64,000 nt of DNA, taken from contig NZ_CP126247.1 in NCBI RefSeq assembly GCF_030142155.1, positions 3,668,962-3,732,961 of the forward strand, in the 5' to 3' direction. This DNA is from Arthrobacter sp. zg-Y820. GTDB taxonomy: Bacteria > Actinomycetota > Actinomycetes > Actinomycetales > Micrococcaceae. The stretch's first letter is position 1. Every line of letters begins with the position of its first letter. The translations under genes were made by a program, and so were the position numbers. Below, in pieces: positions 1 to 64,000 of this stretch. Under the pieces are notes generated by a model, which saw only the letters and a list, made by a program, of their open reading frames with translations, was not told the origin of the DNA and did no database searches.

Positions 1-25
1 CCCGCCGCGGCGGAGAGGAGCAGCC

Positions 26-1396
26 GTGAGGATCGTAGTGGTTGGCGACGTCCTGCTGGACACCGACATCACCGGCAGCGCCCAGCGGTTGTCCCCCGAC
101 GCGCCGGTTCCGGTGGTGGACGTGGACAGCATCCGCAAGCGCGCCGGCGGAGCGGGCCTGGTGGCCCGGCTCCTGGCCCGCGACGGCCATGCCGTGCGCC
201 TTGTCACTGCCCTGTCCGACGACGGCGCCGCCGCTGACCTGCGCGCCGCCCTCAGCGGCGTCGACGTCGTTGCCGGAGCTTCCGGGGCACCCACTCCGGT
301 CAAGACCCGCATCCGCGCCGGAGCCCAGGCGGTGGTGCGTTTCGACGAGGCCTGCGGACCGCCGCCGGCGCCAGGCGTCACGGACGAGATGCTCTCGGTG
401 CTGTTCGCCGCCGACGCGGTGGTCGTGGCTGATTACGGGCGCGGGCTGACCGCTGATCCCCGCCTGCGCGACGTCTTGGAGACCGTGGCGGCACGGGCGC
501 CGGTGGTCTGGGACCCGCATCCGGCCGGCAGCGACCCGGTGCCCGGCGTGGCCGCCGTGACACCGAACCTGCCCGAAGCCCTGCGCAGCGCCGGCGGAAC
601 CGGCAGCGGAACCGGGGGCATTCCTGCGGCCCTGCACGCCGCCGAGCAGCTGCTGGACAGGTGGCAGAGCCGAGCCGTGGTGGTGACCCTCGGCGCCCTG
701 GGAGCCCTGGTGCTGCCCGCCGCCGGCCTGCCGCAGGTGATTCCGGCGCCGGAGGTGTACGCCGGGGACACCTGCGGGGCAGGAGACCGGTTCTCCGCCA
801 CCCTGATCCTGGCCCTAGCCCGGGGAACGGCGCTGGAACCGGCCGCGGAACAGGCGGTGCAGGCCGCCGCCGGGTTCCTGGCCGCCGGCGGCGTGGCCGC
901 CCTGCAGCGGGAAAAAGGGCCGGCCCAGCTGCGCAGCAGCAGCCTGGATGCCCTGGCTGCCGCCAAGGCGGTGCAGGAACGCGGCGGAACGGTGGTTGCC
1001 ACCGGCGGCTGCTTCGACCTGCTCCATGCCGGTCACGCCAGGACCCTGTCAGCGGCCCGCCGACTGGGCGACTGCCTGATCGTGGTCCTGAATTCCGACA
1101 GCTCGGTCCGCCGGCTCAAAGGTGAGCAGCGCCCGATCATCGGCCAGGAGGACCGCACCGAGCTGCTGCTGTCCCTGGGCTGCGTGGACGGGGTGCTGGT
1201 GTTTGAGGAAGACACCCCGGAAGCGGCACTGGACCGGCTGCGGCCGGATATCTGGGTCAAGGGCGGAGACTACCGCGAGGACCAACTGCCCGAAGCCCGG
1301 CTGATCAAGGCGTGGGGCGGCGAAACCGTGACCGTGCCGTATCACCCGGCCCGCTCCACCACAGCCCTGGCCTCGGCCCTGGCCAGGGTCGGCTAA
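26..1396 (+). CDS. Bifunctional HldE-like heptose-7-P kinase / heptose-1-P nucleotidyltransferase (copy 1)
   Basis: A 456-residue two-domain protein. Residues ~1-300 are a PfkB/ribokinase-type sugar kinase: N-terminal VVVGDVLLD and the anion-hole/catalytic motif GDTCGAGD near residue 250. Residues ~325-456 are a cytidylyltransferase-like domain with GGCFDLLHAGH (HxGH motif) and WVKGGDY. This order matches HldE, which phosphorylates D-glycero-D-manno-heptose 7-phosphate and then activates heptose 1-phosphate with a nucleotide. The substrate is inferred. GTG start with GAGAGGAG six bases upstream. It heads a plus-strand run with the SDR gene; a second HldE-like gene and a GT9 gene lie within 4 kb, so the job is probably making an activated heptose for a surface glycan. 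The kinase half is more divergent than in the second copy, for example AGGAGLVA where the other copy has GGAANTA. Confidence 0.85.
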   Translation: MRIVVVGDVLLDTDITGSAQRLSPDAPVPVVDVDSIRKRAGGAGLVARLLARDGHAVRLVTALSDDGAAADLRAALSGVDVVAGASGAPTPVKTRIRAGAQAVVRFDEACGPPPAPGVTDEMLSVLFAADAVVVADYGRGLTADPRLRDVLETVAARAPVVWDPHPAGSDPVPGVAAVTPNLPEALRSAGGTGSGTGGIPAALHAAEQLLDRWQSRAVVVTLGALGALVLPAAGLPQVIPAPEVYAGDTCGAGDRFSATLILALARGTALEPAAEQAVQAAAGFLAAGGVAALQREKGPAQLRSSSLDALAAAKAVQERGGTVVATGGCFDLLHAGHARTLSAARRLGDCLIVVLNSDSSVRRLKGEQRPIIGQEDRTELLLSLGCVDGVLVFEEDTPEAALDRLRPDIWVKGGDYREDQLPEARLIKAWGGETVTVPYHPARSTTALASALARVG

Positions 1397-1463
1397 AGCG
1401 CATCTCATTCGGTTTGATCCCGGCACATTTGAAGCGCGGGACCCATGATGAAAGGAAAAACGC

Positions 1464-2165
1464 ATGTCACTGCAACTCTCCAACCCCGGACGGGTGCTCG
1501 TTACCGGCGGCGGGTCAGGCCTGGGCGCCGCCGTAGTGCAGGCCGTGACCGCGGCCGGCGGAACCGCCGTCGTCCTCGACCGGGACATCAGCACGGTGGG
1601 CGCGGCAAAGGCCATCGAGGTGGACGTCGCGGACCGGGCCGCCGTTGAGGCCGCCGTCCGGGACGCTGCGGAATCCCTCGGCGGCCTGGATGCGGTGGTG
1701 ACCGCCGCCGGCATCGACCGCTGCGGACGCCTCGAGGATGTTGCCGCCGAGGAATGGGAGAAGGTCATCGGCGTGAACCTGCTCGGCACCGTCTCGGTGG
1801 TCCGCGCCGCGCTTCCCTATCTGCTGGAAAGCCACGGCCGAGCCGTCACGGTGGCCTCCAGCCTGGGGATCAAAGCCGTCTCGGACGCCACGGCGTACTG
1901 CGCCTCGAAGTTCGCCGTGGTGGGTTTCAGCCGCGCGCTGGCCGCAGAAACCCGGGGCCGGATGGGTGTGACCACCATGATCCCCTCCGGCATGAAAACC
2001 TCCTTCTTCGACGACCGCACGGAGCAGTACAAGCCGCAGGACGATTCCCGGCTCAATGATCCGCTGCGCGTGGCCGAGGCGATCCTCTTCGCCCTGCACC
2101 AGCCGCGCGGATGCGAAATCCGGGAAATGGTCATCTGCCACGAGGAGGAGGACTCCTGGCCCTGA
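1464..2165 (+). CDS. Short-chain dehydrogenase/reductase
   Basis: A 233-residue classical SDR: nucleotide-binding TGGGSGLG at residues 14-21, TAAG in place of the usual NNAG near 80, catalytic Ser ~132, Tyr145 and Lys149 in YCASK. The AAAGGA ribosome site lies seven bases before ATG. It acts in the cytoplasm with NAD(P)H on an unknown carbonyl or hydroxyl substrate. Its place 67 bases downstream of the HldE-like gene and beside a GT9 gene suggests a role in sugar or glycan modification, but no substrate can be read from the sequence. Confidence 0.88.
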   Translation: MSLQLSNPGRVLVTGGGSGLGAAVVQAVTAAGGTAVVLDRDISTVGAAKAIEVDVADRAAVEAAVRDAAESLGGLDAVVTAAGIDRCGRLEDVAAEEWEKVIGVNLLGTVSVVRAALPYLLESHGRAVTVASSLGIKAVSDATAYCASKFAVVGFSRALAAETRGRMGVTTMIPSGMKTSFFDDRTEQYKPQDDSRLNDPLRVAEAILFALHQPRGCEIREMVICHEEEDSWP

Positions 2166-2191
2166 CCGCCGGCCCGGCCTAGGTGCAACTC

Positions 2192-3388
2192 CTAGGCCGG
2201 CGGTGCCGTCCGCAGCTCGGCCACGTCGGCGTACACCGCCGCCGCGTCCACCGCGGCCACGAAGGAATCGTCGTGGGCGCAGCGTTCGGCGGTCCAGCCG
2301 ACCTGGGTGACGTTGATCCCGCAGACCGGACAGGCGGACACCCAGGACATGTGCACCCGGTGCCGGGTGCGGCCCATGGCGCCGGCATTGATCACGTTTC
2401 CGAACCAGTAGATGCCCACCGTGGGGGTGCCAACGGCCTGCGCCAGGTGGCGGGGGCCGCTGTCGTTGCCGACCATCACGGTGCTGGCCTTCAGCAGGGC
2501 CGCCAGGGTGCCGATGTCCAGTTGTCCGGCCACGGAGGCGACGTCGGTTTCCGGCCCGGATTCGGCCAGGCTCAGCGCGACGATCTGCTCGGCGAGGCGC
2601 CGGTCGCCGTCGTCGTCCCCCACCACCAGGACCCGGCAGCCGTCGGCGGCCGCACGCACCGCAACCGCGGCGAAGGCCGACGCCGGCCAGCGGCGCCGCG
2701 GATCGGTCGCCCCGGGATGGAGGGTGACCAGGTCCCGGCCGGGCGCCAGGTACGCCTCGGCTTTCTCCTCCTCCACCGGAAGGACTTCCAGCTGCGGCTC
2801 CAGCGTGAGCGGAACGGCCCCCGCCAGGCCCGCCACCTCCAGCGCCCGCAGCACCTCATGCTGGTAGTAGATGTAGGGAATGGTGCGTTCCAGGGGTGCG
2901 GCGTCGGGCGTCCGGGTGCCAACCGTGTGCGCGGCGCCGAGCTGAAGCAGGAACGGATTGGAGTTGCGGCCGCCGCCGTGGACCTGCACGGCCAGATCGA
3001 AGCTGCGGGCCCGCATGGCGGCGTGGAACGCGGCCGCCGCCGCCGGATCGTCGGGGCCGGGTCGTATCCCCGATGCAAAGGGCAGCACTTCCACGCGGTG
3101 CACCGGACCGGGCCGGCCCGCCAACAGCGCCGCGTGCAGTGGCGCCCCCAGGAGGGTGATCTCGGCGTCCGGATACGCGGCGGCGAGGGCCTCGATGGCG
3201 GGCAGGGCAAACATCAGGTCCCCCAGGCCGCCGCCGCGCAGAACAGCGATCCGGGACACCCCCGGGAACGGCGCCAGGACCGGCCCCACCCCGCGCCGCA
3301 GGGCCGGCGCCGCCTCCCTTGCCTGCGCTGCCTCCCCTGCCTGCCCCGGATCGCCTGCCTGCCCGCCGATGTTCCCTGCTGCTGCCAT
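2192..3388 (-). CDS. Glycosyltransferase family 9 (heptosyltransferase-like)
   Basis: The protein resembles ADP-heptose:LPS heptosyltransferases: N-terminal IAVLRGGGLGDLMFALPAI and a C-terminal nucleotide-sugar site with VGNDSGPRHLAQAVGTP. A cysteine pair CPVCG lies in the last 45 residues. I start it at ATG 3388 (398 residues) because AGGAAAG sits just upstream. The frame stays open another 108 residues upstream, but that stretch is low-complexity and not typical of the family. Residues 1-35 are Ala/Gly-rich and probably disordered. It is convergent with the SDR gene and divergent from the second hldE, within a heptose cluster. Acceptor unknown. Confidence 0.85.
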   Translation of the reverse strand: MAAAGNIGGQAGDPGQAGEAAQAREAAPALRRGVGPVLAPFPGVSRIAVLRGGGLGDLMFALPAIEALAAAYPDAEITLLGAPLHAALLAGRPGPVHRVEVLPFASGIRPGPDDPAAAAAFHAAMRARSFDLAVQVHGGGRNSNPFLLQLGAAHTVGTRTPDAAPLERTIPYIYYQHEVLRALEVAGLAGAVPLTLEPQLEVLPVEEEKAEAYLAPGRDLVTLHPGATDPRRRWPASAFAAVAVRAAADGCRVLVVGDDDGDRRLAEQIVALSLAESGPETDVASVAGQLDIGTLAALLKASTVMVGNDSGPRHLAQAVGTPTVGIYWFGNVINAGAMGRTRHRVHMSWVSACPVCGINVTQVGWTAERCAHDDSFVAAVDAAAVYADVAELRTAPPA

Positions 3389-3629
3389 GAACTCTTTCCT
3401 TCCGGACCGCTCCGAAGCCGCACCGCCCGGGTCGCCGCGGGGGCTGCACCGCTGCCGGCGCGGGCCGCCGCACGCGTCGGCGGATGTTTGCTGGCCCCAC
3501 CCTAGGGCCTGGGGGCGCCGATCCCAACCGTTGCGGACGCAGAAAATCTTCCGCTGCCAAACCGTGTAAACCGGCGCCAAACGGGTAGGAAACCTAGACA
3601 CGAGTTGCCACTCGATTCCGAGGAGTTCC
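3389..3629. promoter_or_regulatory. Divergent promoter region, GT9 / hldE copy 2
   Basis: About 240 bases separate the divergent GT9 and leader-ORF/hldE genes. The half near 3520-3605 is the AT-richest part. No clear -35/-10 pair could be fixed by eye, so this is marked as the likely place of both promoters rather than a defined site. Confidence 0.35.
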
Positions 3630-3728
3630 ATGTCAGCCAGCGCCGCTTCCGCCTCCGCCTCCGCTGCCGCCGGCTCCCCCATGGGCTCCCCCATGGGCTC
3701 CCCCGCCGGCATTCCGGGGGCGGCGTGA
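3630..3728 (+). CDS. 32-residue leader ORF translationally coupled to hldE
   Basis: ATG at 3630 is preceded by AGGAG (3621-3625) at four bases. The frame runs 32 codons and ends in TGA at 3726-3728, which overlaps the GTG start of hldE (3725) as GTGA. The peptide is Ser/Ala-rich at first (MSASAASASAS) and ends in repeats of GSPM. It has no hydrophobic core long enough for a signal peptide. Because hldE itself has only a weak ribosome site, reading of this ORF may deliver ribosomes to it. This is seen in the DNA; translation is inferred. No family is recognised. Confidence 0.5.
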   Translation: MSASAASASASAAAGSPMGSPMGSPAGIPGAA

Positions 3729-5335
3729 ACACCGTGGCGGACCTGAGCGGGCTGCGCAGTTTGACCCCCTGGCTGCCCGCCCGGCTGGCAGCTGCGGCGC
3801 CGCGGATTGCCGTCATCGGGGACGTCATGCTGGACGGCTGGTGGTCAGGCACGACTGACCGGTTCTGCCGCGAAGCGCCGGCGCCCGTGGTCGACATCGC
3901 CCGCCGGGACTATTTCCCGGGCGGTGCCGCCAACACCGCAATGAATCTTCAGGCCCTGGGAGCCCGGGTCCGGCTGGCGGGGCTGGCGGGTGAGGACGAC
4001 GCCGGCCGGCGGCTGCGCGTCCTGCTGGGGGCGGCAGGCGTGGACCAGCAGCAGTTGCTCGCCCATCCCGCCGCCCGGACGGCCACGAAATTCCGCGTCC
4101 TGGCCGGCGAGCAGGTGATGCTGCGGATGGACGACGGCGGCAGCCCGGTTCCGGCCGAGGCTGAGGAGCAGCTGGCCGCCTCGCTGGATGCGTGGCTCAG
4201 GGACGCGGACGCCGTGGTGGTGTGCGACTACGGCTCCGGGCTGCTGCACGGCCGGGTGCGCGACGCACTGATTGCTTCCCGCGGCAGCAGGCTCACCGTG
4301 GTTGATGCCCACGATCCGGGACTGTGGGCCGGACTGGCCGCCGACCTCGTCACCCCCAATTCGCAGGAAGCGGCACGCCTGCTGGGCGTCAGGCTGCGGC
4401 CGGGGACGGACCGCGCCGGGCAGATCGGCGGACTGGGCCCGGACCTGCTGCGCGCTTCGGGTGCCGCCTCCGCCGTCGTCACCCTGGACCGGGAAGGCAC
4501 CGTACTGTTGACCGCCGACGGCGCAATGCACCGGACCTGGGCCCGCCCTGCCGCCGAGAAGCGGGCCTCCGGCGCCGGAGACACCTTCGTGGCGTGCCTG
4601 ACCCTCGCCCGGGCCGCCGGGCTGCCGCTGAGCACGGCGGCGGACCTGGCGCAGAACGCCGCCGACGTCGTCGTTCAACGGGCCGGTACCTCCGTCTGCA
4701 CGGCAGCGGATCTGGAGCTGCACCTGACGGCGCTGGCCGACACGGCGCTGTCGCCCGGGGACCTGGCGGCACGCGTGGCCGCCGACCGGGCCGCGGGGAA
4801 GCGGATAGTGCTCACCAACGGGTGCTTCGATGTGCTGCACCGCGGTCATACCCGCTATCTCCAGCAGGCGAAGGCGCTTGGCGACATCCTGGTGGTGGCG
4901 CTCAACGGCGATGCCTCGGTGACCCGCCTCAAGGGTCCGGGCCGGCCGATCAATCCCGTGCATGACCGCGCCGGGGTGATTGCGGCCCTGAGCTGTGTTG
5001 ACTACGTGACCATCTTCGACACCGACACGCCAATACCGCTGATCGAGGCGCTGCGGCCGGACGTCTACGCGAAGGGCGGGGATTACTCCCCCGAGATGCT
5101 GCAGGAAACCCGGGTGGTTCGGGCCTGCGGCGGGCAGGTGCGGATTCTGGACTATGTCGCGGACCATTCCACCACCGCCGTCGTGGAGCGGATCCAGGCC
5201 GCATCGCTGCGGCCGGGGCCGGCGGAGGGCCGGCAGGCGGAGGGCCGGCAGGCGGAGGGCCGGCGGGAGGACGGCCGGCAGGCTGACGACCGGCAGCCGG
5301 CCGGGTCCGGGCCGGAGGATGAGGCCGGGGCGTGA
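3725..5335 (+). CDS. hldE: Bifunctional HldE: heptose-7-P kinase / heptose-1-P nucleotidyltransferase (copy 2)
   Basis: 536 residues from GTG 3725. Residues ~25-345 form a PfkB-type kinase with IGDVMLDGW, GGAANTAMNLQALG and the catalytic motif ASGAGDTF. Residues ~355-490 form the nucleotidyltransferase with TNGCFDVLHRGH (HxGH) and YAKGGDY. Length and motif order match Gram-negative HldE (RfaE) better than copy 1. I chose GTG because the longer frame to 3605 lacks family character and the GTG overlaps the leader ORF stop. The last ~40 residues are a charged Gly/Arg/Gln repeat tail coded by 15-bp tandem repeats, absent from usual HldE. Likely role: ADP-heptose supply for the adjacent GT9 enzyme. 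Confidence 0.88.
   Translation: MNTVADLSGLRSLTPWLPARLAAAAPRIAVIGDVMLDGWWSGTTDRFCREAPAPVVDIARRDYFPGGAANTAMNLQALGARVRLAGLAGEDDAGRRLRVLLGAAGVDQQQLLAHPAARTATKFRVLAGEQVMLRMDDGGSPVPAEAEEQLAASLDAWLRDADAVVVCDYGSGLLHGRVRDALIASRGSRLTVVDAHDPGLWAGLAADLVTPNSQEAARLLGVRLRPGTDRAGQIGGLGPDLLRASGAASAVVTLDREGTVLLTADGAMHRTWARPAAEKRASGAGDTFVACLTLARAAGLPLSTAADLAQNAADVVVQRAGTSVCTAADLELHLTALADTALSPGDLAARVAADRAAGKRIVLTNGCFDVLHRGHTRYLQQAKALGDILVVALNGDASVTRLKGPGRPINPVHDRAGVIAALSCVDYVTIFDTDTPIPLIEALRPDVYAKGGDYSPEMLQETRVVRACGGQVRILDYVADHSTTAVVERIQAASLRPGPAEGRQAEGRQAEGRREDGRQADDRQPAGSGPEDEAGA
5221..5265 (+). repeat. 15-bp tandem repeat in the 3' end of hldE
   Basis: Three head-to-tail copies of GGCGGAGGGCCGGCA (last base differs in the third) start at 5221, 5236 and 5251. 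They code EGRQA-type repeats, and related degenerate copies follow to ~5300. The period is a multiple of three, so copy-number change would alter only the tail length. Confidence 0.85.
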
Positions 5336-5363
5336 AGCCGCTGCTGCTCCGCGGAGCGGGCGG

Positions 5364-5786
5364 CTAGGCTGTCGGGTCGGTGGGGCGGCCGCCGTCGGCC
5401 GCATCGGGGGCGGCCGCGTTCGCGGCCGGTCCGCCCGCCGCCGGCGCGGGGCCGGCACCGCCGCGGTTGGCGCCGCGGCCCTGGCCGCCGACGCTGCCTG
5501 CGCCGCCGGGAATCTTCGCCGAGCTGCGGTTGACGCCGGAGCCCTCGCTGAGGTGGTCCGGGTTGGGCTTTTCCGTCATCAGCAGCAGCGAGCAGATCAG
5601 CAGCGAGGCGATGAAGGCAATGCCGGCAGCAATGAAGGCGAGATCCAACCGCAGTTCCTTGTCAACGCCGCCGGTGGCGAAGATCATGGTGGCGACGCCC
5701 GCAACCACGGCCAGCACGGCCGAAAAAATGAGCGGGGCCTTCACGGAGTTCCGCTTCTGCGGCCCACCGGATGAGCTGTTCGCCAC
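5364..5786 (-). CDS. Small membrane protein of unknown function
   Basis: 140 residues from a GTG at 5786, chosen because AGGAGG lies seven bases upstream; an upstream start would add ten residues without a better site. Two membrane segments are visible (~ residues 17-38 and 50-72), followed by a Gly/Ala/Pro-rich, probably disordered cytoplasmic tail of ~60 residues. No family is recognised. It is convergent with hldE, with a 28-base gap. Confidence 0.7.
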   Translation of the reverse strand: MANSSSGGPQKRNSVKAPLIFSAVLAVVAGVATMIFATGGVDKELRLDLAFIAAGIAFIASLLICSLLLMTEKPNPDHLSEGSGVNRSSAKIPGGAGSVGGQGRGANRGGAGPAPAAGGPAANAAAPDAADGGRPTDPTA

Positions 5787-5852
5787 TGTTTTTCCTCCTG
5801 CTGTTGATGAGTGCACCGGTTCTACAGTAGGTAGAACCCGGAGTTGTTCAGT

Positions 5853-6443
5853 TTACGGGTTTTCCCGGCCTGCCGCTGCCGGATGTGACCGGCCCTGCGA
5901 CCGGGCGTCCCAGCGGGCTCCCAGTCCGGAGGTGGCCAGGACAACCGCGAGGATGATCGCAGACCCGCCGGAAACTCCCAGCATGGCGTGCGAGCCCAGG
6001 TCCATGGCCAGAACCGCGACCAGGATGGCTGCCGTTCCTAGGCTCACCACGCCCGTGATCAGCCAGTCGCGCGCCGGCAGGAACGCTCCGCGGGCCTTGG
6101 CCCAGAGGTAGAGTTCCACGGCGCCGCCGATCAGCAGCGCTGCACCTGCCGCCGCGCAGAAGGCCTCCACGGATCGGAGCGCGAGGACGGCGAGGCCGGC
6201 CACGGCGTACACCGCTGCCTCAAGCAGCTGCAGGCTGCGGACCTGCGCCAGCCCCTGCCCGCCGGCCAGGCTGGACACCCGCCAGACTGTGACGGCGGTG
6301 AGCAGGAGGTACAGTCCGCCGGCGATCGACAGCACGTTCACTCCCGGGGACTGCCAGAAGACGGTCAGAATCCCGAAGGCAGCCGCCGTGACGGAACGCA
6401 GGAGGATGGGTACCCACGGGGTGCCGTGGTTCGAATCTCCCAC
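5853..6443 (-). CDS. Integral membrane protein, HdeD/DUF308-like topology
   Basis: 196 residues from GTG 6443, which has GGAGG seven bases upstream. Five to six hydrophobic segments occupy most of the chain, with a short polar tail. The repeated small-residue helices resemble the HdeD/DUF308 type, but I cannot confirm this. It lies between another small membrane protein and a MATE exporter on the same strand; gaps of 57-66 bases permit co-transcription. Confidence 0.7.
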   Translation of the reverse strand: MGDSNHGTPWVPILLRSVTAAAFGILTVFWQSPGVNVLSIAGGLYLLLTAVTVWRVSSLAGGQGLAQVRSLQLLEAAVYAVAGLAVLALRSVEAFCAAAGAALLIGGAVELYLWAKARGAFLPARDWLITGVVSLGTAAILVAVLAMDLGSHAMLGVSGGSAIILAVVLATSGLGARWDARSQGRSHPAAAGRENP

Positions 6444-6500
6444 TGCTGAGCCTCCGCTTTCGTCATAACGAATCATCTGGCCGGTTGGCCACCCACCAGC

Positions 6501-7862
6501 TTAGTCGCTTGCGGTGCCCGGTGCCGCCCCGGTGACCATCCAGGCGTCCTGCCGGATGCGCCAGGTGAGCGTGGCAGCGCGTGCACTCATGTATCCCAAG
6601 GCAAAGGCGGCCCACAGCCAGGCGATTCCGCCGGGGCCTTCCAGACCCGCGGCGTGGACCCACCACAGCAGCGGCAGGTACGCCAGCAGGTTCAGCACAC
6701 CGGTGACGGCAAGGTAGCGGGCATCGCCGGCACCGATGAGGACACCGTCAAGCACGAACACCAGTCCGCAGATCGGCTGGGAGGCGGCCAGCACCCACAG
6801 TCCGGCGGTCAGCGCCGCCTGGACCCCGGCGTCGGGCGTAAAAATCCAGCCGGCGAAGGGCGCAGCGGCGGCCAGCAGCAGGCCGGTGACCACGCCGAAT
6901 CCGACCCCCCAGCGGATCATCCGCCGGGTCAGTTCCCGGGCCAATGACCGGTTGCCCGCCCCCAGCTCCTTGCCGATGAGCGCCTGCGCGGCGATCGCCA
7001 GGGCGTCGAGGGCAAAGGCCAGGAAGGTGAAGACCGTCATCACCAGCTGATGGGCGGCCAGGGACTGCGGTCCCTGCGCGGTGGCCACCAACACGGCGGC
7101 CAGCACGGCCAGGCGCAGGCTCAGCGTGCGCAGCATCAGCCATGACCCCACATGCGCGGTGGCCAGGATCCCCGCGGGTGATGGCCGCAGGGAGACCCCG
7201 GCCTGCCGCGCCATCCGGCCGACCAGCACCAGGTAGACCGCCGCCATGCCCCACTGCGTGATGCTGGTGCCCAGAGCTGACCCGGCCACCGACAGGTCAA
7301 AGCCGTAGACCAGCAGGTAGTTCAGGCCAATGTTCACTCCGAAACCGATGCCGGCCACGGCGAGCGGCGTGCGGGTGTCCTGCAGTCCGCGCAGTACGCC
7401 GGTGGCGGCAAGCACCACCAGCATGGCGGTCAGCCCGGGCATTGAATACTGCAGATAGTCCACCGCGAACCGGTGCACCTCCCCGGTGGCGCCCAGTGCG
7501 GAGGCCAGCCGCGGCGCGGCCAGGATGCCGACGGTGGAAAGCACGACGCCGAGGATCAGTGCCAGCCCCATCCCGTCGCGGCCGGCGGCCACGGCGTCGC
7601 GGTGGCGGTCTCCGCCCAGATAGCGTGCCACGGTCCCCGTGGTGGAATACGCCAGGAAAACCATGAGGCCGACGGCGGTCTGCAGCACGGTGGACGCCAG
7701 GCCCACCCCGGCGAGCTCGTTGACGCCCAGGTGCCCCACGATGGCGGAATCGGCGATCAGGAACAGCGGTTCGGCGATCAGCGCGCCCAGCGCCGGCACG
7801 GCCAGGGCCAGGATGCGCCGGCCCAGGACCGGGTTGGAAGTCTGCGACGAAGAAGTGCCCAC
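6501..7862 (-). CDS. MATE family multidrug/metabolite exporter
   Basis: 453 residues with about twelve membrane segments arranged as two similar halves, beginning with NPVLGRRILALAVPALGALI, typical of MATE (DinF-like) cation antiporters. It would use a proton or sodium gradient to export small molecules; the substrate cannot be told. GTG start; the stop of the upstream MFS gene lies only nine bases before it, so the two exporters are very likely one transcript with coupled translation. Confidence 0.88.
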   Translation of the reverse strand: MGTSSSQTSNPVLGRRILALAVPALGALIAEPLFLIADSAIVGHLGVNELAGVGLASTVLQTAVGLMVFLAYSTTGTVARYLGGDRHRDAVAAGRDGMGLALILGVVLSTVGILAAPRLASALGATGEVHRFAVDYLQYSMPGLTAMLVVLAATGVLRGLQDTRTPLAVAGIGFGVNIGLNYLLVYGFDLSVAGSALGTSITQWGMAAVYLVLVGRMARQAGVSLRPSPAGILATAHVGSWLMLRTLSLRLAVLAAVLVATAQGPQSLAAHQLVMTVFTFLAFALDALAIAAQALIGKELGAGNRSLARELTRRMIRWGVGFGVVTGLLLAAAAPFAGWIFTPDAGVQAALTAGLWVLAASQPICGLVFVLDGVLIGAGDARYLAVTGVLNLLAYLPLLWWVHAAGLEGPGGIAWLWAAFALGYMSARAATLTWRIRQDAWMVTGAAPGTASD

Positions 7863-7871
7863 GGGAACAGC

Positions 7872-9128
7872 CTACGGTTTTTTCAGGGCCGGATTGGCCG
7901 GCGCCGCCAGGGGCTCGGGGGCGAGCGCCGCCGCAGCCACGGCGGCCGACACGGCCAGCAGCGTTGCCACGAAGGCACTGAGCCCGGACCAGCCCCAGGC
8001 CTGGAAGAACAAGCCGCCGGCCCAGCCGAGCACGCTGGAGCCGGCGTAGTAGAACAGGTTGTACAGGGACGAGGCCTGGGCCCGTCCGGAGGTGGCCAGG
8101 AAGGGCGTCCAGCCGGAGGCAATGGAGTGAGCGGCGAAGAAGCCGGCGGTGAACACGACCAGGCCGGCGATCACCGCGGGCAGCCAGGCGGCCAGCGTGA
8201 GCGCCAATCCGCCGGCCATGACGGCTATCGAGCCCAGCAGGACGGTTTTGCGCCCGCCGTGCCCGGCGAGCCTGCCGGCCAGGGTTCCGGCGGCACGGGA
8301 GGACCAGGTGCCGGCCAGATAGGCGAGGAACAGGAAGCTGGCAACACCCTGCGGCAACGAAAACGGTGCCTCACCCAGCCGAAAGCCCAAATAGTTGTAG
8401 ACCGCGACGAATCCGCCCATCAGCAGGAACCCCTGCAGGTACAGGCTCAGCTGCCGCGGATTGCGCAGATTCAGGAGCAGCCGCCCGCCGAGGCCCGGCC
8501 CGGGATCGGTCCGCCGCAGCGGCGAGAATCCCTGCTGCTTCGGTGCGGTGAGCATAAACACCACGGCTGCCACGGCAGCCAGCAGGCTGACGGCGCCGAC
8601 GCCGACCCGCCAGTTCGCGGCGTCGCTCAGCGGAGCGGCCACGATGCGGCCGGCCAGCCCGCCGATCGTGGTGCCCGACACGTAGCTGCCGGCGGCAACG
8701 GCAGCATGCACCCGGGACACCTCTTCGCTCAGGTAAGCCAGGGCGACGGCGGGAATTCCCCCCATCGCCGCACCTTCGGCGAAGCGCAGCACCAGCAGGA
8801 CGGGCAGGTTGGGGCTGAAGGGCACCACCAGGCCCAGCACGACGGCGGCGAGGATGGCCAGCCGCATCACCGGCAGCCGGCCGAAGCGGTCGGCAGCGGC
8901 GGACCACGGGATCACTGCCGCGGCCAGGCCCAGGGTTGCCGCGGAAACCGTGAGGGCTGCGGAAGAGGCGGAGATGTCCAGGTCCGCCGCCAGCCCGGGC
9001 AGGACGCCCTGCACCGAATACAGCTGGGCGAAAGTGGCCACGCCTGCCGCGGTCAGGCCGATGAGCACGCCGCGGTAGCCCCGGCTGCCCTTGGCATGCC
9101 CCGCCCACGGCTTCCGGCTGCCGTTCAC
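7872..9128 (-). CDS. Major facilitator superfamily transporter
   Basis: 418 residues, twelve predicted membrane segments. The loop after helix 2 carries DRFGRLPVMR, the MFS signature (G/DRxGRR/K type). General composition resembles the drug:H+ antiporter or YnfM/arabinose-efflux group. It is followed nine bases later by the MATE gene, making a two-exporter unit. GTG start with AGGGAAA upstream. Confidence 0.88.
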   Translation of the reverse strand: MNGSRKPWAGHAKGSRGYRGVLIGLTAAGVATFAQLYSVQGVLPGLAADLDISASSAALTVSAATLGLAAAVIPWSAAADRFGRLPVMRLAILAAVVLGLVVPFSPNLPVLLVLRFAEGAAMGGIPAVALAYLSEEVSRVHAAVAAGSYVSGTTIGGLAGRIVAAPLSDAANWRVGVGAVSLLAAVAAVVFMLTAPKQQGFSPLRRTDPGPGLGGRLLLNLRNPRQLSLYLQGFLLMGGFVAVYNYLGFRLGEAPFSLPQGVASFLFLAYLAGTWSSRAAGTLAGRLAGHGGRKTVLLGSIAVMAGGLALTLAAWLPAVIAGLVVFTAGFFAAHSIASGWTPFLATSGRAQASSLYNLFYYAGSSVLGWAGGLFFQAWGWSGLSAFVATLLAVSAAVAAAALAPEPLAAPANPALKKP

Positions 9129-9149
9129 GCTCGTGTTTCCCTGGTCACA

Positions 9150-10061
9150 CTAGAACTCTAGGGCTTTTTCGCCGCCCGCCCCTTCGTCAGCGCTGATCCC
9201 GGGCGCCAATTCGGACAACAGGTTCCGGCGTGCCTGCTCCGCCCAGCGGTGCCGCGCAGCGGAGGTGCGAAAGAGCGGCTCCAGGGCCAGCAGCCCGCGG
9301 ACCACCCGCCCGCGGCCGGCCGCGAAGGCCGCATCGTCCAGGTGCCGATACTCACTCCGCACGTCGGCAAGGTAACGGCGGTAGGCCTCCGGCTCCCGGC
9401 CCAGCACCGAGAGGTCGGCGTCGCAGAGCACCTGCCCCGCGAGGTCTCCTGGGGCGGGATCGTGTCCGGCGGTCAGCCGGACCAGTCGTGAGGTTTCACG
9501 GATCTCCTGCGCCGGAAGGTTCGCCTCGGCCAGCAGGTCCTCGGCCAGGCGGGCGGACTGTTCCTCGTCGTCAGCGGCGCCCCGGTAGACGGCGTCATGG
9601 AACCAGGCGGCCAGGAGGACCGTCCGCGGCTGCCGGCCGCCGCAGAGCAGCTCGGCGGCTTCCAGGACTGCCAGCAGATGGCGGCGGTCGTGGTAGCGGC
9701 GGTGCGGTTCGCCCCAGCGGTTCAGCAGCTCCGCCCCCAGCTCACGGCGGCCCGGCAGCAGGGCCTCCCAGCGGGCGAGCAGCGGATGCACCAGGGAGGC
9801 GCTGCGCTCCCGGGCCTTGATCCGCAGCCCGCTGCCGATGAGCAGGCGCACCAGGGTGCCGCCGTCGACCTCCACCGCTCCCCGCGCCACCAGGTCGCGG
9901 TAGCGGCCGGCCGGCACGTCGTAGTGGTCCAGGTCGAAGGCCCGGACGGCGATGGACGCGTCAGCGGCAAAGCTGTGCAGCTCGGCCAGCGAGGTGTCGG
10001 AAACCAAATGGGAGAACAGTGTGTTGTGCGCGGGCCACAGCGGCGGGTCAATGTAAATCAC
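9150..10061 (-). CDS. DUF4031 / HD-domain fusion protein
   Basis: 303 residues. The N-terminal ~85 residues (MIYIDPPLWPAHNTLFSHLV) match the DUF4031 type. Residues ~100-290 resemble the predicted metal-dependent HD phosphohydrolases, with RRYHDRRHLLAVLEAAELL and AAWFHDAVYRG giving the His and His-Asp ligands. Possible activity is nucleotide or phosphoester hydrolysis; the real substrate is unknown. GTG start with GAGGGG eight bases upstream. It is divergent from the Asp-box gene. Confidence 0.75.
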   Translation of the reverse strand: MIYIDPPLWPAHNTLFSHLVSDTSLAELHSFAADASIAVRAFDLDHYDVPAGRYRDLVARGAVEVDGGTLVRLLIGSGLRIKARERSASLVHPLLARWEALLPGRRELGAELLNRWGEPHRRYHDRRHLLAVLEAAELLCGGRQPRTVLLAAWFHDAVYRGAADDEEQSARLAEDLLAEANLPAQEIRETSRLVRLTAGHDPAPGDLAGQVLCDADLSVLGREPEAYRRYLADVRSEYRHLDDAAFAAGRGRVVRGLLALEPLFRTSAARHRWAEQARRNLLSELAPGISADEGAGGEKALEF

Positions 10062-10181
10062 CGGAACGGCCCCTCATGCAAGAAGGACATCCTTCATACC
10101 TACCGGACGGAGGGCAGTATTTCCATGCGGGCCCGGCGGCCCGCCCTTGTCCGGGGCCCCGCCGCGTGGTCGAATACTGGC

Positions 10182-11288
10182 ATGAAAAACGGGGACACCG
10201 CCGTCCTGACCATCGGCACCAAAAAGGGCCTGTGGCTGGCCACCAGCACCGACCGGCATGCCTGGACAGTGGCCGGCCCGCACTTCCTGATGGACGAAGT
10301 CGCCTCGCTGGCGGTTGATACGCGCGGCGGAACACCCCGCATCCTCGCGGGCATCATGAACTGGCACTGGGGGCCGTGCGTCGTCCACTCCGATGACCTC
10401 GGCGCAACGTGGAGCGAACCCGAAGACGGTGCCGTCCGGTTCCCGGAGGAGACCGGCGAGGCACTGGCGCGGGTGTGGCAGCTGCAGCCGGACAGCGATG
10501 CGCGCCCGGGCGTGGTGTGGGCCGGCGCCGAGCCCATTTCCGTATGGAAGTCCACCGACGGCGGTGAGCACTTCGAGATTAACCAGCCGTTTTGGGATCA
10601 TCCGCACCGCAGCGAGTGGGGCGCCGGGTTCGGCGGCGCGGCCGCGCACACAGTGCTGCCCAGCCCGGCCGATGACACCGTTCATGTGGCCATCAGCACG
10701 GCCGGGGTGTACCGGACGGACGACGGCGGTGCGTCCTGGGTTCCGCGCAACAACGGCATCAGCGCCTATTTCCTGCCGGATCCGAATCCTGAGTTCGGCC
10801 AGTGCGTGCACAAGGCGGCCCGCGACGCCGGTGATCCGCAGCGGCTCTACGTGCAGAACCACCACGGCGTGTACCGCTCCGACGACGGCGGGGACTCGTG
10901 GATCTCGATTGCCGGCGGGCTGCCGGCCGATTTCGGTTTTGTCATGCTGTCCCATCCCACCCGGCCGGGCGCCATCTGGACCGTGCCGCTGAAGGCCGAC
11001 GGCGAGCGGATTCCGCCGGACGGCCACCTCGCCGTGTACCGCAGCACCGACGCCGGGGAGAGCTGGACCCGGCTCGACGACGGCTTGCCCGAAACCGACT
11101 ACAACGCGGTCCTCCGCGACGCCGCAGCCGTGGACACCGCCGAACCCGCCGGAATCTACTTCGGCACGCGCGGCGGCCAGGTGTTCGGCAGCGCGGACGA
11201 GGGAGACACCTTCTCGCTCGTGGCCGGCAACCTTCCCGATGTGCTGTGCGTGCGGGCCGGCATCGTGCCGGCAGGATTCGGCGCATGA
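10182..11288 (+). CDS. Asp-box (BNR) beta-propeller protein, sialidase-like fold
   Basis: 368 residues from ATG 10182; the longer upstream frame overlaps the divergent gene and has no family likeness. Asp-box motifs recur: STDGGEHF, TDDGGASW, SDDGGDSW, STDAGESW and SADEGDTF, which place it among WD40/VPS10/sialidase-type propellers. No signal peptide is visible, so it is probably cytoplasmic. The catalytic arginine triad of true sialidases is not evident. It overlaps the MoaD-like gene by four bases (ATGA), which suggests a joint role that is not known to me. Confidence 0.8.
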   Translation: MKNGDTAVLTIGTKKGLWLATSTDRHAWTVAGPHFLMDEVASLAVDTRGGTPRILAGIMNWHWGPCVVHSDDLGATWSEPEDGAVRFPEETGEALARVWQLQPDSDARPGVVWAGAEPISVWKSTDGGEHFEINQPFWDHPHRSEWGAGFGGAAAHTVLPSPADDTVHVAISTAGVYRTDDGGASWVPRNNGISAYFLPDPNPEFGQCVHKAARDAGDPQRLYVQNHHGVYRSDDGGDSWISIAGGLPADFGFVMLSHPTRPGAIWTVPLKADGERIPPDGHLAVYRSTDAGESWTRLDDGLPETDYNAVLRDAAAVDTAEPAGIYFGTRGGQVFGSADEGDTFSLVAGNLPDVLCVRAGIVPAGFGA

Positions 11289-11578
11289 TCCCGGAGCCGG
11301 TTCATCTGGTCCTGCCGGCAGGGCTGTTCGCCGCCGCCGGAGGGAACCGAGAGCTGGAGCGGGCCGCCGGGGCCGGACTGACTGCCGCTCAGCTCCTGGA
11401 CGGCTTGGCGGTTGACTACCCCCGGCTGGAACGCCGGATCCGGGATGAGGCCGGCCGGCTGCGGCGCTACGTGAACGTCTATATCGACGGCGAGGAGCTG
11501 CGGGCGCTGGACGGGCTGGCCAGCCCGGTGCGTCCGGGCGCGCAGGTCCTGATCCTGCAATCCGTGGCAGGCGGTTAG
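11285..11578 (+). CDS. MoaD/ThiS-family ubiquitin-like protein
   Basis: 97 residues. The internal segment GLTAAQLLDGLAVDYPRLERRI followed by RYVNVYIDGEE and GAQVLILQSVAGG fits the beta-grasp fold of MoaD/ThiS. It ends in Gly-Gly, as expected for a sulfur carrier that is C-terminally adenylated or thiocarboxylated. It is coupled by a four-base overlap to the Asp-box gene and followed by a strong terminator. No MoaE, ThiG or E1-like gene is in the window, so it may serve another pathway. Confidence 0.8.
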   Translation: MIPEPVHLVLPAGLFAAAGGNRELERAAGAGLTAAQLLDGLAVDYPRLERRIRDEAGRLRRYVNVYIDGEELRALDGLASPVRPGAQVLILQSVAGG

Positions 11579-11602
11579 CTCACGGCCGGGCCTTGGCTTA
11601 AC

Positions 11603-11644
11603 GCAGCAGGCGCCCCGCCTTTCGGCGGAGCGCCTGCTGCTTTT
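11603..11644 (+). terminator. Rho-independent terminator after the MoaD-like gene
   Basis: Ten-base perfect stem GCAGCAGGCG / CGCCTGCTGC, with a further CCGCC/GGCGG pairing inside, followed directly by TTTT. It separates the plus-strand pair from the convergent Rpf-like gene. Confidence 0.85.
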
Positions 11645-11687
11645 GGGTCCCGCGGTTCCGCGGATCCCCAGCTGTTCTGCCCGGTTG

Positions 11688-12470
11688 TTAGGCCGGGAGC
11701 TGCAGCACCTGGCCGGTGAAGATCAGGTCCGCGTGGATGATGGTGTCGGCGTTGGCGTTGTACAGTGCCGGCCAGCCACCTTCGATACCCAGCTTCTCGG
11801 CAATGGCGGAGAGCGTGTCGCCGGACTGGACGGTGTAGGTTTCACCGCTCAGGGCCGGGGCCGGGGTCTGCACCGGAGCCGGTGCAGGGGCCGGAGCCTC
11901 AGGCAGGACCTGTACCGGGGTCTGCGGCACTGCGGCCTCCGGTACCACCGGGGTCTCGGGGACGGCGTAGGTCTCCACCGGAACAGTTTCCTGAACCGGC
12001 GCCTCGGCGACGTACTCAGTGGTCTGTTCGGGGGCAACATACTGCTGCGTGGTCTGCTCCGGGGCCACGTATTCCGGCGTGGCCGGGGCAACGGCCTGGC
12101 TCTCGGTGCTCACCGAACCGGTGGCACCGCCGGACAGACCGAGCTTGGCGGAGCAGGCGGGCCATGCGCCCCAGCCCTGGCCGGCAAGAACACGCTCGGC
12201 CACGGCAATCTGCTGTTCCCGGCTAGCGGAGGACGGATCACCGGTGCCGCCGAAGGCAGCCCAGGTGCTCGGCGTGAACTGAAGTCCGCCGGAGAATCCG
12301 TTGCCGGTGTTGATGCTCCAGTCACCGCCGCTTTCGCACTGTGCCAGTGCATCCCATGTGCTCGCGTCAGCAGCCTGAGACGGTACTGCGGTCAGGGCGA
12401 GGCCTGCACCTGAGATGGCTGCAACAGCGAGTCCCCGGCGCACGTTTCGGCTGATCTTAGACTTGGTCAT
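11688..12470 (-). CDS. Secreted Rpf-type transglycosylase with LysM domain
   Basis: 260 residues from ATG 12470. A signal peptide (positive SKISRNVRR, hydrophobic core, SQAADA cleavage zone) is followed by an Rpf/transglycosylase domain beginning STWDALAQCESGGDW, where the Glu is the expected catalytic acid, and GGLQFTPSTWAAFGG. A Pro/Val/Gln-rich linker of ~80 residues leads to a C-terminal LysM domain (YTVQSGDTLSAIAEKLG). It is exported, binds peptidoglycan and cleaves the glycan, as resuscitation-promoting factors do. A GTG nine codons upstream is an alternative start. Confidence 0.88.
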   Translation of the reverse strand: MTKSKISRNVRRGLAVAAISGAGLALTAVPSQAADASTWDALAQCESGGDWSINTGNGFSGGLQFTPSTWAAFGGTGDPSSASREQQIAVAERVLAGQGWGAWPACSAKLGLSGGATGSVSTESQAVAPATPEYVAPEQTTQQYVAPEQTTEYVAEAPVQETVPVETYAVPETPVVPEAAVPQTPVQVLPEAPAPAPAPVQTPAPALSGETYTVQSGDTLSAIAEKLGIEGGWPALYNANADTIIHADLIFTGQVLQLPA

Positions 12471-12891
12471 TAGTAGTGGCTGCTCCCAAGGGCCCACCTG
12501 CGTTCCACCCTTCCCAGGGCTTCTCTACGCTGCCGCCAGCCCCATGTGAAAATAGAGGGCATGGATACGGTGCCTGACGAAGTGGCGACATCTGGTGGCT
12601 CGAGGCACCGAGCGTGCGGCTGCACCTGGAACGGTGCCAGCCTGATCGCCGGACACCATGGGTCCGACTGCGGTCCGGACCTTTGCCGAACCGTTAACTA
12701 CCGTAAGACATGTTGGCTCCGAGTCCAACTGATTCCAAAATGGTATCGATCACAGCGGATCGTTATGCTTCTGATACCCGTATCAACACGCGGATCGGGT
12801 ATGGGACGCCGCGTCAGCTGTGCCGAAGCTCATAGAGCGTGCACCCTTGCGCTGTGGACAGCCAAGGGTCCCGGGTCTAGGGTTTGACCAC
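12471..12891. promoter_or_regulatory. Intergenic region between rpf-like gene and APC permease (promoter region)
   Basis: About 420 bases with no supported gene, between divergent genes, so it must hold both promoters. The minus-strand leader of the rpf-like gene could be long. c-di-AMP riboswitches are known upstream of rpf genes in actinobacteria, but I could not match the conserved core here. A distinct promoter for the plus-strand gene is listed separately. Confidence 0.4.
12855..12883 (+). promoter_or_regulatory. Promoter for leaderless APC permease transcript
   Basis: TGGACA (12855-12860) and TAGGGT (12878-12883) are 17 bases apart, close to a SigA-type -35/-10 pair. The -10 ends eight bases before the GTG start at 12892, so transcription should begin at or next to the start codon. 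No ribosome site precedes the GTG. Confidence 0.6.
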
Positions 12892-14877
12892 GTGCTCACC
12901 TTCCTCAATGCGTTGAAACGCATTCTTGTCGGGCGTCCCTACGGCAACGAACAGCTCTCGCGCACGCTTCTTCCCAAGCGCATTGCCCTTCCCGTGTATG
13001 CATCCGACGCCCTCTCGTCCGCGGCCTACGCCCCGGACGAAATCCTGCTGACCCTGGCCCTGGCCGGAGTAACCGCCGTCACCCTTTCGCCCTGGGTCGG
13101 GCTGGCCGTCATCGTGGTCCTCCTGACCGTCGTCGCGTCCTATCGGCAGAACGTGCACGCCTATCCTTCCGGCGGGGGAGACTACGAGATCGCCAACGCC
13201 AACCTCGGCAAACCCGCGGGGATGACGGTCGCCTCCGCCCTGCTGGTGGACTACGTGCTCACGGTCGCAGTTTCCATGTCGTCGGCCTCCCACTATCTGG
13301 TGACGGCCGCGCCGGCGCTCAACGGGCTTCAGGCTCCGATAGCCGCCGTTGGCGTGGCCACTTTGGTCCTGGTCAACCTGCGCGGCATCCGGGAAGCGGG
13401 CACCCTCTTCGCGGTTCCCACCTACCTCTTCATGGCATCGGTGCTGGGCATGTGTGCCTACGGCGCGTTCCAGGCAGCCGCGGGAAACCTGGCCGACGCT
13501 CCGTCCGCGGCGTTTGACCTGGTCCCGGAGTCGGGGCTGGACAGCGGACTGGTGGGCCTGGCCGGAGCCTTTCTGCTGCTGAGGGCCTTCTCCTCGGGGG
13601 CCGCCGCCCTGACCGGTGTGGAGGCCATCAGCAACGGGGTGCCGAACTTCCGCAAGCCCAAGAGCACCAACGCCGCCACCACCCTGCTCCTGCTGGGCGT
13701 GGTGAGTGCGTCCATGCTGGCCGGCATCATGGCGCTGGCCCGCGCCACCGGGGTCCGCGTGGTTCAGGACCCGGCCACCCAGCTGACCCTGAACGGAGCC
13801 CCCGTGGGCCCGGATTACGTGCAGCATCCGGTCATCAGCCAACTTGCGGAAAGCGTCTTCGGCGACGGCAGCCTCCCGTTCTACATTGTGGTGGCCGCAA
13901 CCGGCCTGATCCTGGTGTTCGCCTCGAACACTGCGTTCAACGGCTTTCCGGTGCTGGCCTCGATCCTGGCCAAGGACGGCTTCCTGCCCCGGCAGATGCG
14001 CACGCGCGGCGACCGGCTCGCCTTCAGCAACGGCATCATCGCCTTGGGCCTCGCCGCCCTGGTGCTGATCCTCGTTTTCAACGCCGACGTTACCCGGCTG
14101 ATCCAGCTGTACATTGTCGGCGTGTTCGTCTCGTTTACCGTCAGCCAGCTGGGCATGATCCGGCACTGGACGGCCAAGCTGCGCACCGAACGGAAAAGGG
14201 ACGCCCGGCGCCGGATGCAGCGCTCCCGGGTGATCAACGCCGTCGGCTTCGGCATGACCGCACTGGTGCTGCTGATTGTCCTGATCACCAAGTTCACCCA
14301 CGGCGCCTGGATTGCCCTGCTGGCAATGGGCGCACTGTATCTGCTGATGTTCGCCATCCGGACGCACTACGACTCCGTGGCCCGGGAACTCTCGGTGGAG
14401 GACAACGTCCAGGGCCTGGCCCTGCCCTCGCGGGTGAACGCCGTCATCCTGGTTTCCAAGGTGCACAAGCCGTCCCTGCGGGCGCTGGCCTACGCCCGGG
14501 CTTCGCGGCCGTCCAGCCTGAACGCGATCGTCGTGGACATTGACTCCGAGGACACTGAGCGCGTCCTGGAGGAGTGGGAGCGCCTGCAGATTCCGGTGCC
14601 GCTGACGGTCCTGTCCTCCCCGTACCGGGAGACCGTCTCCCCGGTGCTCGCGTACCTGCGCGAGGCGCGGCGGACCGCCCCGCGGGACCTGTTTGTGGTC
14701 TACATCCCCGAGTACGTCGTCGGGCGCTGGTGGGAGCAGCTGGTCCACAACCAAACCGCACTGCGGATCAAGGCCCGGCTGCACTTCGAGCCCGGCATCA
14801 TGGTGGCCAGCGTTCCCTGGCAGCTCGCCTCCAGCCGGGACCGCAACGCCACGCCGACGCCCGGTTCCGGGCTCTAG
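12892..14877 (+). CDS. APC-superfamily amino acid/cation permease
   Basis: 661 residues from GTG 12892. About twelve membrane segments in residues 40-490, with the N-terminal block LPVYASDALSSAAYAPDEIL and the loop YPSGGGDYEIANANLG, typical of one APC subfamily. The last ~170 residues are cytoplasmic and alternate beta/alpha in a USP-like manner (VILVSKVHKPSLRALAYA). Probably a proton-coupled amino acid or potassium importer; substrate unknown. It stands alone between a divergent rpf-like gene and a convergent hypothetical gene. Confidence 0.85.
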   Translation: MLTFLNALKRILVGRPYGNEQLSRTLLPKRIALPVYASDALSSAAYAPDEILLTLALAGVTAVTLSPWVGLAVIVVLLTVVASYRQNVHAYPSGGGDYEIANANLGKPAGMTVASALLVDYVLTVAVSMSSASHYLVTAAPALNGLQAPIAAVGVATLVLVNLRGIREAGTLFAVPTYLFMASVLGMCAYGAFQAAAGNLADAPSAAFDLVPESGLDSGLVGLAGAFLLLRAFSSGAAALTGVEAISNGVPNFRKPKSTNAATTLLLLGVVSASMLAGIMALARATGVRVVQDPATQLTLNGAPVGPDYVQHPVISQLAESVFGDGSLPFYIVVAATGLILVFASNTAFNGFPVLASILAKDGFLPRQMRTRGDRLAFSNGIIALGLAALVLILVFNADVTRLIQLYIVGVFVSFTVSQLGMIRHWTAKLRTERKRDARRRMQRSRVINAVGFGMTALVLLIVLITKFTHGAWIALLAMGALYLLMFAIRTHYDSVARELSVEDNVQGLALPSRVNAVILVSKVHKPSLRALAYARASRPSSLNAIVVDIDSEDTERVLEEWERLQIPVPLTVLSSPYRETVSPVLAYLREARRTAPRDLFVVYIPEYVVGRWWEQLVHNQTALRIKARLHFEPGIMVASVPWQLASSRDRNATPTPGSGL

Positions 14878-14934
14878 CGGCGCACGCGCCCCGGCGCCGC
14901 CGTCGTCACCGTCCCGGGCGACGACGGCCTCCGG

Positions 14935-15579
14935 CTAGTCGTCCGGGTTGGTGACGGCGGGAACGGGCAGTCCGCGGCCGGCGAGGACCGACCGGTAGGC
15001 GTACTCCGTCAGCCGCCCTTCGCCGTGCGCCTGCTCCACGGCCTCAAATGACCGCGGACCCGGCTCATTGCTGTACGGGAAGTGAATCAGCTCGGCAACG
15101 AGCTCCCATTCCTCGGCGATGGTGTCAATGAGCTCGCCCGGGGTCTCGTCCTTGCCGGGCCCGCCGCCCAGGACGGTCCAGGATTCTTCCGGAACCCGGT
15201 AGGCCTCCAGCCGTTCCAGGTCCGCCTCGAGTTCCTCGAGGGAGGCATACTCGGTCTGGGCCTCGGCCGGAACCGAGCCGTCCGCCGTCGCCAGCTGGCT
15301 GACGAATCCGGTTTCCAGGGGATAGACGGAGGTGGGCACAGGCTCGCCCTCTTCCAGGTAGGCGGGCAGCTGCGACGGCATCCAGTACCAGGCGTCGCCC
15401 TGGTCTGCCCCGCCGGGCTGGCTCCGCTCGCTGATCCAGCCGCGGGCCGTGAGCAGCGCCTCGCCCTCGTCACTGACGAACGTTGGCGTGTTGCCGAAGA
15501 GCAGATTGGTTTCGTGCTCGGTGCGGCGGGCCTGCTTCTTCTTGGCGGCGGCCTTCTTGCGGGGTTTGGACTTGGGCAC
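14935..15579 (-). CDS. Conserved-looking hypothetical protein with basic N terminus
   Basis: 214 residues. The first ~20 are Lys/Arg-rich (KSKPRKKAAAKKKQARR); the rest is acidic and mixed alpha/beta, with an aromatic patch GDAWYWMPSQLPAYL. No membrane segment, signal or known motif. Codon use is normal for the genome. It lies downstream of dnaB on the same strand with a 126-base gap. Function not recognised; the basic tail might bind nucleic acid. Confidence 0.65.
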   Translation of the reverse strand: MPKSKPRKKAAAKKKQARRTEHETNLLFGNTPTFVSDEGEALLTARGWISERSQPGGADQGDAWYWMPSQLPAYLEEGEPVPTSVYPLETGFVSQLATADGSVPAEAQTEYASLEELEADLERLEAYRVPEESWTVLGGGPGKDETPGELIDTIAEEWELVAELIHFPYSNEPGPRSFEAVEQAHGEGRLTEYAYRSVLAGRGLPVPAVTNPDD

Positions 15580-15705
15580 GGGTACTCCTTGGGAACGAAC
15601 TGGTCAGGGGACGGCTGGCGAAGAACCCTCGGGCTGCAGACCGGCAGTACCGATTCTAGTCGTCGGGGCGGTCCCGGCCCGCGGAGCAGGCTCCGGGCGG
15701 CAGGC

Positions 15706-17088
15706 CTAGAAGCCCGAGCCGCCCTCCACCGCCATGTTGGAGAAGCGGGAGTAATGGCCTTGGAAGCCCACGGTGATGGTCTTGGTGGGACCGTTACGGT
15801 GCTTGGCCACAATCACGTCAGCTTCGCCGGCGCGCGGGGACTCCTTGTCGTAGATGTCCTCGCGGTGCAGCAGGATGACCATGTCGGCGTCCTGCTCGAT
15901 GGAACCGGATTCACGCAGGTCGGAGATCATCGGCTTCTTGTCGGTGCGCTGCTCGGAACCACGGTTCAGCTGCGACAGGGCGATGACCGGGACTTCCAGC
16001 TCCTTGGCCAGCAGCTTCAGGGCACGGGAGAACTCGGAAACTTCCTGCTGGCGTGACTCCACTTTCTTGCCGGAAGACATCAGCTGCAGGTAGTCAAGGA
16101 CCACGAGCTTCAGGTCGTGGCGCTGCTTCAGGCGCCGGCATTTTGCGCGGATTTCCATCAGCGACATATTGGGGCTGTCGTCGATGAACAGCGGAGCCTC
16201 ATTCATCCGGCCCATGGTGGTGGCGATCTTGCCCCACTGCTCGTCCTTGATGGTTCCCTTGCGCAGGTCCTGCAGGGCGATCGTGGCCTCCGCGGAGAGC
16301 AGGCGCATGGCAATCTCGTTGCGGCCCATTTCCAGCGAGAAGAAGACGGTGGTCATGTTGTTCTTGATGGCGGCCGAGCGGGCGAAGTCCAGGGCGAAGG
16401 TTGACTTACCCACGGCGGGGCGGGCGGCGATCACGATCATCTGGCCGGGGTGCAGCCCCTGCGTCAGTTCATCAAGTTCGTAGAAACCGGTCGGCACGCC
16501 GGTCATCCCCTCGCCCTTGTGCTGGGCGGCTTCAATTTCGTCCACCGTGCCCTCGATGATGTCCTTCAGGGGCACGTAGTCCTCGGCGGTGCGCCGTTCC
16601 GCGACGGCGTAGACCTCGGCCTGGGCGGCGTTGACGATGTCGTCAACCTCCATGCCGTCGCTGGAGTAACCCAGCTGGACGATCTTGGTCCCGGCATCCA
16701 CGAGGCGGCGCAGAACGGCCCGCTCACGGACAATTTCCGCGTAGAAACCGGCGTTGGCCGCGGTGGGCACCGACTGGATGAGCGTGTGGAGGTACGCCGG
16801 GCCGCCGATGCGACCAATCTCGCCGCGCTTGGTGAGCTCATCGGAGATGGTGACGGCGTCGGCCGGTTCGCCCCGGCCATACAGGTCAATGATGGCTTCA
16901 AAAATGGATTCGTGTGCCGGGCGGTAGAAGTCGATGCCGCGGAGCACCTCGACCACGTCAGCAATGGCGTCCTTGGAGAGCATCATGCCGCCCAGAACTG
17001 ACTGCTCGGCAACCAGATCCTGCGGCGGTGTCCGTGCGAAGTCGGAGCTGGAGCTGGATGCCGGTGCGTCAGTATGCATGAGCGACAC
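15706..17088 (-). CDS. dnaB: Replicative DNA helicase DnaB
   Basis: 460 residues from GTG 17088, chosen because GGGAAAGG lies seven bases upstream; the frame continues 39 residues further without a good site. The N-terminal domain begins PPQDLVAEQSVLGGMMLS. The RecA-like domain has Walker A ARPAVGKSTFALDFARS, Walker B VVLDYLQLM and the motif QLNRGSEQR. It is the hexameric 5'-3' helicase loaded at oriC by DnaA. No intein is present, unlike some actinobacterial dnaB genes. A cluster of DnaA boxes lies directly upstream. Confidence 0.97.
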   Translation of the reverse strand: MSLMHTDAPASSSSSDFARTPPQDLVAEQSVLGGMMLSKDAIADVVEVLRGIDFYRPAHESIFEAIIDLYGRGEPADAVTISDELTKRGEIGRIGGPAYLHTLIQSVPTAANAGFYAEIVRERAVLRRLVDAGTKIVQLGYSSDGMEVDDIVNAAQAEVYAVAERRTAEDYVPLKDIIEGTVDEIEAAQHKGEGMTGVPTGFYELDELTQGLHPGQMIVIAARPAVGKSTFALDFARSAAIKNNMTTVFFSLEMGRNEIAMRLLSAEATIALQDLRKGTIKDEQWGKIATTMGRMNEAPLFIDDSPNMSLMEIRAKCRRLKQRHDLKLVVLDYLQLMSSGKKVESRQQEVSEFSRALKLLAKELEVPVIALSQLNRGSEQRTDKKPMISDLRESGSIEQDADMVILLHREDIYDKESPRAGEADVIVAKHRNGPTKTITVGFQGHYSRFSNMAVEGGSGF

Positions 17089-17287
17089 TGTGTAACCCTT
17101 TCCCAAGGTACTGCTGAGTTGCGATCCCTGCCCGGTGGCAGCTGATTCAGGTCTATCCCGCCGCGGTGACACTTTTGCGGGCGGCGGCCGCCGGTCAAAC
17201 GGCACCGTCTTCGGTGACGGGGCAAGGAGTCGATTAGAAGGGATTCACCCGCAACCGTAGTCCCGAAAACCTCTGCTCCCAAACGAG

Positions 17288-17544
17288 TTATCCACAGCCC
17301 TTGTGGACAAGATGTTGATAACTGGGCGTGTCTTGTGCACAGGTTGGGCATAAGGGTGTGGATAAACTATTGATTTTGCGGCAAATAGCTCTCTGACTAG
17401 GGGAAACACTCGTCCACACCTGTGTATAGCGACTATTTTTTCTCAACATTCACCCCCTGCTTTCAGGTTGACAGATGGCCTCAAGGGGCATACGGCCCGG
17501 GTTATCCCCCGATCCGCGGCGATTGTCCACAGCTAATATCCACA
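17288..17544. promoter_or_regulatory. Cluster of DnaA boxes upstream of dnaB
   Basis: Perfect 9-mers: TTATCCACA at 17288, TGTGGACAA (reverse of TTGTCCACA) at 17302, TGTGGATAA at 17357, TTGTCCACA at 17523. One-mismatch 9-mers: 17313 (TGTTGATAA), 17333 (TTGTGCACA), 17410 (TCGTCCACA), 17536 (ATATCCACA). AT-rich stretches lie at ~17361-17395 and 17428-17450. TTATCCACA and TTGTCCACA are the established bacterial and actinobacterial DnaA consensus forms. The cluster may repress or time dnaB, titrate DnaA, or act in initiation. Confidence 0.75.
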
Positions 17545-17668
17545 GGAGCTCCCTCCGGCCCGTGAGGGGCGCGTGCGGGATGCTCCCGGTGGGTCCGCAG
17601 GGTCGTACGCCACTGCCACTCCGGGGCCCGCAGAAGGCCGTGCACGCCGGAGGGCGGTTGCGGCTGCC

Positions 17669-17711
17669 CCGTTTCCGTGCGTCCGGAGGTTCGCCGGACG
17701 CACGGAAACGG
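17669..17711. repeat. 18-bp perfect inverted repeat (long hairpin)
   Basis: Left arm 17669-17686 (CCGTTTCCGTGCGTCCGG) and right arm 17694-17711 are exact reverse complements, with a seven-base loop. It lies 8 bases beyond the rplI terminator. There is no T-run, so it is not a normal intrinsic terminator. Confidence 0.85.
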
Positions 17712-17719
17712 ACACAAAA

Positions 17720-17748
17720 GCGCCCCCCGCCACAAGGGCGGAGGGCGC
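17720..17748 (-). terminator. Terminator after rplI
   Basis: On the minus strand GCGCCCTCCGCCC pairs with GGCGGGGGGCGC around a short loop and is followed by TTTT (17716-17719). It lies 35 bases past the rplI stop and closes the rpsF-ssb-rpsR-rplI transcript. Confidence 0.85.
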
Positions 17749-17782
17749 TCGGCACACGCCCGAGGGCGTGCTGGTGGACGTG

Positions 17783-18232
17783 CTAGCCGGCTACGACGTT
17801 GAGGTCGATGACAGCAGCGACGTCGTCGTGCAGACGAACGTTGGCCTGGAAGGAACCAACCGACTTGATGTGAGCCGGCAGTTCAACCTTGCGCTTGTCG
17901 ATGGTGCCAAGACCGGCAGCTTCGACAGCAGCAGCAACATCGGCAGCCTTGACCGTGCCGAAGAGGCGTCCGGACTCGCCGGCCTTGACGGCCAGAGTGA
18001 CCGGCTTGGCGGAGAGTGCAGCAGCCTGCTTCTGAGCATCTTCCAGGGAAGCGTGCTCGCGGGCGGCGCGGGCAGCCTTGATGGATTCAACCTGCTTCTC
18101 GCCACCCTTGGTCCAGGTCAGAGCGAAGCCGCGGGGCAGAAGGAAGTTACGTGCGTAACCATCCTTTACCTCGATGACGTCGCCGGCAGCGCCGAGACCG
18201 GTTACTTCGTGGGTCAGAATGAGCTTTGCCAT
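17783..18232 (-). CDS. rplI: Ribosomal protein bL9
   Basis: 149 residues, the normal length. N-terminal [33 protein letters not shown] is the L9 signature; the long central helix and C-terminal rRNA-binding domain follow. It binds 23S rRNA at the base of the L1 stalk. Last gene of the rpsF-ssb-rpsR-rplI operon; AGGAAAGGAA lies upstream of ATG and a clear terminator lies downstream. Confidence 0.97.
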
Positions 18233-18249
18233 GAGTTAGGTTCCTTTCC

Positions 18250-18489
18250 TTAGCCGCGGCCAGCGCCGGAGTACGGCAGGAGAGCAACTTCACGGGCATT
18301 CTTGATTGCCTGAGCGATTTTGCGCTGTTCCTGCACGGTTACGCCAGTTACGCGACGGGCGCGGATCTTTCCGCGGTCGGAAATGAACTTGCGCAGCAAT
18401 GCTACGTCCTTGTAGTCGATGACAGTGATGTCAGCGGCCTTCAAGGGATTGGACTTTGGTTTGGGCTTGCGAAGTTCAGCCTTAGCCAT
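18250..18489 (-). CDS. rpsR: Ribosomal protein bS18
   Basis: 79 residues. [27 protein letters not shown] is the S18 core that binds S6 and 16S rRNA. AAGGAG precedes ATG. It lies 17 bases before rplI and 147 bases after ssb, the standard order. The zinc-ribbon cysteines of some actinobacterial S18 copies are absent, so this is the Cys-free type. Confidence 0.97.
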
Positions 18490-18515
18490 CGTGGAGCTCC
18501 TTATGTCTAGTGGAG

Positions 18516-18535
18516 CCCGTGGATCATTCCACGGG
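18516..18535 (-). promoter_or_regulatory. Hairpin in the ssb-rpsR spacer
   Basis: CCCGTGGA-TCAT-TCCACGGG forms an eight-base perfect stem with a four-base loop, extended by GAGCCC/GGGCTC on the outside. It sits ~27 bases upstream of the rpsR start. No T-run follows, so it may be an mRNA processing or stability element rather than a terminator. Confidence 0.5.
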
Positions 18536-18636
18536 ATGGGCTCGACGGCGAGTGCCGTCTGAGGTTGCGCCCGAAGGCGCAGGGGTGAAGAAGGGCAGGC
18601 TTCCCGTGAGGGCAGACACCGGTCTTCGGTGGAGAT

Positions 18637-19206
18637 TTAGAAGGGCGGGTCGTTGGAATCCGGTCCGTTGCCCCAGCCGCCGGCGTTGCCGCCGCCTGCG
18701 GGAGCACCCCAGGGATCTTCGGCCGGCGCAGCCTGTGGCTGCTGCTGGCCTCCGCCCCATGCGGGGTTGGAATTGCCGCCGAAGCCGCTGTTTCCGGAGT
18801 TTCCGCTGTTGCCGCCGAAGTTGCCGCCACCGCCGCCGGAGCGCTGGGTGCGGGTAACCTTCGCGGAAGCGTACCGAAGCGAGGGGCCGATCTCGTCGAC
18901 CTCAAGCTCCATGACGGTGCGCTTTTCGCCTTCTTTGGTTTCGTACGAACGCGACTTCAGGCGGCCCTGGCAAACAACACGCGTCCCCTTGGTCAGGGAT
19001 TCGGCCACGTTCTCAGCGGCTTCGCGCCAGACAGATGCCCGAAGGAACAGCGTTTCGCCGTCCTTCCAGTCATTTGACGTGCGGTCGAAGGTCCGCGGAG
19101 TCGAGGCAATGGTGAAGTTAGCCACTGCCGAACCTGACGGCGTGAACCGGAGTTCCGGATCATTCGTTAGGTTGCCGACGACGGTAATAGTTGTCTCGCC
19201 TGCCAT
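18637..19206 (-). CDS. ssb: Single-stranded DNA-binding protein
   Basis: 189 residues. Residues 1-115 are the OB fold ([41 protein letters not shown]). A Gly/Asn/Gln-rich linker follows, and the chain ends SNDPPF, the acidic tip that recruits repair and replication partners. AGGAGA lies before ATG. It lies between rpsF and rpsR as in most actinobacteria. Confidence 0.97.
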
Positions 19207-19239
19207 GGTGTCTCCTGATTTCGGTTTGGTTTGCAGAAA

Positions 19240-19593
19240 TTACTCTGCGGAAACCTTTGCAGCTTCAGCCTTTGCGGCCTTCTTGGCATCCTTTTTCGAG
19301 ATCTTCTGCTCTTCCGGGCGGATGATCTTGGTGCGCATGATGGTTTCGTTCAGGCTCAGCTGGCGGTCAAGCTCAGCAGCAGCTGCAGGCGTCGCGGTGA
19401 AGTTAACCACTGCGTAGATGCCTTCAGCCTTCTTCTGGATTTCGTAGGCGAGGCGGCGACGGCCCCAGATGTCGACCTTGTCGATGGTTCCACCATCGTT
19501 GCGGACTACATTGAGGAACTTGTCGAGCGAAGGCTCGACTGTACGCTCTTCTACCTCGGGGTCGATGATAACCATCAGTTCATAAGCACGCAT
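19240..19593 (-). CDS. rpsF: Ribosomal protein bS6
   Basis: 117 residues from ATG 19593 ([19 protein letters not shown]), the family start. A start four codons upstream would overlap the AAGGAGGT ribosome site and is rejected. The S6 ferredoxin-like fold carries the motif [23 protein letters not shown] Lys/Ala/Glu-rich tail of ~25 residues follows. First gene of the rpsF-ssb-rpsR-rplI operon. Confidence 0.96.
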
Positions 19594-19604
19594 TTGTGAA
19601 CCCA

Positions 19605-19647
19605 CCTCCTTTGGGCTATACGGTCACGGCATTTCCGTAACAGGAGG
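19605..19647 (-). promoter_or_regulatory. rpsF leader hairpin, candidate S6:S18 autoregulatory RNA
   Basis: In the mRNA a CCTCC upstream (19643-19647) can pair with the GGAGG of the rpsF ribosome site (19605-19609). Between them GTTACGG and CCGTGAC form a seven-base stem, and the segment GACCG lies on its 3' side. S6:S18 complexes are known to bind rpsF leaders through a CCG trinucleotide. Architecture fits, but the exact consensus was not checked. Confidence 0.45.
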
Positions 19648-19839
19648 TTCTTTTGCGTTGTCGTCCTGCCGATCCTGGGTGACCAGGCGGCGGGAAAGCA
19701 GTCGGCGTAGCCGATAGCACAGACTTAGCTAGTCTACCGGACGCCGGAAGGTGATCCGGACGGGACGGGACGCTGCACCCGCAGGGCACCCCGCCCGGGC
19801 CGCCCCTCCCGGGTCCTTCCACCGGGAGGCTGCCCCGGG

Positions 19840-21114
19840 TCAGCCGGCGAAAAACACTTCGGTCACCTTCGCCAGGTGGTGCGGATCCTGGACGCCGGCC
19901 ATCTCGCGGGCCGAATGCATGGACAGGAGCGGAATCCCGACGTCGACGGTGCGGATGCCCAGCCTCGTGGCGGTGAGCGGCCCGATCGTGGAGCCGCAGG
20001 GCATCGAGTTGTGCGAGACGAATTCCTGATAGGGAATGCCCGCCCGCCGGCACAGTCCGGCCCAGCGGGCCGCGCCCGGCGCGTCAGTGGTGTACCGCTG
20101 GTTCGCATTGATCTTCAGCAGCGGACCGCCGTTGAGCACCGGGTGGTTGGCCGGGTCGTGGCGCTCGGCGTAGTTCGGGTGGACGGCGTGGCCGGCGTCG
20201 GCCGAGATGCAGAAGGAGGCCGCGAACGCCCGCTGCCGATCCAGCGCGGATCCGCCGAGGCCGCCGGAAATCCGGTTCAGCACGTCCTCCAGGAACGGCC
20301 CGGCAGCCCCGGAACGGCTGCCGCTGCCCACTTCCTCGTGGTCGAAGGCCGCCAGGACGGCGATGGACCCGCCAGTCTTGTTCTCCGACGCGGCGATCAG
20401 GGCGGCCAGTCCGGCGTGGACCGAGGACAGGTTGTCCAGCCGTCCGGAGGCAAAGAACTCGTGGTCGGCACCGAAGGTGCGGGGTTCCTGGGTGTCAGCG
20501 GCAACGATGTCGTACCCGCCCACCTCGGCGGCGGACAGTCCGGCACGGGCGGCCAGGAGTTCCAGCAGATCCGCGGTGGAGGGATCCCCCAGCCCCCAGA
20601 CCGGGTTCATGTGCTGCTGTTTGTCCAGTTTCAGGCCCTCATTGACGGACCGGTCCAGGTGAATGGCCAGCTGCGGGAAACGCAGCAGCGGACCGGTTTT
20701 CACCAGGTGCTCCTCGCCGTCCAGGGTGACCAGGCGCCCGGCCAGCTGCAGCTCGCGGTCCAGCCAGGAGTTCAGCAGCGGTCCGCCGTAAACTTCGACC
20801 CCGGCCTGCAGCCAGCCGAGCCGGCCGGTGGTGGACCGCGGCTTGAGCTTGAAGGACGGGGAATCGGTGTGGCTGCCCAGAATCGAGAATCCGGTCGCGG
20901 CGCCGGCGCCCGGCGGAACGATCCAGGCGATCAGGGCGCCGTCGCGCACCACCGAGTATTTTCCGGGCTCCGCCGGCCATTCCAGGCTTTCATCAAGTTC
21001 GGTGAAGCCCGCCGCCGCCAGGCGGCGCGCGCCCTCGCGGGCCGCGTGGAAGCTGGAGGGTGAGGCGCTGACAAAAGCACCGAGGTCTTGGATGTGATCC
21101 ATTGCATCAGACAT
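19840..21114 (-). CDS. M18 family aminopeptidase
   Basis: 424 residues from ATG 21114; family members are near 430. Metal and catalytic motifs are present: LGSHTDSPSFKLKP (His, Asp), DHEEVGSGSRSGA (Glu pair) and SADAGHAVHPNY, and a C-terminal His in PLLSMHSAREM. M18 enzymes are dodecameric zinc aminopeptidases that remove N-terminal Asp/Glu or similar residues in the cytoplasm. The ribosome site is weak. The start could also be ATG four codons on (MDHIQDLG). Confidence 0.92.
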   Translation of the reverse strand: MSDAMDHIQDLGAFVSASPSSFHAAREGARRLAAAGFTELDESLEWPAEPGKYSVVRDGALIAWIVPPGAGAATGFSILGSHTDSPSFKLKPRSTTGRLGWLQAGVEVYGGPLLNSWLDRELQLAGRLVTLDGEEHLVKTGPLLRFPQLAIHLDRSVNEGLKLDKQQHMNPVWGLGDPSTADLLELLAARAGLSAAEVGGYDIVAADTQEPRTFGADHEFFASGRLDNLSSVHAGLAALIAASENKTGGSIAVLAAFDHEEVGSGSRSGAAGPFLEDVLNRISGGLGGSALDRQRAFAASFCISADAGHAVHPNYAERHDPANHPVLNGGPLLKINANQRYTTDAPGAARWAGLCRRAGIPYQEFVSHNSMPCGSTIGPLTATRLGIRTVDVGIPLLSMHSAREMAGVQDPHHLAKVTEVFFAG

Positions 21115-21189
21115 ACACCGATTCAACCAGAGCCTGCTCCCCGTGCGTAATGGCTCCGCCGAATGCGGGAAAACAGGCCGGTTAACGAC

Positions 21190-21217
21190 GGAAACTCCCC
21201 GCTGTGGAGGAGTTTCC
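21190..21217 (-). terminator. Hairpin downstream of the ABC permease gene
   Basis: GGAAACTCC and GGAGTTTCC form a nine-base perfect stem with a ten-base loop. It lies 110 bases past the permease stop and upstream of the aminopeptidase gene. T-run is weak, so termination is plausible but not certain. Confidence 0.45.
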
Positions 21218-21328
21218 GGCCCTCGAAAGGGCATCCGGTGGAGACAGCGGCAGCCGTTCATCCGCCGCTGCCGGCACCAAACTTCCTGCGGCCCGCTGTT
21301 TCAGCGGGGCCTGTCCCGGACACCGTCC

Positions 21329-22207
21329 TTAGACGTCCCGGCGCTTGGTCACCAGCAGGGAAGCGAGCAGCAGCACCACTGCCCAGGCGGCCATCACCAG
21401 GCCGCCTTCGAGCGGAGTGAGCTGTCCTTCGGTGGTGGACAGCGCCAGCATCATGTCGCCGGCGTTGGTGGGCAGGAAGCGTGCGGCGTCGGGAATCCAG
21501 TCCGCCAGGCCCTGGATCAGGTTCACCACGATCACCGGAACCACGAAGAACAGACCGATGGCGGTCACCACGCCGCCGGCGGTGTTGCGCAGCAGGGTGC
21601 CGATGGCCATCGAAATCACCGCGATGAGCGCCAGATAGGTTCCGGTGTTCAGGATGGACCGCCACACGCCCTCGTCCGACAGGGCGAACTCCAGGTCTTC
21701 GGCGGCCAGAATGGGCTGGGCGATGAAGTAGGAGACCAGCGCTGCGCCGGCACCGAGGACAAACGCGACGACGGCAATCACCAGATTCTTCGCCAGCAGC
21801 GCCGGAATGCGCTTGGGCACGGCGACCATGGTGGAGCGGATCATTCCCGTGCCCCATTCCGAGGCGATCAGGACCACGGCCAGGGAGGCAATGAGCAGCT
21901 GTCCGAAGATGTAGCCGCTGGCGGGTGCAAGCTTGGCGTCCTCCCGCATGTCTTCCATGGTGACGCCACCCATCTGCGCCTGCATTTCGGGCGATGCGTC
22001 GGCGATGAAGCCAACGGAGACGGCCATCTGCCAGGCGTACAGGGCGCTGAGCCCCACCATGACCACCAGCGTGATGATCAAAAGGATCACGGTGGAGGGA
22101 ACGGTGGTGACCTTGATCCATTCCGACCGCAGGACCCGGCCGAAGGTGAGGCCGGAGCCGTCTCGGCGGCGGGCCGGGGCAGGTGTGGGTAATGTCTGGC
22201 TGCTCAT
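21329..22207 (-). CDS. ABC transporter permease (ABC-2 type)
   Basis: 292 residues. A cytoplasmic start with GRVLRSEWIKVTTVPSTVILLI is the usual ABC-2 permease opening before helix 1; six membrane segments are visible, with a large polar loop after the first (including SPEMQAQMGGVTMEDMRED). It overlaps the upstream ATPase gene by four bases (ATGA), so it pairs with that ATPase. Probably a small exporter, perhaps for peptides or lantibiotics; substrate unknown. Confidence 0.87.
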   Translation of the reverse strand: MSSQTLPTPAPARRRDGSGLTFGRVLRSEWIKVTTVPSTVILLIITLVVMVGLSALYAWQMAVSVGFIADASPEMQAQMGGVTMEDMREDAKLAPASGYIFGQLLIASLAVVLIASEWGTGMIRSTMVAVPKRIPALLAKNLVIAVVAFVLGAGAALVSYFIAQPILAAEDLEFALSDEGVWRSILNTGTYLALIAVISMAIGTLLRNTAGGVVTAIGLFFVVPVIVVNLIQGLADWIPDAARFLPTNAGDMMLALSTTEGQLTPLEGGLVMAAWAVVLLLASLLVTKRRDV

Positions 22208-23175
22208 GCTGATTCTCCTCCGCGCGCGGCGTGGACGCCGGCCATGCGGGCCGGCACCGGGTCCTGCTGGATGGACTGTGACTGGTATTCGACCTGATCG
22301 CGGGTCAGCTCCATGTAGGCGTCCTCCAGCGATACCTGCCGCGGCGTGAGCTCGTAGATCAGGATCCGGCGGTCCAGCGCTGCCTCGGCAATGCTGCGCG
22401 GCTCCCGCCCGGTGACCTCCAAAAGGTCCGGTTCCAGTTGCGCGAAGGACGTTTCACGGTTTTCCAGTGCCCGGCGCAGCTCGTCGGGCTGGTCGGTCCG
22501 GACCAGGGTGCGCAGCCGGCCACCGCCGTCAATGATGTCGGCAATGGGCGCATCGGCAATGATGCGGCCGCGGCCGATGACGATCAGATGGTCGGCGGTA
22601 ACTGCCATTTCACTCATCAGGTGCGAGGACAGGAAGACTGTCCGCCCTTCGGCGGCCAGTCCCTTGGCCAGGTTGCGCACCCACAGCACGCCCTCCGGAT
22701 CGAGGCCGTTGACCGGTTCGTCGAAGATCAGGGTCTGCGGGTCGCCGAGGAGGGCGACGGCGATGCCCAGCCGCTGCCCCATGCCCAGCGAGAAGCCGCC
22801 CACCCGGCGCCGGGCGACCGACCCGAGTCCGGTCAGCTCAATGACATCGTTGACCCGCTTGTTGGAAATCCCGTGCGTGGCGGCCATGGCGCGCAGGTGG
22901 TTGTAGGCCGAACGCTTGGTGTGGACGGCTTTCGCGTCAAGGAGTGCCCCCACCTCGTGCAGCGGTGCCTTGTGCTGGGCATAGGGTTTGCCGTTGACCG
23001 TGACCCCGCCGGCGGAGGGCCGGTCCAGGCCGACAATCATGCGCATAGTGGTGGATTTTCCGGCGCCGTTGGGGCCCAGGAACCCGGTCACCCTGCCGGG
23101 CTTGACGGTGAAGGAAATGCCGTCGACGGCATGCTTGCTGCCGAAGGTCTTGGCGAGGCCGTGTGCCTCAATCAT
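22204..23175 (-). CDS. ABC transporter ATP-binding protein (paralog A)
   Basis: 323 residues. Walker A GPNGAGKSTT, signature SLGMGQRLGIA, Walker B LIFDEPVNGLDP, and the H-loop SSHLMSEMA. The C-terminal ~100 residues form the extra domain seen in BcrA-type ATPases. Translationally coupled to the permease. It shares long identical blocks with the neighbouring ATPase (23388-24341), about 70 percent by eye, so the two arose by duplication. Confidence 0.9.
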   Translation of the reverse strand: MIEAHGLAKTFGSKHAVDGISFTVKPGRVTGFLGPNGAGKSTTMRMIVGLDRPSAGGVTVNGKPYAQHKAPLHEVGALLDAKAVHTKRSAYNHLRAMAATHGISNKRVNDVIELTGLGSVARRRVGGFSLGMGQRLGIAVALLGDPQTLIFDEPVNGLDPEGVLWVRNLAKGLAAEGRTVFLSSHLMSEMAVTADHLIVIGRGRIIADAPIADIIDGGGRLRTLVRTDQPDELRRALENRETSFAQLEPDLLEVTGREPRSIAEAALDRRILIYELTPRQVSLEDAYMELTRDQVEYQSQSIQQDPVPARMAGVHAARGGESA

Positions 23176-23387
23176 GGTGCGTTCCTCACTTTGGAGTGGA
23201 AGCGGACAGCCGGGACTTTTCGGTTCCGACGCCCGGTGACGGGCAACTCCGAAGCGTTCAGCTTCCCCAGCTCTCCCTTAGCCTACGGGTCAGCCCCGGC
23301 GCTGGCCCGGCACCGAGGGATGATGTTGCGCATAAAAATCTCCGCCTTAGGGATGACACCCGGCGGGAACGGCACACGCGCCGCGTC

Positions 23388-24341
23388 TCAGGTCCCGGGC
23401 GCCGCTGGCCCGTCCCCGGCGGTCCGGGACCGGTCGATCTCCTGCGACTGGTACTCGACCTGTCCGCGGGTCAGCTCCATGTAGGCGTCCTCGAGGGAGA
23501 GCTGCTGGGGCGTGAGCTCGGTGAGGAGAATGCCGCGGGACAGCGCCGCCTCCGCAATGCTGCGGGACGACAACCCGAGGATGTCCAGGTGGTCCGCCGC
23601 CAATCGGCGCACCTCAACCCCGGCCGAGCCGATCGCCGCCGTCAGGGCATCGGCGTCGTCGGTGCGCACCAGGATGCGTTCCTGTGCACTGCCGGCAAGG
23701 ACTTCGTCCATCGGCGCGTCAGCCAGGATCCTGCCGCGGCCGATCACGAGCAGGTGGTCGGCGGTCACTGCCATCTCGCTCATCAGGTGCGAGGAGATGA
23801 ACACGGTGCGGCCCTCGGCGGCGAGGCCGCGGACCAGGTGGCGGACCCACAGCACCCCCGCGGGGTCCAGGCCGTTGACCGGCTCGTCGAAGATCAGGGT
23901 CTGCGGGTCCCCCAGCATCGCCGCGGCGATGCCCAGGCGCTGCCCCATTCCCAGCGAAAAGCCGCCCACGCGCTTCCTGGCCACCGGACCGAGGCCGGTC
24001 AGCTCAATGACCTCGTTGATCCGGCCGGAGGAAATGCCGTGGGTGGCAGCCAGCGCCCGCAGGTGGTTGTACGCGGTGCGTTTGGGATGCACGGCCTTGG
24101 CCTCGAGCAGGGCGCCGACCTCGTGCAGGGGTGCCCGGTGGCTGGCATACGGGCTCCCATTGACAATGACGGTGCCGGCGGTGGGACGGTCCAGGCCCAC
24201 GATCATGCGCATGGTGGTGGATTTCCCGGCACCGTTGGGACCCAGGAACCCGGTCACCTTTCCCGGCCGGACCGAAAAGGTGATGCCGTCGACGGCGGTC
24301 GTGTCACCGAAACGCTTGGCAAGCCGTTGTGCCTCAATCAT
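23388..24341 (-). CDS. ABC transporter ATP-binding protein (paralog B, no adjacent own permease)
   Basis: 317 residues with the same motifs as paralog A: GPNGAGKSTTMRMIVGLDRP, SLGMGQRLGIA, LIFDEPVNGLDP, SSHLMSEMA. Both also end with a near-identical ALEDAYMELT-type helix (SLEDAYMELTRGQVEYQSQ). No BcrB-like permease follows; the next gene downstream is paralog A, 213 bases away. It may share the permease at 21329 or be what is left of a duplicated pair. Confidence 0.88.
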   Translation of the reverse strand: MIEAQRLAKRFGDTTAVDGITFSVRPGKVTGFLGPNGAGKSTTMRMIVGLDRPTAGTVIVNGSPYASHRAPLHEVGALLEAKAVHPKRTAYNHLRALAATHGISSGRINEVIELTGLGPVARKRVGGFSLGMGQRLGIAAAMLGDPQTLIFDEPVNGLDPAGVLWVRHLVRGLAAEGRTVFISSHLMSEMAVTADHLLVIGRGRILADAPMDEVLAGSAQERILVRTDDADALTAAIGSAGVEVRRLAADHLDILGLSSRSIAEAALSRGILLTELTPQQLSLEDAYMELTRGQVEYQSQEIDRSRTAGDGPAAPGT

Positions 24342-24394
24342 GATGTGCCCTTCGCTGGAGCGGACAGGGGCTGCACGGGAAACCGGTCCGCTGC

Positions 24395-25240
24395 CTAGCG
24401 GGAGCTTACCGACTCAAACTTCCGCACCGCCAGAGGAACAAAGACCAGCAGCATCGCCGCCGACCCGATCAGGACCGTCGCGGTCGCATGCTGCATGGGC
24501 CAGGTGTCCGGCACCGGGGTGTCACCCAGGTTGCCGAACAGCTCCCGCGCGGCCTGCACCAGGGCCGACACCGGATTCCAGTTCGCGAAGACCTCCAGCG
24601 GCGCCGGCAGGGTGGAGCTCTGCACAAATGCGTTGGAGATGAACGTGATGGGAAACAGGATCATGAAGGACGCGTTGTTGATGGTCTCCGGTGAGCGGAC
24701 GCTCATGCCGAGCAGGGCCATCACCCAGCTGAAGGCATAGGAAAAGAGCAGCAGCAGCCCCACCCCGGCCAGGAAGGAGGCGAAGGAGGTGTTGACCCGC
24801 CAGCCCACCAGCAGACCGGTCGCCATCATGATGAGCATGGAAATCGCGTTGAGCACCAGGTCCGAGTTGGTCCTCCCGATCAGCACCGCCGAGGGGCTCA
24901 TCGGGAGGGTGCGGAACCGGTCGACGATTCCCTCCTTCAGGTCTTGGGCCATCGCCGCCCCGGAGAACGTGGAACCGAAAACCACTGTCTGGGCGAAGAT
25001 TCCCGCCATCAGATACTGCGTGTAGTCGGTGCCGGCCACTGAAATCGAACCGCCGTAGACCTGGCTGAACAGCAGCACGAACATGATGGGCTGCAGGACG
25101 GCGAAGATGATCATGTCCGGCGAGCGCTTGATTTTGATCAGGTTGCGCCAGGTGACGGTCCAGCCGTCAGCGGCCCAGTTGGCTGTGGCCGCTTTGCCGC
25201 GGGTGGTCACGACGGGCAGTCGGGTTGCTGCGGCACTCAT
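24395..25240 (-). CDS. ABC-2 permease, daunorubicin-resistance DrrB type
   Basis: 281 residues. Starts with a polar ~30 residues, then the ABC-2 motif WRNLIKIKRSPDMIIFAVLQPIM, and six membrane segments with the DLKEGIVDRFRTLPMSPSAVL loop typical of DrrB. Overlaps the DrrA-like gene by four bases. Together they export a hydrophobic compound; no biosynthetic genes lie nearby to suggest which. Confidence 0.9.
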   Translation of the reverse strand: MSAAATRLPVVTTRGKAATANWAADGWTVTWRNLIKIKRSPDMIIFAVLQPIMFVLLFSQVYGGSISVAGTDYTQYLMAGIFAQTVVFGSTFSGAAMAQDLKEGIVDRFRTLPMSPSAVLIGRTNSDLVLNAISMLIMMATGLLVGWRVNTSFASFLAGVGLLLLFSYAFSWVMALLGMSVRSPETINNASFMILFPITFISNAFVQSSTLPAPLEVFANWNPVSALVQAARELFGNLGDTPVPDTWPMQHATATVLIGSAAMLLVFVPLAVRKFESVSSR

Positions 25241-26289
25241 CGGCGGGCTCCTTCCTTGTCATCTGCATCCGCTGCAGCCCCGGCTTCCGGTTCCTCCTCG
25301 GCGGGTCGGCCGGTGAGCTGCAGGAAAACGTCGTCCAGCGTGGGCCGGCGGATGCCGGCGTCGTGCAGTCCGATGCCCTGCGCCTGCAAATCCGAGAGCA
25401 CGAGCTGCAGGGAGGCCGGGCCGTTCTGGACGCTCACTTCCAGGGCGCGCCCGTCGTCGGCCGTGTGCGGCTGGCCGGAGCCGTGGCGGGCGAGAACGGC
25501 CTCGGCCGCGGCGGCGTCGTTTCCGTCCACCAGCGCCACGGCGACACTGTGTCCGCCAATCCGGGACTTCAGCTGATCCGAGGTGCCCTCGGCGATCACT
25601 GTCCCGTGGTCGATCACGGCCACCGTGTCCGCCAGCTGGTCCGCTTCTTCCAGGTACTGCGTGGTCAGCAGCAGCGTGGTGCCTCCGGCAACGAGGTCCT
25701 TGATGACTTGCCACAGCGCGAGGCGGCTGCGCGGGTCAAGGCCGCTGGTCGGTTCGTCCAGGAACAGCACCCGCGGGCTGTTCACCAGGGCTCCGGCCAG
25801 GTCCAGGCGCCGCCGCATGCCGCCGGAATAGCCCTTAACCGGGCGGTTGCCGGCCTCGGCGAGGTCGAACATGTCGATCAGTTCGGCTGCGCGGGCCCGG
25901 GCCTGCCTGTCCGGAAGGTGGTACAGCCGGCCGACCATCCGCAGGTTTTCCATGCCGGTCAGGTTTTCATCGACCGCGGCGTACTGGCCGGAAACGCCGA
26001 TGATCCTCCGGACCTCCTTGGGATGGGCGAGCACGTTGATGCCGTCGATGGTGACGGTTCCGGCGTCGGGCTTGATCAGCGTGGTGAGGACCTTGACGGC
26101 GGTGGTCTTTCCCGCGCCGTTCGGTCCCAGCAGTGCCATGACGGCGCCTTCGGGCACCGCAATGTCCAGTCCGGCCAGCGCATGGACCGGCCCCGACTTG
26201 GACTTATAGGTTTTCGCGACTCCGTGCGCCTCTATCAGCGGAGAGCCAGGGGCGCTCGGTTCTTCAGACGAGGTTGGGGAAATGAACAT
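25237..26289 (-). CDS. ABC transporter ATP-binding protein, DrrA type
   Basis: 350 residues from ATG 26289 (MFISPTSSEEPS). Walker A GPNGAGKTTAVKVLTTLI, signature YSGGMRRRLDLAGALV, Walker B LFLDEPTSGLDP, and the DrrA C-terminal domain ending with an RRPTLDDVFLQLTG helix. TATCTT lies six bases before the ATG and no ribosome site is seen, so the transcript may be leaderless. It is coupled to the DrrB-like gene and belongs to a different ABC family from the two BcrA-like paralogs downstream. Confidence 0.9.
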   Translation of the reverse strand: MFISPTSSEEPSAPGSPLIEAHGVAKTYKSKSGPVHALAGLDIAVPEGAVMALLGPNGAGKTTAVKVLTTLIKPDAGTVTIDGINVLAHPKEVRRIIGVSGQYAAVDENLTGMENLRMVGRLYHLPDRQARARAAELIDMFDLAEAGNRPVKGYSGGMRRRLDLAGALVNSPRVLFLDEPTSGLDPRSRLALWQVIKDLVAGGTTLLLTTQYLEEADQLADTVAVIDHGTVIAEGTSDQLKSRIGGHSVAVALVDGNDAAAAEAVLARHGSGQPHTADDGRALEVSVQNGPASLQLVLSDLQAQGIGLHDAGIRRPTLDDVFLQLTGRPAEEEPEAGAAADADDKEGARR

Positions 26290-26381
26290 TGGTCGAAGAT
26301 AGGCCGGGCACTGCGGGTCCGGCACCCCCATTGCGGACACATGCGGTCCGCTGGTTTTGGTGCCGGTTCGGACCGGGAGCT

Positions 26382-27572
26382 TTACGGAGCGGCCTCGGAA
26401 ATTCTGTTCCGTTCCGCCGCGGCGGGGGCGAACAGGATGGAGAGCAGCATGGCCGCGCCCACCAGCAGCAGCGCGTTGCGGATACCCCAGTGCTCGCCCA
26501 GGAATCCCAGCACCGGCGGGCCGACAAAGAACGCCAGGTAGCCGATGGTGGACACCACCGACACCCGGCTGGCCGCATGGGCCGGGTCTTCGCCGGCCGC
26601 AGACATGCCCATGGGGAAGCCCAGGGCCGCGCCGATTCCCCACAGGACGGCCCCGATCCCGGCCAGCACCAGATTGGGGGCCAGGACAAACAGCAGCAGC
26701 CCGGCCAGTGACGCGCCCATGCAGATCCGCAGCGCCGGAACCCGTCCCCACTGGTCGATCAGCTGCGCGCCGAACCAGCGGGTGGCGGTCATGGCGGCCA
26801 CGAAGATGCCGAACATCACCGCGCCGGCGGTTTCACTGGTGCCGAGGCCGTCCACGGTGGCCTTGGCCACCCAGTCGTTGGCGGCGCCCTCGGTCAGCGC
26901 GGCGCCCAAAACCACCACGCCGATCAGCAGGGTGCGCCCCTCCTTCCACGCGGCGAACCGCGACCGCGGAGCAGCGGGTGCGCCGTCGTCGTCGTGCGCC
27001 GGCACCGGGTCGGGCAGGAAGTTCCGCGGCACGGCCAGCACCAGCACCGTGGCAATCGCCACGATGCCCAGCAGATGCAGGGACAGCGAAATTCCGACGG
27101 CCGAGAGCACGGCGCCGATCATAGCGCCCACAAATGCGCCGCCGCTGAACGCGGCATGGAACCTGGGCATCACCGTGCGGCCGAGGTGGCGTTCCACCTC
27201 GGTGCCCTCCAGGTTCATGGCCACGTCCCAGAGGCCGATGCCGGCGCCGAAGAGCAGCAGGCCTCCTGCGGCCAGCGGCACATTGGGCCAAAACAGGGAG
27301 GCGGCGATGATCAGGGACGCGGCCGACGTCGTCAGTCCGCCGGCGCGCACGGCACCGGCGGTGCCGATCCGCTGGGCGATGGATCCGGCCAGCGGCAGTG
27401 AACAGATCGAGCCGACGGCGGAAAACAACAGCAGCAGCCCGACCCCCGCCGCGCCGATCCCGAGGGATTCGGCGGCGGCGGGAATGCGGGCGGCCCAGCT
27501 GGCAAAAATGAGGCCGTTGAGGCCAAAGATCACGAAGACGGAAATCAGGGCACGGTCCAGAGAGCTCTTCAC
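26382..27572 (-). CDS. MFS transporter, YbjJ/fucose-permease-like
   Basis: 396 residues from GTG 27572 (VKSSLDRALISVFVIFGLNGLIFASWAARIP). The long upstream frame would cross the repeat cluster and has no family likeness. The motif FASWAARIPAAAESLG and SIAQRIGTAGAVRAG are typical of this MFS branch. Twelve membrane segments are visible. CACAAT lies 7-12 bases before the start with no ribosome site, so it is probably leaderless. Substrate unknown. Confidence 0.85.
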   Translation of the reverse strand: MKSSLDRALISVFVIFGLNGLIFASWAARIPAAAESLGIGAAGVGLLLLFSAVGSICSLPLAGSIAQRIGTAGAVRAGGLTTSAASLIIAASLFWPNVPLAAGGLLLFGAGIGLWDVAMNLEGTEVERHLGRTVMPRFHAAFSGGAFVGAMIGAVLSAVGISLSLHLLGIVAIATVLVLAVPRNFLPDPVPAHDDDGAPAAPRSRFAAWKEGRTLLIGVVVLGAALTEGAANDWVAKATVDGLGTSETAGAVMFGIFVAAMTATRWFGAQLIDQWGRVPALRICMGASLAGLLLFVLAPNLVLAGIGAVLWGIGAALGFPMGMSAAGEDPAHAASRVSVVSTIGYLAFFVGPPVLGFLGEHWGIRNALLLVGAAMLLSILFAPAAAERNRISEAAP

Positions 27573-27654
27573 GCCTATATTGTGCAGCCAGTCCGCGCCG
27601 CGGCGGAAACGGACCTTGCTCACACCGGCGGCAGCCGCAGCCCTGTGAGCCCAC

Positions 27655-27823
27655 GATCTGCACACTGGATGGGCCCTGGCCATCGAGTGTGCAGATATAG
27701 CGGGCAGGATTCCCCGAGTGCGCACGTATGGCGGGCTCGGCGGCGCGGAAGTCACCCGATCTGCACACTCGGCGAGCGTGGGCCGACGAAAGCGGCTCGA
27801 AGTCGGCAGAGCTGCACACTCGG
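27655..27823. repeat. Cluster of short inverted/direct repeats around TCTGCACACTCG
   Basis: Copies: GATCTGCACACT 27655-27666; reverse AGTGTGCAGAT 27686-27696; GATCTGCACACTCGG 27758-27772; AGCTGCACACTCGG 27810-27823. The reverse copy continues TATAGCGGGC, and a diverged second copy (GAGTGCGCACGTATGGCGGGC) begins at 27716. The first two copies form an 11-base stem. The cluster fills the ~345-base gap between the MFS gene and the ABC-F gene, where no gene is supported. Confidence 0.7.
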
Positions 27824-27917
27824 CATCAGGGGCGGCGGTGAGGCCCCTTGCGCACTAGCCGATTGACTTGCCCGGCCGGCGGCCTGGCACACACAAAGGG
27901 GCCGGCCGGCGGTCCGG

Positions 27918-29600
27918 TCAGCGGGCCCGGACCACGCGTTTCTCGTCCCAGACCGGGGTCTCGGATTCGTAGACTTTGCCGTCGGAGCCGAAGACCAGGA
28001 ACCGGTCGAAGCTGCGGGCGAACCAGCGGTCGTGAGTGACGGCCAGGACGGTGCCTTCGAACGCGTCGATGGCCTTTTCCAGCGCCTCGGCGGAATGCAG
28101 GTCCAGGTTGTCGGTCGGTTCATCCAGCAGCAGCAGCGTGGCGCCGGAGAGTTCCAGCAGCAGGATCTGCAGCCGGGCCTGCTGCCCGCCGGAGAGCGAA
28201 TCGTATTTCTGCTCCGAGGACGCCGCCAGCCCGTAGCGGTCCAGTGCGCCGGCCGCAGCCTCGCGGCCCAGCCCGGAGCGGTGGTCGTCGCCGCGGTGCA
28301 GGATGTCCAGCAGGGTTTTGCCGAGCAGGTCCGGGCGCATCATGGTCTGCGCGAAGAAGCCGGGCCGGATCCGGGCGCCGAGCTTCACCGATCCCTCGTG
28401 CGGCACCGGAGCGATCTCCACCTCGGACACCGGTTCGTGTTCCTTTTCCGGATCGGTGCCGCCGGCGGCCAGCAGCCGCAGGAAGTGCGATTTGCCCGAG
28501 CCGTTGGCGCCAAGCACGCCCACCCGGTCGCCGAACCAGATTTCGGTGCTGAAGGGCTTCATCAGGCCGGTGAGTTCCAGCTTCTGCGCGACGACGGCGC
28601 GCTTGGCCGTCCGTCCGCCGCGCAGCCGCATCTTCACGTTCTGTTCGATGGGCAGCGCCTCGGGCGGGCCGGCCTCAAGGAATTTGGCCAGCCGGGTCTG
28701 CGCGGCCTGGTAACGGTTGGCCATGTCGGAGCGGAACGCAGCCTTGTTCTTGTACATGTTGACGAGTTCCTTGAGCTTCAGGTGCTCCTCGTCCCAGCGC
28801 CGCCGCAGTTCCTCGAACCGGGCGTTGCGGTCCTCGCGGGCAGTGACGTAGCTGCTGAACCCGCCGCCGTGGATCCAGGCGGAAGCACCGTTGATGCCGG
28901 GCTCCAGGGTGACGATGCGGGTCGCGGCGTTGTCCAGCAGCTCGCGGTCGTGGCTGACAAACAGCACTGATTTTTTCGATTCCGCGAGTTTCGCTTCCAG
29001 CCAGCGCTTGCCGGGAACGTCGAGGTAGTTGTCCGGTTCATCCAGGAGCAGCAGCTCGTCCGGGCCGGAGAACAGGGCCTCCAGGACCAGGCGCTTCTGC
29101 TCGCCGCCGGACAGCGTGGAGGCCTTGCGGTACTGCGCCCGGTCAAACGGCACACCCAGGGCGGCCATGGTGACCTCGTCCCAGACGGTTTCCTGCTCGT
29201 AGCCGCCGGCATCTCCCCAGTCGGCGATGGCTGTGGCGTACCGCATCTGGGTGGGTTCGTCGTCGCGCTCCATCATGGCCAGCTCGGCGTCGTCCACTGC
29301 CTTGGCGGCGGCGGCGAGCGCCGGCGGGGCGGCCGAGACCAGCAGGTCACGGACGGTGCTGTCGTCGCGGACCTGGCCCACGAACTGGCGCATGATGCCC
29401 ATGGATCCGGACTTCGCCACGGTGCCTTCGTCGGCCTTGATGTCCTCCGCAATGATCCGCAGCAGCGTGGTCTTGCCGGTGCCGTTGGGGCCGATCAGGG
29501 CAGTCTTGTGCCCGTCCCCCACCTTGAAGCTGACGCCGTTGAGCAGCTGCCGGCCGTCGGAGAGGAAATAGTCAATGTTGGATACGTCGAGGTGAGCCAC
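27918..29600 (-). CDS. ABC-F family ATPase
   Basis: 560 residues with two ATPase domains: GPNGTGKTTLL / LSGGEQKRLVLEAL / LLLLDEPDNYLD in the first half, and GANGSGKSHFL / LSGGQQARLQILLLEL / LLLLDEPTDNLDLH in the second, joined by a charged helical linker (~ residues 240-320). No membrane segments. ABC-F proteins act on ribosomes, as translation factors or in antibiotic resistance. The first Walker B has DNYLD where many have TNHLD. GGAGG lies eight bases before GTG. Confidence 0.92.
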   Translation of the reverse strand: MAHLDVSNIDYFLSDGRQLLNGVSFKVGDGHKTALIGPNGTGKTTLLRIIAEDIKADEGTVAKSGSMGIMRQFVGQVRDDSTVRDLLVSAAPPALAAAAKAVDDAELAMMERDDEPTQMRYATAIADWGDAGGYEQETVWDEVTMAALGVPFDRAQYRKASTLSGGEQKRLVLEALFSGPDELLLLDEPDNYLDVPGKRWLEAKLAESKKSVLFVSHDRELLDNAATRIVTLEPGINGASAWIHGGGFSSYVTAREDRNARFEELRRRWDEEHLKLKELVNMYKNKAAFRSDMANRYQAAQTRLAKFLEAGPPEALPIEQNVKMRLRGGRTAKRAVVAQKLELTGLMKPFSTEIWFGDRVGVLGANGSGKSHFLRLLAAGGTDPEKEHEPVSEVEIAPVPHEGSVKLGARIRPGFFAQTMMRPDLLGKTLLDILHRGDDHRSGLGREAAAGALDRYGLAASSEQKYDSLSGGQQARLQILLLELSGATLLLLDEPTDNLDLHSAEALEKAIDAFEGTVLAVTHDRWFARSFDRFLVFGSDGKVYESETPVWDEKRVVRAR

Positions 29601-29742
29601 GCTCCTATCCTCCCATCCGGCGCGCTGCCGGCCGCATGGCTGCCGTGCGTGGACAGGCTGCGTGGAGCGGCTATGTGGACAGCGGCTGGCGGGATCTGTC
29701 TACGATGAAGCTCCCAACACCGGGGCCGACCAAGGAGCACAC

Positions 29743-30063
29743 GTGATCTTCATAACCGTCAAATTCAACGTCAAGCCCGAATGGGCCGACCGCTGGCCGG
29801 AACTGACTGCCGATTTCACGGCCGCCACCCGCGCCGAGCCGGGCAATCTGTGGTTCGACTGGTCGCGCAGCCTGGAGAACCCCAACGAGTTTGTCCTGGT
29901 CGAAGCCTTCAAGGACGACGCCGCTGCCGCCCACGTCCAGAGCGATCACTTCCAGCAGGCCATGAAGGACATGGTGCAGGCGCTGGTGGAGACTCCGAAG
30001 ATCATCAACACCGTGATCGACGGCGAAGACTGGTCGCGCATGGGCGAGTTGACGGTCGAGTAA
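29743..30063 (+). CDS. Antibiotic biosynthesis monooxygenase-like (ABM) protein
   Basis: 106 residues from GTG 29743, with AAGGAG five bases upstream; the longer frame is rejected. A dimeric ferredoxin-like ABM fold is indicated by VKFNVKPEWADRWPELTADF, ...GNLWFDWSRSLENPNEFVLVEAFKDDAAAAHVQSDHF. Such proteins include quinol monooxygenases such as YgiN. Single gene, divergent from the ABC-F gene. Confidence 0.88.
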   Translation: MIFITVKFNVKPEWADRWPELTADFTAATRAEPGNLWFDWSRSLENPNEFVLVEAFKDDAAAAHVQSDHFQQAMKDMVQALVETPKIINTVIDGEDWSRMGELTVE

Positions 30064-30120
30064 TTCGGGCTGGCGGCCCGGCCGGTTCCGCGACACCAAG
30101 TAGCCCCGGGCCGCCCGGGA

Positions 30121-30390
30121 CTACTTGGTGTCGAGGGTGTATCCGGCGCGGGTCAGCATCTTTCGCAGGTCAACCACTGTCTGCTCGTCGATGTCCTTGC
30201 CCCGCGGCGGCTCCAGGAAGTCCGTCTGCCCGCCGAGGGTGACCTCGTACTTGCCGTTGTGCTCCCGGGTGGTGTCGGCCACCGCTTCGAGCAGTGACAC
30301 GACGTTCTTCCACTCAATGTTTGAGCTGGTGGGATGCCGCAGGATCTGATCCAGCGTGTCCCGGTGGTGATTGTTCAGGTGTTCGGTCAT
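30121..30390 (-). CDS. Small protein with HicA-like fold
   Basis: 89 residues from ATG 30390; AGGAGG lies six bases upstream, which decides this start. The pattern WKNVVSLLEAVADTTREHNGKYEV ... DEQTVVDLRKMLTRAGYT resembles the HicA/YcfA double-stranded-RNA-binding fold, but the usual Gly-Ser-His motif is replaced by NGKYEV and no HicB antitoxin is adjacent. Probably not a toxin of the usual kind. Convergent with the ABM gene. Confidence 0.7.
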   Translation of the reverse strand: MTEHLNNHHRDTLDQILRHPTSSNIEWKNVVSLLEAVADTTREHNGKYEVTLGGQTDFLEPPRGKDIDEQTVVDLRKMLTRAGYTLDTK

Positions 30391-30480
30391 CGGAAACCTC
30401 CTGTTTCCAGTTCCCCACGACCGCGCCCGGAGCGCAAGGGACGGCGGCCTCCGCACCCTCCCGGCCACTACGTCCGGCCG

Positions 30481-31791
30481 CTACTTGGCGGCGGTGCCTG
30501 CCAATCGTGCGGCCACCCGCGCCGGTACGAGGTGGGCCACATGGCCCGCCATGGTTCGTGAGCCTAGCTCGATCACCAGTCCCCAGGCGGCCATGACCAG
30601 GAAGGTCCACGGCGCTGGCCCCACGGTTCCGAACCCTTGTCCGCCGCCGCTGCCGCCGGCCAGGGTTTGGCCGGCAGCGACGACGCCGAGCACGGATACC
30701 GCTGCGCCGGCAAACCCGAAGACCGCCGGCAGGGTCAGCCATCCGGAGCGCCGGCCCAGCGATTCGGGGCGCCGGTCCCGGGCCAGGAACCAGGCCACGG
30801 ATGCGGCTGCGGACAGCAGCAGGGTCAGCGCACCGGCTGCCGCGCTGGCCCAGACCGGCAGGTCAACAACGGAGCCCGGAAGTTGTGCCGCCGCGGGCAG
30901 TCCTTGTTCCGCCACTGCTGAGAGATGACCGGCGGCGTAGGCCCAGGCCGAGGCCGTTGGCAGCCACAACGGCGCGGCAAACATCACGGCCACACCGCCC
31001 TTGACCAGGGCGGTGACTGCCAGGGCCGCTCCGGCCACTGCCGTGTAGGCCAGGTAATGGGCTCCGGCCAGGCGAAGCGCTGCGCGGACCCCGGGGAGGG
31101 ACCGCTCCGCCCGGGTCACCCAGTGCGGTGCCGTTCCGGTCTCGTGCTTTCGCCCCGCCCAGCTGGCTACCGTGCCAAGCAGCACCGCGCCGGCGACCAG
31201 GCCCGGGGAGGCTGCGGTCAGGAACATGGCTCCGGTTTCGGTGTCTTCACGCAGCGAGAACGCCAGGCTCAGCAGCACTGAAACGGCGGCCAACGCCAGT
31301 CCGGTCAGCGCCGAATACAGCCAGCGCTGGCCCTCGGACGCCGACGGTGAGCTCCTCTCGGCCCGGCGGCCCAGCCGCCACAGCGAGGCGACCGACACCA
31401 CGGTCAGGAGCAGGGGAAGGGCGCCTGCCCAGAGGCTGACAAGCGGGGCGGGAAGGTCTGCGTACCCGGCGGCGGAGACGGTCAGCACCGGAGTGCCGCC
31501 CAGCGCCATCGCGGCGAGGAAAAACGGATAAATCAACAGCGCCGACGGACCGTCCAGCCGGGCGCCCATGTTCCCGGCGGAATCATTCATGCCGTTCAGG
31601 GCTCCGGTGCCGCCCACAAAAAATCCCAGGACCAGCAGCGCCATCATCACCAGCGCGGCCCCAAGGGTCAGTCCATAGGCAAACAAGGCTGACTGCAGTG
31701 CCAGCCACCACTGCGGGGGCCGGCGGTCGGATTCGGCAGGCAGAGCAAGGGTGTCCGGGTTTCCCGGAATCCCGTTGTCCTGGTTGTCCAT
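30481..31791 (-). CDS. Large integral membrane protein of unknown function
   Basis: 436 residues, about ten membrane segments, with a polar N terminus (MDNQDNGIPGNPDTLALP). Helices are rich in Ala, Leu, Gly and Val, and short linkers carry charged residues. No transporter signature or enzyme motif could be recognised. Codon use is normal. Isolated between the HicA-like gene and an oxidoreductase gene on the same strand. Confidence 0.7.
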   Translation of the reverse strand: MDNQDNGIPGNPDTLALPAESDRRPPQWWLALQSALFAYGLTLGAALVMMALLVLGFFVGGTGALNGMNDSAGNMGARLDGPSALLIYPFFLAAMALGGTPVLTVSAAGYADLPAPLVSLWAGALPLLLTVVSVASLWRLGRRAERSSPSASEGQRWLYSALTGLALAAVSVLLSLAFSLREDTETGAMFLTAASPGLVAGAVLLGTVASWAGRKHETGTAPHWVTRAERSLPGVRAALRLAGAHYLAYTAVAGAALAVTALVKGGVAVMFAAPLWLPTASAWAYAAGHLSAVAEQGLPAAAQLPGSVVDLPVWASAAAGALTLLLSAAASVAWFLARDRRPESLGRRSGWLTLPAVFGFAGAAVSVLGVVAAGQTLAGGSGGGQGFGTVGPAPWTFLVMAAWGLVIELGSRTMAGHVAHLVPARVAARLAGTAAK

Positions 31792-31906
31792 TTATCCATT
31801 CCCCCTGCAGAGCATGAGCAGCCTTGCGTCGGATTTAAACATACAAGCTTCCGGCGGTATCGCCTGCGACGTCCCCCGCGGCCCAGCACGGCAGCAGCGG
31901 CGGCGG

Positions 31907-33352
31907 TCAGTTTTCCGCACCCAGGTCCGGGACGTCCATTCCGTGGTCCCGGCGCAGGGCCAGCGCCGCCGCGTGCCAGCCGCCCATCCCGTGGACTCCC
32001 GGCCCGGGCGGAGTGGAGGCTGAGCACAGGTAAACCCCGGGCAGCGGTGTCTGCCACGGATTCACTGCGGGCACCGGCCGGGCGGCCATCTGCCACAAGT
32101 TCACCGCGCCGCCGCCGAAGTCCCCGCCGACATAGTTCTCATTGTAGCGCTCCAGATCCGCCGCCGTCGTTGCCTGCGAGCGCACGACGACGTCACGGAA
32201 GCCGGGTGCGAAGCGCTCGATCTGCGCGGTGACGGCCTCCGTCATGTCCACCGTGGATCCGGCCGGGACGTGGCAGTAGGTCCAGAGGATGTGGCGGTCC
32301 GCCGGTGCCCGGGAGGAGTCAAAGCTGCTCGGTTGGGACAGCAGGACGTACGGCCGCTCCGGATGCCGGCCCGCCGCCACCTGCGCCTCGGCCCGGGCCA
32401 GCTCTTCACGGCGGCCTCCCACATGCACCGTCCCGGCCCGGCGCACGCCCTCGTTGGCCCACGGAACCGGCCCCGAAAGAATGAAGTCCACCTTGCAGGC
32501 AGCGTTGCCGTAGCGGAACCGGGCCAGGGCCCGCGCATACGGCCCCGGCAGCTCCGGGCCGGCCAGATCGAGCAGGGTCGCCGGCGACACATCGAGCAGG
32601 ACGGTGGGAGAACTCCTTACCTCGTTCAGCGACGCCACCCGGTGACCGGTCACCAATTCACCGCCGTGCGCCAACAGGTCACTGACCATGGCATCGGCGA
32701 TGGCCTGCGATCCTCCCTCCGGAATGGGCCAGCCCACGGTGTGCGCCAGCAGCGACAGCAGCAGCCCTCCTCCGGCCGAGGGCAGCGAAGGCATCCGCCC
32801 CACGGGATGCGCGGCGACCCCGGTGAGCAGTGCGGGGGCCTTCGCCTCGGAGAACCGCCGGTTCCACAGCGGAGTGCCCTGCTCCAGGGCCGCCCGTCCA
32901 AAGGCCAGCGCCGCCGCCGGCTCGCGGTAACCGCGGAGCAGCGGGGACATCAGCAGGCTGGTGATGTCTTCGCTGCGCCGCACCAGGGGCTGCATCAGGC
33001 GGCGGAAGGCGGCGCCGTCGGGCCCCAGGCCCTGAACCGTGCGTTCCAGGTCCCGGTAGGCCAGGCCGGCGTCCCCGCCGTCGAGCGGGTGGGCGTAGGA
33101 AATGTCCGGCACGGTGAGCTTGATCCGCTCCGCCAGCTCAAACCGGCGGAAAAAGGGCGAGGCCAAAGCCATGGGATGCACGGCGGAGCAGACGTCGTAC
33201 CGGTGGCCGGGTTCCAGCAGCTCCTTGGTCCGGCTGCCGCCGCCGGCCGTGGGTCCGGCTTCAAAGACCCGGACCGACAACCCGGCGCGGGCCATGATGA
33301 CCGCAGCGGCCAGCCCGTTGGGTCCTGCGCCGACCACTGAAACATCGGTCAT
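31907..33352 (-). CDS. FAD-dependent oxidoreductase, phytoene-desaturase-like
   Basis: 481 residues. N-terminal dinucleotide motif VSVVGAGPNGLAAAVIMARAGLSVRVFEAG and the C-terminal VYLCSASTPPGPGVHGMGGWHAA FAD site place it with the CrtI/PDS-like flavoproteins. No carotenoid genes are adjacent, so it is probably not a carotenoid desaturase in role. It overlaps the upstream GT87-like gene by four bases (ATGA at 33349-33352), indicating co-transcription and translational coupling. Confidence 0.87.
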   Translation of the reverse strand: MTDVSVVGAGPNGLAAAVIMARAGLSVRVFEAGPTAGGGSRTKELLEPGHRYDVCSAVHPMALASPFFRRFELAERIKLTVPDISYAHPLDGGDAGLAYRDLERTVQGLGPDGAAFRRLMQPLVRRSEDITSLLMSPLLRGYREPAAALAFGRAALEQGTPLWNRRFSEAKAPALLTGVAAHPVGRMPSLPSAGGGLLLSLLAHTVGWPIPEGGSQAIADAMVSDLLAHGGELVTGHRVASLNEVRSSPTVLLDVSPATLLDLAGPELPGPYARALARFRYGNAACKVDFILSGPVPWANEGVRRAGTVHVGGRREELARAEAQVAAGRHPERPYVLLSQPSSFDSSRAPADRHILWTYCHVPAGSTVDMTEAVTAQIERFAPGFRDVVVRSQATTAADLERYNENYVGGDFGGGAVNLWQMAARPVPAVNPWQTPLPGVYLCSASTPPGPGVHGMGGWHAAALALRRDHGMDVPDLGAEN

Positions 33353-34815
33353 GGGGTTCCTGCTTCCTGTGCTGCGGGCTGAACCGGGTCCGCACGCCGG
33401 GGTCCGCGCGGGAGCCGGAGCCGGTGGTCCGGCGCATGGTCAAAGGGGCCGCCCTGGGGATCGTCGACGTCGAGCCGGCGCACCGGATCACCCGCGGGGT
33501 TCAGGATGTCGGCGACAACCCGCGCCACGAGCCAGGCCGTTGCCGCGACATGGCCTCCCACGGCCCAGACGTAGTACGCGGCCTCGATGTTGTTCCGGGG
33601 GTCGCCGCCGGAGGTCTGGGCGCCCAGGTACATCCAGACGGCCCACCAGTGCAGCACCTCAAAGAACTGCCACACCAGGAAGTCCCTCCACCGCGGGCGG
33701 GCGAGGGCAACCAGCGGGATCAGCCACAGGACAAACTGGGGCGAATAGACCTTGTTGGTCAGGATGAAGGCCGCCACGATCAGGAACGCCAGCTGGGCCA
33801 GCCGGGGGCGGCGGGGCGCGGCAAGCGCGAGCAGGGCTATTCCGGCGCACGCGGCGGCGAAGAGGGCGTACGCCCAGACATTGATGAAGGCCGGCTCCGC
33901 TTCCGCCAGGCCGAGCCGCCCGGACATCAGGTTCCAGGCAAACCACACCGAGGAATATCCGGCCGGACGCTCCCCGGTGAAGCTGAGGAAGAATTTCCAG
34001 CCGGTGAAGTCGGAGACCATGAAGGGAACATTCACCGCGAGCCAGGTGGCGGCGGCCGCGCCCACGGCCGCGAAGGCCGGCCGCAGCCGCAGCGTCCGCA
34101 AGGCCAGGACCAGCACCGCGCCCAGGATCAGCACCGGATACAGCTTCAGCGCCGTGCCCAACCCCAGGAACACCCCCGCCAGGACCGGCTGGCTGCGGGC
34201 GAAGGCCAGCATGCCCAGGGCGGCCAGCAGCACGGCCCAGATGTCCCAGTTGATGAACACGGACAGGATCATCGCCGGAGCCAGGGCCACCATGGCAGCG
34301 TCCCAGGGCCGGCGGTTGGTCATGCGCAGCGTGGCCACCACGGTGGCGATCCAGGCCAGGGCGGCCAGCGCGGCGTTGATGTCGAAGTAGGCCAGCGCCC
34401 GCTCCGCCGAGACACCGTCGCCCGGCACGAGCAGGGCGACGGCCCCGGCCAGCAGGCCCAGCAGCACCGGATATTCAAAGCCGACACCGGGCGTCAGGAA
34501 GGGAAAGACGCCCTCGGCCAGCCCGCGCGAGTCAAACAGCACCGGCCAGTCCGAGTAGCAGGCCTTGTAGAAATGGTCCGGAGAGGTCCAGCCGCCGGTC
34601 CGGCAGGGCATTTTCACCAGCACGGCCAGGAGGGCGGCGGCAGTGGTGAGCAGGATCAGCACCCGTTCCACCGTGAAAAACCCCGGCGTCACGATCCCCG
34701 GCGCGGTGTGTCGGCCCAGCGGCCCGCCGATGACTTCGGTAAGCGTTTTGAGCAACGGATCGTTGCGGCTGGGGACCACTGTGCGCAGCGGCCGCCGTCG
34801 GGGCTTGGGCTCCAT
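33349..34815 (-). CDS. GT87/DUF2029-type membrane mannosyltransferase
   Basis: 488 residues from ATG 34815. About ten membrane segments; conserved polar positions include YFDIN and the VFINWD motif in an exposed loop. GT87 enzymes such as PimE use polyprenyl-phosphate-mannose at the outer membrane face to build glycolipids. I prefer ATG 34815 over a start 11 codons upstream: CATACT sits seven bases before it and no ribosome site is seen, so a leaderless transcript is likely. Coupled to the FAD oxidoreductase and divergent from ino1. Confidence 0.82.
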   Translation of the reverse strand: MEPKPRRRPLRTVVPSRNDPLLKTLTEVIGGPLGRHTAPGIVTPGFFTVERVLILLTTAAALLAVLVKMPCRTGGWTSPDHFYKACYSDWPVLFDSRGLAEGVFPFLTPGVGFEYPVLLGLLAGAVALLVPGDGVSAERALAYFDINAALAALAWIATVVATLRMTNRRPWDAAMVALAPAMILSVFINWDIWAVLLAALGMLAFARSQPVLAGVFLGLGTALKLYPVLILGAVLVLALRTLRLRPAFAAVGAAAATWLAVNVPFMVSDFTGWKFFLSFTGERPAGYSSVWFAWNLMSGRLGLAEAEPAFINVWAYALFAAACAGIALLALAAPRRPRLAQLAFLIVAAFILTNKVYSPQFVLWLIPLVALARPRWRDFLVWQFFEVLHWWAVWMYLGAQTSGGDPRNNIEAAYYVWAVGGHVAATAWLVARVVADILNPAGDPVRRLDVDDPQGGPFDHAPDHRLRLPRGPRRADPVQPAAQEAGTP

Positions 34816-34945
34816 GCTTACCAGTATGACGCCGGCAACGGGCCGCATCGGCCTCGAATACCGGCCGCGCGGTGGCCGTCGCGGGCGGTCCGCATGTGAT
34901 GCTTCACACGGAACTTACGGGCTGAGGCCGTAGACTGGGCCGATC

Positions 34946-34980
34946 TTGCCGCGTTTGGCGCGGCAACAGTAAAATTTTTG
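34946..34980 (+). promoter_or_regulatory. Leader hairpin with T-run before ino1
   Basis: TTGCCGCG-TTTGG-CGCGGCAA is a perfect eight-base stem, eight bases before AAAATTTTTG. TAGACT (34931-34936) upstream could be the -10. The layout resembles an attenuator but the gap between stem and T-run is longer than usual. Confidence 0.4.
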
Positions 34981-34996
34981 TCTTCAAAGGAGAACC

Positions 34997-36082
34997 GTGG
35001 CAAAGAACCCCATTCGGGTCGCAATCGTCGGTGTTGGAAACTGCGCAGCGTCGCTGGTCCAGGGCGTCCAGTACTACCGTGACGCTGACCCGGACCTGAC
35101 CGTTCCCGGCCTGATGCACGTGAAGTTCGGCCAGTACCACGTCAACGACGTGCAGTTCGTGGCAGCCTTTGACGTGGACAGCAAGAAAGTCGGTCTGGAC
35201 CTGGCCGACGCCATTGGGGCCAGCGAGAACAACACCATCAAGATTGCCGACGTCCCGCAGACCGGCATCACCGTCCAGCGCGGCCACACCCTCGACGGCT
35301 TGGGCAAGTACTACCGGGAAACGATCGTAGAGTCCGACGCCGAACTTGTGGACATTGTTGCCTCGCTTCGGGAGAACAACGTGGATGTCATGGTCTGCTA
35401 CCTGCCGGTCGGCTCCGAGCAGGCTGCGAAGTTCTACGCCCAGTGCGCCATTGACGCCGGCGTCGCTTTCGTGAACGCGCTGCCCGTGTTCATTGCCGGG
35501 ACCAAGGAATGGGCCGACAAGTTCACCGCCGCCGGGGTTCCGATCATCGGCGACGACATCAAGAGCCAGATCGGCGCCACCATCACCCACCGGGTCATGG
35601 CCAAGCTGTTCGAGGACCGCGGCGTCATCCTGGACCGCACCTACCAGCTCAACGTCGGCGGAAACATGGACTTCAAGAACATGCTCGAGCGCGAGCGCCT
35701 GGAGTCCAAGAAGATTTCCAAGACCCAGGCGGTCACCTCCAACACGTCGGCGGACCTGAAGGCAGACGACGTGCACATCGGCCCGTCGGACTACGTGGCC
35801 TGGCTCGATGACCGCAAGTGGGCCTTTGTCCGCTTGGAGGGCCGCAACTTCGGCGACGCTCCGGTGTCGCTGGAATACAAGCTTGAGGTCTGGGACTCCC
35901 CCAACTCCGCCGGCGTGATCATCGATGCCATCCGTGCCGCCAAGATCGCCCTGGACCGGGGCGTCGGCGGACCCATCCTCTCGGCGTCGAGCTACTTCAT
36001 GAAGTCCCCGCCGGAGCAGTACAACGATGACGTTGCCAAGGAAAAGGTGGAGCAGTTCATCCGCGGCGAGGTCGAGCGCTAA
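34997..36082 (+). CDS. ino1: Inositol-3-phosphate synthase
   Basis: 361 residues, the actinobacterial length. [20 protein letters not shown] is the NAD+ site; [40 protein letters not shown] and [12 protein letters not shown] are conserved. It converts glucose 6-phosphate to 1L-myo-inositol 1-phosphate in the cytoplasm, giving inositol for phosphatidylinositol and mycothiol. GTG start with AAAGGAG upstream. mshA, which uses this product, lies 3 kb away on the other strand, and a GT87 gene is divergent from it. Confidence 0.95.
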
Positions 36083-36116
36083 CCTCCCTCCCCCGCTCAG
36101 CCTCCCCGCCGTCCCG

Positions 36117-36172
36117 CGAGATGGCAGAAGGTGCGCTTCCCAGTGCCGGGAAGGGCATCTTCTGCCATCTCG
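36117..36172. terminator. Long imperfect hairpin between convergent ino1 and fhs
   Basis: Arms 36117-36141 and 36148-36172 pair over ~25 bases with two or three mismatches (CGAGATGGCAGAAG ... CTTCTGCCATCTCG). It sits between converging genes and could stop transcription from both sides. T-runs are lacking, and the arm length is unusual for a plain terminator. Confidence 0.6.
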
Positions 36173-36190
36173 GCACGGGCCGGGCGCCGC

Positions 36191-37876
36191 TTAGAACAAA
36201 CCCTGCGGCGTGCCGTCAGCGGCCACGTCCATGCGCAGCGCCGCGGGGGACTTCGGCAGCCCGGGCATGGTCATCACGGCCCCGGTGAGCGCGACCACGA
36301 AGCCGGCGCCGGTCTTGAGGATCAGGTCCCGCACGTGCACGGTGAAACCGGTGGGCGCGCCAAGCAGGGCCGCGTTGTCGGAGAACGAGTACTGCGTCTT
36401 GGCCATGCACACCGGCAGCGAATCCCATCCCCCGGCCCGGATCTCCTCCAGCCGGCGCCGCGCCGAAACTGAGAATTCGACGTCGTCGGCCCCGTAAATC
36501 TCCCGGGCCACCGTGCGGATCTTCTCCTCCACCGGCAGCTCCAGCGGATACAGGTGCCGGAAAGACGCCGGCTCCGCCAGCGCCGCCCGGACACGCACCG
36601 CCAGGGCGTCGCCGCCGGTCCCGCCGCCGCCCTGCGCCCAGACGTCTGCCGCGGCAACCGGCACGCCCTCGGCTGCGCACCAGCGCAGCAGCCACTCGAG
36701 CTCCTCCGGCGTGTCGGTGCTGAACGTATTGATGGCCACCACCGGATTCAGGCCAAACTTCCGGATGTTTCCGATGTGGCGAAGCAGGTTGGGGGTTCCG
36801 GCCTCAAGCGCGGCCCGGTCCGCGCGGTCCAGTTCGCTCCGGGGCACGCCACCCTGCATCTTGAGCGCCCGGATCGTGGCCACCAGAACGACGGCGTCCG
36901 GTGCCACGTCCGCGGCCCGCGCCGTGATGTCCATGTACTTTTCGGCGCCCAGGTCCGCTCCGAATCCGGCTTCCGTGACCACCACGTCAGCGACGGTGCG
37001 CGCCAGTTCGGTGGCGATCACCGAGTTGCAGCCGTGCGCAATGTTCGCGAACGGCCCGCCGTGGACCAATGCCGGGGTGCCGGCAAGGGTCTGCACCAGG
37101 TTCGGTTTGACCGCGTCCTTCAGCAGCAGCGTCAGGGCTCCCTCCGCGCCGAGGTCCCGCACGGTCACCGGCCGCCGGTCGTAGGTGTAGCCCACGGTGA
37201 TCCGCGCCAGCCGGGCCTTGAGGTCAGCCAGGTCCCGGGCGAGGCAGAACACGGCCATGATTTCGGAGGCGACGGTGATGTCGAAGCCGTCCTGGCGCGG
37301 CGTGCCCTGGACCGGTCCGCCCAGTCCGATCACGATGTCGCGCAGCGAGCGGTCATTCATGTCCATGACGCGGCGGAACGTGATGCGCCGCGGATCGATG
37401 CCCAGGGTATTGCCCTGGTAAATGGAGTTGTCCAGCAGCGCGGCGAGGGCGTTGTTGGCCGTGGTGATGGCATGGAAGTCCCCGGTGAAGTGCAGGTTGA
37501 TGTCCTCCATCGGCGCCACCTGGGAGTAGCCGCCGCCGGTGGCGCCGCCCTTCATGCCCAGGACCGGTCCCAGCGAGGGCTCCCGCAGGGCGATGACAGT
37601 GCTGACTCCCGCCTTGGCCAGGGCATCCCCGAGCCCCACGGTGACGGTGGACTTTCCCTCACCGGCCGGGGTGGGGCTCATGGCGGTAACCAGCACCACC
37701 TTGCCGCGGGTGCCGCGCGGAGGCACCCGCAGCGGGTCGATCTTGGCCTTGTAGCGCCCGTACAGTTCAAGGGCGTCTTCAGGAATGCCGGCGGCGGCGG
37801 CAACCTCCGTGACGGGTTTCAGCACCGCCCGGCGGGAGATTTCCAAATCACTGGACATGTCAGCGGCAGTGCGCAT
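36191..37876 (-). CDS. fhs: Formate--tetrahydrofolate ligase
   Basis: 561 residues from ATG 37876 (GGAAGGAA seven bases upstream); the family is ~555-560, so the extra 76 upstream residues of the open frame are rejected. P-loop [16 protein letters not shown] and conserved [19 protein letters not shown] and [16 protein letters not shown]. It makes 10-formyl-THF from formate, THF and ATP for purine and fMet synthesis. Monocistronic by layout, between convergent ino1 and mshA. Confidence 0.96.
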
Positions 37877-37935
37877 CGACGCGTTCCTTCCGTTCCCGAC
37901 GCCGGTGGCCACCGGCGGTGGTACGGACCAAGCTA

Positions 37936-39189
37936 TCAGCGGACGGACTGCGCCGAGAACTGTTCCGCGGCCTGCAGATAACTCTCGGCCGTAAGCGACG
38001 CAGTGCGCTTCCAGCCGAAGGCCGACGCATGCACGGCGGCGCCGTAGCCCAGCGCCCGGCGCAGCCCGGCGTCGTCGTGCAGCCGCTCCAGCTCGGCTGA
38101 CCACCGGCCGCTGTCATGCCCGTCCACCAGCAGGCCGGTGCGGCCGTGTCCGACGGCCTTGGGCAGCCCGCCGACATTGGCCGCCAGCACGGGCGTTCCG
38201 CAGGCCTGGGCTTCCAGGGCAACCAGCCCGAAGGACTCGCTGAAGGAGGGGACGGCGACGACGTCGGCGGCACGGAACCAGTCAGCCAGCGCAGCTGCGC
38301 CCACGGGCGGATGCAGGGAGACGTGGGCGTGCAGCCCCAGCGAGTCGATCAGCGGTTGCAGGTCCAGCACCTCGGAACCGCTCCCGGCGCCGAGGATGCT
38401 GATCTGCAGCGGGATGTCGGGACGGCGGGCATGCAGTTCCGCGGCGGCACGCACCAGTACCTGGGGGCCCTTCATGCGCTGGATGCGGCCGGCAAAGACA
38501 ACGTGGAACACCTCCCGGGGAACGCCCAGGCGGGCACGGGCGGCGTGGGAGTTCCGGCTGGAGAAGATCTGCAGGTCCACGCCGGGAGCCACCACGTCCA
38601 CCTCCAGCGGGTCGGCTCCGTACAGCGCTTCCAGCTCGGCGGCTTCGGTGCTCGTATTGGCGATCAGCCGGGTGGCGCCGTCGACGATGTCCTGCTCCCC
38701 GTCAATCCGGACCTGGGGCTCGGGCTTCTCCCCGGCCTGGAGGCGCAGGTTCTTCACCCGCGCCATGGTGTGCATGGTGTGCACCAGCGGCAGGTCCCAC
38801 GCCCTGGCGACGGCCAGCCCGGCCGTGCCGGACACCCAATAGTGCGAGTGGATGACGTCGAACCGGCGGCCCGCCGGGAAGGGATGGATGTCGCTGACGC
38901 CCAGTGCCAGGGCGTCGGCCAGTCCGGGCAGTGCTTCCTTCGCGATTTTGCGGCGCGGTCCTGCAGTGATGTGGCGGACAGTGACGCCGGGAACGAGTTC
39001 CACGGCTGGCTGCTGACGCGGGTCCGAGGAACGGGTGAAAATATCCACTTCGACGCCGGATCTGGCCAGTTCCACTGCGACCGAGCGGACGTAGACGTTC
39101 ATTCCGCCGGCATCGCCGGAACCTGGCTGCTCCAGGGGTGACGTATGCAACGAGAGCATGGCCACACGCTTTACCTGAAGCAACAGCAC
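37936..39189 (-). CDS. mshA: D-inositol-3-phosphate glycosyltransferase (mycothiol synthesis)
   Basis: Up to 417 residues. GT4 GT-B fold with [35 protein letters not shown], and the C-terminal [17 protein letters not shown], characteristic of MshA. It joins N-acetylglucosamine from UDP-GlcNAc to 1L-inositol 1-phosphate, the first mycothiol step. Start uncertain: GTG 39189 sits against the AAGGGA site, whereas TTG 39183 has better spacing. It lies downstream of a small gene on the same strand. Confidence 0.93.
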
Positions 39190-39318
39190 TCCCTTCTTGG
39201 CCGGCCGCAGTGCTAATCCCCTAATGACTTTATAACGCCGAGGGGCGGAGCATGGTTTCCGGGACGGTTGCCCTTGTCACTTCTGCTGCGGCGCGTCAAA
39301 GCCGGAACCCCATCCGGC

Positions 39319-39350
39319 GGGGAGTCCACGCGGTACAGCGCGGACTCCCC
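39319..39350 (-). terminator. Hairpin after the small gene upstream of mshA
   Basis: GGGGAGTCC and GGACTCCCC form a nine-base perfect stem with a 14-base loop that itself can pair (GCG/CGC). It lies 26 bases past the stop of the small gene and upstream of mshA. No T-run follows on the minus strand; termination is likely but not certain. Confidence 0.55.
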
Positions 39351-39375
39351 GGGATTTGTTCCCGGTGGGCAGTTC

Positions 39376-39669
39376 CTACTTGGCGGAACAGATGACGTGA
39401 GCCAGCAAATGGCGCTCCGGTCCGTTCCAGCACGCATCAAGCCGCGCCTGGTGGACTGCTTCGGACCGTGCGAAGGAAGCGCGAACGCGGGCAATCAGGG
39501 TTAACGCCCTCCGCCAGGCAGGAGCGGGCGCCGCCCCCGGTGTCGGAACGCCCGACGGCGGTCGGTCCGGCGGCAGGGCCGGCGCTGACGGAGGGGGGAT
39601 GGTTTCCGGGTGCTCCGGGTTTTCCCGGGGGTCGCTGGAGAGGGACGAGGGCAGGTTGAAAGAACGCAC
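39376..39669 (-). CDS. Small hypothetical protein upstream of mshA
   Basis: 97 residues from GTG 39669, which has GGAG six bases upstream. The first ~50 residues are Pro/Ser/Ala-rich and disordered; residues ~55-97 are a compact helical part (WRRALTLIARVRASFARSEAV) ending HLLAHVICSAK with two cysteines in all. Third codon positions are strongly G/C, as in real genes here, and a hairpin follows the stop. Family not recognised. Confidence 0.55.
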   Translation of the reverse strand: MRSFNLPSSLSSDPRENPEHPETIPPPSAPALPPDRPPSGVPTPGAAPAPAWRRALTLIARVRASFARSEAVHQARLDACWNGPERHLLAHVICSAK

Positions 39670-40423
39670 AATAAACTCCGAAAGAATGGCACACCTGTTT
39701 TTGGGTGCGCGAAAGGTACGTGGGAGAAAAAGGAAAGAAATCCCTCAAGGCAGGGAGAAGAAAAGGCGGTTAAAAAGGCAGGGTATTCAGAAGGCAGGCT
39801 GCCGCAGCAAACAACAGTGCGGTCGAATTACCGGCAGGTTATTAGCCGATAAAACAATGCCGAGCCAGGGAGGAGTGCCGCAGGGCGTGCCGGGAACGGA
39901 GCTCCGCGACCGAAGAAAGGAACAGTGCCAAGAGGGAACCCTCCCGGGAGGAACCATGTCGCCGCTGGGCCGGTGGCCACCGGAGGACGGAGGCAACCGC
40001 AGGGAGGTGTCCATCCCAGGACACTGCCCACCCGAGGACGCTGCCCCTCAGGGGCAGGTCGTTCCCGGAACAGAGCCGCCGGGCGGCCGGTGCGAGGCTA
40101 CCCGCGGCCCCCAAGGCCAAACGGGTAGCGTGAACGCCGTCCGGTTCCGCCCTGCCGGCCTGTTCCGCCGGCCATCCGCCGTCCGGTGGGCCGGAGAGCC
40201 GGCCACGCAGTCGAAGGGGTGGACGTGCGGGCCTGCGGGCAGGCATCCGTCGTGGCAGTGAGGAATACATGGATGGTCATTACCCCACCTCCCTTTCATG
40301 AGTGCGTGGATTGCCGGAATGGCTGGTGCGGCCCGCTTATCAGAAAGCTGGCCGCAGGAAAAACATACAACAGGTTTCAGTTCCGTGCCAAGCATTTCCT
40401 GAAACTTTTTCATTTCTTTGCTG
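39670..40423. other. Gene-free region upstream of the small gene
   Basis: About 750 bases without a convincing gene. The part at 39700-39860 is unusually purine-rich on the plus strand and lower in GC. The part at 39900-40260 has many short GC-rich inverted repeats. The end near 40360-40410 holds an interrupted stem (GTTTCAG / CTGAAAC, minus strand) followed by a T-rich stretch, probably the terminator of the histidine phosphatase gene. Several open frames cross the region, but none has coding-like third positions throughout or a good ribosome site. Confidence 0.5.
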
Positions 40424-41080
40424 CTAATAGTTCCAGCGCACTATTGCGGGCGTGTGTTTGTCCCAGCCCAGCAGGCAGACGGCAGCGGTTCCGAGCACGA
40501 AATGCCGGCCGTGGTCTGCCGGAAGCCCCAACCAGCGGGCGGCGAGAATCCGCAGGAAGTGGCCGTGCGCCACAAGGAGGACCTTCTCCACCGGGGTTGC
40601 TCCCGGATCCCGGTCCATCGGTGTGCCGCAGCCGGCCTGCACGAGGGAGACGATGCGGTCGGCGCGCTCCGCCACCTGGTCCAGGGTCTCCCCCTGGGGA
40701 ACGCCGTCGTTCCAGATGAGGTAGCCGGGGTTCTCGGCCCGCACCTGCGTGCTCTTGCGGCCCTCGTTGGCTCCGTAGTCCCACTCGTGCGCATGGGGCA
40801 GGATCCGCGGCTCGGGGTATCCCACCAGCTCCGCGGTGCGCCGGGCGCGGATCAGCGGGGAGGACAGCACCAGGTCAAAGTCGACCTGCCCGATCTTCTC
40901 CTTCGCGGCGACCGCCTGGGCCTCCCCGGCCGCGGTCAGCGGAATGTCCGTCAGGCCGGTGTAGTTTCCCTCGCGGGACCACTCCGTCTCGCCGTGGCGC
41001 AGCAGCCACAGCCGCGGCAGCCGCGTTCCCGCCGGCGTCGTATCCGGAACCGCCGGACCGAAGTCCTCAGCGTCGCTCAT
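40424..41080 (-). CDS. Histidine phosphatase family protein (phosphoglycerate mutase-like)
   Basis: 218 residues. LWLLRHGETEWSREGNYTGLTDIPL carries the catalytic RHGE motif, and the second His appears in VLLVAHGHFLRILAARWLGL. The Glu in EWDYGANEGR is the likely proton donor. Related enzymes act on small phosphoesters; substrate unknown. The ATG overlaps the cca stop by four bases (41077-41080), so it is translated with cca. Confidence 0.9.
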   Translation of the reverse strand: MSDAEDFGPAVPDTTPAGTRLPRLWLLRHGETEWSREGNYTGLTDIPLTAAGEAQAVAAKEKIGQVDFDLVLSSPLIRARRTAELVGYPEPRILPHAHEWDYGANEGRKSTQVRAENPGYLIWNDGVPQGETLDQVAERADRIVSLVQAGCGTPMDRDPGATPVEKVLLVAHGHFLRILAARWLGLPADHGRHFVLGTAAVCLLGWDKHTPAIVRWNY

Positions 41081-42606
41081 TTACTTCCTTCCACTGTTGC
41101 CGACGGGTTTGTGCCCGCCTCTGTTTTGTCACCGGCGCCGGCCTCCGGGGCCGCCGCCGGCGGGCCGGGGACGTCCCGGCTTTCGGGCTGCTCGGCCCAC
41201 CACCCGCGGAGCAGGGCGGCCGCTTCAGCCTCGCCGGAAGGCCCGTTTTCCATGCGCTCTTCGAGCAGGAACCGGTAGGCGCGGCCAACCACGGGGCCCG
41301 GGCGGATGCCCAGCAGCGCCATGATTGCCTCTCCGTCCAGATCCGGACGAATGGCCGCGAGCTCCTCCTGCTCGGCCAGCGCGGCGATCCGGAGCTCAAG
41401 GTCGTCGTAGGCGAAAGCCAGCCGTTCGGCCTTCCGCCGGTTGCGGGTGGTGACATCCGAGCGGGTGAGCCGGTGCAGCCGCTGCAGCAGCGGGCCGGCG
41501 TCGTTGACGTAACGGCGGACGGCGGAGTCCGTCCAGCCGGCATCACCGTAGCCGTAGAAGCGCATGTGCAGCTCCACCAGCCGCGACACCGCCTTGATGG
41601 TGTCGTTGTCGAAACGCAGCGCCTTCATCCGCTTCGCGGTCAGCTTCGACCCGACGGCGTCATGGTGCAGGAAGCTGACGGAACCATTGGGCTCGAAGCG
41701 GCGGGTGGCGGGCTTTCCGACGTCGTGCATCAGGGCCGCGAACCGCAGGACGAAGTCCGGGGCGGGAACATCGCCGTCGGCGCCGGTCTCATGCCCGCAG
41801 GCCTGGCGCAGCACCGTCAGCGAATGCTGGTAGACGTCCTTGTGCCGGTGATGCTCGTCGATTTCCAGTTTCAGGGCGGAGACCTCCGGCAGCACATGCT
41901 CGGCCAGTCCGCTTTCCACGAGCAGGTCGATGCCGGTCCACGGCGCCTTGCCGTTGATCAGTTTCACGAGCTCATCGCGGACACGCTCGGCGGAAATAAT
42001 CGTGATCCGGCCGGCCATGTCCTTCATCGCCTCAAACACATCCGGGGCCACATCCACTTCCAGCTGGGACGCGAACCGGGCGGCGCGCATCATCCGCAGC
42101 GGATCGTCGGAGAACGACGTCGACGGGGCGCCCGGGGTGCGGACGAGGCCGGCCTGCAGGTCCTGCGCTCCCCCGAACGGATCCACCAACTCCATGGAGG
42201 GCAGCCGCAGCGCCATCGCATTCATGGTGAAATCACGGCGGAACAGATCATCCTCAAGCTTGTCGCCGAAGGCCACGGCCGGCTTCCGCGACTCCGGGTC
42301 ATAGGCATCGGCCCGGTAAGTGGTGATTTCGATCTGGAACCCGGCCTTGCGCAAACCGATGGTGCCGAACGCCCGGCCGATCTCCCAATACGTGTCGCAC
42401 CAGCGGCGGATGACGTTGATGATGTCATCCGGGCGGGCGTTGGTGGTGAAGTCCAGGTCCGGAGACACCCGCCCCAGGAAAAGATCACGCACGGGACCGC
42501 CGACGAGGGAAAGCTCGTAGCCGGCGTTCTCGAACAGCGTTCCGAGCTCACCGACAACGGAGGGCAGGGGAGTCTTCAGGGCCGAACTATCAAAAAGGTG
42601 CACCAT
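41077..42606 (-). CDS. cca: CCA tRNA nucleotidyltransferase
   Basis: 509 residues. Head domain SLVGGPVRDLFLGRVSPDLDFTTNA has the Gly-Gly and Asp-x-Asp metal motif; RRDFTMNAMAL follows, then the RNA-binding neck and an HD domain (LMHDVGKPATR) in the C-terminal half. It adds or repairs the 3' CCA of tRNAs. This is the usual actinobacterial origin-region gene, found near murJ and trxAB. It is divergent from the NUDIX gene. Confidence 0.95.
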   Translation of the reverse strand: MVHLFDSSALKTPLPSVVGELGTLFENAGYELSLVGGPVRDLFLGRVSPDLDFTTNARPDDIINVIRRWCDTYWEIGRAFGTIGLRKAGFQIEITTYRADAYDPESRKPAVAFGDKLEDDLFRRDFTMNAMALRLPSMELVDPFGGAQDLQAGLVRTPGAPSTSFSDDPLRMMRAARFASQLEVDVAPDVFEAMKDMAGRITIISAERVRDELVKLINGKAPWTGIDLLVESGLAEHVLPEVSALKLEIDEHHRHKDVYQHSLTVLRQACGHETGADGDVPAPDFVLRFAALMHDVGKPATRRFEPNGSVSFLHHDAVGSKLTAKRMKALRFDNDTIKAVSRLVELHMRFYGYGDAGWTDSAVRRYVNDAGPLLQRLHRLTRSDVTTRNRRKAERLAFAYDDLELRIAALAEQEELAAIRPDLDGEAIMALLGIRPGPVVGRAYRFLLEERMENGPSGEAEAAALLRGWWAEQPESRDVPGPPAAAPEAGAGDKTEAGTNPSATVEGSK

Positions 42607-42750
42607 AGTGCTTTAAGCGTGCCAGATAAAAGGTCCGAAGACGCACAGCGGGGTCCCTTCGGTGCCCGGACACGCCGAGCGTTCCCGCGTCCTCCCCGGG
42701 CCTCCCCCGGACAGTCATCATCCCCGGACAAAGATCGTTAGAGTGGTCCT

Positions 42751-43281
42751 ATGGCCCATCCTGTACCGAGCGCACCCAAGCGAACCCCATTGACGGCGTC
42801 AATGGGCGGGGTCGGTGCGCATCCGGTGCATGCCTCACTGCCCACGGTGGAAGAGGTCTCGGCCGGCGGAATTGTGGTTGACTCCTCATCCTCGGAGCTG
42901 CCGGTGGCGATCATTGCCCGGCTGAACCGCGGCGGACGGCTGGAATGGTGCCTGCCCAAAGGCCATCCCGAGAATGATGAAGACAGCCGCGAAGCAGCCA
43001 TCCGGGAGATCGCCGAGGAGACCGGAATCGACGGGCGCATCCTGACCGCCCTGGGCAGCATCGACTATTGGTTTACGGTCAGCGGCCACCGGGTGCACAA
43101 GACGGTCCACCACTTCCTGCTGGCCGCCACCGGCGGAAACCTCACGATCGAGAACGATCCGGACCACGAGGCCGTGGACGTTGCCTGGGTTCCCCTGGCC
43201 GAGCTCGGCAAACGGCTCTCCTTTCCCAACGAGCGGCGCATCGCCGACCTCGCCCGGGAAATCCTCCCCCGCTACCTCTGA
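42751..43281 (+). CDS. NUDIX hydrolase
   Basis: 176 residues. Nudix box [23 protein letters not shown] lies near residues 70-92, fitting GX5EX7REUXEEXGU. A basic/Pro-rich N terminus precedes it. It hydrolyses nucleoside diphosphates linked to another group; substrate unknown. TAGAGT lies six bases before the ATG and no ribosome site is seen, so the transcript is probably leaderless. It is followed by murJ after 117 bases, an order usual in actinobacteria. Confidence 0.9.
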   Translation: MAHPVPSAPKRTPLTASMGGVGAHPVHASLPTVEEVSAGGIVVDSSSSELPVAIIARLNRGGRLEWCLPKGHPENDEDSREAAIREIAEETGIDGRILTALGSIDYWFTVSGHRVHKTVHHFLLAATGGNLTIENDPDHEAVDVAWVPLAELGKRLSFPNERRIADLAREILPRYL

Positions 43282-43398
43282 GCGCCCGGCGAGCGGGTGC
43301 ACCCGCTTCGCCCGCCACGCCCGGCCCGCCTCAGACCTTCAGGCGCTGCCCCCCCCGGTTTAAGCCCTGCCCGGTCGAGGTGAGAGCATAGGGACACC

Positions 43399-45060
43399 AT
43401 GGCCGAAAAGAATATTGCTCCCAGCACGGCGCGCTCCAGCGCGGTAATGGCAGCTGGAACCCTGTTATCCCGCGTCCTTGGCCTTGTCCGGACCGCACTC
43501 CTGGCCGTGGCAATTGGCAATGCCGGCTTGGTGTCTGACATTTTCAGCAACGCCAACGTGCTGCCCAACTTCATCTATCTGCTGCTGGCCGGCGGCGTGT
43601 TCAACGCCGTCCTGGTCCCGCAGATCATCAAGGCCAGCAAACGGCCGGACCGCGGCCGGGAGTATGTCTCCTCGATCATGACCCTGAGCCTGGTCGGGCT
43701 GGGCATCCTGACCGTGGCCGCCACCGTCGCGGCACCGTGGATCCTGCCCGTGGTCACCCGGCTGGACGAGTCCCAGCTCCCCCTGGCCACCACGTTTGCC
43801 TACTGGCTGTTTCCGCAGATCTTCTTCTACGGCGCCTACGCCATCATTGGCCAGACGCTCAACGCCAACGGTCGGTTCGGTGCCTACATGTGGGCTCCGG
43901 TGGTCAACAACCTGGTGGCCATTGCCGGCGTGGTCCTGTTCATCACGCTGATGGGAACCGAGGAAGCCAACCAGTTCTCGCCCGAGAACTGGACGTCGTC
44001 CGCCACCTTGATCCTGGCCGGCAGCACGACGCTGGGCATTGTCGCGCAGGCAGCCGTGCTGCTTATTCCGCTGAAGAAGCTGGGGCTGGGCCTGCGTCCC
44101 ACCTTCCGGCTGCGCGGCATCGGCCTGCGGCAGACCGGCAAGGTCGCCAAGTGGACCATCATCACCATGGTGGTGGGCAACGGCGCCTACCTGATTTACA
44201 ACAACGTTGCCACGATCGCCACGGCCGCGCGTCCTGCCTATGCAGCCATGAATCCGCCGCAGATCATTGCCGGCCAGGTGAACCTGGAAACTGCTTCCAT
44301 GTTCTACATGATTCCGCACTCGGTGATCACGCTTTCCCTGGCCACGGTGCTGTTCAACCAGATGTCCCATGCCTTCACCGAAGGCAACCTGGCCCAGGTC
44401 CGCGACACCATCGCCACCGGGCTGCGGACCATTGGAGTGGCCACCGTCTTCTGCTCTGCTGTGCTGGTGGTGCTCGCAGGCCCCATCAGCATGTGGCTCA
44501 GCGGCGGGTCCACTGCCTCGGCCGCCGTCCAGGGACAGGTGCTGGTGCTGCTCTCCGTCAGCGCGCCGTTCCTGAGCGCCACCTTCCTCATGAACCGCGC
44601 TTTCTACGCCGATGAAGACAGCAAAACGCCCATGGTCATGCAGATCATGCTCTCCGTCTTCGGCGTTCTGCTTGCCTTCGGCGCCTCCGTCCTGCCCCCC
44701 AACCGGGTCATCTTCGGCCTGGCCATTGCCTATTCTCTGGGGAACATTGCCGGCGTGCTGGTCAGCCACATTTTCCTCACCCGCAAACTGGGACACTACG
44801 GCGCCGGGGAGGTCTTCGACGTGCATGTCCGCCTGACCGTTGCGGCTCTGGGCTGTGCGGCACTCGGATCCGCGGCACTCGGCATGCTGGGCGGCTACTC
44901 GGCGGACGGCTTCGCCTGGCAGTCGCTGACCGGCTCCCTGGTCACCCTGCTGATCTGCGGCTCACTCATGGCCGTGTCCTACTACTTCATGCTGCGCGCC
45001 CTGAAGGTCAGGGAACTGGATGCTTTCCTCGGCCCCATCCTCGCAAAGGTCCGGCGGTAG
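43399..45060 (+). CDS. murJ: Lipid II flippase MurJ
   Basis: 553 residues, fourteen membrane segments (MOP superfamily). Starts with a basic turn ARSSAVMAAGTLLSRVLGLVRTALLAVAIG, the MurJ opening with its conserved Arg in helix 1. It carries lipid II to the outer face for peptidoglycan synthesis. In mycobacteria MurJ carries a fused pseudokinase; here the C terminus ends after helix 14 and a pseudokinase-like protein is coded by the next gene, 269 bases on. Confidence 0.95.
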   Translation: MAEKNIAPSTARSSAVMAAGTLLSRVLGLVRTALLAVAIGNAGLVSDIFSNANVLPNFIYLLLAGGVFNAVLVPQIIKASKRPDRGREYVSSIMTLSLVGLGILTVAATVAAPWILPVVTRLDESQLPLATTFAYWLFPQIFFYGAYAIIGQTLNANGRFGAYMWAPVVNNLVAIAGVVLFITLMGTEEANQFSPENWTSSATLILAGSTTLGIVAQAAVLLIPLKKLGLGLRPTFRLRGIGLRQTGKVAKWTIITMVVGNGAYLIYNNVATIATAARPAYAAMNPPQIIAGQVNLETASMFYMIPHSVITLSLATVLFNQMSHAFTEGNLAQVRDTIATGLRTIGVATVFCSAVLVVLAGPISMWLSGGSTASAAVQGQVLVLLSVSAPFLSATFLMNRAFYADEDSKTPMVMQIMLSVFGVLLAFGASVLPPNRVIFGLAIAYSLGNIAGVLVSHIFLTRKLGHYGAGEVFDVHVRLTVAALGCAALGSAALGMLGGYSADGFAWQSLTGSLVTLLICGSLMAVSYYFMLRALKVRELDAFLGPILAKVRR

Positions 45061-45265
45061 GCGCCCGCTCCAAGCGGTGCAGGTCCCGGCACCCGCAGGG
45101 CGCGGCTTTCGCTTGACAGACAGGCGGGCGCCAACTCCGGGTTTGCCAATCCGCGCAGGTAGCATGGGGGAAGAAGCATGCTTTGGAGTCTCTTCGTTAC
45201 CAGGCAGTGTTGAACCAGCAGTAGTCAAACAAGCGGCAGGCCAGTTCACAGCACTCTGATTATTT

Positions 45266-45299
45266 GCACTACCTTGAATATTTCGCATTACCTTGAATG
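45266..45299 (+). repeat. 15-bp direct repeat upstream of the pseudokinase-like gene
   Basis: GCACTACCTTGAATA (45266-45280) and GCATTACCTTGAATG (45285-45299) agree at 13 of 15 positions and are 19 bases apart, nearly two helical turns. They lie just before the GGGAGG ribosome site of the next gene and could be a regulator's operator or overlap its promoter. Confidence 0.55.
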
Positions 45300-45329
45300 C
45301 AGTAATTGCCGTTTCCATGGGAGGAACAC

Positions 45330-46895
45330 GTGCCACAGCCGGTAGACGTAGGCTCAACACTGGGGGGCCGCTACAAAGTGACCGCCCAGGTTTTGTCCTC
45401 AGCGGAGAACGATCTGGTCCTTGACGGCGTGGACCAGGTACTTAACCGTGCCGTGAGCATCCTCCTCGCAGCTCCCGAGAACACCGCACAGGTCAGTGCC
45501 AGCGCCCGTGAGGTTGCCACCGGCGAACGGGCCAGCAACGTGCAGATCCTGGATCTCGGCGTCAGCGATGGCCGCACCTACCTGGTCACCAACAACGCCA
45601 ACGCGGCCGACCTCCTGGACCTGGTGATCGAACGGGACGCTCCGTTCGTCGAACCCTTCTTCACAGACACGCTCGGCTCCGAGATCTTTGGGATGCCCCG
45701 CTCCCGTGAGCCGGAGACCACTGAGGACGACCGGTACGTCGAAGAGCCCGCGGAGCGCGCTCCCCGCAAGCCCCTGATGGCCGGCCGCCCCCTGCCGAGA
45801 CTGCCCAAGTTTGGGCGTGCGGGTGCTGCCGCCGGCGCCGGCGGCGGTGTGCTCTCGGGTGCCGAGGAAGCTGCTGCTGCCCGTGATCTGGAGTTCGGCG
45901 ACGCCGCGGATGCTCCTGCCGAAGCAGCCACCGGAGCGGCGAACATGCCGCCTCCCTCCGCCGCCCGGCCCACCAGCGGCGCGGCGCCGGCCACCGGCCC
46001 GACGCCCAAGGTCTCCCGCTGGACGGAAACCGATTACGCCTCGGAAGCCGACTCCGTCCCCGAGGAGCACCCGGCCGCCGATGAGCCCGCGGCTCCTTCC
46101 GCGACTGCGCGCCAGGCTCCCGGCCGCGGTTCCGAGCGGCTTCCCTCCAATTTCCCGAAGTCCGCCGTTGCAGCGACCGCTGCCGCCGAGGACGATTACG
46201 AGGCCTACGAGGACGATGACGACGACGCGGCCCCCGGCGGACGCCGCACCTGGGGTCGGGTGCTCGTGGGTGCGGTCCTGACGCTGGTCCTGGTTGTCGC
46301 CGTCGTCCTGGCTGTTGGACAGCTGGGCAAGCAGGGCAACGACGCTCCGCAGGCGGCTGATGAGCCCACCGCTGCGGCCAGCGCTCCCGCGGAAGCTCCG
46401 CCGGTAGCCGCACCGGTGCAGACCGCAGCCGCACCCGTGCCGGCAGGCATCAGCCGCCTGGTGCCCGGCAACCCCGCCCTCGATGCGGAAAACGACGGGG
46501 CGCTGCCGCAGATCCTCGACGGCAACCCGGCCACCTACTGGTCCAGCTATGTCTACGCCAACGACACCTTCGGCGGCTTGGCACCCAACCTCGCCCTCGT
46601 CGTCGAACTGGAAGAGGAATCGGCGATCAACAAGATCGACATCAGCCAGCTCAACGGAACCGGCGGCAGCTTCTCCGTGCTGCTGAATGATTCCCCGAGC
46701 CTGGAGGGTGCCTCCTCCGTGGCCGAGAGCGGCTTCACCGGTCCGACCACCAGCATCCAGGTGCCCAAGGTGGAAGGTGAAGCGGCTACGGCCAAGTATG
46801 TAATCGTGAACTTCACCCAGTTGCCGCGCCTGAGCGGTGGCCTCCAGGCCACTTATCCGTGGGGCCTGCGCATCGCGGAAATCGGCGTCTCCTAG
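45330..46895 (+). CDS. Membrane pseudokinase-like protein, MurJ partner
   Basis: 521 residues from GTG 45330 with GGGAGGAA upstream. Residues ~8-110 resemble a degenerate protein-kinase N-lobe (GSTLGGRYKVTAQVL, then a loop DGVDQVLNRAVSILL) but lack the catalytic His-Arg-Asp and Asp-Phe-Gly motifs. An acidic, Ala/Pro-rich stretch to ~300 leads to one membrane segment (RVLVGAVLTLVLVVAVVLAVG) and a 170-residue exterior domain (GNPATYWSSYVYANDTFGGLA) like a galactose-binding/discoidin fold. The same order is fused to MurJ in mycobacteria. Confidence 0.75.
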   Translation: MPQPVDVGSTLGGRYKVTAQVLSSAENDLVLDGVDQVLNRAVSILLAAPENTAQVSASAREVATGERASNVQILDLGVSDGRTYLVTNNANAADLLDLVIERDAPFVEPFFTDTLGSEIFGMPRSREPETTEDDRYVEEPAERAPRKPLMAGRPLPRLPKFGRAGAAAGAGGGVLSGAEEAAAARDLEFGDAADAPAEAATGAANMPPPSAARPTSGAAPATGPTPKVSRWTETDYASEADSVPEEHPAADEPAAPSATARQAPGRGSERLPSNFPKSAVAATAAAEDDYEAYEDDDDDAAPGGRRTWGRVLVGAVLTLVLVVAVVLAVGQLGKQGNDAPQAADEPTAAASAPAEAPPVAAPVQTAAAPVPAGISRLVPGNPALDAENDGALPQILDGNPATYWSSYVYANDTFGGLAPNLALVVELEEESAINKIDISQLNGTGGSFSVLLNDSPSLEGASSVAESGFTGPTTSIQVPKVEGEAATAKYVIVNFTQLPRLSGGLQATYPWGLRIAEIGVS

Positions 46896-47152
46896 CATTG
46901 GAGCCCGCACCGGACCCGGCATCCGCCGGGTTCGGTGCCGCATCCGCCTGGATCGGTGCAGCGGGATCGGCCCCGACGGCCCCGTACCGGGCCGCTGCCG
47001 TGTCCGGTAACGCGCAGCCCGGAATAAGCTTGAGGCTGTAACGGTTGTGCCCAGTGGTCCCGGAGTAAGCAAACGGCATCCCGGTTCACTCGGATTCACC
47101 AGCATCACTGCCGGAACGCAAGAGTTTTCAACAGGAAGAGGAACACCTAACC
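46896..47152. other. Intergenic region before trxB
   Basis: About 257 bases. GC-rich with short near-repeats of GGATCGGTGCAGCGGGATC type at 46950-46970. The GAAGAGGAA ribosome site of trxB lies just upstream of its GTG start. No gene is supported. Confidence 0.5.
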
Positions 47153-48178
47153 GTGAGCATCGAAACCCCCGCAGCCGCCGACGGCGTCCGCGACGTCATT
47201 ATTGTCGGTTCCGGTCCGTCCGGTTACACAGCGGCTGTCTACACCGCCCGTGCCAACCTCAAGCCGCTGCTGATCGCCAGCTCAGTCACCGCCGGCGGCG
47301 AGCTGATGAACACCACCGACGTGGAGAACTTCCCCGGCTTCCCGGAAGGCGTCATGGGGCCGGATCTCATGGCCCAGTTCGAAAAGCAGGCTGCCCGTTT
47401 CGGCACCGAGATCCTCTTCGAGGACGTCACCAGCGTTGAGCTCGACGGCGACATCAAGAAGGTGACCATCGGCACCGGTGAAACCTTCCTGGCGCGTGCG
47501 GTCATCATCTCGACGGGCTCCGCCTACCGGGAGCTGGGCCTCGAGGACGAAAAGCGCCTCTCCGGCCGCGGCGTCAGCTGGTGCGCCACCTGCGACGGCT
47601 TCTTCTTCAAAGGCCAGGACATCGCGGTCATTGGCGGCGGCGATTCGGCCCTCGAAGAGGCCCTGTTCCTCACCAAGTTCGCTTCCACCGTCACTGTGGT
47701 TCACCGCCGCAGCACCCTGCGGGCCTCCAAGATCATGCAGGACCGTGCCCTGTCCCACGACAAGATCCGTTTCGTCTGGGACTCCGAAGTTGCGGGCATT
47801 CACGGCGAGGACAAGGTCACCGGCCTGCGCCTGCGCAACACCGTCGACGGCACCGAGTCCGACCTCCCCGTCACCGGCGTCTTTGTCGCCATCGGCAACG
47901 ATCCGCGCACGGACCTCGTCAAGGACCAGCTGGAGCTGACCAGCGAAGGCACCATCGCGGTTGCCGGCCGCACCTCCAAGACCTCGCTGCCCGGCGTGTT
48001 CGCTGCCGGCGACGTCATCGACCCCACCTACCGCCAGGCGATCACAGCCTCGGGTTCCGGCTGTGTGGCCGCAATCGACGTCGAGCACTATCTTGCCGAT
48101 CTGGGCGACGCCGCCCAGACCGCCGCCGAGGTTCCGACGCCGCCGGCCGAAGCCGTATCCGAACACTCCGCCCTTTAA
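47153..48178 (+). CDS. trxB: Thioredoxin reductase
   Basis: 341 residues from GTG. FAD motif VIIVGSGPSGYTAAVYTARANL, redox centre WCATCDG at residues ~142-148, and NADPH motif VIGGGDSALEEALFL. It transfers electrons from NADPH to thioredoxin. trxA begins 25 bases downstream, so the pair is one unit. The C-terminal tail after residue 320 is Pro/Ala-rich and probably disordered. Confidence 0.97.
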   Translation: MSIETPAAADGVRDVIIVGSGPSGYTAAVYTARANLKPLLIASSVTAGGELMNTTDVENFPGFPEGVMGPDLMAQFEKQAARFGTEILFEDVTSVELDGDIKKVTIGTGETFLARAVIISTGSAYRELGLEDEKRLSGRGVSWCATCDGFFFKGQDIAVIGGGDSALEEALFLTKFASTVTVVHRRSTLRASKIMQDRALSHDKIRFVWDSEVAGIHGEDKVTGLRLRNTVDGTESDLPVTGVFVAIGNDPRTDLVKDQLELTSEGTIAVAGRTSKTSLPGVFAAGDVIDPTYRQAITASGSGCVAAIDVEHYLADLGDAAQTAAEVPTPPAEAVSEHSAL

Positions 48179-48203
48179 GTTCAGAACCTGTTAGGAGCAA
48201 CAC

Positions 48204-48530
48204 ATGAGCAACGCAAAAGATGTAACCGACGCTTCCTTCGGAGCCGATGTCCTCACTGCCGACAAGCCTGTCATTGTCGACTTCTGGGCGGAATGGTGCG
48301 GCCCCTGCCGCATGCTCTCCCCCATCCTCGATGACATTGCCGCGCAGTATGCCGACAAGGTCGACGTCGTGAAGGTGAACGTGGACGACAACCCCGCCAT
48401 CGCGGCCAAGTACGGCATCACGTCCATTCCGGCCGTATACGTCTTCCAGGGCGGCGAGGTGGCTGCCACGTCCATCGGCGCCAAGCCCAAGCAGGTCCTG
48501 GAACAGGAATTTGCGGCGTTCCTGAAGTAA
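48204..48530 (+). CDS. trxA: Thioredoxin
   Basis: 108 residues. Active site WAEWCGPCRML and the cis-Pro loop ITSIPAVYVF are intact. Reduces protein disulfides in the cytoplasm; together with the MshA/mycothiol route it covers thiol balance. TAGGAG lies upstream of ATG. It follows trxB after 25 bases and leads into the CwlM-like gene after 11 bases. Confidence 0.98.
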   Translation: MSNAKDVTDASFGADVLTADKPVIVDFWAEWCGPCRMLSPILDDIAAQYADKVDVVKVNVDDNPAIAAKYGITSIPAVYVFQGGEVAATSIGAKPKQVLEQEFAAFLK

Positions 48531-48541
48531 AGACACAGACC

Positions 48542-49738
48542 ATGCACTCGGCAGGAGAATCCCTGCGGAGAATGGATGCCGGCCGGCACGTTGTGGCGCT
48601 TCGAGAAGCGTTGCTGCGTGCCGGCATCTCCATGTCCTATCTGGCTCCGGACTCCGTTAACGACCCCACCCTTTTCGATGACCACGTAGACGCTGCGGTC
48701 CGCTCCTTCCAGCAGAGCCGCGGTCTCATAGTCGACGGCGTTGCCGGCCGGGACACCCAGCGCGCACTGGCCGAAGCGCAGTTCCGGTTCGGTGACCGCA
48801 CGCTGGCCTTTGTTGAAGGCGAATCTCCGGCGCGCGGCGACGACGTCGCTGAACTTCAGCGGCACCTCTCGCACCTGGGCTTTTACTACGGCCACATCGA
48901 CGGCGAATTCAGTTTGCGGACACGCTACGCCGTGGCCGAACTGCAGCAGAACCTGGGCATTCCCGGCAGCGGTGTCTGCGATGAAGCCACCATGCGCGCC
49001 ATGGCCCGGGTGAACCGCGCCATCACTCCGAGCCAGGCCTTCGCGCTGCGGGACTACGAGCGGCTGGACCGCTCCACCGCGGCTCTGCGCGGCCGTATGA
49101 TCGCCCTCAGTACCGGAGCGTCGGAGCTGGCCTCCCCGCACGCCGTCGAACGCCTCACCTCCCAGCCGCTGACCGAGGCCCTGGTGGCGGCGGACATCGG
49201 CCGCCGCGTGGAACGGATCCTGCGGGAATTCGGTGCCGGGGTGGTGTGGCGGTCCTCCACATTTTCAGCATTGAAGGTCACCGGCACGAGCGTGCCCAGC
49301 CTCAATCTGGACCTTCACTGTGACTGGCTGGACCAGGAAGCCGCATCCGGCATCGCCGCCTTTTACTGGGGCCTGCCGGGGACCGGAGAGGCGCGCTCCC
49401 CCATCGGGCACCGCGCGGCCATTCTCCTGATGAAGGAGCTGGCGGCGCGTACCGGCATGGACAGCCTGGGCGTCCACGGCCGGACCTGGGACACCCTGAA
49501 GCTCTCCGGAATCCCCTCGGTCGGTTTGGACCTGGGCTACCTGAGCAACCGCGGCGACGCGGAACGGCTTGCCGATCCGGTGTTCCGCCAGACGGTGGCG
49601 GACTCCATCGTGATCGGCATCCAACGCCTCTACCTGCTGGAAGAAGAAGACCAGCCCACCGGAACGCTGGCCCTGGACGACGTCTTCCGGTTCAACCCCA
49701 TGGAGGAGTCCGGGGAACGGCGCGTAGCCGGCCTCTAG
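48542..49738 (+). CDS. CwlM-like protein: two PG-binding domains and a degenerate amidase fold
   Basis: 398 residues. Two peptidoglycan-binding repeats (VVALREALLRAG ... and AELQRHLSHLGFYYG ...) occupy ~1-155. Residues ~175-370 look like the Amidase_3 fold, but the zinc His/Glu of the usual DPGHGG motif is replaced (MIALSTGASELASP), and the catalytic Glu position reads LDLGYLSN. The later LDLHCDW keeps a His. No signal peptide is present. In mycobacteria CwlM is a cytoplasmic regulator of MurA. ATG start; no separate promoter from trxA is seen. Confidence 0.8.
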   Translation: MHSAGESLRRMDAGRHVVALREALLRAGISMSYLAPDSVNDPTLFDDHVDAAVRSFQQSRGLIVDGVAGRDTQRALAEAQFRFGDRTLAFVEGESPARGDDVAELQRHLSHLGFYYGHIDGEFSLRTRYAVAELQQNLGIPGSGVCDEATMRAMARVNRAITPSQAFALRDYERLDRSTAALRGRMIALSTGASELASPHAVERLTSQPLTEALVAADIGRRVERILREFGAGVVWRSSTFSALKVTGTSVPSLNLDLHCDWLDQEAASGIAAFYWGLPGTGEARSPIGHRAAILLMKELAARTGMDSLGVHGRTWDTLKLSGIPSVGLDLGYLSNRGDAERLADPVFRQTVADSIVIGIQRLYLLEEEDQPTGTLALDDVFRFNPMEESGERRVAGL

Positions 49739-49753
49739 GCATGTCACAAACAA

Positions 49754-49791
49754 CGACGGCGGCACTCCCGGCAACGGGGGTGCCGCCGTCG
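49754..49791 (+). terminator. Hairpin after the CwlM-like gene
   Basis: Arms CGACGGCGGCACTCCC and GGGGGTGCCGCCGTCG pair over 16 bases with one G-T wobble, around a six-base loop, beginning 15 bases past the stop. There is no long T-run, so it may need Rho or act weakly. It marks the end of the conserved trxB-trxA-cwlM unit. Confidence 0.6.
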
Positions 49792-49814
49792 CGTGGAATC
49801 CCTAGTTCAACGGA

Positions 49815-49879
49815 CAAGGAGCCCGGTGGCCGCCACCTTTGCGGTCACAACCACCGGGGGTTGTGTGACTACCTCCTTG
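49815..49879. other. Structured element at the left edge of the accessory region
   Basis: Nested inverted repeats: CAAGGAG (49815) with CTCCTTG (49873); CCCGGTGG (49822) with CCACCGGG (49851); and an alternative pair CACAACC (49846) with GGTTGTG (49859). The last two cannot form together. It could be a terminator, a recombination site or a small structured RNA; nothing decides among these. Confidence 0.4.
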
Positions 49880-49968
49880 CACGTCGTTTGACGCGTTGAG
49901 AGCTCCGAAGATCCGTCGTGCGCGATACGTTTCACGCCGTTGGCTGCTCGCCAGGACGTGAACGCCGG

Positions 49969-50724
49969 TCAGTCACGCACTCCAACGGCGGCGTCGTGCA
50001 GGACGAAGGTTGCAAACCCCAGCTCGCGTCGTGCGCCGCTCAGCCAGGCGTCGCGATTCTCACGTGCAGCGGCGAATGCCTGGTCACGATCCTCGGTCGT
50101 CGAGGCCTCCCGCACGGCCCAGTCGACGAGCGACCCGGTCCAGCTGAACTGGTAGTCGTCCCACTCGGCCAACGTGCTGACGTGCCCGTACGACGGCTCG
50201 AACCCGTGCTCATGGAAGGCTCGCACCAGGCCGGCGAGGTCGGGATAGGCGTCGGCCGAAACCTCGAGCGCGGCCAGGGCAGAAGCCGACGGGGCGCCCT
50301 CCCAGATGCTGTCGCCGATCAGCGCTTGGCCACCGGGGCGCAGATGCCGCCGGACAGCGCCCAGCATGTCCTCCAGCCGGCCGAAGGCGTGGCTCGCACC
50401 GACGCACAGCACCACGTCGAAGACCCCGTCGTTCCAGGTGGCGGCATCCGTCTCGATCCAGCGCACCCGGTCGCTCAGTTTCCGCTCGTCGGCACGCCGG
50501 GCGGCAGAGGCTGGGACCATTTGGTCGATCCCTACGCCAGTGATTCCGGGGTGGGTGAGTAGCAGCTCCTGCAGCCACTCGCCCTCGCCGCACCCGAGGT
50601 CAACGGCGCGGGCGCCGTCGCTTGGGCTCAGCCAGCCGACCAGTTCGCGCAGCCGATCGGGCGCCACCGGCGCCGCGATTGGATGGCGCTGGTGGGCAAT
50701 GTCGAAGATCTCGGAGCGCTCCAT
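49969..50724 (-). CDS. Class I SAM-dependent methyltransferase
   Basis: 251 residues. Motif I is AVDLGCGEGEWLQELL near residue 40, followed by GVGIDQ and the post-I region ALIGDSIWEG. It is a free-standing Rossmann-fold methyltransferase of unknown substrate. TAGCGT lies seven bases before ATG and no ribosome site is visible, so it may be leaderless. It is the first gene of the accessory block and lies on the opposite strand to its neighbours. Confidence 0.82.
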   Translation of the reverse strand: MERSEIFDIAHQRHPIAAPVAPDRLRELVGWLSPSDGARAVDLGCGEGEWLQELLLTHPGITGVGIDQMVPASAARRADERKLSDRVRWIETDAATWNDGVFDVVLCVGASHAFGRLEDMLGAVRRHLRPGGQALIGDSIWEGAPSASALAALEVSADAYPDLAGLVRAFHEHGFEPSYGHVSTLAEWDDYQFSWTGSLVDWAVREASTTEDRDQAFAAARENRDAWLSGARRELGFATFVLHDAAVGVRD

Positions 50725-50983
50725 CGCAGCGACGCTACAGGATTCAGCCGACGCCGAGGCTGAGACACCCCGGCGTGAGGCGCGCGGTTCCGCCCTCGGC
50801 GTCGAGCTGGTCGGCGTGGGTCTGGACGGACGCCGTGGTGGCCTGCTTTTTGGGTTGTTTTGTCAACCGAGTGGTTCCCTTTCAAAGACGGGTATGTGGG
50901 TCCGGTGACACCGTCTCTGCTCGAGACCTAGGGTTTCGAGCAGCTGGAGCCTCCGGTCCAGTCTCTTGGTTCTCGGGGTTTCC
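50725..50983. other. Intergenic DNA between methyltransferase and stub gene
   Basis: About 260 bases. The methyltransferase promoter lies at its left end. The rest is mixed, with a T-rich stretch (GCTTTTTGGGTTGTTTTG) at ~50842-50865. It contains no supported gene. Compositional change here suggests a junction of foreign DNA. Confidence 0.4.
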
Positions 50984-51112
50984 ATGCTGCTATCGCCGTC
51001 GTTCCGTGCCCAAAAGGCCGGCTCCCTCGCTGCCGCCGCCATGGCCGCAGCCCTGGTCCTGGGTGTGGCCACCCCAGTCCAGGCCACCCCAGGAATCACG
51101 GTGAGTATATAG
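50984..51112 (+). pseudogene. Signal-peptide-only remnant of a secreted protein gene
   Basis: 42 residues from ATG 50984. A basic start (SFRAQKAGS) is followed by an Ala/Leu/Val core, a cleavage-like VATPVQA, and then only GITVSI before TAG. It is a complete export signal without a body, so it is likely the 5' piece of a deleted secreted protein. A gene with a good ribosome site begins 16 bases after its stop. Confidence 0.5.
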
Positions 51113-51128
51113 GCGGATAGGAGTTCCA

Positions 51129-51665
51129 ATGAGCACAAAATGGCCTTACCTGCTCTTGACCCTGATGACTTTGATTCTTCTGGCAGCTGGCATCTTTATC
51201 GGATGGAATCATTGGATAACCGTAGTGATAGTCGCGGTTCCCGTCGGCTTCATGATCTCCACGTACAGATCATCAAACCGCCAGCAAATCGCTCGGACCA
51301 ATAACTCTGAAATTAGCTCCACGGGAGCAGTATCAGAGGGGCAAGTCCGGCTCGATACTCCGATTGGCTCTGTGCCAGCGGTTGTAGAGAGTGCCGTAGC
51401 TGGAATGCGCCGGTTCAAACTACGGAGCCTCTCCGCGGACGGAGCGGAAATCAGGGTATCAATAACCTTCAAGACTTGGGGTGAAACCATCACCCTAAAG
51501 TTCGAAGATGCAGGTTCCAACATGTCCCGCATAACTGCCACCTGCCGTCCCTTAATGAAATCAACGGCGGTTGACTACGGTCAGGGCAGGCAAGACATTC
51601 GTGAACTCTTCCAGGCATGTCAAGACCAGCGGGGATTAAGCAACACATCAAGGAGCAATCCATAG
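51129..51665 (+). CDS. Hypothetical membrane-anchored protein, lower GC
   Basis: 178 residues from ATG 51129 with TAGGAG five bases upstream. Two membrane segments occupy residues ~5-45, followed by a soluble domain of ~110 residues with helix-strand-strand pattern (VPAVVESAVAGMRRFKLRSL, then ITFKTWGETITLKF). GC is clearly lower than in the rest of the window. No family recognised. Placement right after a secreted-protein stub makes an immunity-like role possible, but this is inference. Confidence 0.65.
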   Translation: MSTKWPYLLLTLMTLILLAAGIFIGWNHWITVVIVAVPVGFMISTYRSSNRQQIARTNNSEISSTGAVSEGQVRLDTPIGSVPAVVESAVAGMRRFKLRSLSADGAEIRVSITFKTWGETITLKFEDAGSNMSRITATCRPLMKSTAVDYGQGRQDIRELFQACQDQRGLSNTSRSNP

Positions 51666-51777
51666 GAGGTAGTTGCACAGCCGCCTCGGCGGCGCTCACC
51701 GGCCTCAGTGGGCGCCACTTGCTTTGGGAGAGAATTCCGACATTCATGTCCGGCAGTTCCGAATAGGCTTTGGTTCC

Positions 51778-52227
51778 ATGAGACTCGAAACTAGGGGAAA
51801 ACGCATCCTGGAGATGAGGACGCGGCGTGGCCGGGTACTGGTGTTCGTTGTTCTGCCCCTGGTACTGGGGCTGCTCACGGCGGTCACCGGCTCCCTTCAA
51901 CCTATTTTCACGTTGACCATGTTGTTTCTCATGGCACCCTTCCTTCTCCAGCACAGCGGCAGGAGGTTTGATCCGCGAACCGTTGTGCCAGCAACGGGTA
52001 CCACCCGGCAGGACCGGGTGGCGGGATGGTGGAACCGATGCCGCAGGTTCGGGTTCTACGCATCGCTTTCCGTGCTGTTGATGTGGGCTCTCGCCTTCAC
52101 CCGATCAGCACTAACCGACACCTGGGGCGGTGGTGACCTTCTGCTGGCCATCGCGCTGGTCATCCCACTCGTGGTGATCTTCCGCCGGCCGCCCCGAACT
52201 CTCTCCAGTACCGCGGAAGCGAGATGA
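51778..52227 (+). CDS. Hypothetical membrane protein, four membrane segments
   Basis: 149 residues from ATG 51778 (MRLETRGKRILEMRTRRGRV). The frame is open 35 codons further but those lack membrane or coding character. Four hydrophobic segments, basic ends, a loop with PATGTTRQDRVAGWW. TAGGCT lies eight bases before ATG, so the transcript may be leaderless. It overlaps the next gene by ATGA. Unknown function. Confidence 0.6.
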   Translation: MRLETRGKRILEMRTRRGRVLVFVVLPLVLGLLTAVTGSLQPIFTLTMLFLMAPFLLQHSGRRFDPRTVVPATGTTRQDRVAGWWNRCRRFGFYASLSVLLMWALAFTRSALTDTWGGGDLLLAIALVIPLVVIFRRPPRTLSSTAEAR

Positions 52228-52799
52228 CTGGAAGCATCCACGCAATCTCCCGTCCCAACCACGGCCAGGAGGCCGAGGACGGCAATTTCCAATTGATGTT
52301 GTCAACCGGATCGGTTGAAACGGCCTGGCTCAATGGCCGCGCCAGCAGGTCATCGAGCCGGCTCACGCTTATATTCATTTGGGTGAACCCCTCACCGCCG
52401 CATTTAGCGAAAGAAGAGTCCTCTTTGGAAATCATTTACGAATCAAAGGAGACCTTCACTCTTCTTGAACCGGTTCCAGCGGCAGTGACCGCCCTCGAGT
52501 CAAACTTGAGGAATGCGGGCTACCGACCGCAATCGCGAGGCGACTCGGTAACAGTAGCTACGGGTTCCGATTTGCTGACCAGACTTTGGGGGATGCTCCT
52601 GCCGTGGGGCCGCAAGAGCGTTCCGGTCGGCATGACTGTTTCCTTCACGTCCGGACCCATGGGCACGGTTGCGTCAGTGCACGCTTATGACAGGCTTGGC
52701 TGGTACGTCGACGCTAAAACCAACTCAGTCCTCAAAGAAGAAGTAATGCAGAGAATCGATGCCCTGATAGAAGTGGCTCGAAGATCATTGCAGCGATAA
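52224..52799 (+). CDS. Hypothetical soluble protein coupled to a membrane protein
   Basis: 191 residues if begun at ATG 52224, which overlaps the upstream stop. The first ~65 residues look poorly coding; a TTG at 52425 with AAGAAGAG five bases upstream would give a 124-residue protein (LEIIYESKETFTLLEP). The second part has helix VPAAVTALESNLRNAG, a hydrophobic turn LWGMLLPWGRKSVPVG and strands, a layout like that of the gene at 51129. Function unknown; lower GC. Confidence 0.55.
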   Translation: MTGSIHAISRPNHGQEAEDGNFQLMLSTGSVETAWLNGRASRSSSRLTLIFIWVNPSPPHLAKEESSLEIIYESKETFTLLEPVPAAVTALESNLRNAGYRPQSRGDSVTVATGSDLLTRLWGMLLPWGRKSVPVGMTVSFTSGPMGTVASVHAYDRLGWYVDAKTNSVLKEEVMQRIDALIEVARRSLQR

Positions 52800-52815
52800 G
52801 CCATCTACCGGTTGC

Positions 52816-52974
52816 TCAGGCGGCCAGCAGGCACCGGTGGGCCGGCACAGGCGGTGAGGGTGTGTAGGGCATTTCGTCGCGGAGCATGGCCCAGAGGACG
52901 TTGAAGCGGCGTCGTGCAAGACAGATGACGGCTGGGGTATGGGATTTACCTTCGGTGCGTTTGCGGTCATACCT
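52816..52974 (-). pseudogene. IS110-family transposase, 3' fragment
   Basis: The last 52 residues of a 140-codon frame (RKRTEGKSHTPAVICLARRR, then FNVLWAMLRDEMPYTP) match the C terminus of IS110-family DEDD transposases. The part upstream in the frame does not look like transposase, so the N-terminal ~350 residues are missing. It is a remnant of an insertion sequence within the accessory region. Confidence 0.65.
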
Positions 52975-53018
52975 CCTCGACCACACATAAGGACAGCAAA
53001 AGACGTCGTAGACACATC

Positions 53019-53063
53019 GGCCCGGAGTGTCCGGAACTCTGCGACAGCGCGCCCCGGGCCAAA
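53019..53063. repeat. 45-bp palindromic direct repeat, left copy
   Basis: Begins GGCCCGGAGTGTCCGGAA and ends CCCCGGGCCAAA. It agrees with the copy at 54026-54070 at 41 of 45 positions. The ends (GGCCCGGRGTG / CRCCCCGGGCC type) are inverted repeats. The two copies bracket the SDR gene in direct orientation. Confidence 0.8.
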
Positions 53064-53204
53064 AAGCTGGCCGCGTCACTGTTGCGAGCAGTTCGGCGCC
53101 GCAACCGCTGCGCTTGGGCAATCCGTCATTACGGCGTGAGAGCATGCCATGATGCCATGACGCACGCGTACAAACCGAACAGTTCAACAACAAAAGGAGT
53201 GACG

Positions 53205-54002
53205 ATGATCGACAATCAGTTGAAAGGCCGGGTGGCATTAGTGACAGGCGCCGGGGACGGGCTCGGGCAAGGAATTGCCCGCCGCTTTGCGCAAGCCGGG
53301 GCGGCTGTTCTCATCGCAGAGTTTGACGATGTTAAAGGTCAAGCCGCGGCTGATTCCATTGTCGCCAACGGCGGCCAGGCGGCCTTCGTGCATTGCGACA
53401 TCACGGAGAAATCACAGATGGATGCCGCAGTCCAAACTGCGGTTGATGAATTTGGATCCATCGACATCCTCGTCAATAACGCTTACCGCAGCTGGGGCAT
53501 CCACCGGGTGGAAAACAAAACCGACGAAGAGTACGAAGCGAACTTCGCCATGAACGTGCTCGGACCGAATTGGGCCATGAAAAAGGCTTTTCCCGTCATG
53601 AAAGCGCAGCAATGGGGACGCATTATCAACATCAGCTCCCTCAACGGGGTCAACGCCCACATGGGCACCGCGGCATACAATGCCAGCAAAGAAGCACTTC
53701 GCGCCCTCACCCGCACAGCCGCTCGAGAGTGGGCACCATACGGCATCACCGCGAACATCATGTGCCCCGCGGTGGCCTCAGCGGCCTACCGTAACTTCGC
53801 CACGCACCAACCCGATGCGGCAGCAGCTACTGATGCCGCGATACCCATGGGCCGCATGGGAGACGCAGAAGCCGACCTCGGAGGCGTGGCAGTGTTCCTT
53901 GCCAGCGAAGACTCAAGATACCTCACTGGAAATACCCTCTTCGTAGACGGCGGCAGCCACATCAACGGTTCTCCATGGGCTCCCCACCTTCCGGAGAGCT
54001 AA
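53205..54002 (+). CDS. Short-chain dehydrogenase within accessory region
   Basis: 265 residues from ATG 53205 (AAAGGAG five bases upstream). TGAGDGLGQGIARRF is the cofactor site, NNAY replaces NNAG, and the catalytic Ser in NISSLNG, Tyr and Lys in YNASK are present; GGSHINGS lies at the end. It is a complete SDR of the FabG/3-oxoacyl type; substrate unknown. It lies alone between two 45-bp palindromic repeats, 950 bases apart, and its GC is a little below that of the core genes. Confidence 0.88.
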   Translation: MIDNQLKGRVALVTGAGDGLGQGIARRFAQAGAAVLIAEFDDVKGQAAADSIVANGGQAAFVHCDITEKSQMDAAVQTAVDEFGSIDILVNNAYRSWGIHRVENKTDEEYEANFAMNVLGPNWAMKKAFPVMKAQQWGRIINISSLNGVNAHMGTAAYNASKEALRALTRTAAREWAPYGITANIMCPAVASAAYRNFATHQPDAAAATDAAIPMGRMGDAEADLGGVAVFLASEDSRYLTGNTLFVDGGSHINGSPWAPHLPES

Positions 54003-54025
54003 CCGGCTATTGGGCCGGTTCCGCG

Positions 54026-54070
54026 GGCCCGGGGTGTCCGGAGCTCTGCGACGGCGCACCCCGGGCCAAA
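54026..54070. repeat. 45-bp palindromic direct repeat, right copy
   Basis: Begins GGCCCGGGGTGTCCGGAG and ends CCCCGGGCCAAA. The ends form an eleven-base perfect inverted repeat (GGCCCGGGGTG / CACCCCGGGCC) around a 20-base loop. It lies 23 bases past the SDR stop. It differs from the left copy at four positions. Confidence 0.8.
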
Positions 54071-54165
54071 GTGCCGGCTGCGCAGGGAACGCCCGTCCCC
54101 TGGTTGGAGATCCGGCGGAAGCCCAGGAAATCCCCGACAGGCGAGCTGGGCGGGTTTCCCGAGAA

Positions 54166-54456
54166 GCGTTAGACGTCGTTTCGTGTGATCTGTTGATCCT
54201 GCGCAGCGCCTGTGCCACCGTCGTCGCGCACGTTGTTCCCGGACAACTGCTGGTACTGACCCCCACGACGCAGGTGGGCAGCACCTGGGACCTGCTGGCG
54301 CAACTGTTGGAGAGCCGCCGGCGCCCGGGTTTCGAGATCGACGTGGCGTTCCGCCCGGTGCGCTCAACCCCGGAGTGGATGACTTCAGCCAGGAGAAGGT
54401 TCCCCGCGCGGCAGTCGGCGACACCGCCGCCTGCGGCCTCCGGGCAGAGCGGCGTT
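54166..54456 (+). pseudogene. Fragment of a UDP-/GDP-sugar dehydrogenase, frameshifted
   Basis: One frame reads ATVVAHVVPGQLLVLTPTTQ, then VGSTWDLLAQLLESRR and DVAFRPVR, like the central part of nucleotide-sugar dehydrogenases (PGQLVVLxSTTYPGTT ... FSPER). Near 54376 the likeness passes to a second frame (EKVPRAAVGDTAACGLRAE, like TPKVVGGVTPA). The NAD-binding and C-terminal domains are missing and there is no start, so it is a decayed fragment. Confidence 0.5.
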
Positions 54457-54801
54457 GGCCGCAGCCGTTACGGCCCGATTCAAAATGCGGGACTGTCGGC
54501 CTACGACGTCGACAGCTATGTTTTCAGCTGACGCAGGCCTTCTGTATGAAATTCGCGTCCCGCAGCCGATTGCCGCCGCCTGAACTCTTTCGGAACGCCC
54601 GGTGACGGTTTTACAGTGAGGCATGGCTGGGACGGAACCCATCTCCCGGGACCGCTTTTCTCAGACGGTAGTCAGCGGAGGGCAAAAATTGAGGAGTCGG
54701 CAGCCCGGAGCTGCTCACGTTGCGCCTGCTACGCGGTGACAACCTGTATCAGTGCCGCAGATTCCCGCTAGCCCCCGTCTGCTACCAAGGATGTGAAAAC
54801 A
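54457..54801. other. Intergenic DNA upstream of the second methyltransferase
   Basis: About 345 bases. A few weak frames cross it but none has a ribosome site and coding character. The last 30 bases contain CCAAGGA ahead of the methyltransferase start. CCCGTCTGCTAC (54775) also occurs at 57420. Confidence 0.45.
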
Positions 54802-55638
54802 ATGACTGAAACACCAACCACCAATGATGCCGACCGAGAGCTGAAAAGCAAGCTCCGGAAGACGTGGGCGCAGGGCAACTATGCCGCCGTCGCCACTGAG
54901 GTCATCCCCACGCTCGGGGCCGTTGTTGTCCAGGCCTGCGGGGTCACAGGCCGGGACCGGGTACTGGATATAGCTGCCGGCACCGGTAACGCTGCGATTC
55001 CGGCGGCGGATGTTGGGGCCAATGTGACTGCATCGGATCTTACACCGGAGCTCCTAGACATCGGCAGGACCATCGCCGAGGCCCGTGGCAGCAACCTTGA
55101 CTGGGTGGTGGCCGACGCCGAGGCCCTGCCGTTTCCGGATGCATCATTCGATGTCGTACTGTCCTGTGTCGGCGTCATGTTCGCCCCGCATCATCAGCAG
55201 GCGGCCGATGAGCTTGTGCGGGTCTGCCGTTCGGGCGGGCGGATCGGACTGATCAACTGGACGCCGGAAGGATTCATCGGCCGCATGTTTGCCACCATGA
55301 AGCCCTATGCGCCTCCACCCCCGCCGGGCATACAGCCTCCCCCGTTGTGGGGGAAAAAAGAACATGTCGAGGCGCTCTTCGCGGGACAGGTCAGCGACCT
55401 TCGAGTCGAGCGTCGCGCACTGCGCGTTGACCGATTCCGTTCACCCGAGGAATTCCTTGCCTTCTTCAAGACCAATTACGGGCCCACCATTGCCGTCTAT
55501 CGATCTTTGGCAGCAGATCCCGGCCGTGCGGCAGAGCTCGACTCCGACCTGCTTTCCCTGGTGGGGCAGTTTAGCTCCGATCCGACAAAAACAGTCATGG
55601 ATTGGGAGTACCTCCTGCTGACCGCCAGGCGCCTCTAA
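54802..55638 (+). CDS. Class I SAM-dependent methyltransferase, UbiE/COQ5-like
   Basis: 278 residues from ATG 54802; a GTG three codons upstream sits too near the AAGGA site. Motif I is VLDIAAGTGNAAIPAADVGA, followed by ASDLTPELL and the ADAEALPFPDASFDVVLSCVG block, typical of UbiE-like C- or O-methyltransferases. A Pro-rich loop (APPPPPGIQPPPLWG) precedes the C-terminal helical part. Substrate unknown. It is the last accessory gene before the parS region. Confidence 0.87.
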   Translation: MTETPTTNDADRELKSKLRKTWAQGNYAAVATEVIPTLGAVVVQACGVTGRDRVLDIAAGTGNAAIPAADVGANVTASDLTPELLDIGRTIAEARGSNLDWVVADAEALPFPDASFDVVLSCVGVMFAPHHQQAADELVRVCRSGGRIGLINWTPEGFIGRMFATMKPYAPPPPPGIQPPPLWGKKEHVEALFAGQVSDLRVERRALRVDRFRSPEEFLAFFKTNYGPTIAVYRSLAADPGRAAELDSDLLSLVGQFSSDPTKTVMDWEYLLLTARRL

Positions 55639-55716
55639 GGCAGCCGCAGAACTGCCATCCGCAACGGCCCGCCAGCGCCCGCAAAACGACCAAGAAGACT
55701 GGCGGGGTGGCACCGC

Positions 55717-55730
55717 GTTTCACGTGAAAC
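55717..55730. promoter_or_regulatory. parS site 1
   Basis: Perfect 14-bp core GTTTCACGTGAAAC; flanks C...A. First of three sites within 138 bases. Confidence 0.93.
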
Positions 55731-55789
55731 ACCCACTGCTGGTCAGAGACACCTATGAGCCGCCTACCGATCCAGGTGCCCGCTGACTT

Positions 55790-55803
55790 GTTTCACGTGA
55801 AAC
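55790..55803. promoter_or_regulatory. parS site 2
   Basis: Perfect 14-bp core; flanks T...G. 73 bases from site 1. Confidence 0.93.
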
Positions 55804-55840
55804 GGCCACCCACGGACGGGCAGGCCAGCCAGTTTGTTCT

Positions 55841-55854
55841 GTTTCACGTGAAAC
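55841..55854. promoter_or_regulatory. parS site 3
   Basis: Perfect 16-bp palindrome TGTTTCACGTGAAACA including flanks. 51 bases from site 2. Confidence 0.95.
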
Positions 55855-56328
55855 AGACTCGGCTGTACCCCGCGGCCCGGGCTGACGATCACGGGATTCC
55901 GTCTTGTGCCCGATACACGGCTGGTCCATCATGAACCGCGCCAGAAGACAGACGTTGCGTCTTCCTACAAAGCCTTTTGTCGCCGGGGAAGGATAATAGG
56001 CTTTGAATCGCGGAGCGGCCTTCAAACGCCAAGAATATTGGGTGTGAATGCTCTGCGCAGACAGGTCGTGAACCGCCCAACATCTGACCACATCCCTCTG
56101 CTGGGGACGTAAACATTTGCCAATGAAATGCGTGCGGCAAACTGCACCAGCTTCCGAAACTTTCAGGTGCACCGCAACGCGATGGTGCCCTCCGCTGCCG
56201 TGCTGGATAAGCCGTGTGCCGCTCCGGGGCGTGGCACCTCTAATCGAGACACTGCAAATCCAGATGCTCCCCGCCGGCCATGACACCGCCGTCCCGGACC
56301 TACCTACCAGAGGCTCAGTGACCCCATC

Positions 56329-56342
56329 GTTTCACGTGAAAC
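56329..56342. promoter_or_regulatory. parS site 4
   Basis: Perfect 14-bp core; flanks C...C. Confidence 0.93.
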
Positions 56343-56687
56343 CCGCCGGTGGCATACTTTCCCCGGCCTACCACTGGACACTCCACTGTGGCACAGAAAG
56401 GCAGGGCAACACGTGATTTTCCGCCAGCAGACCCGAGGCCCGAAGGTGTCACAAAGGCCAACAGGGAGGGCGCGTCAGCTACCCCACCCAACGCCTGGCG
56501 CACCCCAGGAGAACCTGATCCCTCGCCGCGGACCCATCCAACGACGCCGATACGAACAATGAAGAGCCCCACCAAAGGCACCCCACAACCAGGCCGCGCA
56601 GAAAAATTTTTTAGAATTCGCGAGCCGTGCCGTGATTCAACACCAGGGCACGGATCCGAGGGGCGTTGTTAGGTGTCCGGAGGCGGT

Positions 56688-56701
56688 GTTTCACGTGAAA
56701 C
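56688..56701. promoter_or_regulatory. parS site 5
   Basis: Perfect 14-bp core; flanks T...C. Confidence 0.93.
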
Positions 56702-56956
56702 CCTGCACGAGAGGGTCCCGTTTCCCAGCAAACACGGGTACTCATTGCCCGACGAAGTCCCTAAACCCTCTGCTGCCGGCCTGTGTGCCAGTGAATTTCC
56801 CCGTGGGCTGCCCTGGATACCTCTTGATACCTCAGCCGGCAGGGAGATGCTGCCGGGGGGCACCGGCGCAGTGCCCCCGCTCTCGGACCAGGCGAGCGTT
56901 CACCGGCCGACGTGGCGACACCACGGAGGTAATCAGCCGAACCCGAACCAGGAAGG

Positions 56957-56970
56957 GTTTCACGTGAAAC
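56957..56970. promoter_or_regulatory. parS site 6
   Basis: Perfect 14-bp core; flanks G...G. Confidence 0.93.
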
Positions 56971-57255
56971 GGAAAGCCCGTTGCGCGGTTTAGGTTGCAC
57001 GGTTTGGCTTCAAGCACCCGGCGGTAGTATCAGCAGCAGGTCCCCGTCGCGGTAACTGCGTTAGCCTTCATTCCAGAATCCGAGTGGGGTTTCCCCTTCT
57101 GATGTTGGACCTACGACTGCAACCCACAACACCGGGTTTCGTATTCAGACAATGGGATCTCCGAGTCGGAGTCACACAGGCGGCGCCGGAGTGATCCGTT
57201 CAGCGGGCAGTTTCCGCTCGACGACTCAAGCGGGGTGGGGGTGACTCTAACCGGC

Positions 57256-57269
57256 GTTTCACGTGAAAC
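57256..57269. promoter_or_regulatory. parS site 7
   Basis: Perfect 14-bp core; flanks C...G. Confidence 0.93.
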
Positions 57270-57512
57270 GCTTCTGAGTCCGGCATGTCCGGGAGTGGTT
57301 CGGCTAAATCGCTACAAGTGCGGGGCCGTTTGTAGCGTTCGGCCCCGGATCCACGCGCCCACGGGGGAACAGGTGCGCCCCGGTGCTATACGGATGACTG
57401 GCCTTAACGCCCGCCAATCCCCGTCTGCTACGCCACCTGAGGCTACTGCGTGGTGGGTTCGACGTCGGTCCAACTGCTCTTATGCCGGCATCAAAAAGGC
57501 CGTCCGGGCGGT

Positions 57513-57526
57513 GTTTCACGTGAAAC
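57513..57526. promoter_or_regulatory. parS site 8
   Basis: Perfect 16-bp palindrome including flanks T...A. Last site before the parB stop codon. Confidence 0.95.
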
Positions 57527-57617
57527 AAAGCCCGAACGACCGGAACCCAACTGCTCCCAGGACCGGACAACGGTACCCGCGACAGGGGTACACCGCCGGG
57601 GTGCCGCCCGGGGAGGG

Positions 57618-58961
57618 TCAGTTGGAGGGCGGCGCCAGCACTCCCATGATGCGATTCAGGTCATCAACACTGGCAAATTCAATGCTGACCTTTCCCTTGC
57701 GGGCACCCAGGGTGATTTTCACGTTGGTATCCAAGCGATCCGACAACGACGTCGCCAGGTAATCCAAACGCTCGTGCCGCGCCCCCACCTTGGGCTTGCT
57801 TTCCTTGGCCGGACGGCGCAAGCCGTCACTCATAGACACGATTTCCTCCGTCGCTCGGACGGACAACCCCTCAGCGACGATTCGCTGCGCCAGCTTCTCC
57901 ATCTCGGCGGCATCCGCGAGGCCGAGCAGTGCACGTGAATGTCCTGCCGACAGAATCCCGGCCGCGAGCCTGCGCTGCACCAGCGGAGGCAGTTTCATCA
58001 ACCGCAAAGTGTTGGTTACCTGGGGGCGAGACCTGCCGATGCGGTCCGCCAACTCTTCATGGGAGCAGCCGAAGTCGTCCAGAAGCTGCTGGTATGCAGC
58101 CGCCTCTTCCAAGGGATTGAGCTGGCTGCGGTGCAGGTTCTCGAGCAGGGCGTCACGCAGCAGATCAACATCCTGCGTGAACCGGATGATTGCGGGGACA
58201 GCCTGGAGTCCGGCTTCGCGGCTTGCCCGCCAGCGCCGCTCACCCATGACAAGCTCATAGGGATGTTCGGGGTCGTCTTCCGGGGACGGGCGGACAACAA
58301 TCGGCTGAAGGACACCGATCTCCCGAATGGAATGCACCAGTTCGGCCATGTCATCTTCATCGAAGACCGACCGGGGCTGTTTCCGGTTCGGGTGGATGGA
58401 GTCCACCGGGATCTCGGCGAAGGACGCCCCCGGCACCTCCACGAGCGTTTCACGTGAAACAGCGGCACCGTTGTCGGCTTCTGCTGCCGCGTCAGGGCCG
58501 TTTTCGGCGGGTTCCCCCGTGCTGGCCGCGCCTGTCGCTGAAGCCGCCCTGGAGGCCGTCTGGCCCCGTTTGGGGCGGGCCTTTGCCGGCTGTGACGGAC
58601 CAGTGCCGCGGTCAGCGGCACCGTCCGTGGAAGGCTCTTCGGAACCGACGGCTGATGCCGGTTCCCCAAGCCCCTCATCGAGACCCGGAACTGACATCTG
58701 CTGGCTCCGGGGTGAACCCGTGCCTGCCGCTTTCTGTCCGGAACCTCGCAGTGCATCCATGTTGATCCCCGGTCCTCGACGGGCACCTCCGGGAGCCGGA
58801 CGGGTCGGTGTCACGCTGTCACCGGCGGCCGGGAAAAACACATCAACGGGTCGGCCGGCGCGAGCGGGGGCCGAGGCAGCCACTGAGGCTTCCTCTGATT
58901 CTGCGCTGCTGGGAATCAATGCCCCCAGGCCTCGTCCCAAACCACGACGCTTTTCGGTCAT
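57618..58961 (-). CDS. parB: Chromosome partitioning protein ParB (parS-binding CTPase)
   Basis: 447 residues. Residues ~1-170 are a low-complexity Ala/Gly/Pro linker with ...[14 protein letters not shown] at the start, the ParA-contact motif. The core begins [20 protein letters not shown] and holds GERRWRAS (CTP/switch motif) and an HTH in [22 protein letters not shown]. The C-terminal part (~ 395-447) is the dimer domain. It binds the parS sites listed and spreads as a CTP clamp. One parS lies inside its own coding sequence. parA lies 102 bases upstream on the same strand. Confidence 0.97.
58447..58460. promoter_or_regulatory. parS site 9, inside parB coding sequence
   Basis: Perfect 14-bp core; read on the minus strand it codes Val-Ser-Arg-Glu-Thr in the linker ([11 protein letters not shown]) upstream of the ParB core. 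Confidence 0.95.
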
Positions 58962-59063
58962 GGGTATGTCCTTCCCTTATGCACACAGCAAGCGGCATGG
59001 ATTGATTGTGACTGTATTCTACGATTCAGGATGTCATTTACTGCGCAGGGCACGGCGGGATGT

Positions 59064-60362
59064 CTAGCCGCGCTGGGCAATCTCCGAGGCAGCTTCCAGA
59101 TAGGACAGGGCGCCAGTGGAGGACGGATCATAGGTCATGACCGTCTGCTGATAGCTCGGAGCTTCCGAAATTCGCACGGACCGCGGCACAACGGCTCCAA
59201 GCACCTGGTCGGGGAAGTGCTCCCTGACTTCGGCGGCAACCTGAGCCGCCAGATTCGTCCGGCCGTCGTACATGGTGAGGAGAATCGTCGAAACAACCAG
59301 GTCGGCGTTGAGATGCTTTTGGATCATCTCAATGTTCTTCAACAGCTGGCTCAGGCCCTCCAACGCATAGTATTCGCACTGGATCGGAATGAGGACTTCC
59401 CGGGCAGCAACGAAGGCGTTGACGGTCAGCAGCCCCAGGCTCGGCGGGCAGTCGATAAAGATGTAGTCGAGACGTTCCTCGCCGGTGCGTTCCCGTTCCA
59501 GAGCGTAAACATCAATGGCCCGGCGCAGCCGCTGTTCCCGGGCGACCAGGGATACCAGCTCGATTTCCGCTCCCGCCAAATGAATGGTCGCGGGCGCGCA
59601 AATAAGGTTGTCAATGTCCGGGCACGGAGCCACGACGTTAGCCAGCGGCAGGTCGTCAATGAGGACATCGTAAATGCTCTCGACTTCGGCACGGTGGTCG
59701 ATGCCCAGTGCCGTGGAGGCGTTGCCCTGAGGGTCAATGTCGATGACCAGCACGTTCAGCCCGGCACTGGCGAGGGCAGCGGCCAGATTGACGGTCGTGG
59801 TCGTTTTGCCGACGCCGCCTTTCTGGTTGCTCACGGTCATGATCCGGGTCTCGACCGGACGCGGGAGAACCCGGCCGCGGAGCTTTTCCCGACGGCGGCT
59901 TTCATGCGCGAGTTCCCTGGCCAGCGGGGTGCTTTCGTCCATTAGGTCCATAACGTCCACCGACGTCGACGGTACGACCGCCTCGTCAGCTACACCACCT
60001 TCGATAGCCTCGGGGGCCGCTGCAGATTCAGCCGCGGTTTGCAGGGTGACAACGCTGTGCGCTGTTTCACGTGAAACAAGGTCCATGGAAGCGGCAGGGT
60101 CAGCGGCAGCCGGTGCGGGAGAAACCGGCGCCTCCACGGGGTCGGGGGCAACGGCAGCCGAGGCTGCGAGCTCAACCGGCTGCTCCGCTGACTGCGGAGC
60201 CGGCTCACGCTCAACGGCGGGCGGCTCCTGATTGTTCACAAACGTTTGGGGTTGAATTCTAGAGAACTGTGCGGAGAGGGCAGAACCCAACGCTGCAAAG
60301 GGTGGAATCCGTTTTGCGGCGGAATCACGGCGCGCACTCACCTGGACAGGCTCACTTTCCAA
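59064..60362 (-). CDS. parA: Chromosome partitioning ATPase ParA
   Basis: 432 residues. The ATPase core starts near residue 170 with TVSNQKGGVGKTTTTVNLAA (deviant Walker A with the first Lys), DIDPQGNASTALG, and FIDCPPSLGLLTVNA. About 165 extra N-terminal residues are acidic, Pro/Ala-rich and likely disordered, longer than in most Soj/ParA proteins. It binds nucleoid DNA as an ATP dimer and moves ParB-parS complexes. A parS site lies inside its linker. No SD-based alternative start could be fixed. Confidence 0.96.
   Translation of the reverse strand: MESEPVQVSARRDSAAKRIPPFAALGSALSAQFSRIQPQTFVNNQEPPAVEREPAPQSAEQPVELAASAAVAPDPVEAPVSPAPAAADPAASMDLVSRETAHSVVTLQTAAESAAAPEAIEGGVADEAVVPSTSVDVMDLMDESTPLARELAHESRRREKLRGRVLPRPVETRIMTVSNQKGGVGKTTTTVNLAAALASAGLNVLVIDIDPQGNASTALGIDHRAEVESIYDVLIDDLPLANVVAPCPDIDNLICAPATIHLAGAEIELVSLVAREQRLRRAIDVYALERERTGEERLDYIFIDCPPSLGLLTVNAFVAAREVLIPIQCEYYALEGLSQLLKNIEMIQKHLNADLVVSTILLTMYDGRTNLAAQVAAEVREHFPDQVLGAVVPRSVRISEAPSYQQTVMTYDPSSTGALSYLEAASEIAQRG
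60064..60077. promoter_or_regulatory. parS site 10, inside parA coding sequence
   Basis: Perfect 16-bp palindrome including flanks; read on the minus strand it codes Val-Ser-Arg-Glu-Thr (MDLVSRETAHSVV) in the disordered N-terminal part of ParA. Confidence 0.95.
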
Positions 60363-60449
60363 ACATAGGCATTAGTTCATCCAGCCTATCCGCTGCCCGG
60401 CAAATATCCCGGACCGCGGCCGGTGTGTGCACAAGATCATGCGGCCCCG

Positions 60450-61082
60450 CTACCCCACGCGGATGCGGACAACCGTCGTGTGTTCCTCGAGGAGGTCTTC
60501 TCCGGCGGTCAGAATTGAAGTCTCGCGGCCTCCGAGCTTGCGGATGACCTTCGATGCCTTCTGAATCTCCTCTTCAGCGCTGCGCCCCTTGATCGCCAGC
60601 ACCACTCCCTTGCCCTTCAGGAGGGGGATCGTCAGGCCGGCCAGGGACCCCAGGGCGGAAACGGCGCGCGCCGTCACGACATCCGCCTCGACCTCGTCGA
60701 TCACCTGCTCCGCACGGCCCCGAATAACCGTGACGTTCTCCAGGCCAAGATCCGCCACGACCTCGTTAAGCCAGATCACTCGGCGTTCCAAGGGTTCAAT
60801 CAAGGTCAGCTGCAGATCAGGGCGGGCGATGGCCAGGCACAGGCCCGGCAATCCGGCGCCACTTCCGACGTCGGCCACTCGGGCGTTTTCATCGATCAGG
60901 TCAGCGACCACGGCACAGTTCAGCACATGCCGGCTCCACAAACGGGGAACCTCGCGGGGCCCCAGCAGCCCGCGTTCCATGCCCGATGTGGCCAGATGCT
61001 CGACATAGCGCTCAGCCAGTTCCAGCCGGGTGCCAAAGATTTTTTCCGCCGCCGTGCGCTCTGCGGGCGTTGTTTCAACCAC
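60450..61082 (-). CDS. rsmG: 16S rRNA (guanine-N7) methyltransferase RsmG
   Basis: 210 residues. Motif I VADVGSGAGLPGLCLAIARPDLQLTLIEPLERR and downstream NVTVIRGRAEQV are RsmG (GidB) features. It makes m7G at position 527 of 16S rRNA (E. coli numbering). It sits in the conserved order jag-rsmG-parA. GTG/ATG start uncertain by a few codons. Confidence 0.95.
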   Translation of the reverse strand: MVETTPAERTAAEKIFGTRLELAERYVEHLATSGMERGLLGPREVPRLWSRHVLNCAVVADLIDENARVADVGSGAGLPGLCLAIARPDLQLTLIEPLERRVIWLNEVVADLGLENVTVIRGRAEQVIDEVEADVVTARAVSALGSLAGLTIPLLKGKGVVLAIKGRSAEEEIQKASKVIRKLGGRETSILTAGEDLLEEHTTVVRIRVG

Positions 61083-61129
61083 GTGGTATTTCCTTGTCTG
61101 CGGTGCAGTTTTCCAGCGATAAAGCCGCC

Positions 61130-61708
61130 CTAGGAGGCGGGCAGTGACACCACAATGTGGCGTTCTTCCCCTTCGCCCTCGGACTCGCTGACGAGTCCAA
61201 GTTCAGCGACGGCGTCATGCACGATCTTGCGTTCGTACGCGCTCATGGGACGCAGGGCAACGTCCTGGCCGCCCTCCTTGGCCTCGCTGACCGCCTGCTC
61301 GGCGATGACCTGGAGTTCGGCGCTGCGTTCCTTGCGGTAGCCGGTAATGTCCAGGACGAGCCTGGAGCGGCTGTCCGTGGCGGTGAGGACCGAGAGGCGG
61401 GTCAACTCCTGCAGGGCCTCCAGGACCGCTCCGTCCTCTCCCACGAGGGCGCGCAGGCCGGTGACGTCGCCGTCTTCGGCCACCACTGAGATGTATGTGC
61501 GGCCGTGCCGGACCTCAATGTCGATGTCGCCGTCAATGTCGGCAATGTCGAGAAGTTCCTCGAGATAGTCGGCCGCTACGTCGCCCTCTTCTTCGAGGCG
61601 CCCGGGGCCGGCGGCTTCAACCGGTTCGCCCGCAGCAGCAGCCACAGTTCCGTCTTCGACTGCCTCGGGTTCGTCGGCTGAAGACTCCGCCACGGGCTCA
61701 GTGGTCAT
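61130..61708 (-). CDS. jag: Jag/KhpB-like R3H RNA-binding protein
   Basis: 192 residues. N-terminal ~50 residues acidic and Ala-rich; a KH-like domain with YISVVAEDGDVTGLRALVGEDG and a C-terminal R3H domain around RPMSAYERKIVHDAVAEL. Jag/KhpB proteins bind RNA and affect cell elongation. The start ATG overlaps nothing upstream; its stop lies 47 bases before rsmG and the yidC stop overlaps its start by four bases, indicating co-translation with yidC. Confidence 0.92.
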   Translation of the reverse strand: MTTEPVAESSADEPEAVEDGTVAAAAGEPVEAAGPGRLEEEGDVAADYLEELLDIADIDGDIDIEVRHGRTYISVVAEDGDVTGLRALVGEDGAVLEALQELTRLSVLTATDSRSRLVLDITGYRKERSAELQVIAEQAVSEAKEGGQDVALRPMSAYERKIVHDAVAELGLVSESEGEGEERHIVVSLPAS

Positions 61709-62667
61709 CGCTTCTTCCTGTTCTTCCGCTGGGGCTGCTGGCGCTGGGTCCTGGTTGTCACGGGAGCAGGTTCAGCGGCGCCGCCCTTTGCCTCACCGAG
61801 CAGCGGGGCCATCGGCAGGCCCTTCTTGGCGCGGCGCTCGGCCAGGGCCTTGGCTGCGGGGGAGCCGGGGGTGGGCATCCGGCGGATCACGAAGAACTGC
61901 TGGCCCATGGTCCACAGGTTGGTGGTGGTCCAGTAGATGAGCACGCCGATGGGGAAGTTGATGCCGCCGATACCGAAGACCAGGGGCAGGATGTACAGCA
62001 TCATCTTCTGCTGGCGCATGAAGGGGCTGGCGAGGGCTTCCTCGGACATGTTCTTCGACATGATCTGCTTCTGCGTGATGAACTGCGAAGCGGTCATGGC
62101 CAGGATCATGACGATGGAGAGAACGACGACGGCGATCTGGCCGTCACCGCCTCCGCCGTGCAGCAGCGACGAGGACAGCGGAGCGCCGAGAATGGTGGCC
62201 GCATCAAACTGCTGGATGGCTTCCGCGGACAGCGCGCCGATGTGGACGCCGTCGTCGCTGGCCTTCGAGACGCCGTTCAGCACCTGGAACAGCGCAAAGA
62301 AGAACGGCATCTGGATCAGCATCGGCAGGCAGGCCGCAAACGGGTTGGTGCCGTGCTTCTTGTAGAGCGCCATCTGCTCCTGCGTCATTGCCTGACGGGA
62401 GAGCTGATCGGTCTTGCCCTTGTACTTCTGCTGGAGTTTCTTCAGATCCGGCTGCAGCGACTGCATGCCGCGCTGGGCCTTGATCTGCTTCACGAAGACC
62501 GGAATCAGTGCGGCCCGGATCACGATCACGAGGCCGATGATGGACAGGGTCCAAGTCCAGCCGGATGCCTCATCCATCCCGAGGAAAACAAAGCCCTCGT
62601 GGAAGATCCACATGATCCAGGACACTACCCACTTAAAGGGGAACAGTATCGTATCGAAGAAACCCAT
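61705..62667 (-). CDS. yidC: Membrane protein insertase YidC
   Basis: 320 residues. Membrane segments at the N terminus, then the conserved region ALIPVFVKQIKAQRGMQSLQPDLKKLQQKYKGK, three further helices with the hydrophilic-groove Arg in helix 1, and a basic C-terminal tail (QRQQPQRKNRKKR) that can bind ribosomes. Bacillus-type short YidC/SpoIIIJ form without a periplasmic domain. It inserts membrane proteins with or without Sec. Coupled to jag by four bases; yidD lies 8 bases upstream. Confidence 0.97.
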   Translation of the reverse strand: MGFFDTILFPFKWVVSWIMWIFHEGFVFLGMDEASGWTWTLSIIGLVIVIRAALIPVFVKQIKAQRGMQSLQPDLKKLQQKYKGKTDQLSRQAMTQEQMALYKKHGTNPFAACLPMLIQMPFFFALFQVLNGVSKASDDGVHIGALSAEAIQQFDAATILGAPLSSSLLHGGGGDGQIAVVVLSIVMILAMTASQFITQKQIMSKNMSEEALASPFMRQQKMMLYILPLVFGIGGINFPIGVLIYWTTTNLWTMGQQFFVIRRMPTPGSPAAKALAERRAKKGLPMAPLLGEAKGGAAEPAPVTTRTQRQQPQRKNRKKR

Positions 62668-62675
62668 TTACTCTC

Positions 62676-63047
62676 CTAAGCCGCTTCGCGGCTGTCTTCG
62701 TCGGCTGGAATCACGGGATGATTCAGCACAATAATCCTCGGAACCTTTTCCTGGTCCCAAATCCTGTGTCCAGGCGGGACATGGTCCACACCGCCGTCGT
62801 TCCACGGGTGGCAGCGGACAAGCCGCCGCGCGGCCAGCCACGTGCCGCGAACGGCACCGTGGACAGTCACGGCTTCAAGAGCATATGCGGAACAGGAGGG
62901 GAAAAACCTGCAGACCGGTCCGTATAGAGGCGAAATGGTTTTGCGGTAGGCCATTAAAAGGCCCATCAGAACGTAGCGCGGGAGATTCCACACGCCGCGG
63001 GCAATCGACTGGACAGCCCTTACCGGATCAGTTCCGGAACGGCTCAT
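62676..63047 (-). CDS. yidD: Membrane protein insertion efficiency factor YidD
   Basis: 123 residues from ATG 63047; the 53-residue longer frame overlaps rnpA. The signature [20 protein letters not shown] with three conserved cysteines and [14 protein letters not shown] near the end are diagnostic. It has an amphipathic helix near residues 20-40. It helps YidC-dependent insertion. Gap of seven bases to rnpA and eight bases to yidC. Confidence 0.95.
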
Positions 63048-63054
63048 CAGCGGA

Positions 63055-63423
63055 TCACCCCTTCTGGCATAGCGAGCGGGCGCGGTCGAGTTTCCCGGCG
63101 CACGTACGCAGCGCGCCCAGATAGTCTGTGCGAAGCTCCTGCCAAGACGCCGTTGCCGCCGGCGGCAACGCACGGACGACAATATCGAACCCGGTGGGGT
63201 ACTCACGCAGACTCTGGGCAGCTGCTTCTCTCAGTCTTCTCTTAACGAGGTTCCGTGTCACGGCGTTCCCGACGCTTTTCGCGACGATGAAGCCTACGCG
63301 GGTAGGGCTTGCCCCTGTGTCCACCGCATATAACACGACGTTCCGGCGCCCACTGCGGGCACCGGAACGTACAGTAAAAGAAAAATCCGCCGATGTCCGC
63401 ACCCGATTCCCTACGGCCAGCAT
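63055..63423 (-). CDS. rnpA: Ribonuclease P protein component
   Basis: 122 residues. The family motif [12 protein letters not shown] with basic residues lies in the middle, and [16 protein letters not shown] precedes it. It supports the RNase P RNA in 5' tRNA processing. 62 bases downstream of rpmH, standard order rpmH-rnpA-yidD-yidC. Confidence 0.97.
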
Positions 63424-63485
63424 TCAGACCACCTGGAATCGGAGACGGGGCTGCGTTTGGGCAGCATCGACAAACTTGAGGCTAT

Positions 63486-63623
63486 TTAGGCCGACAGTTC
63501 GGTACGGCCCTTGGCGCGGCGTGCGGAAAGGATTCCACGGCCGGCACGGGTACGCATGCGAAGGCGGAAGCCGTGCTTCTTGGCACGACGGCGGTTATTC
63601 GGCTGAAAAGTCCGCTTGCTCAC
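63486..63623 (-). CDS. rpmH: Ribosomal protein bL34
   Basis: 45 residues from GTG 63623 ([25 protein letters not shown]), the standard start and length; GGAG lies eight bases upstream. The upstream longer frame is rejected. It ends ...[13 protein letters not shown]. Binds 23S rRNA. First gene of the minus-strand run and divergent from the expected dnaA side. Confidence 0.97.
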
Positions 63624-64000
63624 GGTAGTTACTCCAAGACAATCTGAGTTGCGCTGGCTTGCTACGACAAGGGGGAAGAACAAGCGGCGCTTATTTCATG
63701 TGTCTGACTGCTCTCAACCCGGACCTGGACCCTGATTCCCAGAACCCTGATGGGCATGAATGAGTGCAGATAGCAGACACAAAGGACTACTCCACGGTAG
63801 GGGCATGACCGCCGCCAGTCAAACCGGGGAGCGCCTCAACGGCCGGCTGCCCTGTTCATACAATTTCATCCACACCTGTGGACAACTGCCTTGATGAAGC
63901 CCGAACACACACTGGTGTGAGCCCCGTCCCAGCGTCTGTCCACAGCCGGAATCCAGCTACCACGGGGGTAAATCATCCTCTAGGCTTGGCCACGGGCGTT
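63624..64000. other. rpmH upstream region, edge of oriC/dnaA with DnaA-like boxes
   Basis: About 380 bases, no gene. TGTGGACAA (reverse TTGTCCACA, 63877-63885) is perfect; 63866 (TCATCCACA) and 63936 (CTGTCCACA) have one mismatch. rpmH lies to the left and dnaA is expected to start to the right, beyond the window, so this should be the dnaA promoter/oriC border. Confidence 0.65.

Follow-up and report, generated by a model that had tools for sequence, protein, structure and literature searches.

A compact block of ten predicted parS sites around parAB near the likely replication origin of Arthrobacter sp. zg-Y820

In a stretch of 64,000 nt of the genome of Arthrobacter sp. zg-Y820 (the window, within which all coordinates are given here), ten exact copies of the palindrome GTTTCACGTGAAAC are found between positions 55717 and 60077, in a block of 4.4 kb around parA and parB. 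It is intriguing what such an array could be for, and whether its density sets it apart from the parS sites of other bacteria. An earlier note on this DNA had read the repeats as canonical parS-type palindromes around parAB. This reading is supported, and the block holds every exact copy in the genome. We are highly confident in the prediction that the ten palindromes are the parS sites of the surrounding ParAB system, and that together they would serve the chromosome as a single compact centromere close to its likely origin.

Eight of the ten sites are located downstream of parB, in the interval (55639..57617) that separates this gene from a methyltransferase gene and that we take as non-coding. 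These are at 55717..55730, 55790..55803, 55841..55854, 56329..56342, 56688..56701, 56957..56970, 57256..57269 and 57513..57526, the last of which is 91 bp beyond the parB stop codon. The remaining two are found inside coding sequences, one in parB (58447..58460) and one in the part of parA encoding the N-terminal linker (60064..60077), and both are in frame as VSRET. That all ten are exact and that those at 55841, 57513 and 60064 are perfect 16-mers, as the earlier note had it, is correct: reading of the sequence shows that only these three have a T before and an A after the 14-mer. When the whole window was searched, no further site with one or two mismatches was found, and 100 dinucleotide shuffles of the window gave on average 0.16 matches (at most 2) at up to two mismatches.

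The count over the complete genome, which had been proposed as a check, returned ten exact copies, all of them inside the block, and none with one mismatch. Since the block holds all exact copies, its geometry is point-like, and an arrangement scattered over tens to hundreds of kb, as in Streptomyces or B. subtilis, is not seen, as no copy with one mismatch or fewer occurs elsewhere in the genome. From the base composition of the window, chance predicts 0.003 exact copies per 3.79 Mb, so that the absence of the 14-mer elsewhere needs no selection. We also considered degenerate sites extending the array and rejected them. Up to three mismatches, the genome has 51 matches compared with 78 for a reversed control pattern, and among the 50 of these 51 that were listed, ten are exact, none has one mismatch, five have two and the others have three. 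The count is below that of the control, and degenerate sites thus form no shoulder to the array.

The genes around the sites are those expected of a chromosomal segregation system. The product of parB (57618..58961, minus strand; 447 residues) belongs to the ParB/Spo0J family. Its matches to the Pfam models ParB_N, HTH_ParB and ParB_C are all above cut-off, indicating that the N-terminal, helix-turn-helix and C-terminal dimerisation domains are present. Among the NCBIfam models, TIGR00180 is above its cut-off and the Noc model TIGR04285 is below, and the product resembles solved ParB/Spo0J/Noc chains, the best being 7bnk. Directly upstream, parA (59064..60362, minus strand; start codon uncertain) encodes a Walker ATPase that matches Pfam AAA_31 (E 1.5e-55) and also CbiA and is preceded by a linker of ∼170 residues at its N terminus, and relatives of it are present in 28/28 genus loci. 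The genome also carries a gene for ScpA. The record starts with dnaA followed by dnaN, whose identities were tested, as were the gene names of rsmG and rnpA. Between dnaA and dnaN there are five DnaA-type boxes, and on the inferred circularity of the record the block of sites is ∼5.5–9.9 kb from this cluster, the likely oriC.

Is such an array unusual? The earlier note had regarded the density as surprising, and had named its being ordinary for the genus as what would overturn that surprise. In all 29 genomes of the genus, exact copies fall inside the fetched parAB loci (230 of 230), with 5–11 exact sites per genome spanning 2.5–7.8 kb. The array of zg-Y820 is rather dense, as noted, but every genome has a compact array of this kind and the surprise does not hold. 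Since a compact block is found at parAB in each of the 28 relatives examined, the array belongs to a known kind and is ordinary for it, if somewhat on the dense side. Among the 230 sites, a T precedes the 14-mer in 140 and an A follows it in 103, and the outer pair of the 16-mer is thus a preference only.

Comparison within the genus further shows that the sites persist while the DNA between them does not. For the 2 kb that follow parB, blastn (E 1e-5) finds no match in the equivalent stretch of the 28 other members, and yet all of these carry three or more exact sites in that stretch. In the first 2 kb past parB of four close species pairs, site columns are identical at 319 of 322 positions compared with 6571 of 7360 in the flanks. 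Of 23 aligned 14-mers, 20 agree exactly, compared with 2142 of 6303 background windows; one site of G028, opposite a gap in G027, is outside the 23. The pair G012–G013 was excluded from these figures because its flank identity is 65% and its alignment is probably anchored on the sites. With this pair and longer stretches included, the values are 501 of 504 for sites and 17325 of 19508 for flanks.

The two sites within genes are retained amid diverging linkers, in the same reading frame and with very few exceptions as VSRET. The site in the parA linker is VSRET in nearly all relatives, and the one inside parB is kept throughout the genus. In 12 of 29 members the parB site has one mismatch but VSRET is retained, suggesting that its conservation could partly rest on the peptide. 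The probability that codons for VSRET would spell the 14-mer is ∼0.002, which is a rough estimate because it pools open frames of at least 200 codons on the parAB strand, and in GC-rich DNA these may include non-genes.

When one mismatch is allowed, the 29 genomes have 295 sites, of which 29 fall outside the fetched parAB loci, about one per genome; there is none in the genome of the window. Seven of the 29 were examined. Four represent one homologous place inside open frames, L116 and L118 are homologous and also inside open frames, and L117 has no open frame of 200 codons around it. From the seven examined, the idea that off-array sites are distant parts of the centromere is not supported.

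A hidden RNA or gene in the 2-kb stretch downstream of parB was likewise considered and rejected. No Rfam match reached the gathering score in 55639..57617, and the open reading frame at 55753–56286 has neither a Pfam match nor a relative in the 28 genus loci or the 80 named loci. A second frame, at 57235–57762, was matched in 28/28 genus loci and 76/80 named loci, the highest-identity match being of 46 residues. As it overlaps parB on the opposite strand, we read it as probably the antisense of parB where the end of that gene is conserved.

Beyond the genus, all copies are within the fetched locus (∼21 kb or less) in 46 of 50 named relatives counted; these 50 are drawn from 80 named loci, the other 30 of which, including the shortest contigs, are outside the count. 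Compact clusters recur in 12 loci of seven other Micrococcales families. In a tblastn search of 20 loci, parA was found in 20 and parB in 19. In the other families of the order, the sites may precede parA, follow parB or occur on both sides of the genes, and what is constant is therefore nearness to the locus and not one position.

How could the ten sites act together? By analogy with its family, ParB would load as a CTP-dependent clamp at each 14-mer, slide outwards and bridge DNA. Ten loaders in 4.4 kb could then make one dense ParB complex, which ParA would pull so that sister origins separate, and Smc–ScpAB would be loaded from effectively a single point. Being the predicted parS of ParAB, the ten palindromes together would act as one compact centromere. 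More tentatively, and at somewhat less than even confidence, we suggest that this centromere is defined by the number and crowding of its sites rather than by sequence: its DNA would be replaced outright between species, and sites would be born and lost, while selection would hold ∼5–11 exact loaders to within a few kb of parAB, giving ParB and Smc one common point of loading.

Other readings of the array have to be weighed. The sites could mainly regulate parAB, with ParB loaded in and just past its own operon acting as a repressor and segregation being a by-product. One site within parA and one within parB would fit this, as would the first downstream site being 15–35 bp past the parB stop codon in 38 of 80 named loci, and the parS within parA of M. 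bovis BCG was proposed to affect parA expression (PMC2346475). We consider regulation as the main role improbable, as eight of the ten come after parB rather than near the operon start, and the placement of sites in the other families follows no single side of the genes.

It is still less probable that the array came from a recent tandem duplication and that site number has no function. One parS is enough in C. glutamicum (PMC7083940) and the number of exact sites varies more than twofold within the genus; nevertheless, a reading of 10 bp on either side of each of the ten sites shows these flanks to be mutually unlike, the 28 other members keep sites in DNA downstream of parB that has no match to that of zg-Y820, and sites change far less than flanks. 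That the palindrome, with its CACGTG core, is the target of a DNA-binding protein other than ParB is hardly credible. Although binding by ParB is a prediction, the 16-bp parS reported for B. subtilis and mycobacteria has this 14-mer as its core (PMC2346475), the chromosomal parS of Embleya, a member of Streptomycetaceae, is stated to be the 14-mer itself (PMC13152386), and in 29/29 genus genomes all its exact copies are at parAB. We retain the compact centromere as the best explanation.

Compact arrays of many parS sites offer a natural contrast to scattered ones. In B. subtilis, clustering of strong parS was argued to help avoid Smc–Smc collisions (PMC8357415). In Arthrobacter and its relatives, one ParB family is paired with many arrays that vary in the number and spacing of their sites. 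Comparison and simple deletions could therefore test how the ParB complex depends on how many parS there are and how crowded they are. In annotation, such blocks should probably be regarded as centromeres rather than as regulatory islands.

In the literature searched, which did not extend to subscription papers, we came across no account of parS arrays on the chromosomes of the Arthrobacter group. Among papers on this group, PMC10495460 deals only with ParB protein levels, PMC6305408 only with plasmid parS and PMC10494377 only with plasmid ParB, and PMC13274415 has neither parS nor ParB as a whole word. The earlier note had taken actinobacterial parS to be widely spread, which is true in part. 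A 9.2-Mb genome that is presumably Streptomyces (G191) has 22 copies over 327 kb, and in C. glutamicum the sites cover 35 kb, but those of mycobacteria and of the 12 Micrococcales loci are compact. Mycobacteria have two parS within ∼2 kb of parB (PMC2346475). Their sites are confined to the neighbourhood of parAB and, in M. bovis BCG, one is inside the parA coding region, both as in Arthrobacter; unlike Arthrobacter, they have just two sites and no downstream array. Streptomyces species have from 16 parS (S. venezuelae) to 24 (S. coelicolor) (PMC2346475, PMC12511625). Here too parS is near the origin, and G191 shares the 14-mer and an in-frame site in parA, but the sites are more numerous and, in G191, far more dispersed.

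Corynebacterium glutamicum, also an actinobacterium, has ten 16-bp consensus parS on one side of oriC, in three ParB nucleation zones, where ParB loads SMC (PMC7083940). The number and the one-sided placement are the same as in Arthrobacter, but its sites extend over 35 kb and are 73 kb from oriC, whereas those of Arthrobacter are both tighter and much closer to the likely origin. A likeness in geometry is seen in Myxococcus xanthus, which has 22 parS in 3 kb, ∼4 kb upstream of parA, where ParB ChIP-seq is described as giving largely a single peak; its consensus is TGTTCCACGTGGAACG, the repeats were found with variable positions, and one site is far away (PMC3899335, PMC3778016, PMC10387095). 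In both organisms many parS are packed into one block that is close to parAB and to the origin, but the array of Arthrobacter is mostly downstream of parB, not upstream of parA, and every site is the exact 14-mer. The M. xanthus cluster (PMC3899335) is thus a denser precedent already in print.

A scan of the 64-kb window confirmed the ten exact copies of the palindrome GTTTCACGTGAAAC that the earlier note had described between 55717 and 60077, and three of them do read as perfect 16-mers. No further match with up to two mismatches was found in the window, and the same scan of shuffled window sequence gave a mean of 0.16 matches. That nearly all genomic copies might lie here was borne out across both contigs of the genome (3.79 Mb), where all ten exact copies are in the array and none with one mismatch was found. 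Since up to three mismatches yielded 51 matches vs 78 for a reversed control pattern, the sites show an all-or-nothing distribution, with ten perfect copies at a single place. As exact copies are expected by chance at 0.003 per genome, their absence elsewhere is the chance expectation and carries no information on selection against stray sites.

The array surrounds parAB. On the minus strand, rsmG (60450-61082) is followed by parA (59064-60362) and then parB (57618-58961). The N-terminal linker of parA contains one site and parB another, before the ParB_N domain, both in frame as VSRET; the other eight occupy the ~2 kb that separate parB from a methyltransferase gene. In this stretch, an Rfam search gave no match at the gathering score, and no conserved ORF proper to it was found with Pfam or in the fetched loci of relatives. 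The encoded ParB has the Pfam domains ParB_N, HTH_ParB and ParB_C, and scores above the cut-off of the ParB model TIGR00180 and below that of the Noc model; among solved structures it matches chains of ParB, Spo0J and Noc. The genome also encodes ScpA. The chromosome record begins with dnaA and dnaN, between which five DnaA-type boxes (found with motifs taken to be those of DnaA boxes) fall within ~180 bp, and stops at the window end, just past rnpA (63055-63423). This gene order suggests that the record is circular, in which case the array lies to one side of the likely oriC, at a distance of ~5.5 to 9.9 kb. To the left of the array, 49969-55638 holds two methyltransferases, a short-chain dehydrogenase and small ORFs. 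No relative of these genes occurs in the flanks fetched for 80 parAB loci from named relatives, and the 28 other genus loci gave just three matches; these all involve the methyltransferase at 54793, and the match with the highest identity is 61 aa long. By these comparisons, a variable junction seems to form the array's outer edge.

The earlier note had considered the density of sites unusual. This view was not supported, the same kind of array being ordinary for the genus, Arthrobacter: all 29 genus genomes carry 5-11 exact copies at parAB, and 230/230 of these copies fall inside the fetched parAB loci. The arrays span 2.5-7.8 kb (median 5.4 kb), that of the window, at 4.4 kb, being the ninth shortest; its eight sites within 2 kb rank second to the nine of G017, the remaining 27 genomes having 4-6. 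Among named relatives, 170 loci were found and 80, overlapping the genus set, were kept, with genome-wide counts for 50. Every copy lay in the fetched locus (about 21 kb or less) in 46 of the 50, and 412/420 copies did so in sum, with the reservation that draft assemblies can lose copies. Two of the exceptions (L025 and L050) have one extra copy apiece, and a third (L051) has all eight copies within ~15 kb of one contig. The fourth, L075 (the Arthrobacter sp. NtRootA1 chromosome), has one exact copy at G453:C1:4729684, ~539 kb from its main cluster of nine, and is an outlier among the relatives counted.

Beyond the genus, the 14-mer occurs in 144/149 family genomes and all 32 family genera, and in 46/59, 45/60 and 92/139 genomes of the order, class and phylum samples, respectively; these counts cover all genomes, and places only some. 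Seven other Micrococcales families were sampled with 12 loci, chosen among the places listed. There, 63/63 genomic copies fall within the stretch fetched and within ~7 kb of parA; lineages differ in whether the copies are upstream of parA, downstream of parB or on both sides. The five family genomes lacking the exact 14-mer (G112, G143, G160, G161 and G169, of which G143, G160 and G161 are given as 99% complete) may have either a variant parS or missing sequence. One phylum genome outside the class (G222, family f23) has 14 exact copies vs 0-4 in the others sampled there.

Of the 29 genus genomes, 27 carry an exact site inside parA and the other two carry it with one mismatch; it reads in frame as VSRET in 26 and as VPRET in two. 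In the assembly of G022 (L104), the parA frame is broken upstream of the Walker motif, perhaps through an assembly error or a different start, and the parS there is exact. Among the 80 named loci, the site in parA is exact and in frame as VSRET in 75, has one mismatch in three (two VPRET, one VSREM) and is absent in two. Given local codon use, the chance that VSRET would be written with exactly the parS codons is roughly 0.002, so the constraint here is mainly on the DNA. Inside parB, the site is exact in 17/29 genus members, has one mismatch in 12/29 and occurs in only 9/80 named loci. Since VSRET is kept in 29/29 despite the 12 mismatched sites, the peptide may also matter there. A published parS of M. 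bovis BCG also lies within parA (PMC2346475), six surveyed genomes (G191, probably a Streptomyces, G206, G242, G253, G281 and G329) have VSRET sites in frame in the N-terminal portion of parA, and G199 and G270 have a parA site in another phase; the position is therefore old or recurrent. The N-terminal 170 aa of parA form a long, mostly diverging extension in which most genus members share conserved islands near RDSAAKRIPPFAALGSA and DVMDLMDESTPLARELA. In four genus members (L112-L115), an open frame at a homologous locus other than parAB keeps a one-mismatch parS-like site, read VSRET in that frame; this is probably a coding coincidence.

The sites are better kept than the sequence around them. 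A blastn comparison (E 1e-5) of the 2 kb that follow parB in the window matched the same stretch in none of the 28 other genus members, each of which has at least three exact sites downstream of parB. In four close pairs, site columns are identical at 319/322 positions vs 6571/7360 for the flanks (p of 7e-12, a guide only as columns are not independent), and 20/23 aligned 14-mers are identical vs 34% of background 14-base windows. That the 10-bp flanks of the ten sites differ from one site to the next argues against an origin by recent tandem duplication.

We read the array as a compact version of the standard chromosomal ParABS centromere, with ParB binding predicted from sequence. ParB clamps would load at the ten close-set sites, then slide and bridge DNA; ParA would segregate the ParB-parS complex, from which Smc-ScpAB would be loaded. 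Loading, sliding, bridging and Smc recruitment are described for other species in PMC10387095, PMC12511625, PMC7083940 and PMC8357415, and in C. glutamicum one parS is reported to be enough for wild-type-like growth (PMC7083940). The 9.2-Mb genome G191 differs from the compact window array: its 22 copies are scattered across 327 kb, and five fall into the 19 kb fetched for its parAB region. According to section 14 of PMC8357415, parS sites lie within 5-40 kb in most bacteria and scattering is restricted to a few lineages, and the cluster reported for M. xanthus (22 putative sites within 3 kb; PMC3899335) is denser than ten in 4.4 kb. Compact parS clusters are thus the common arrangement, and the window array belongs to an already known kind.
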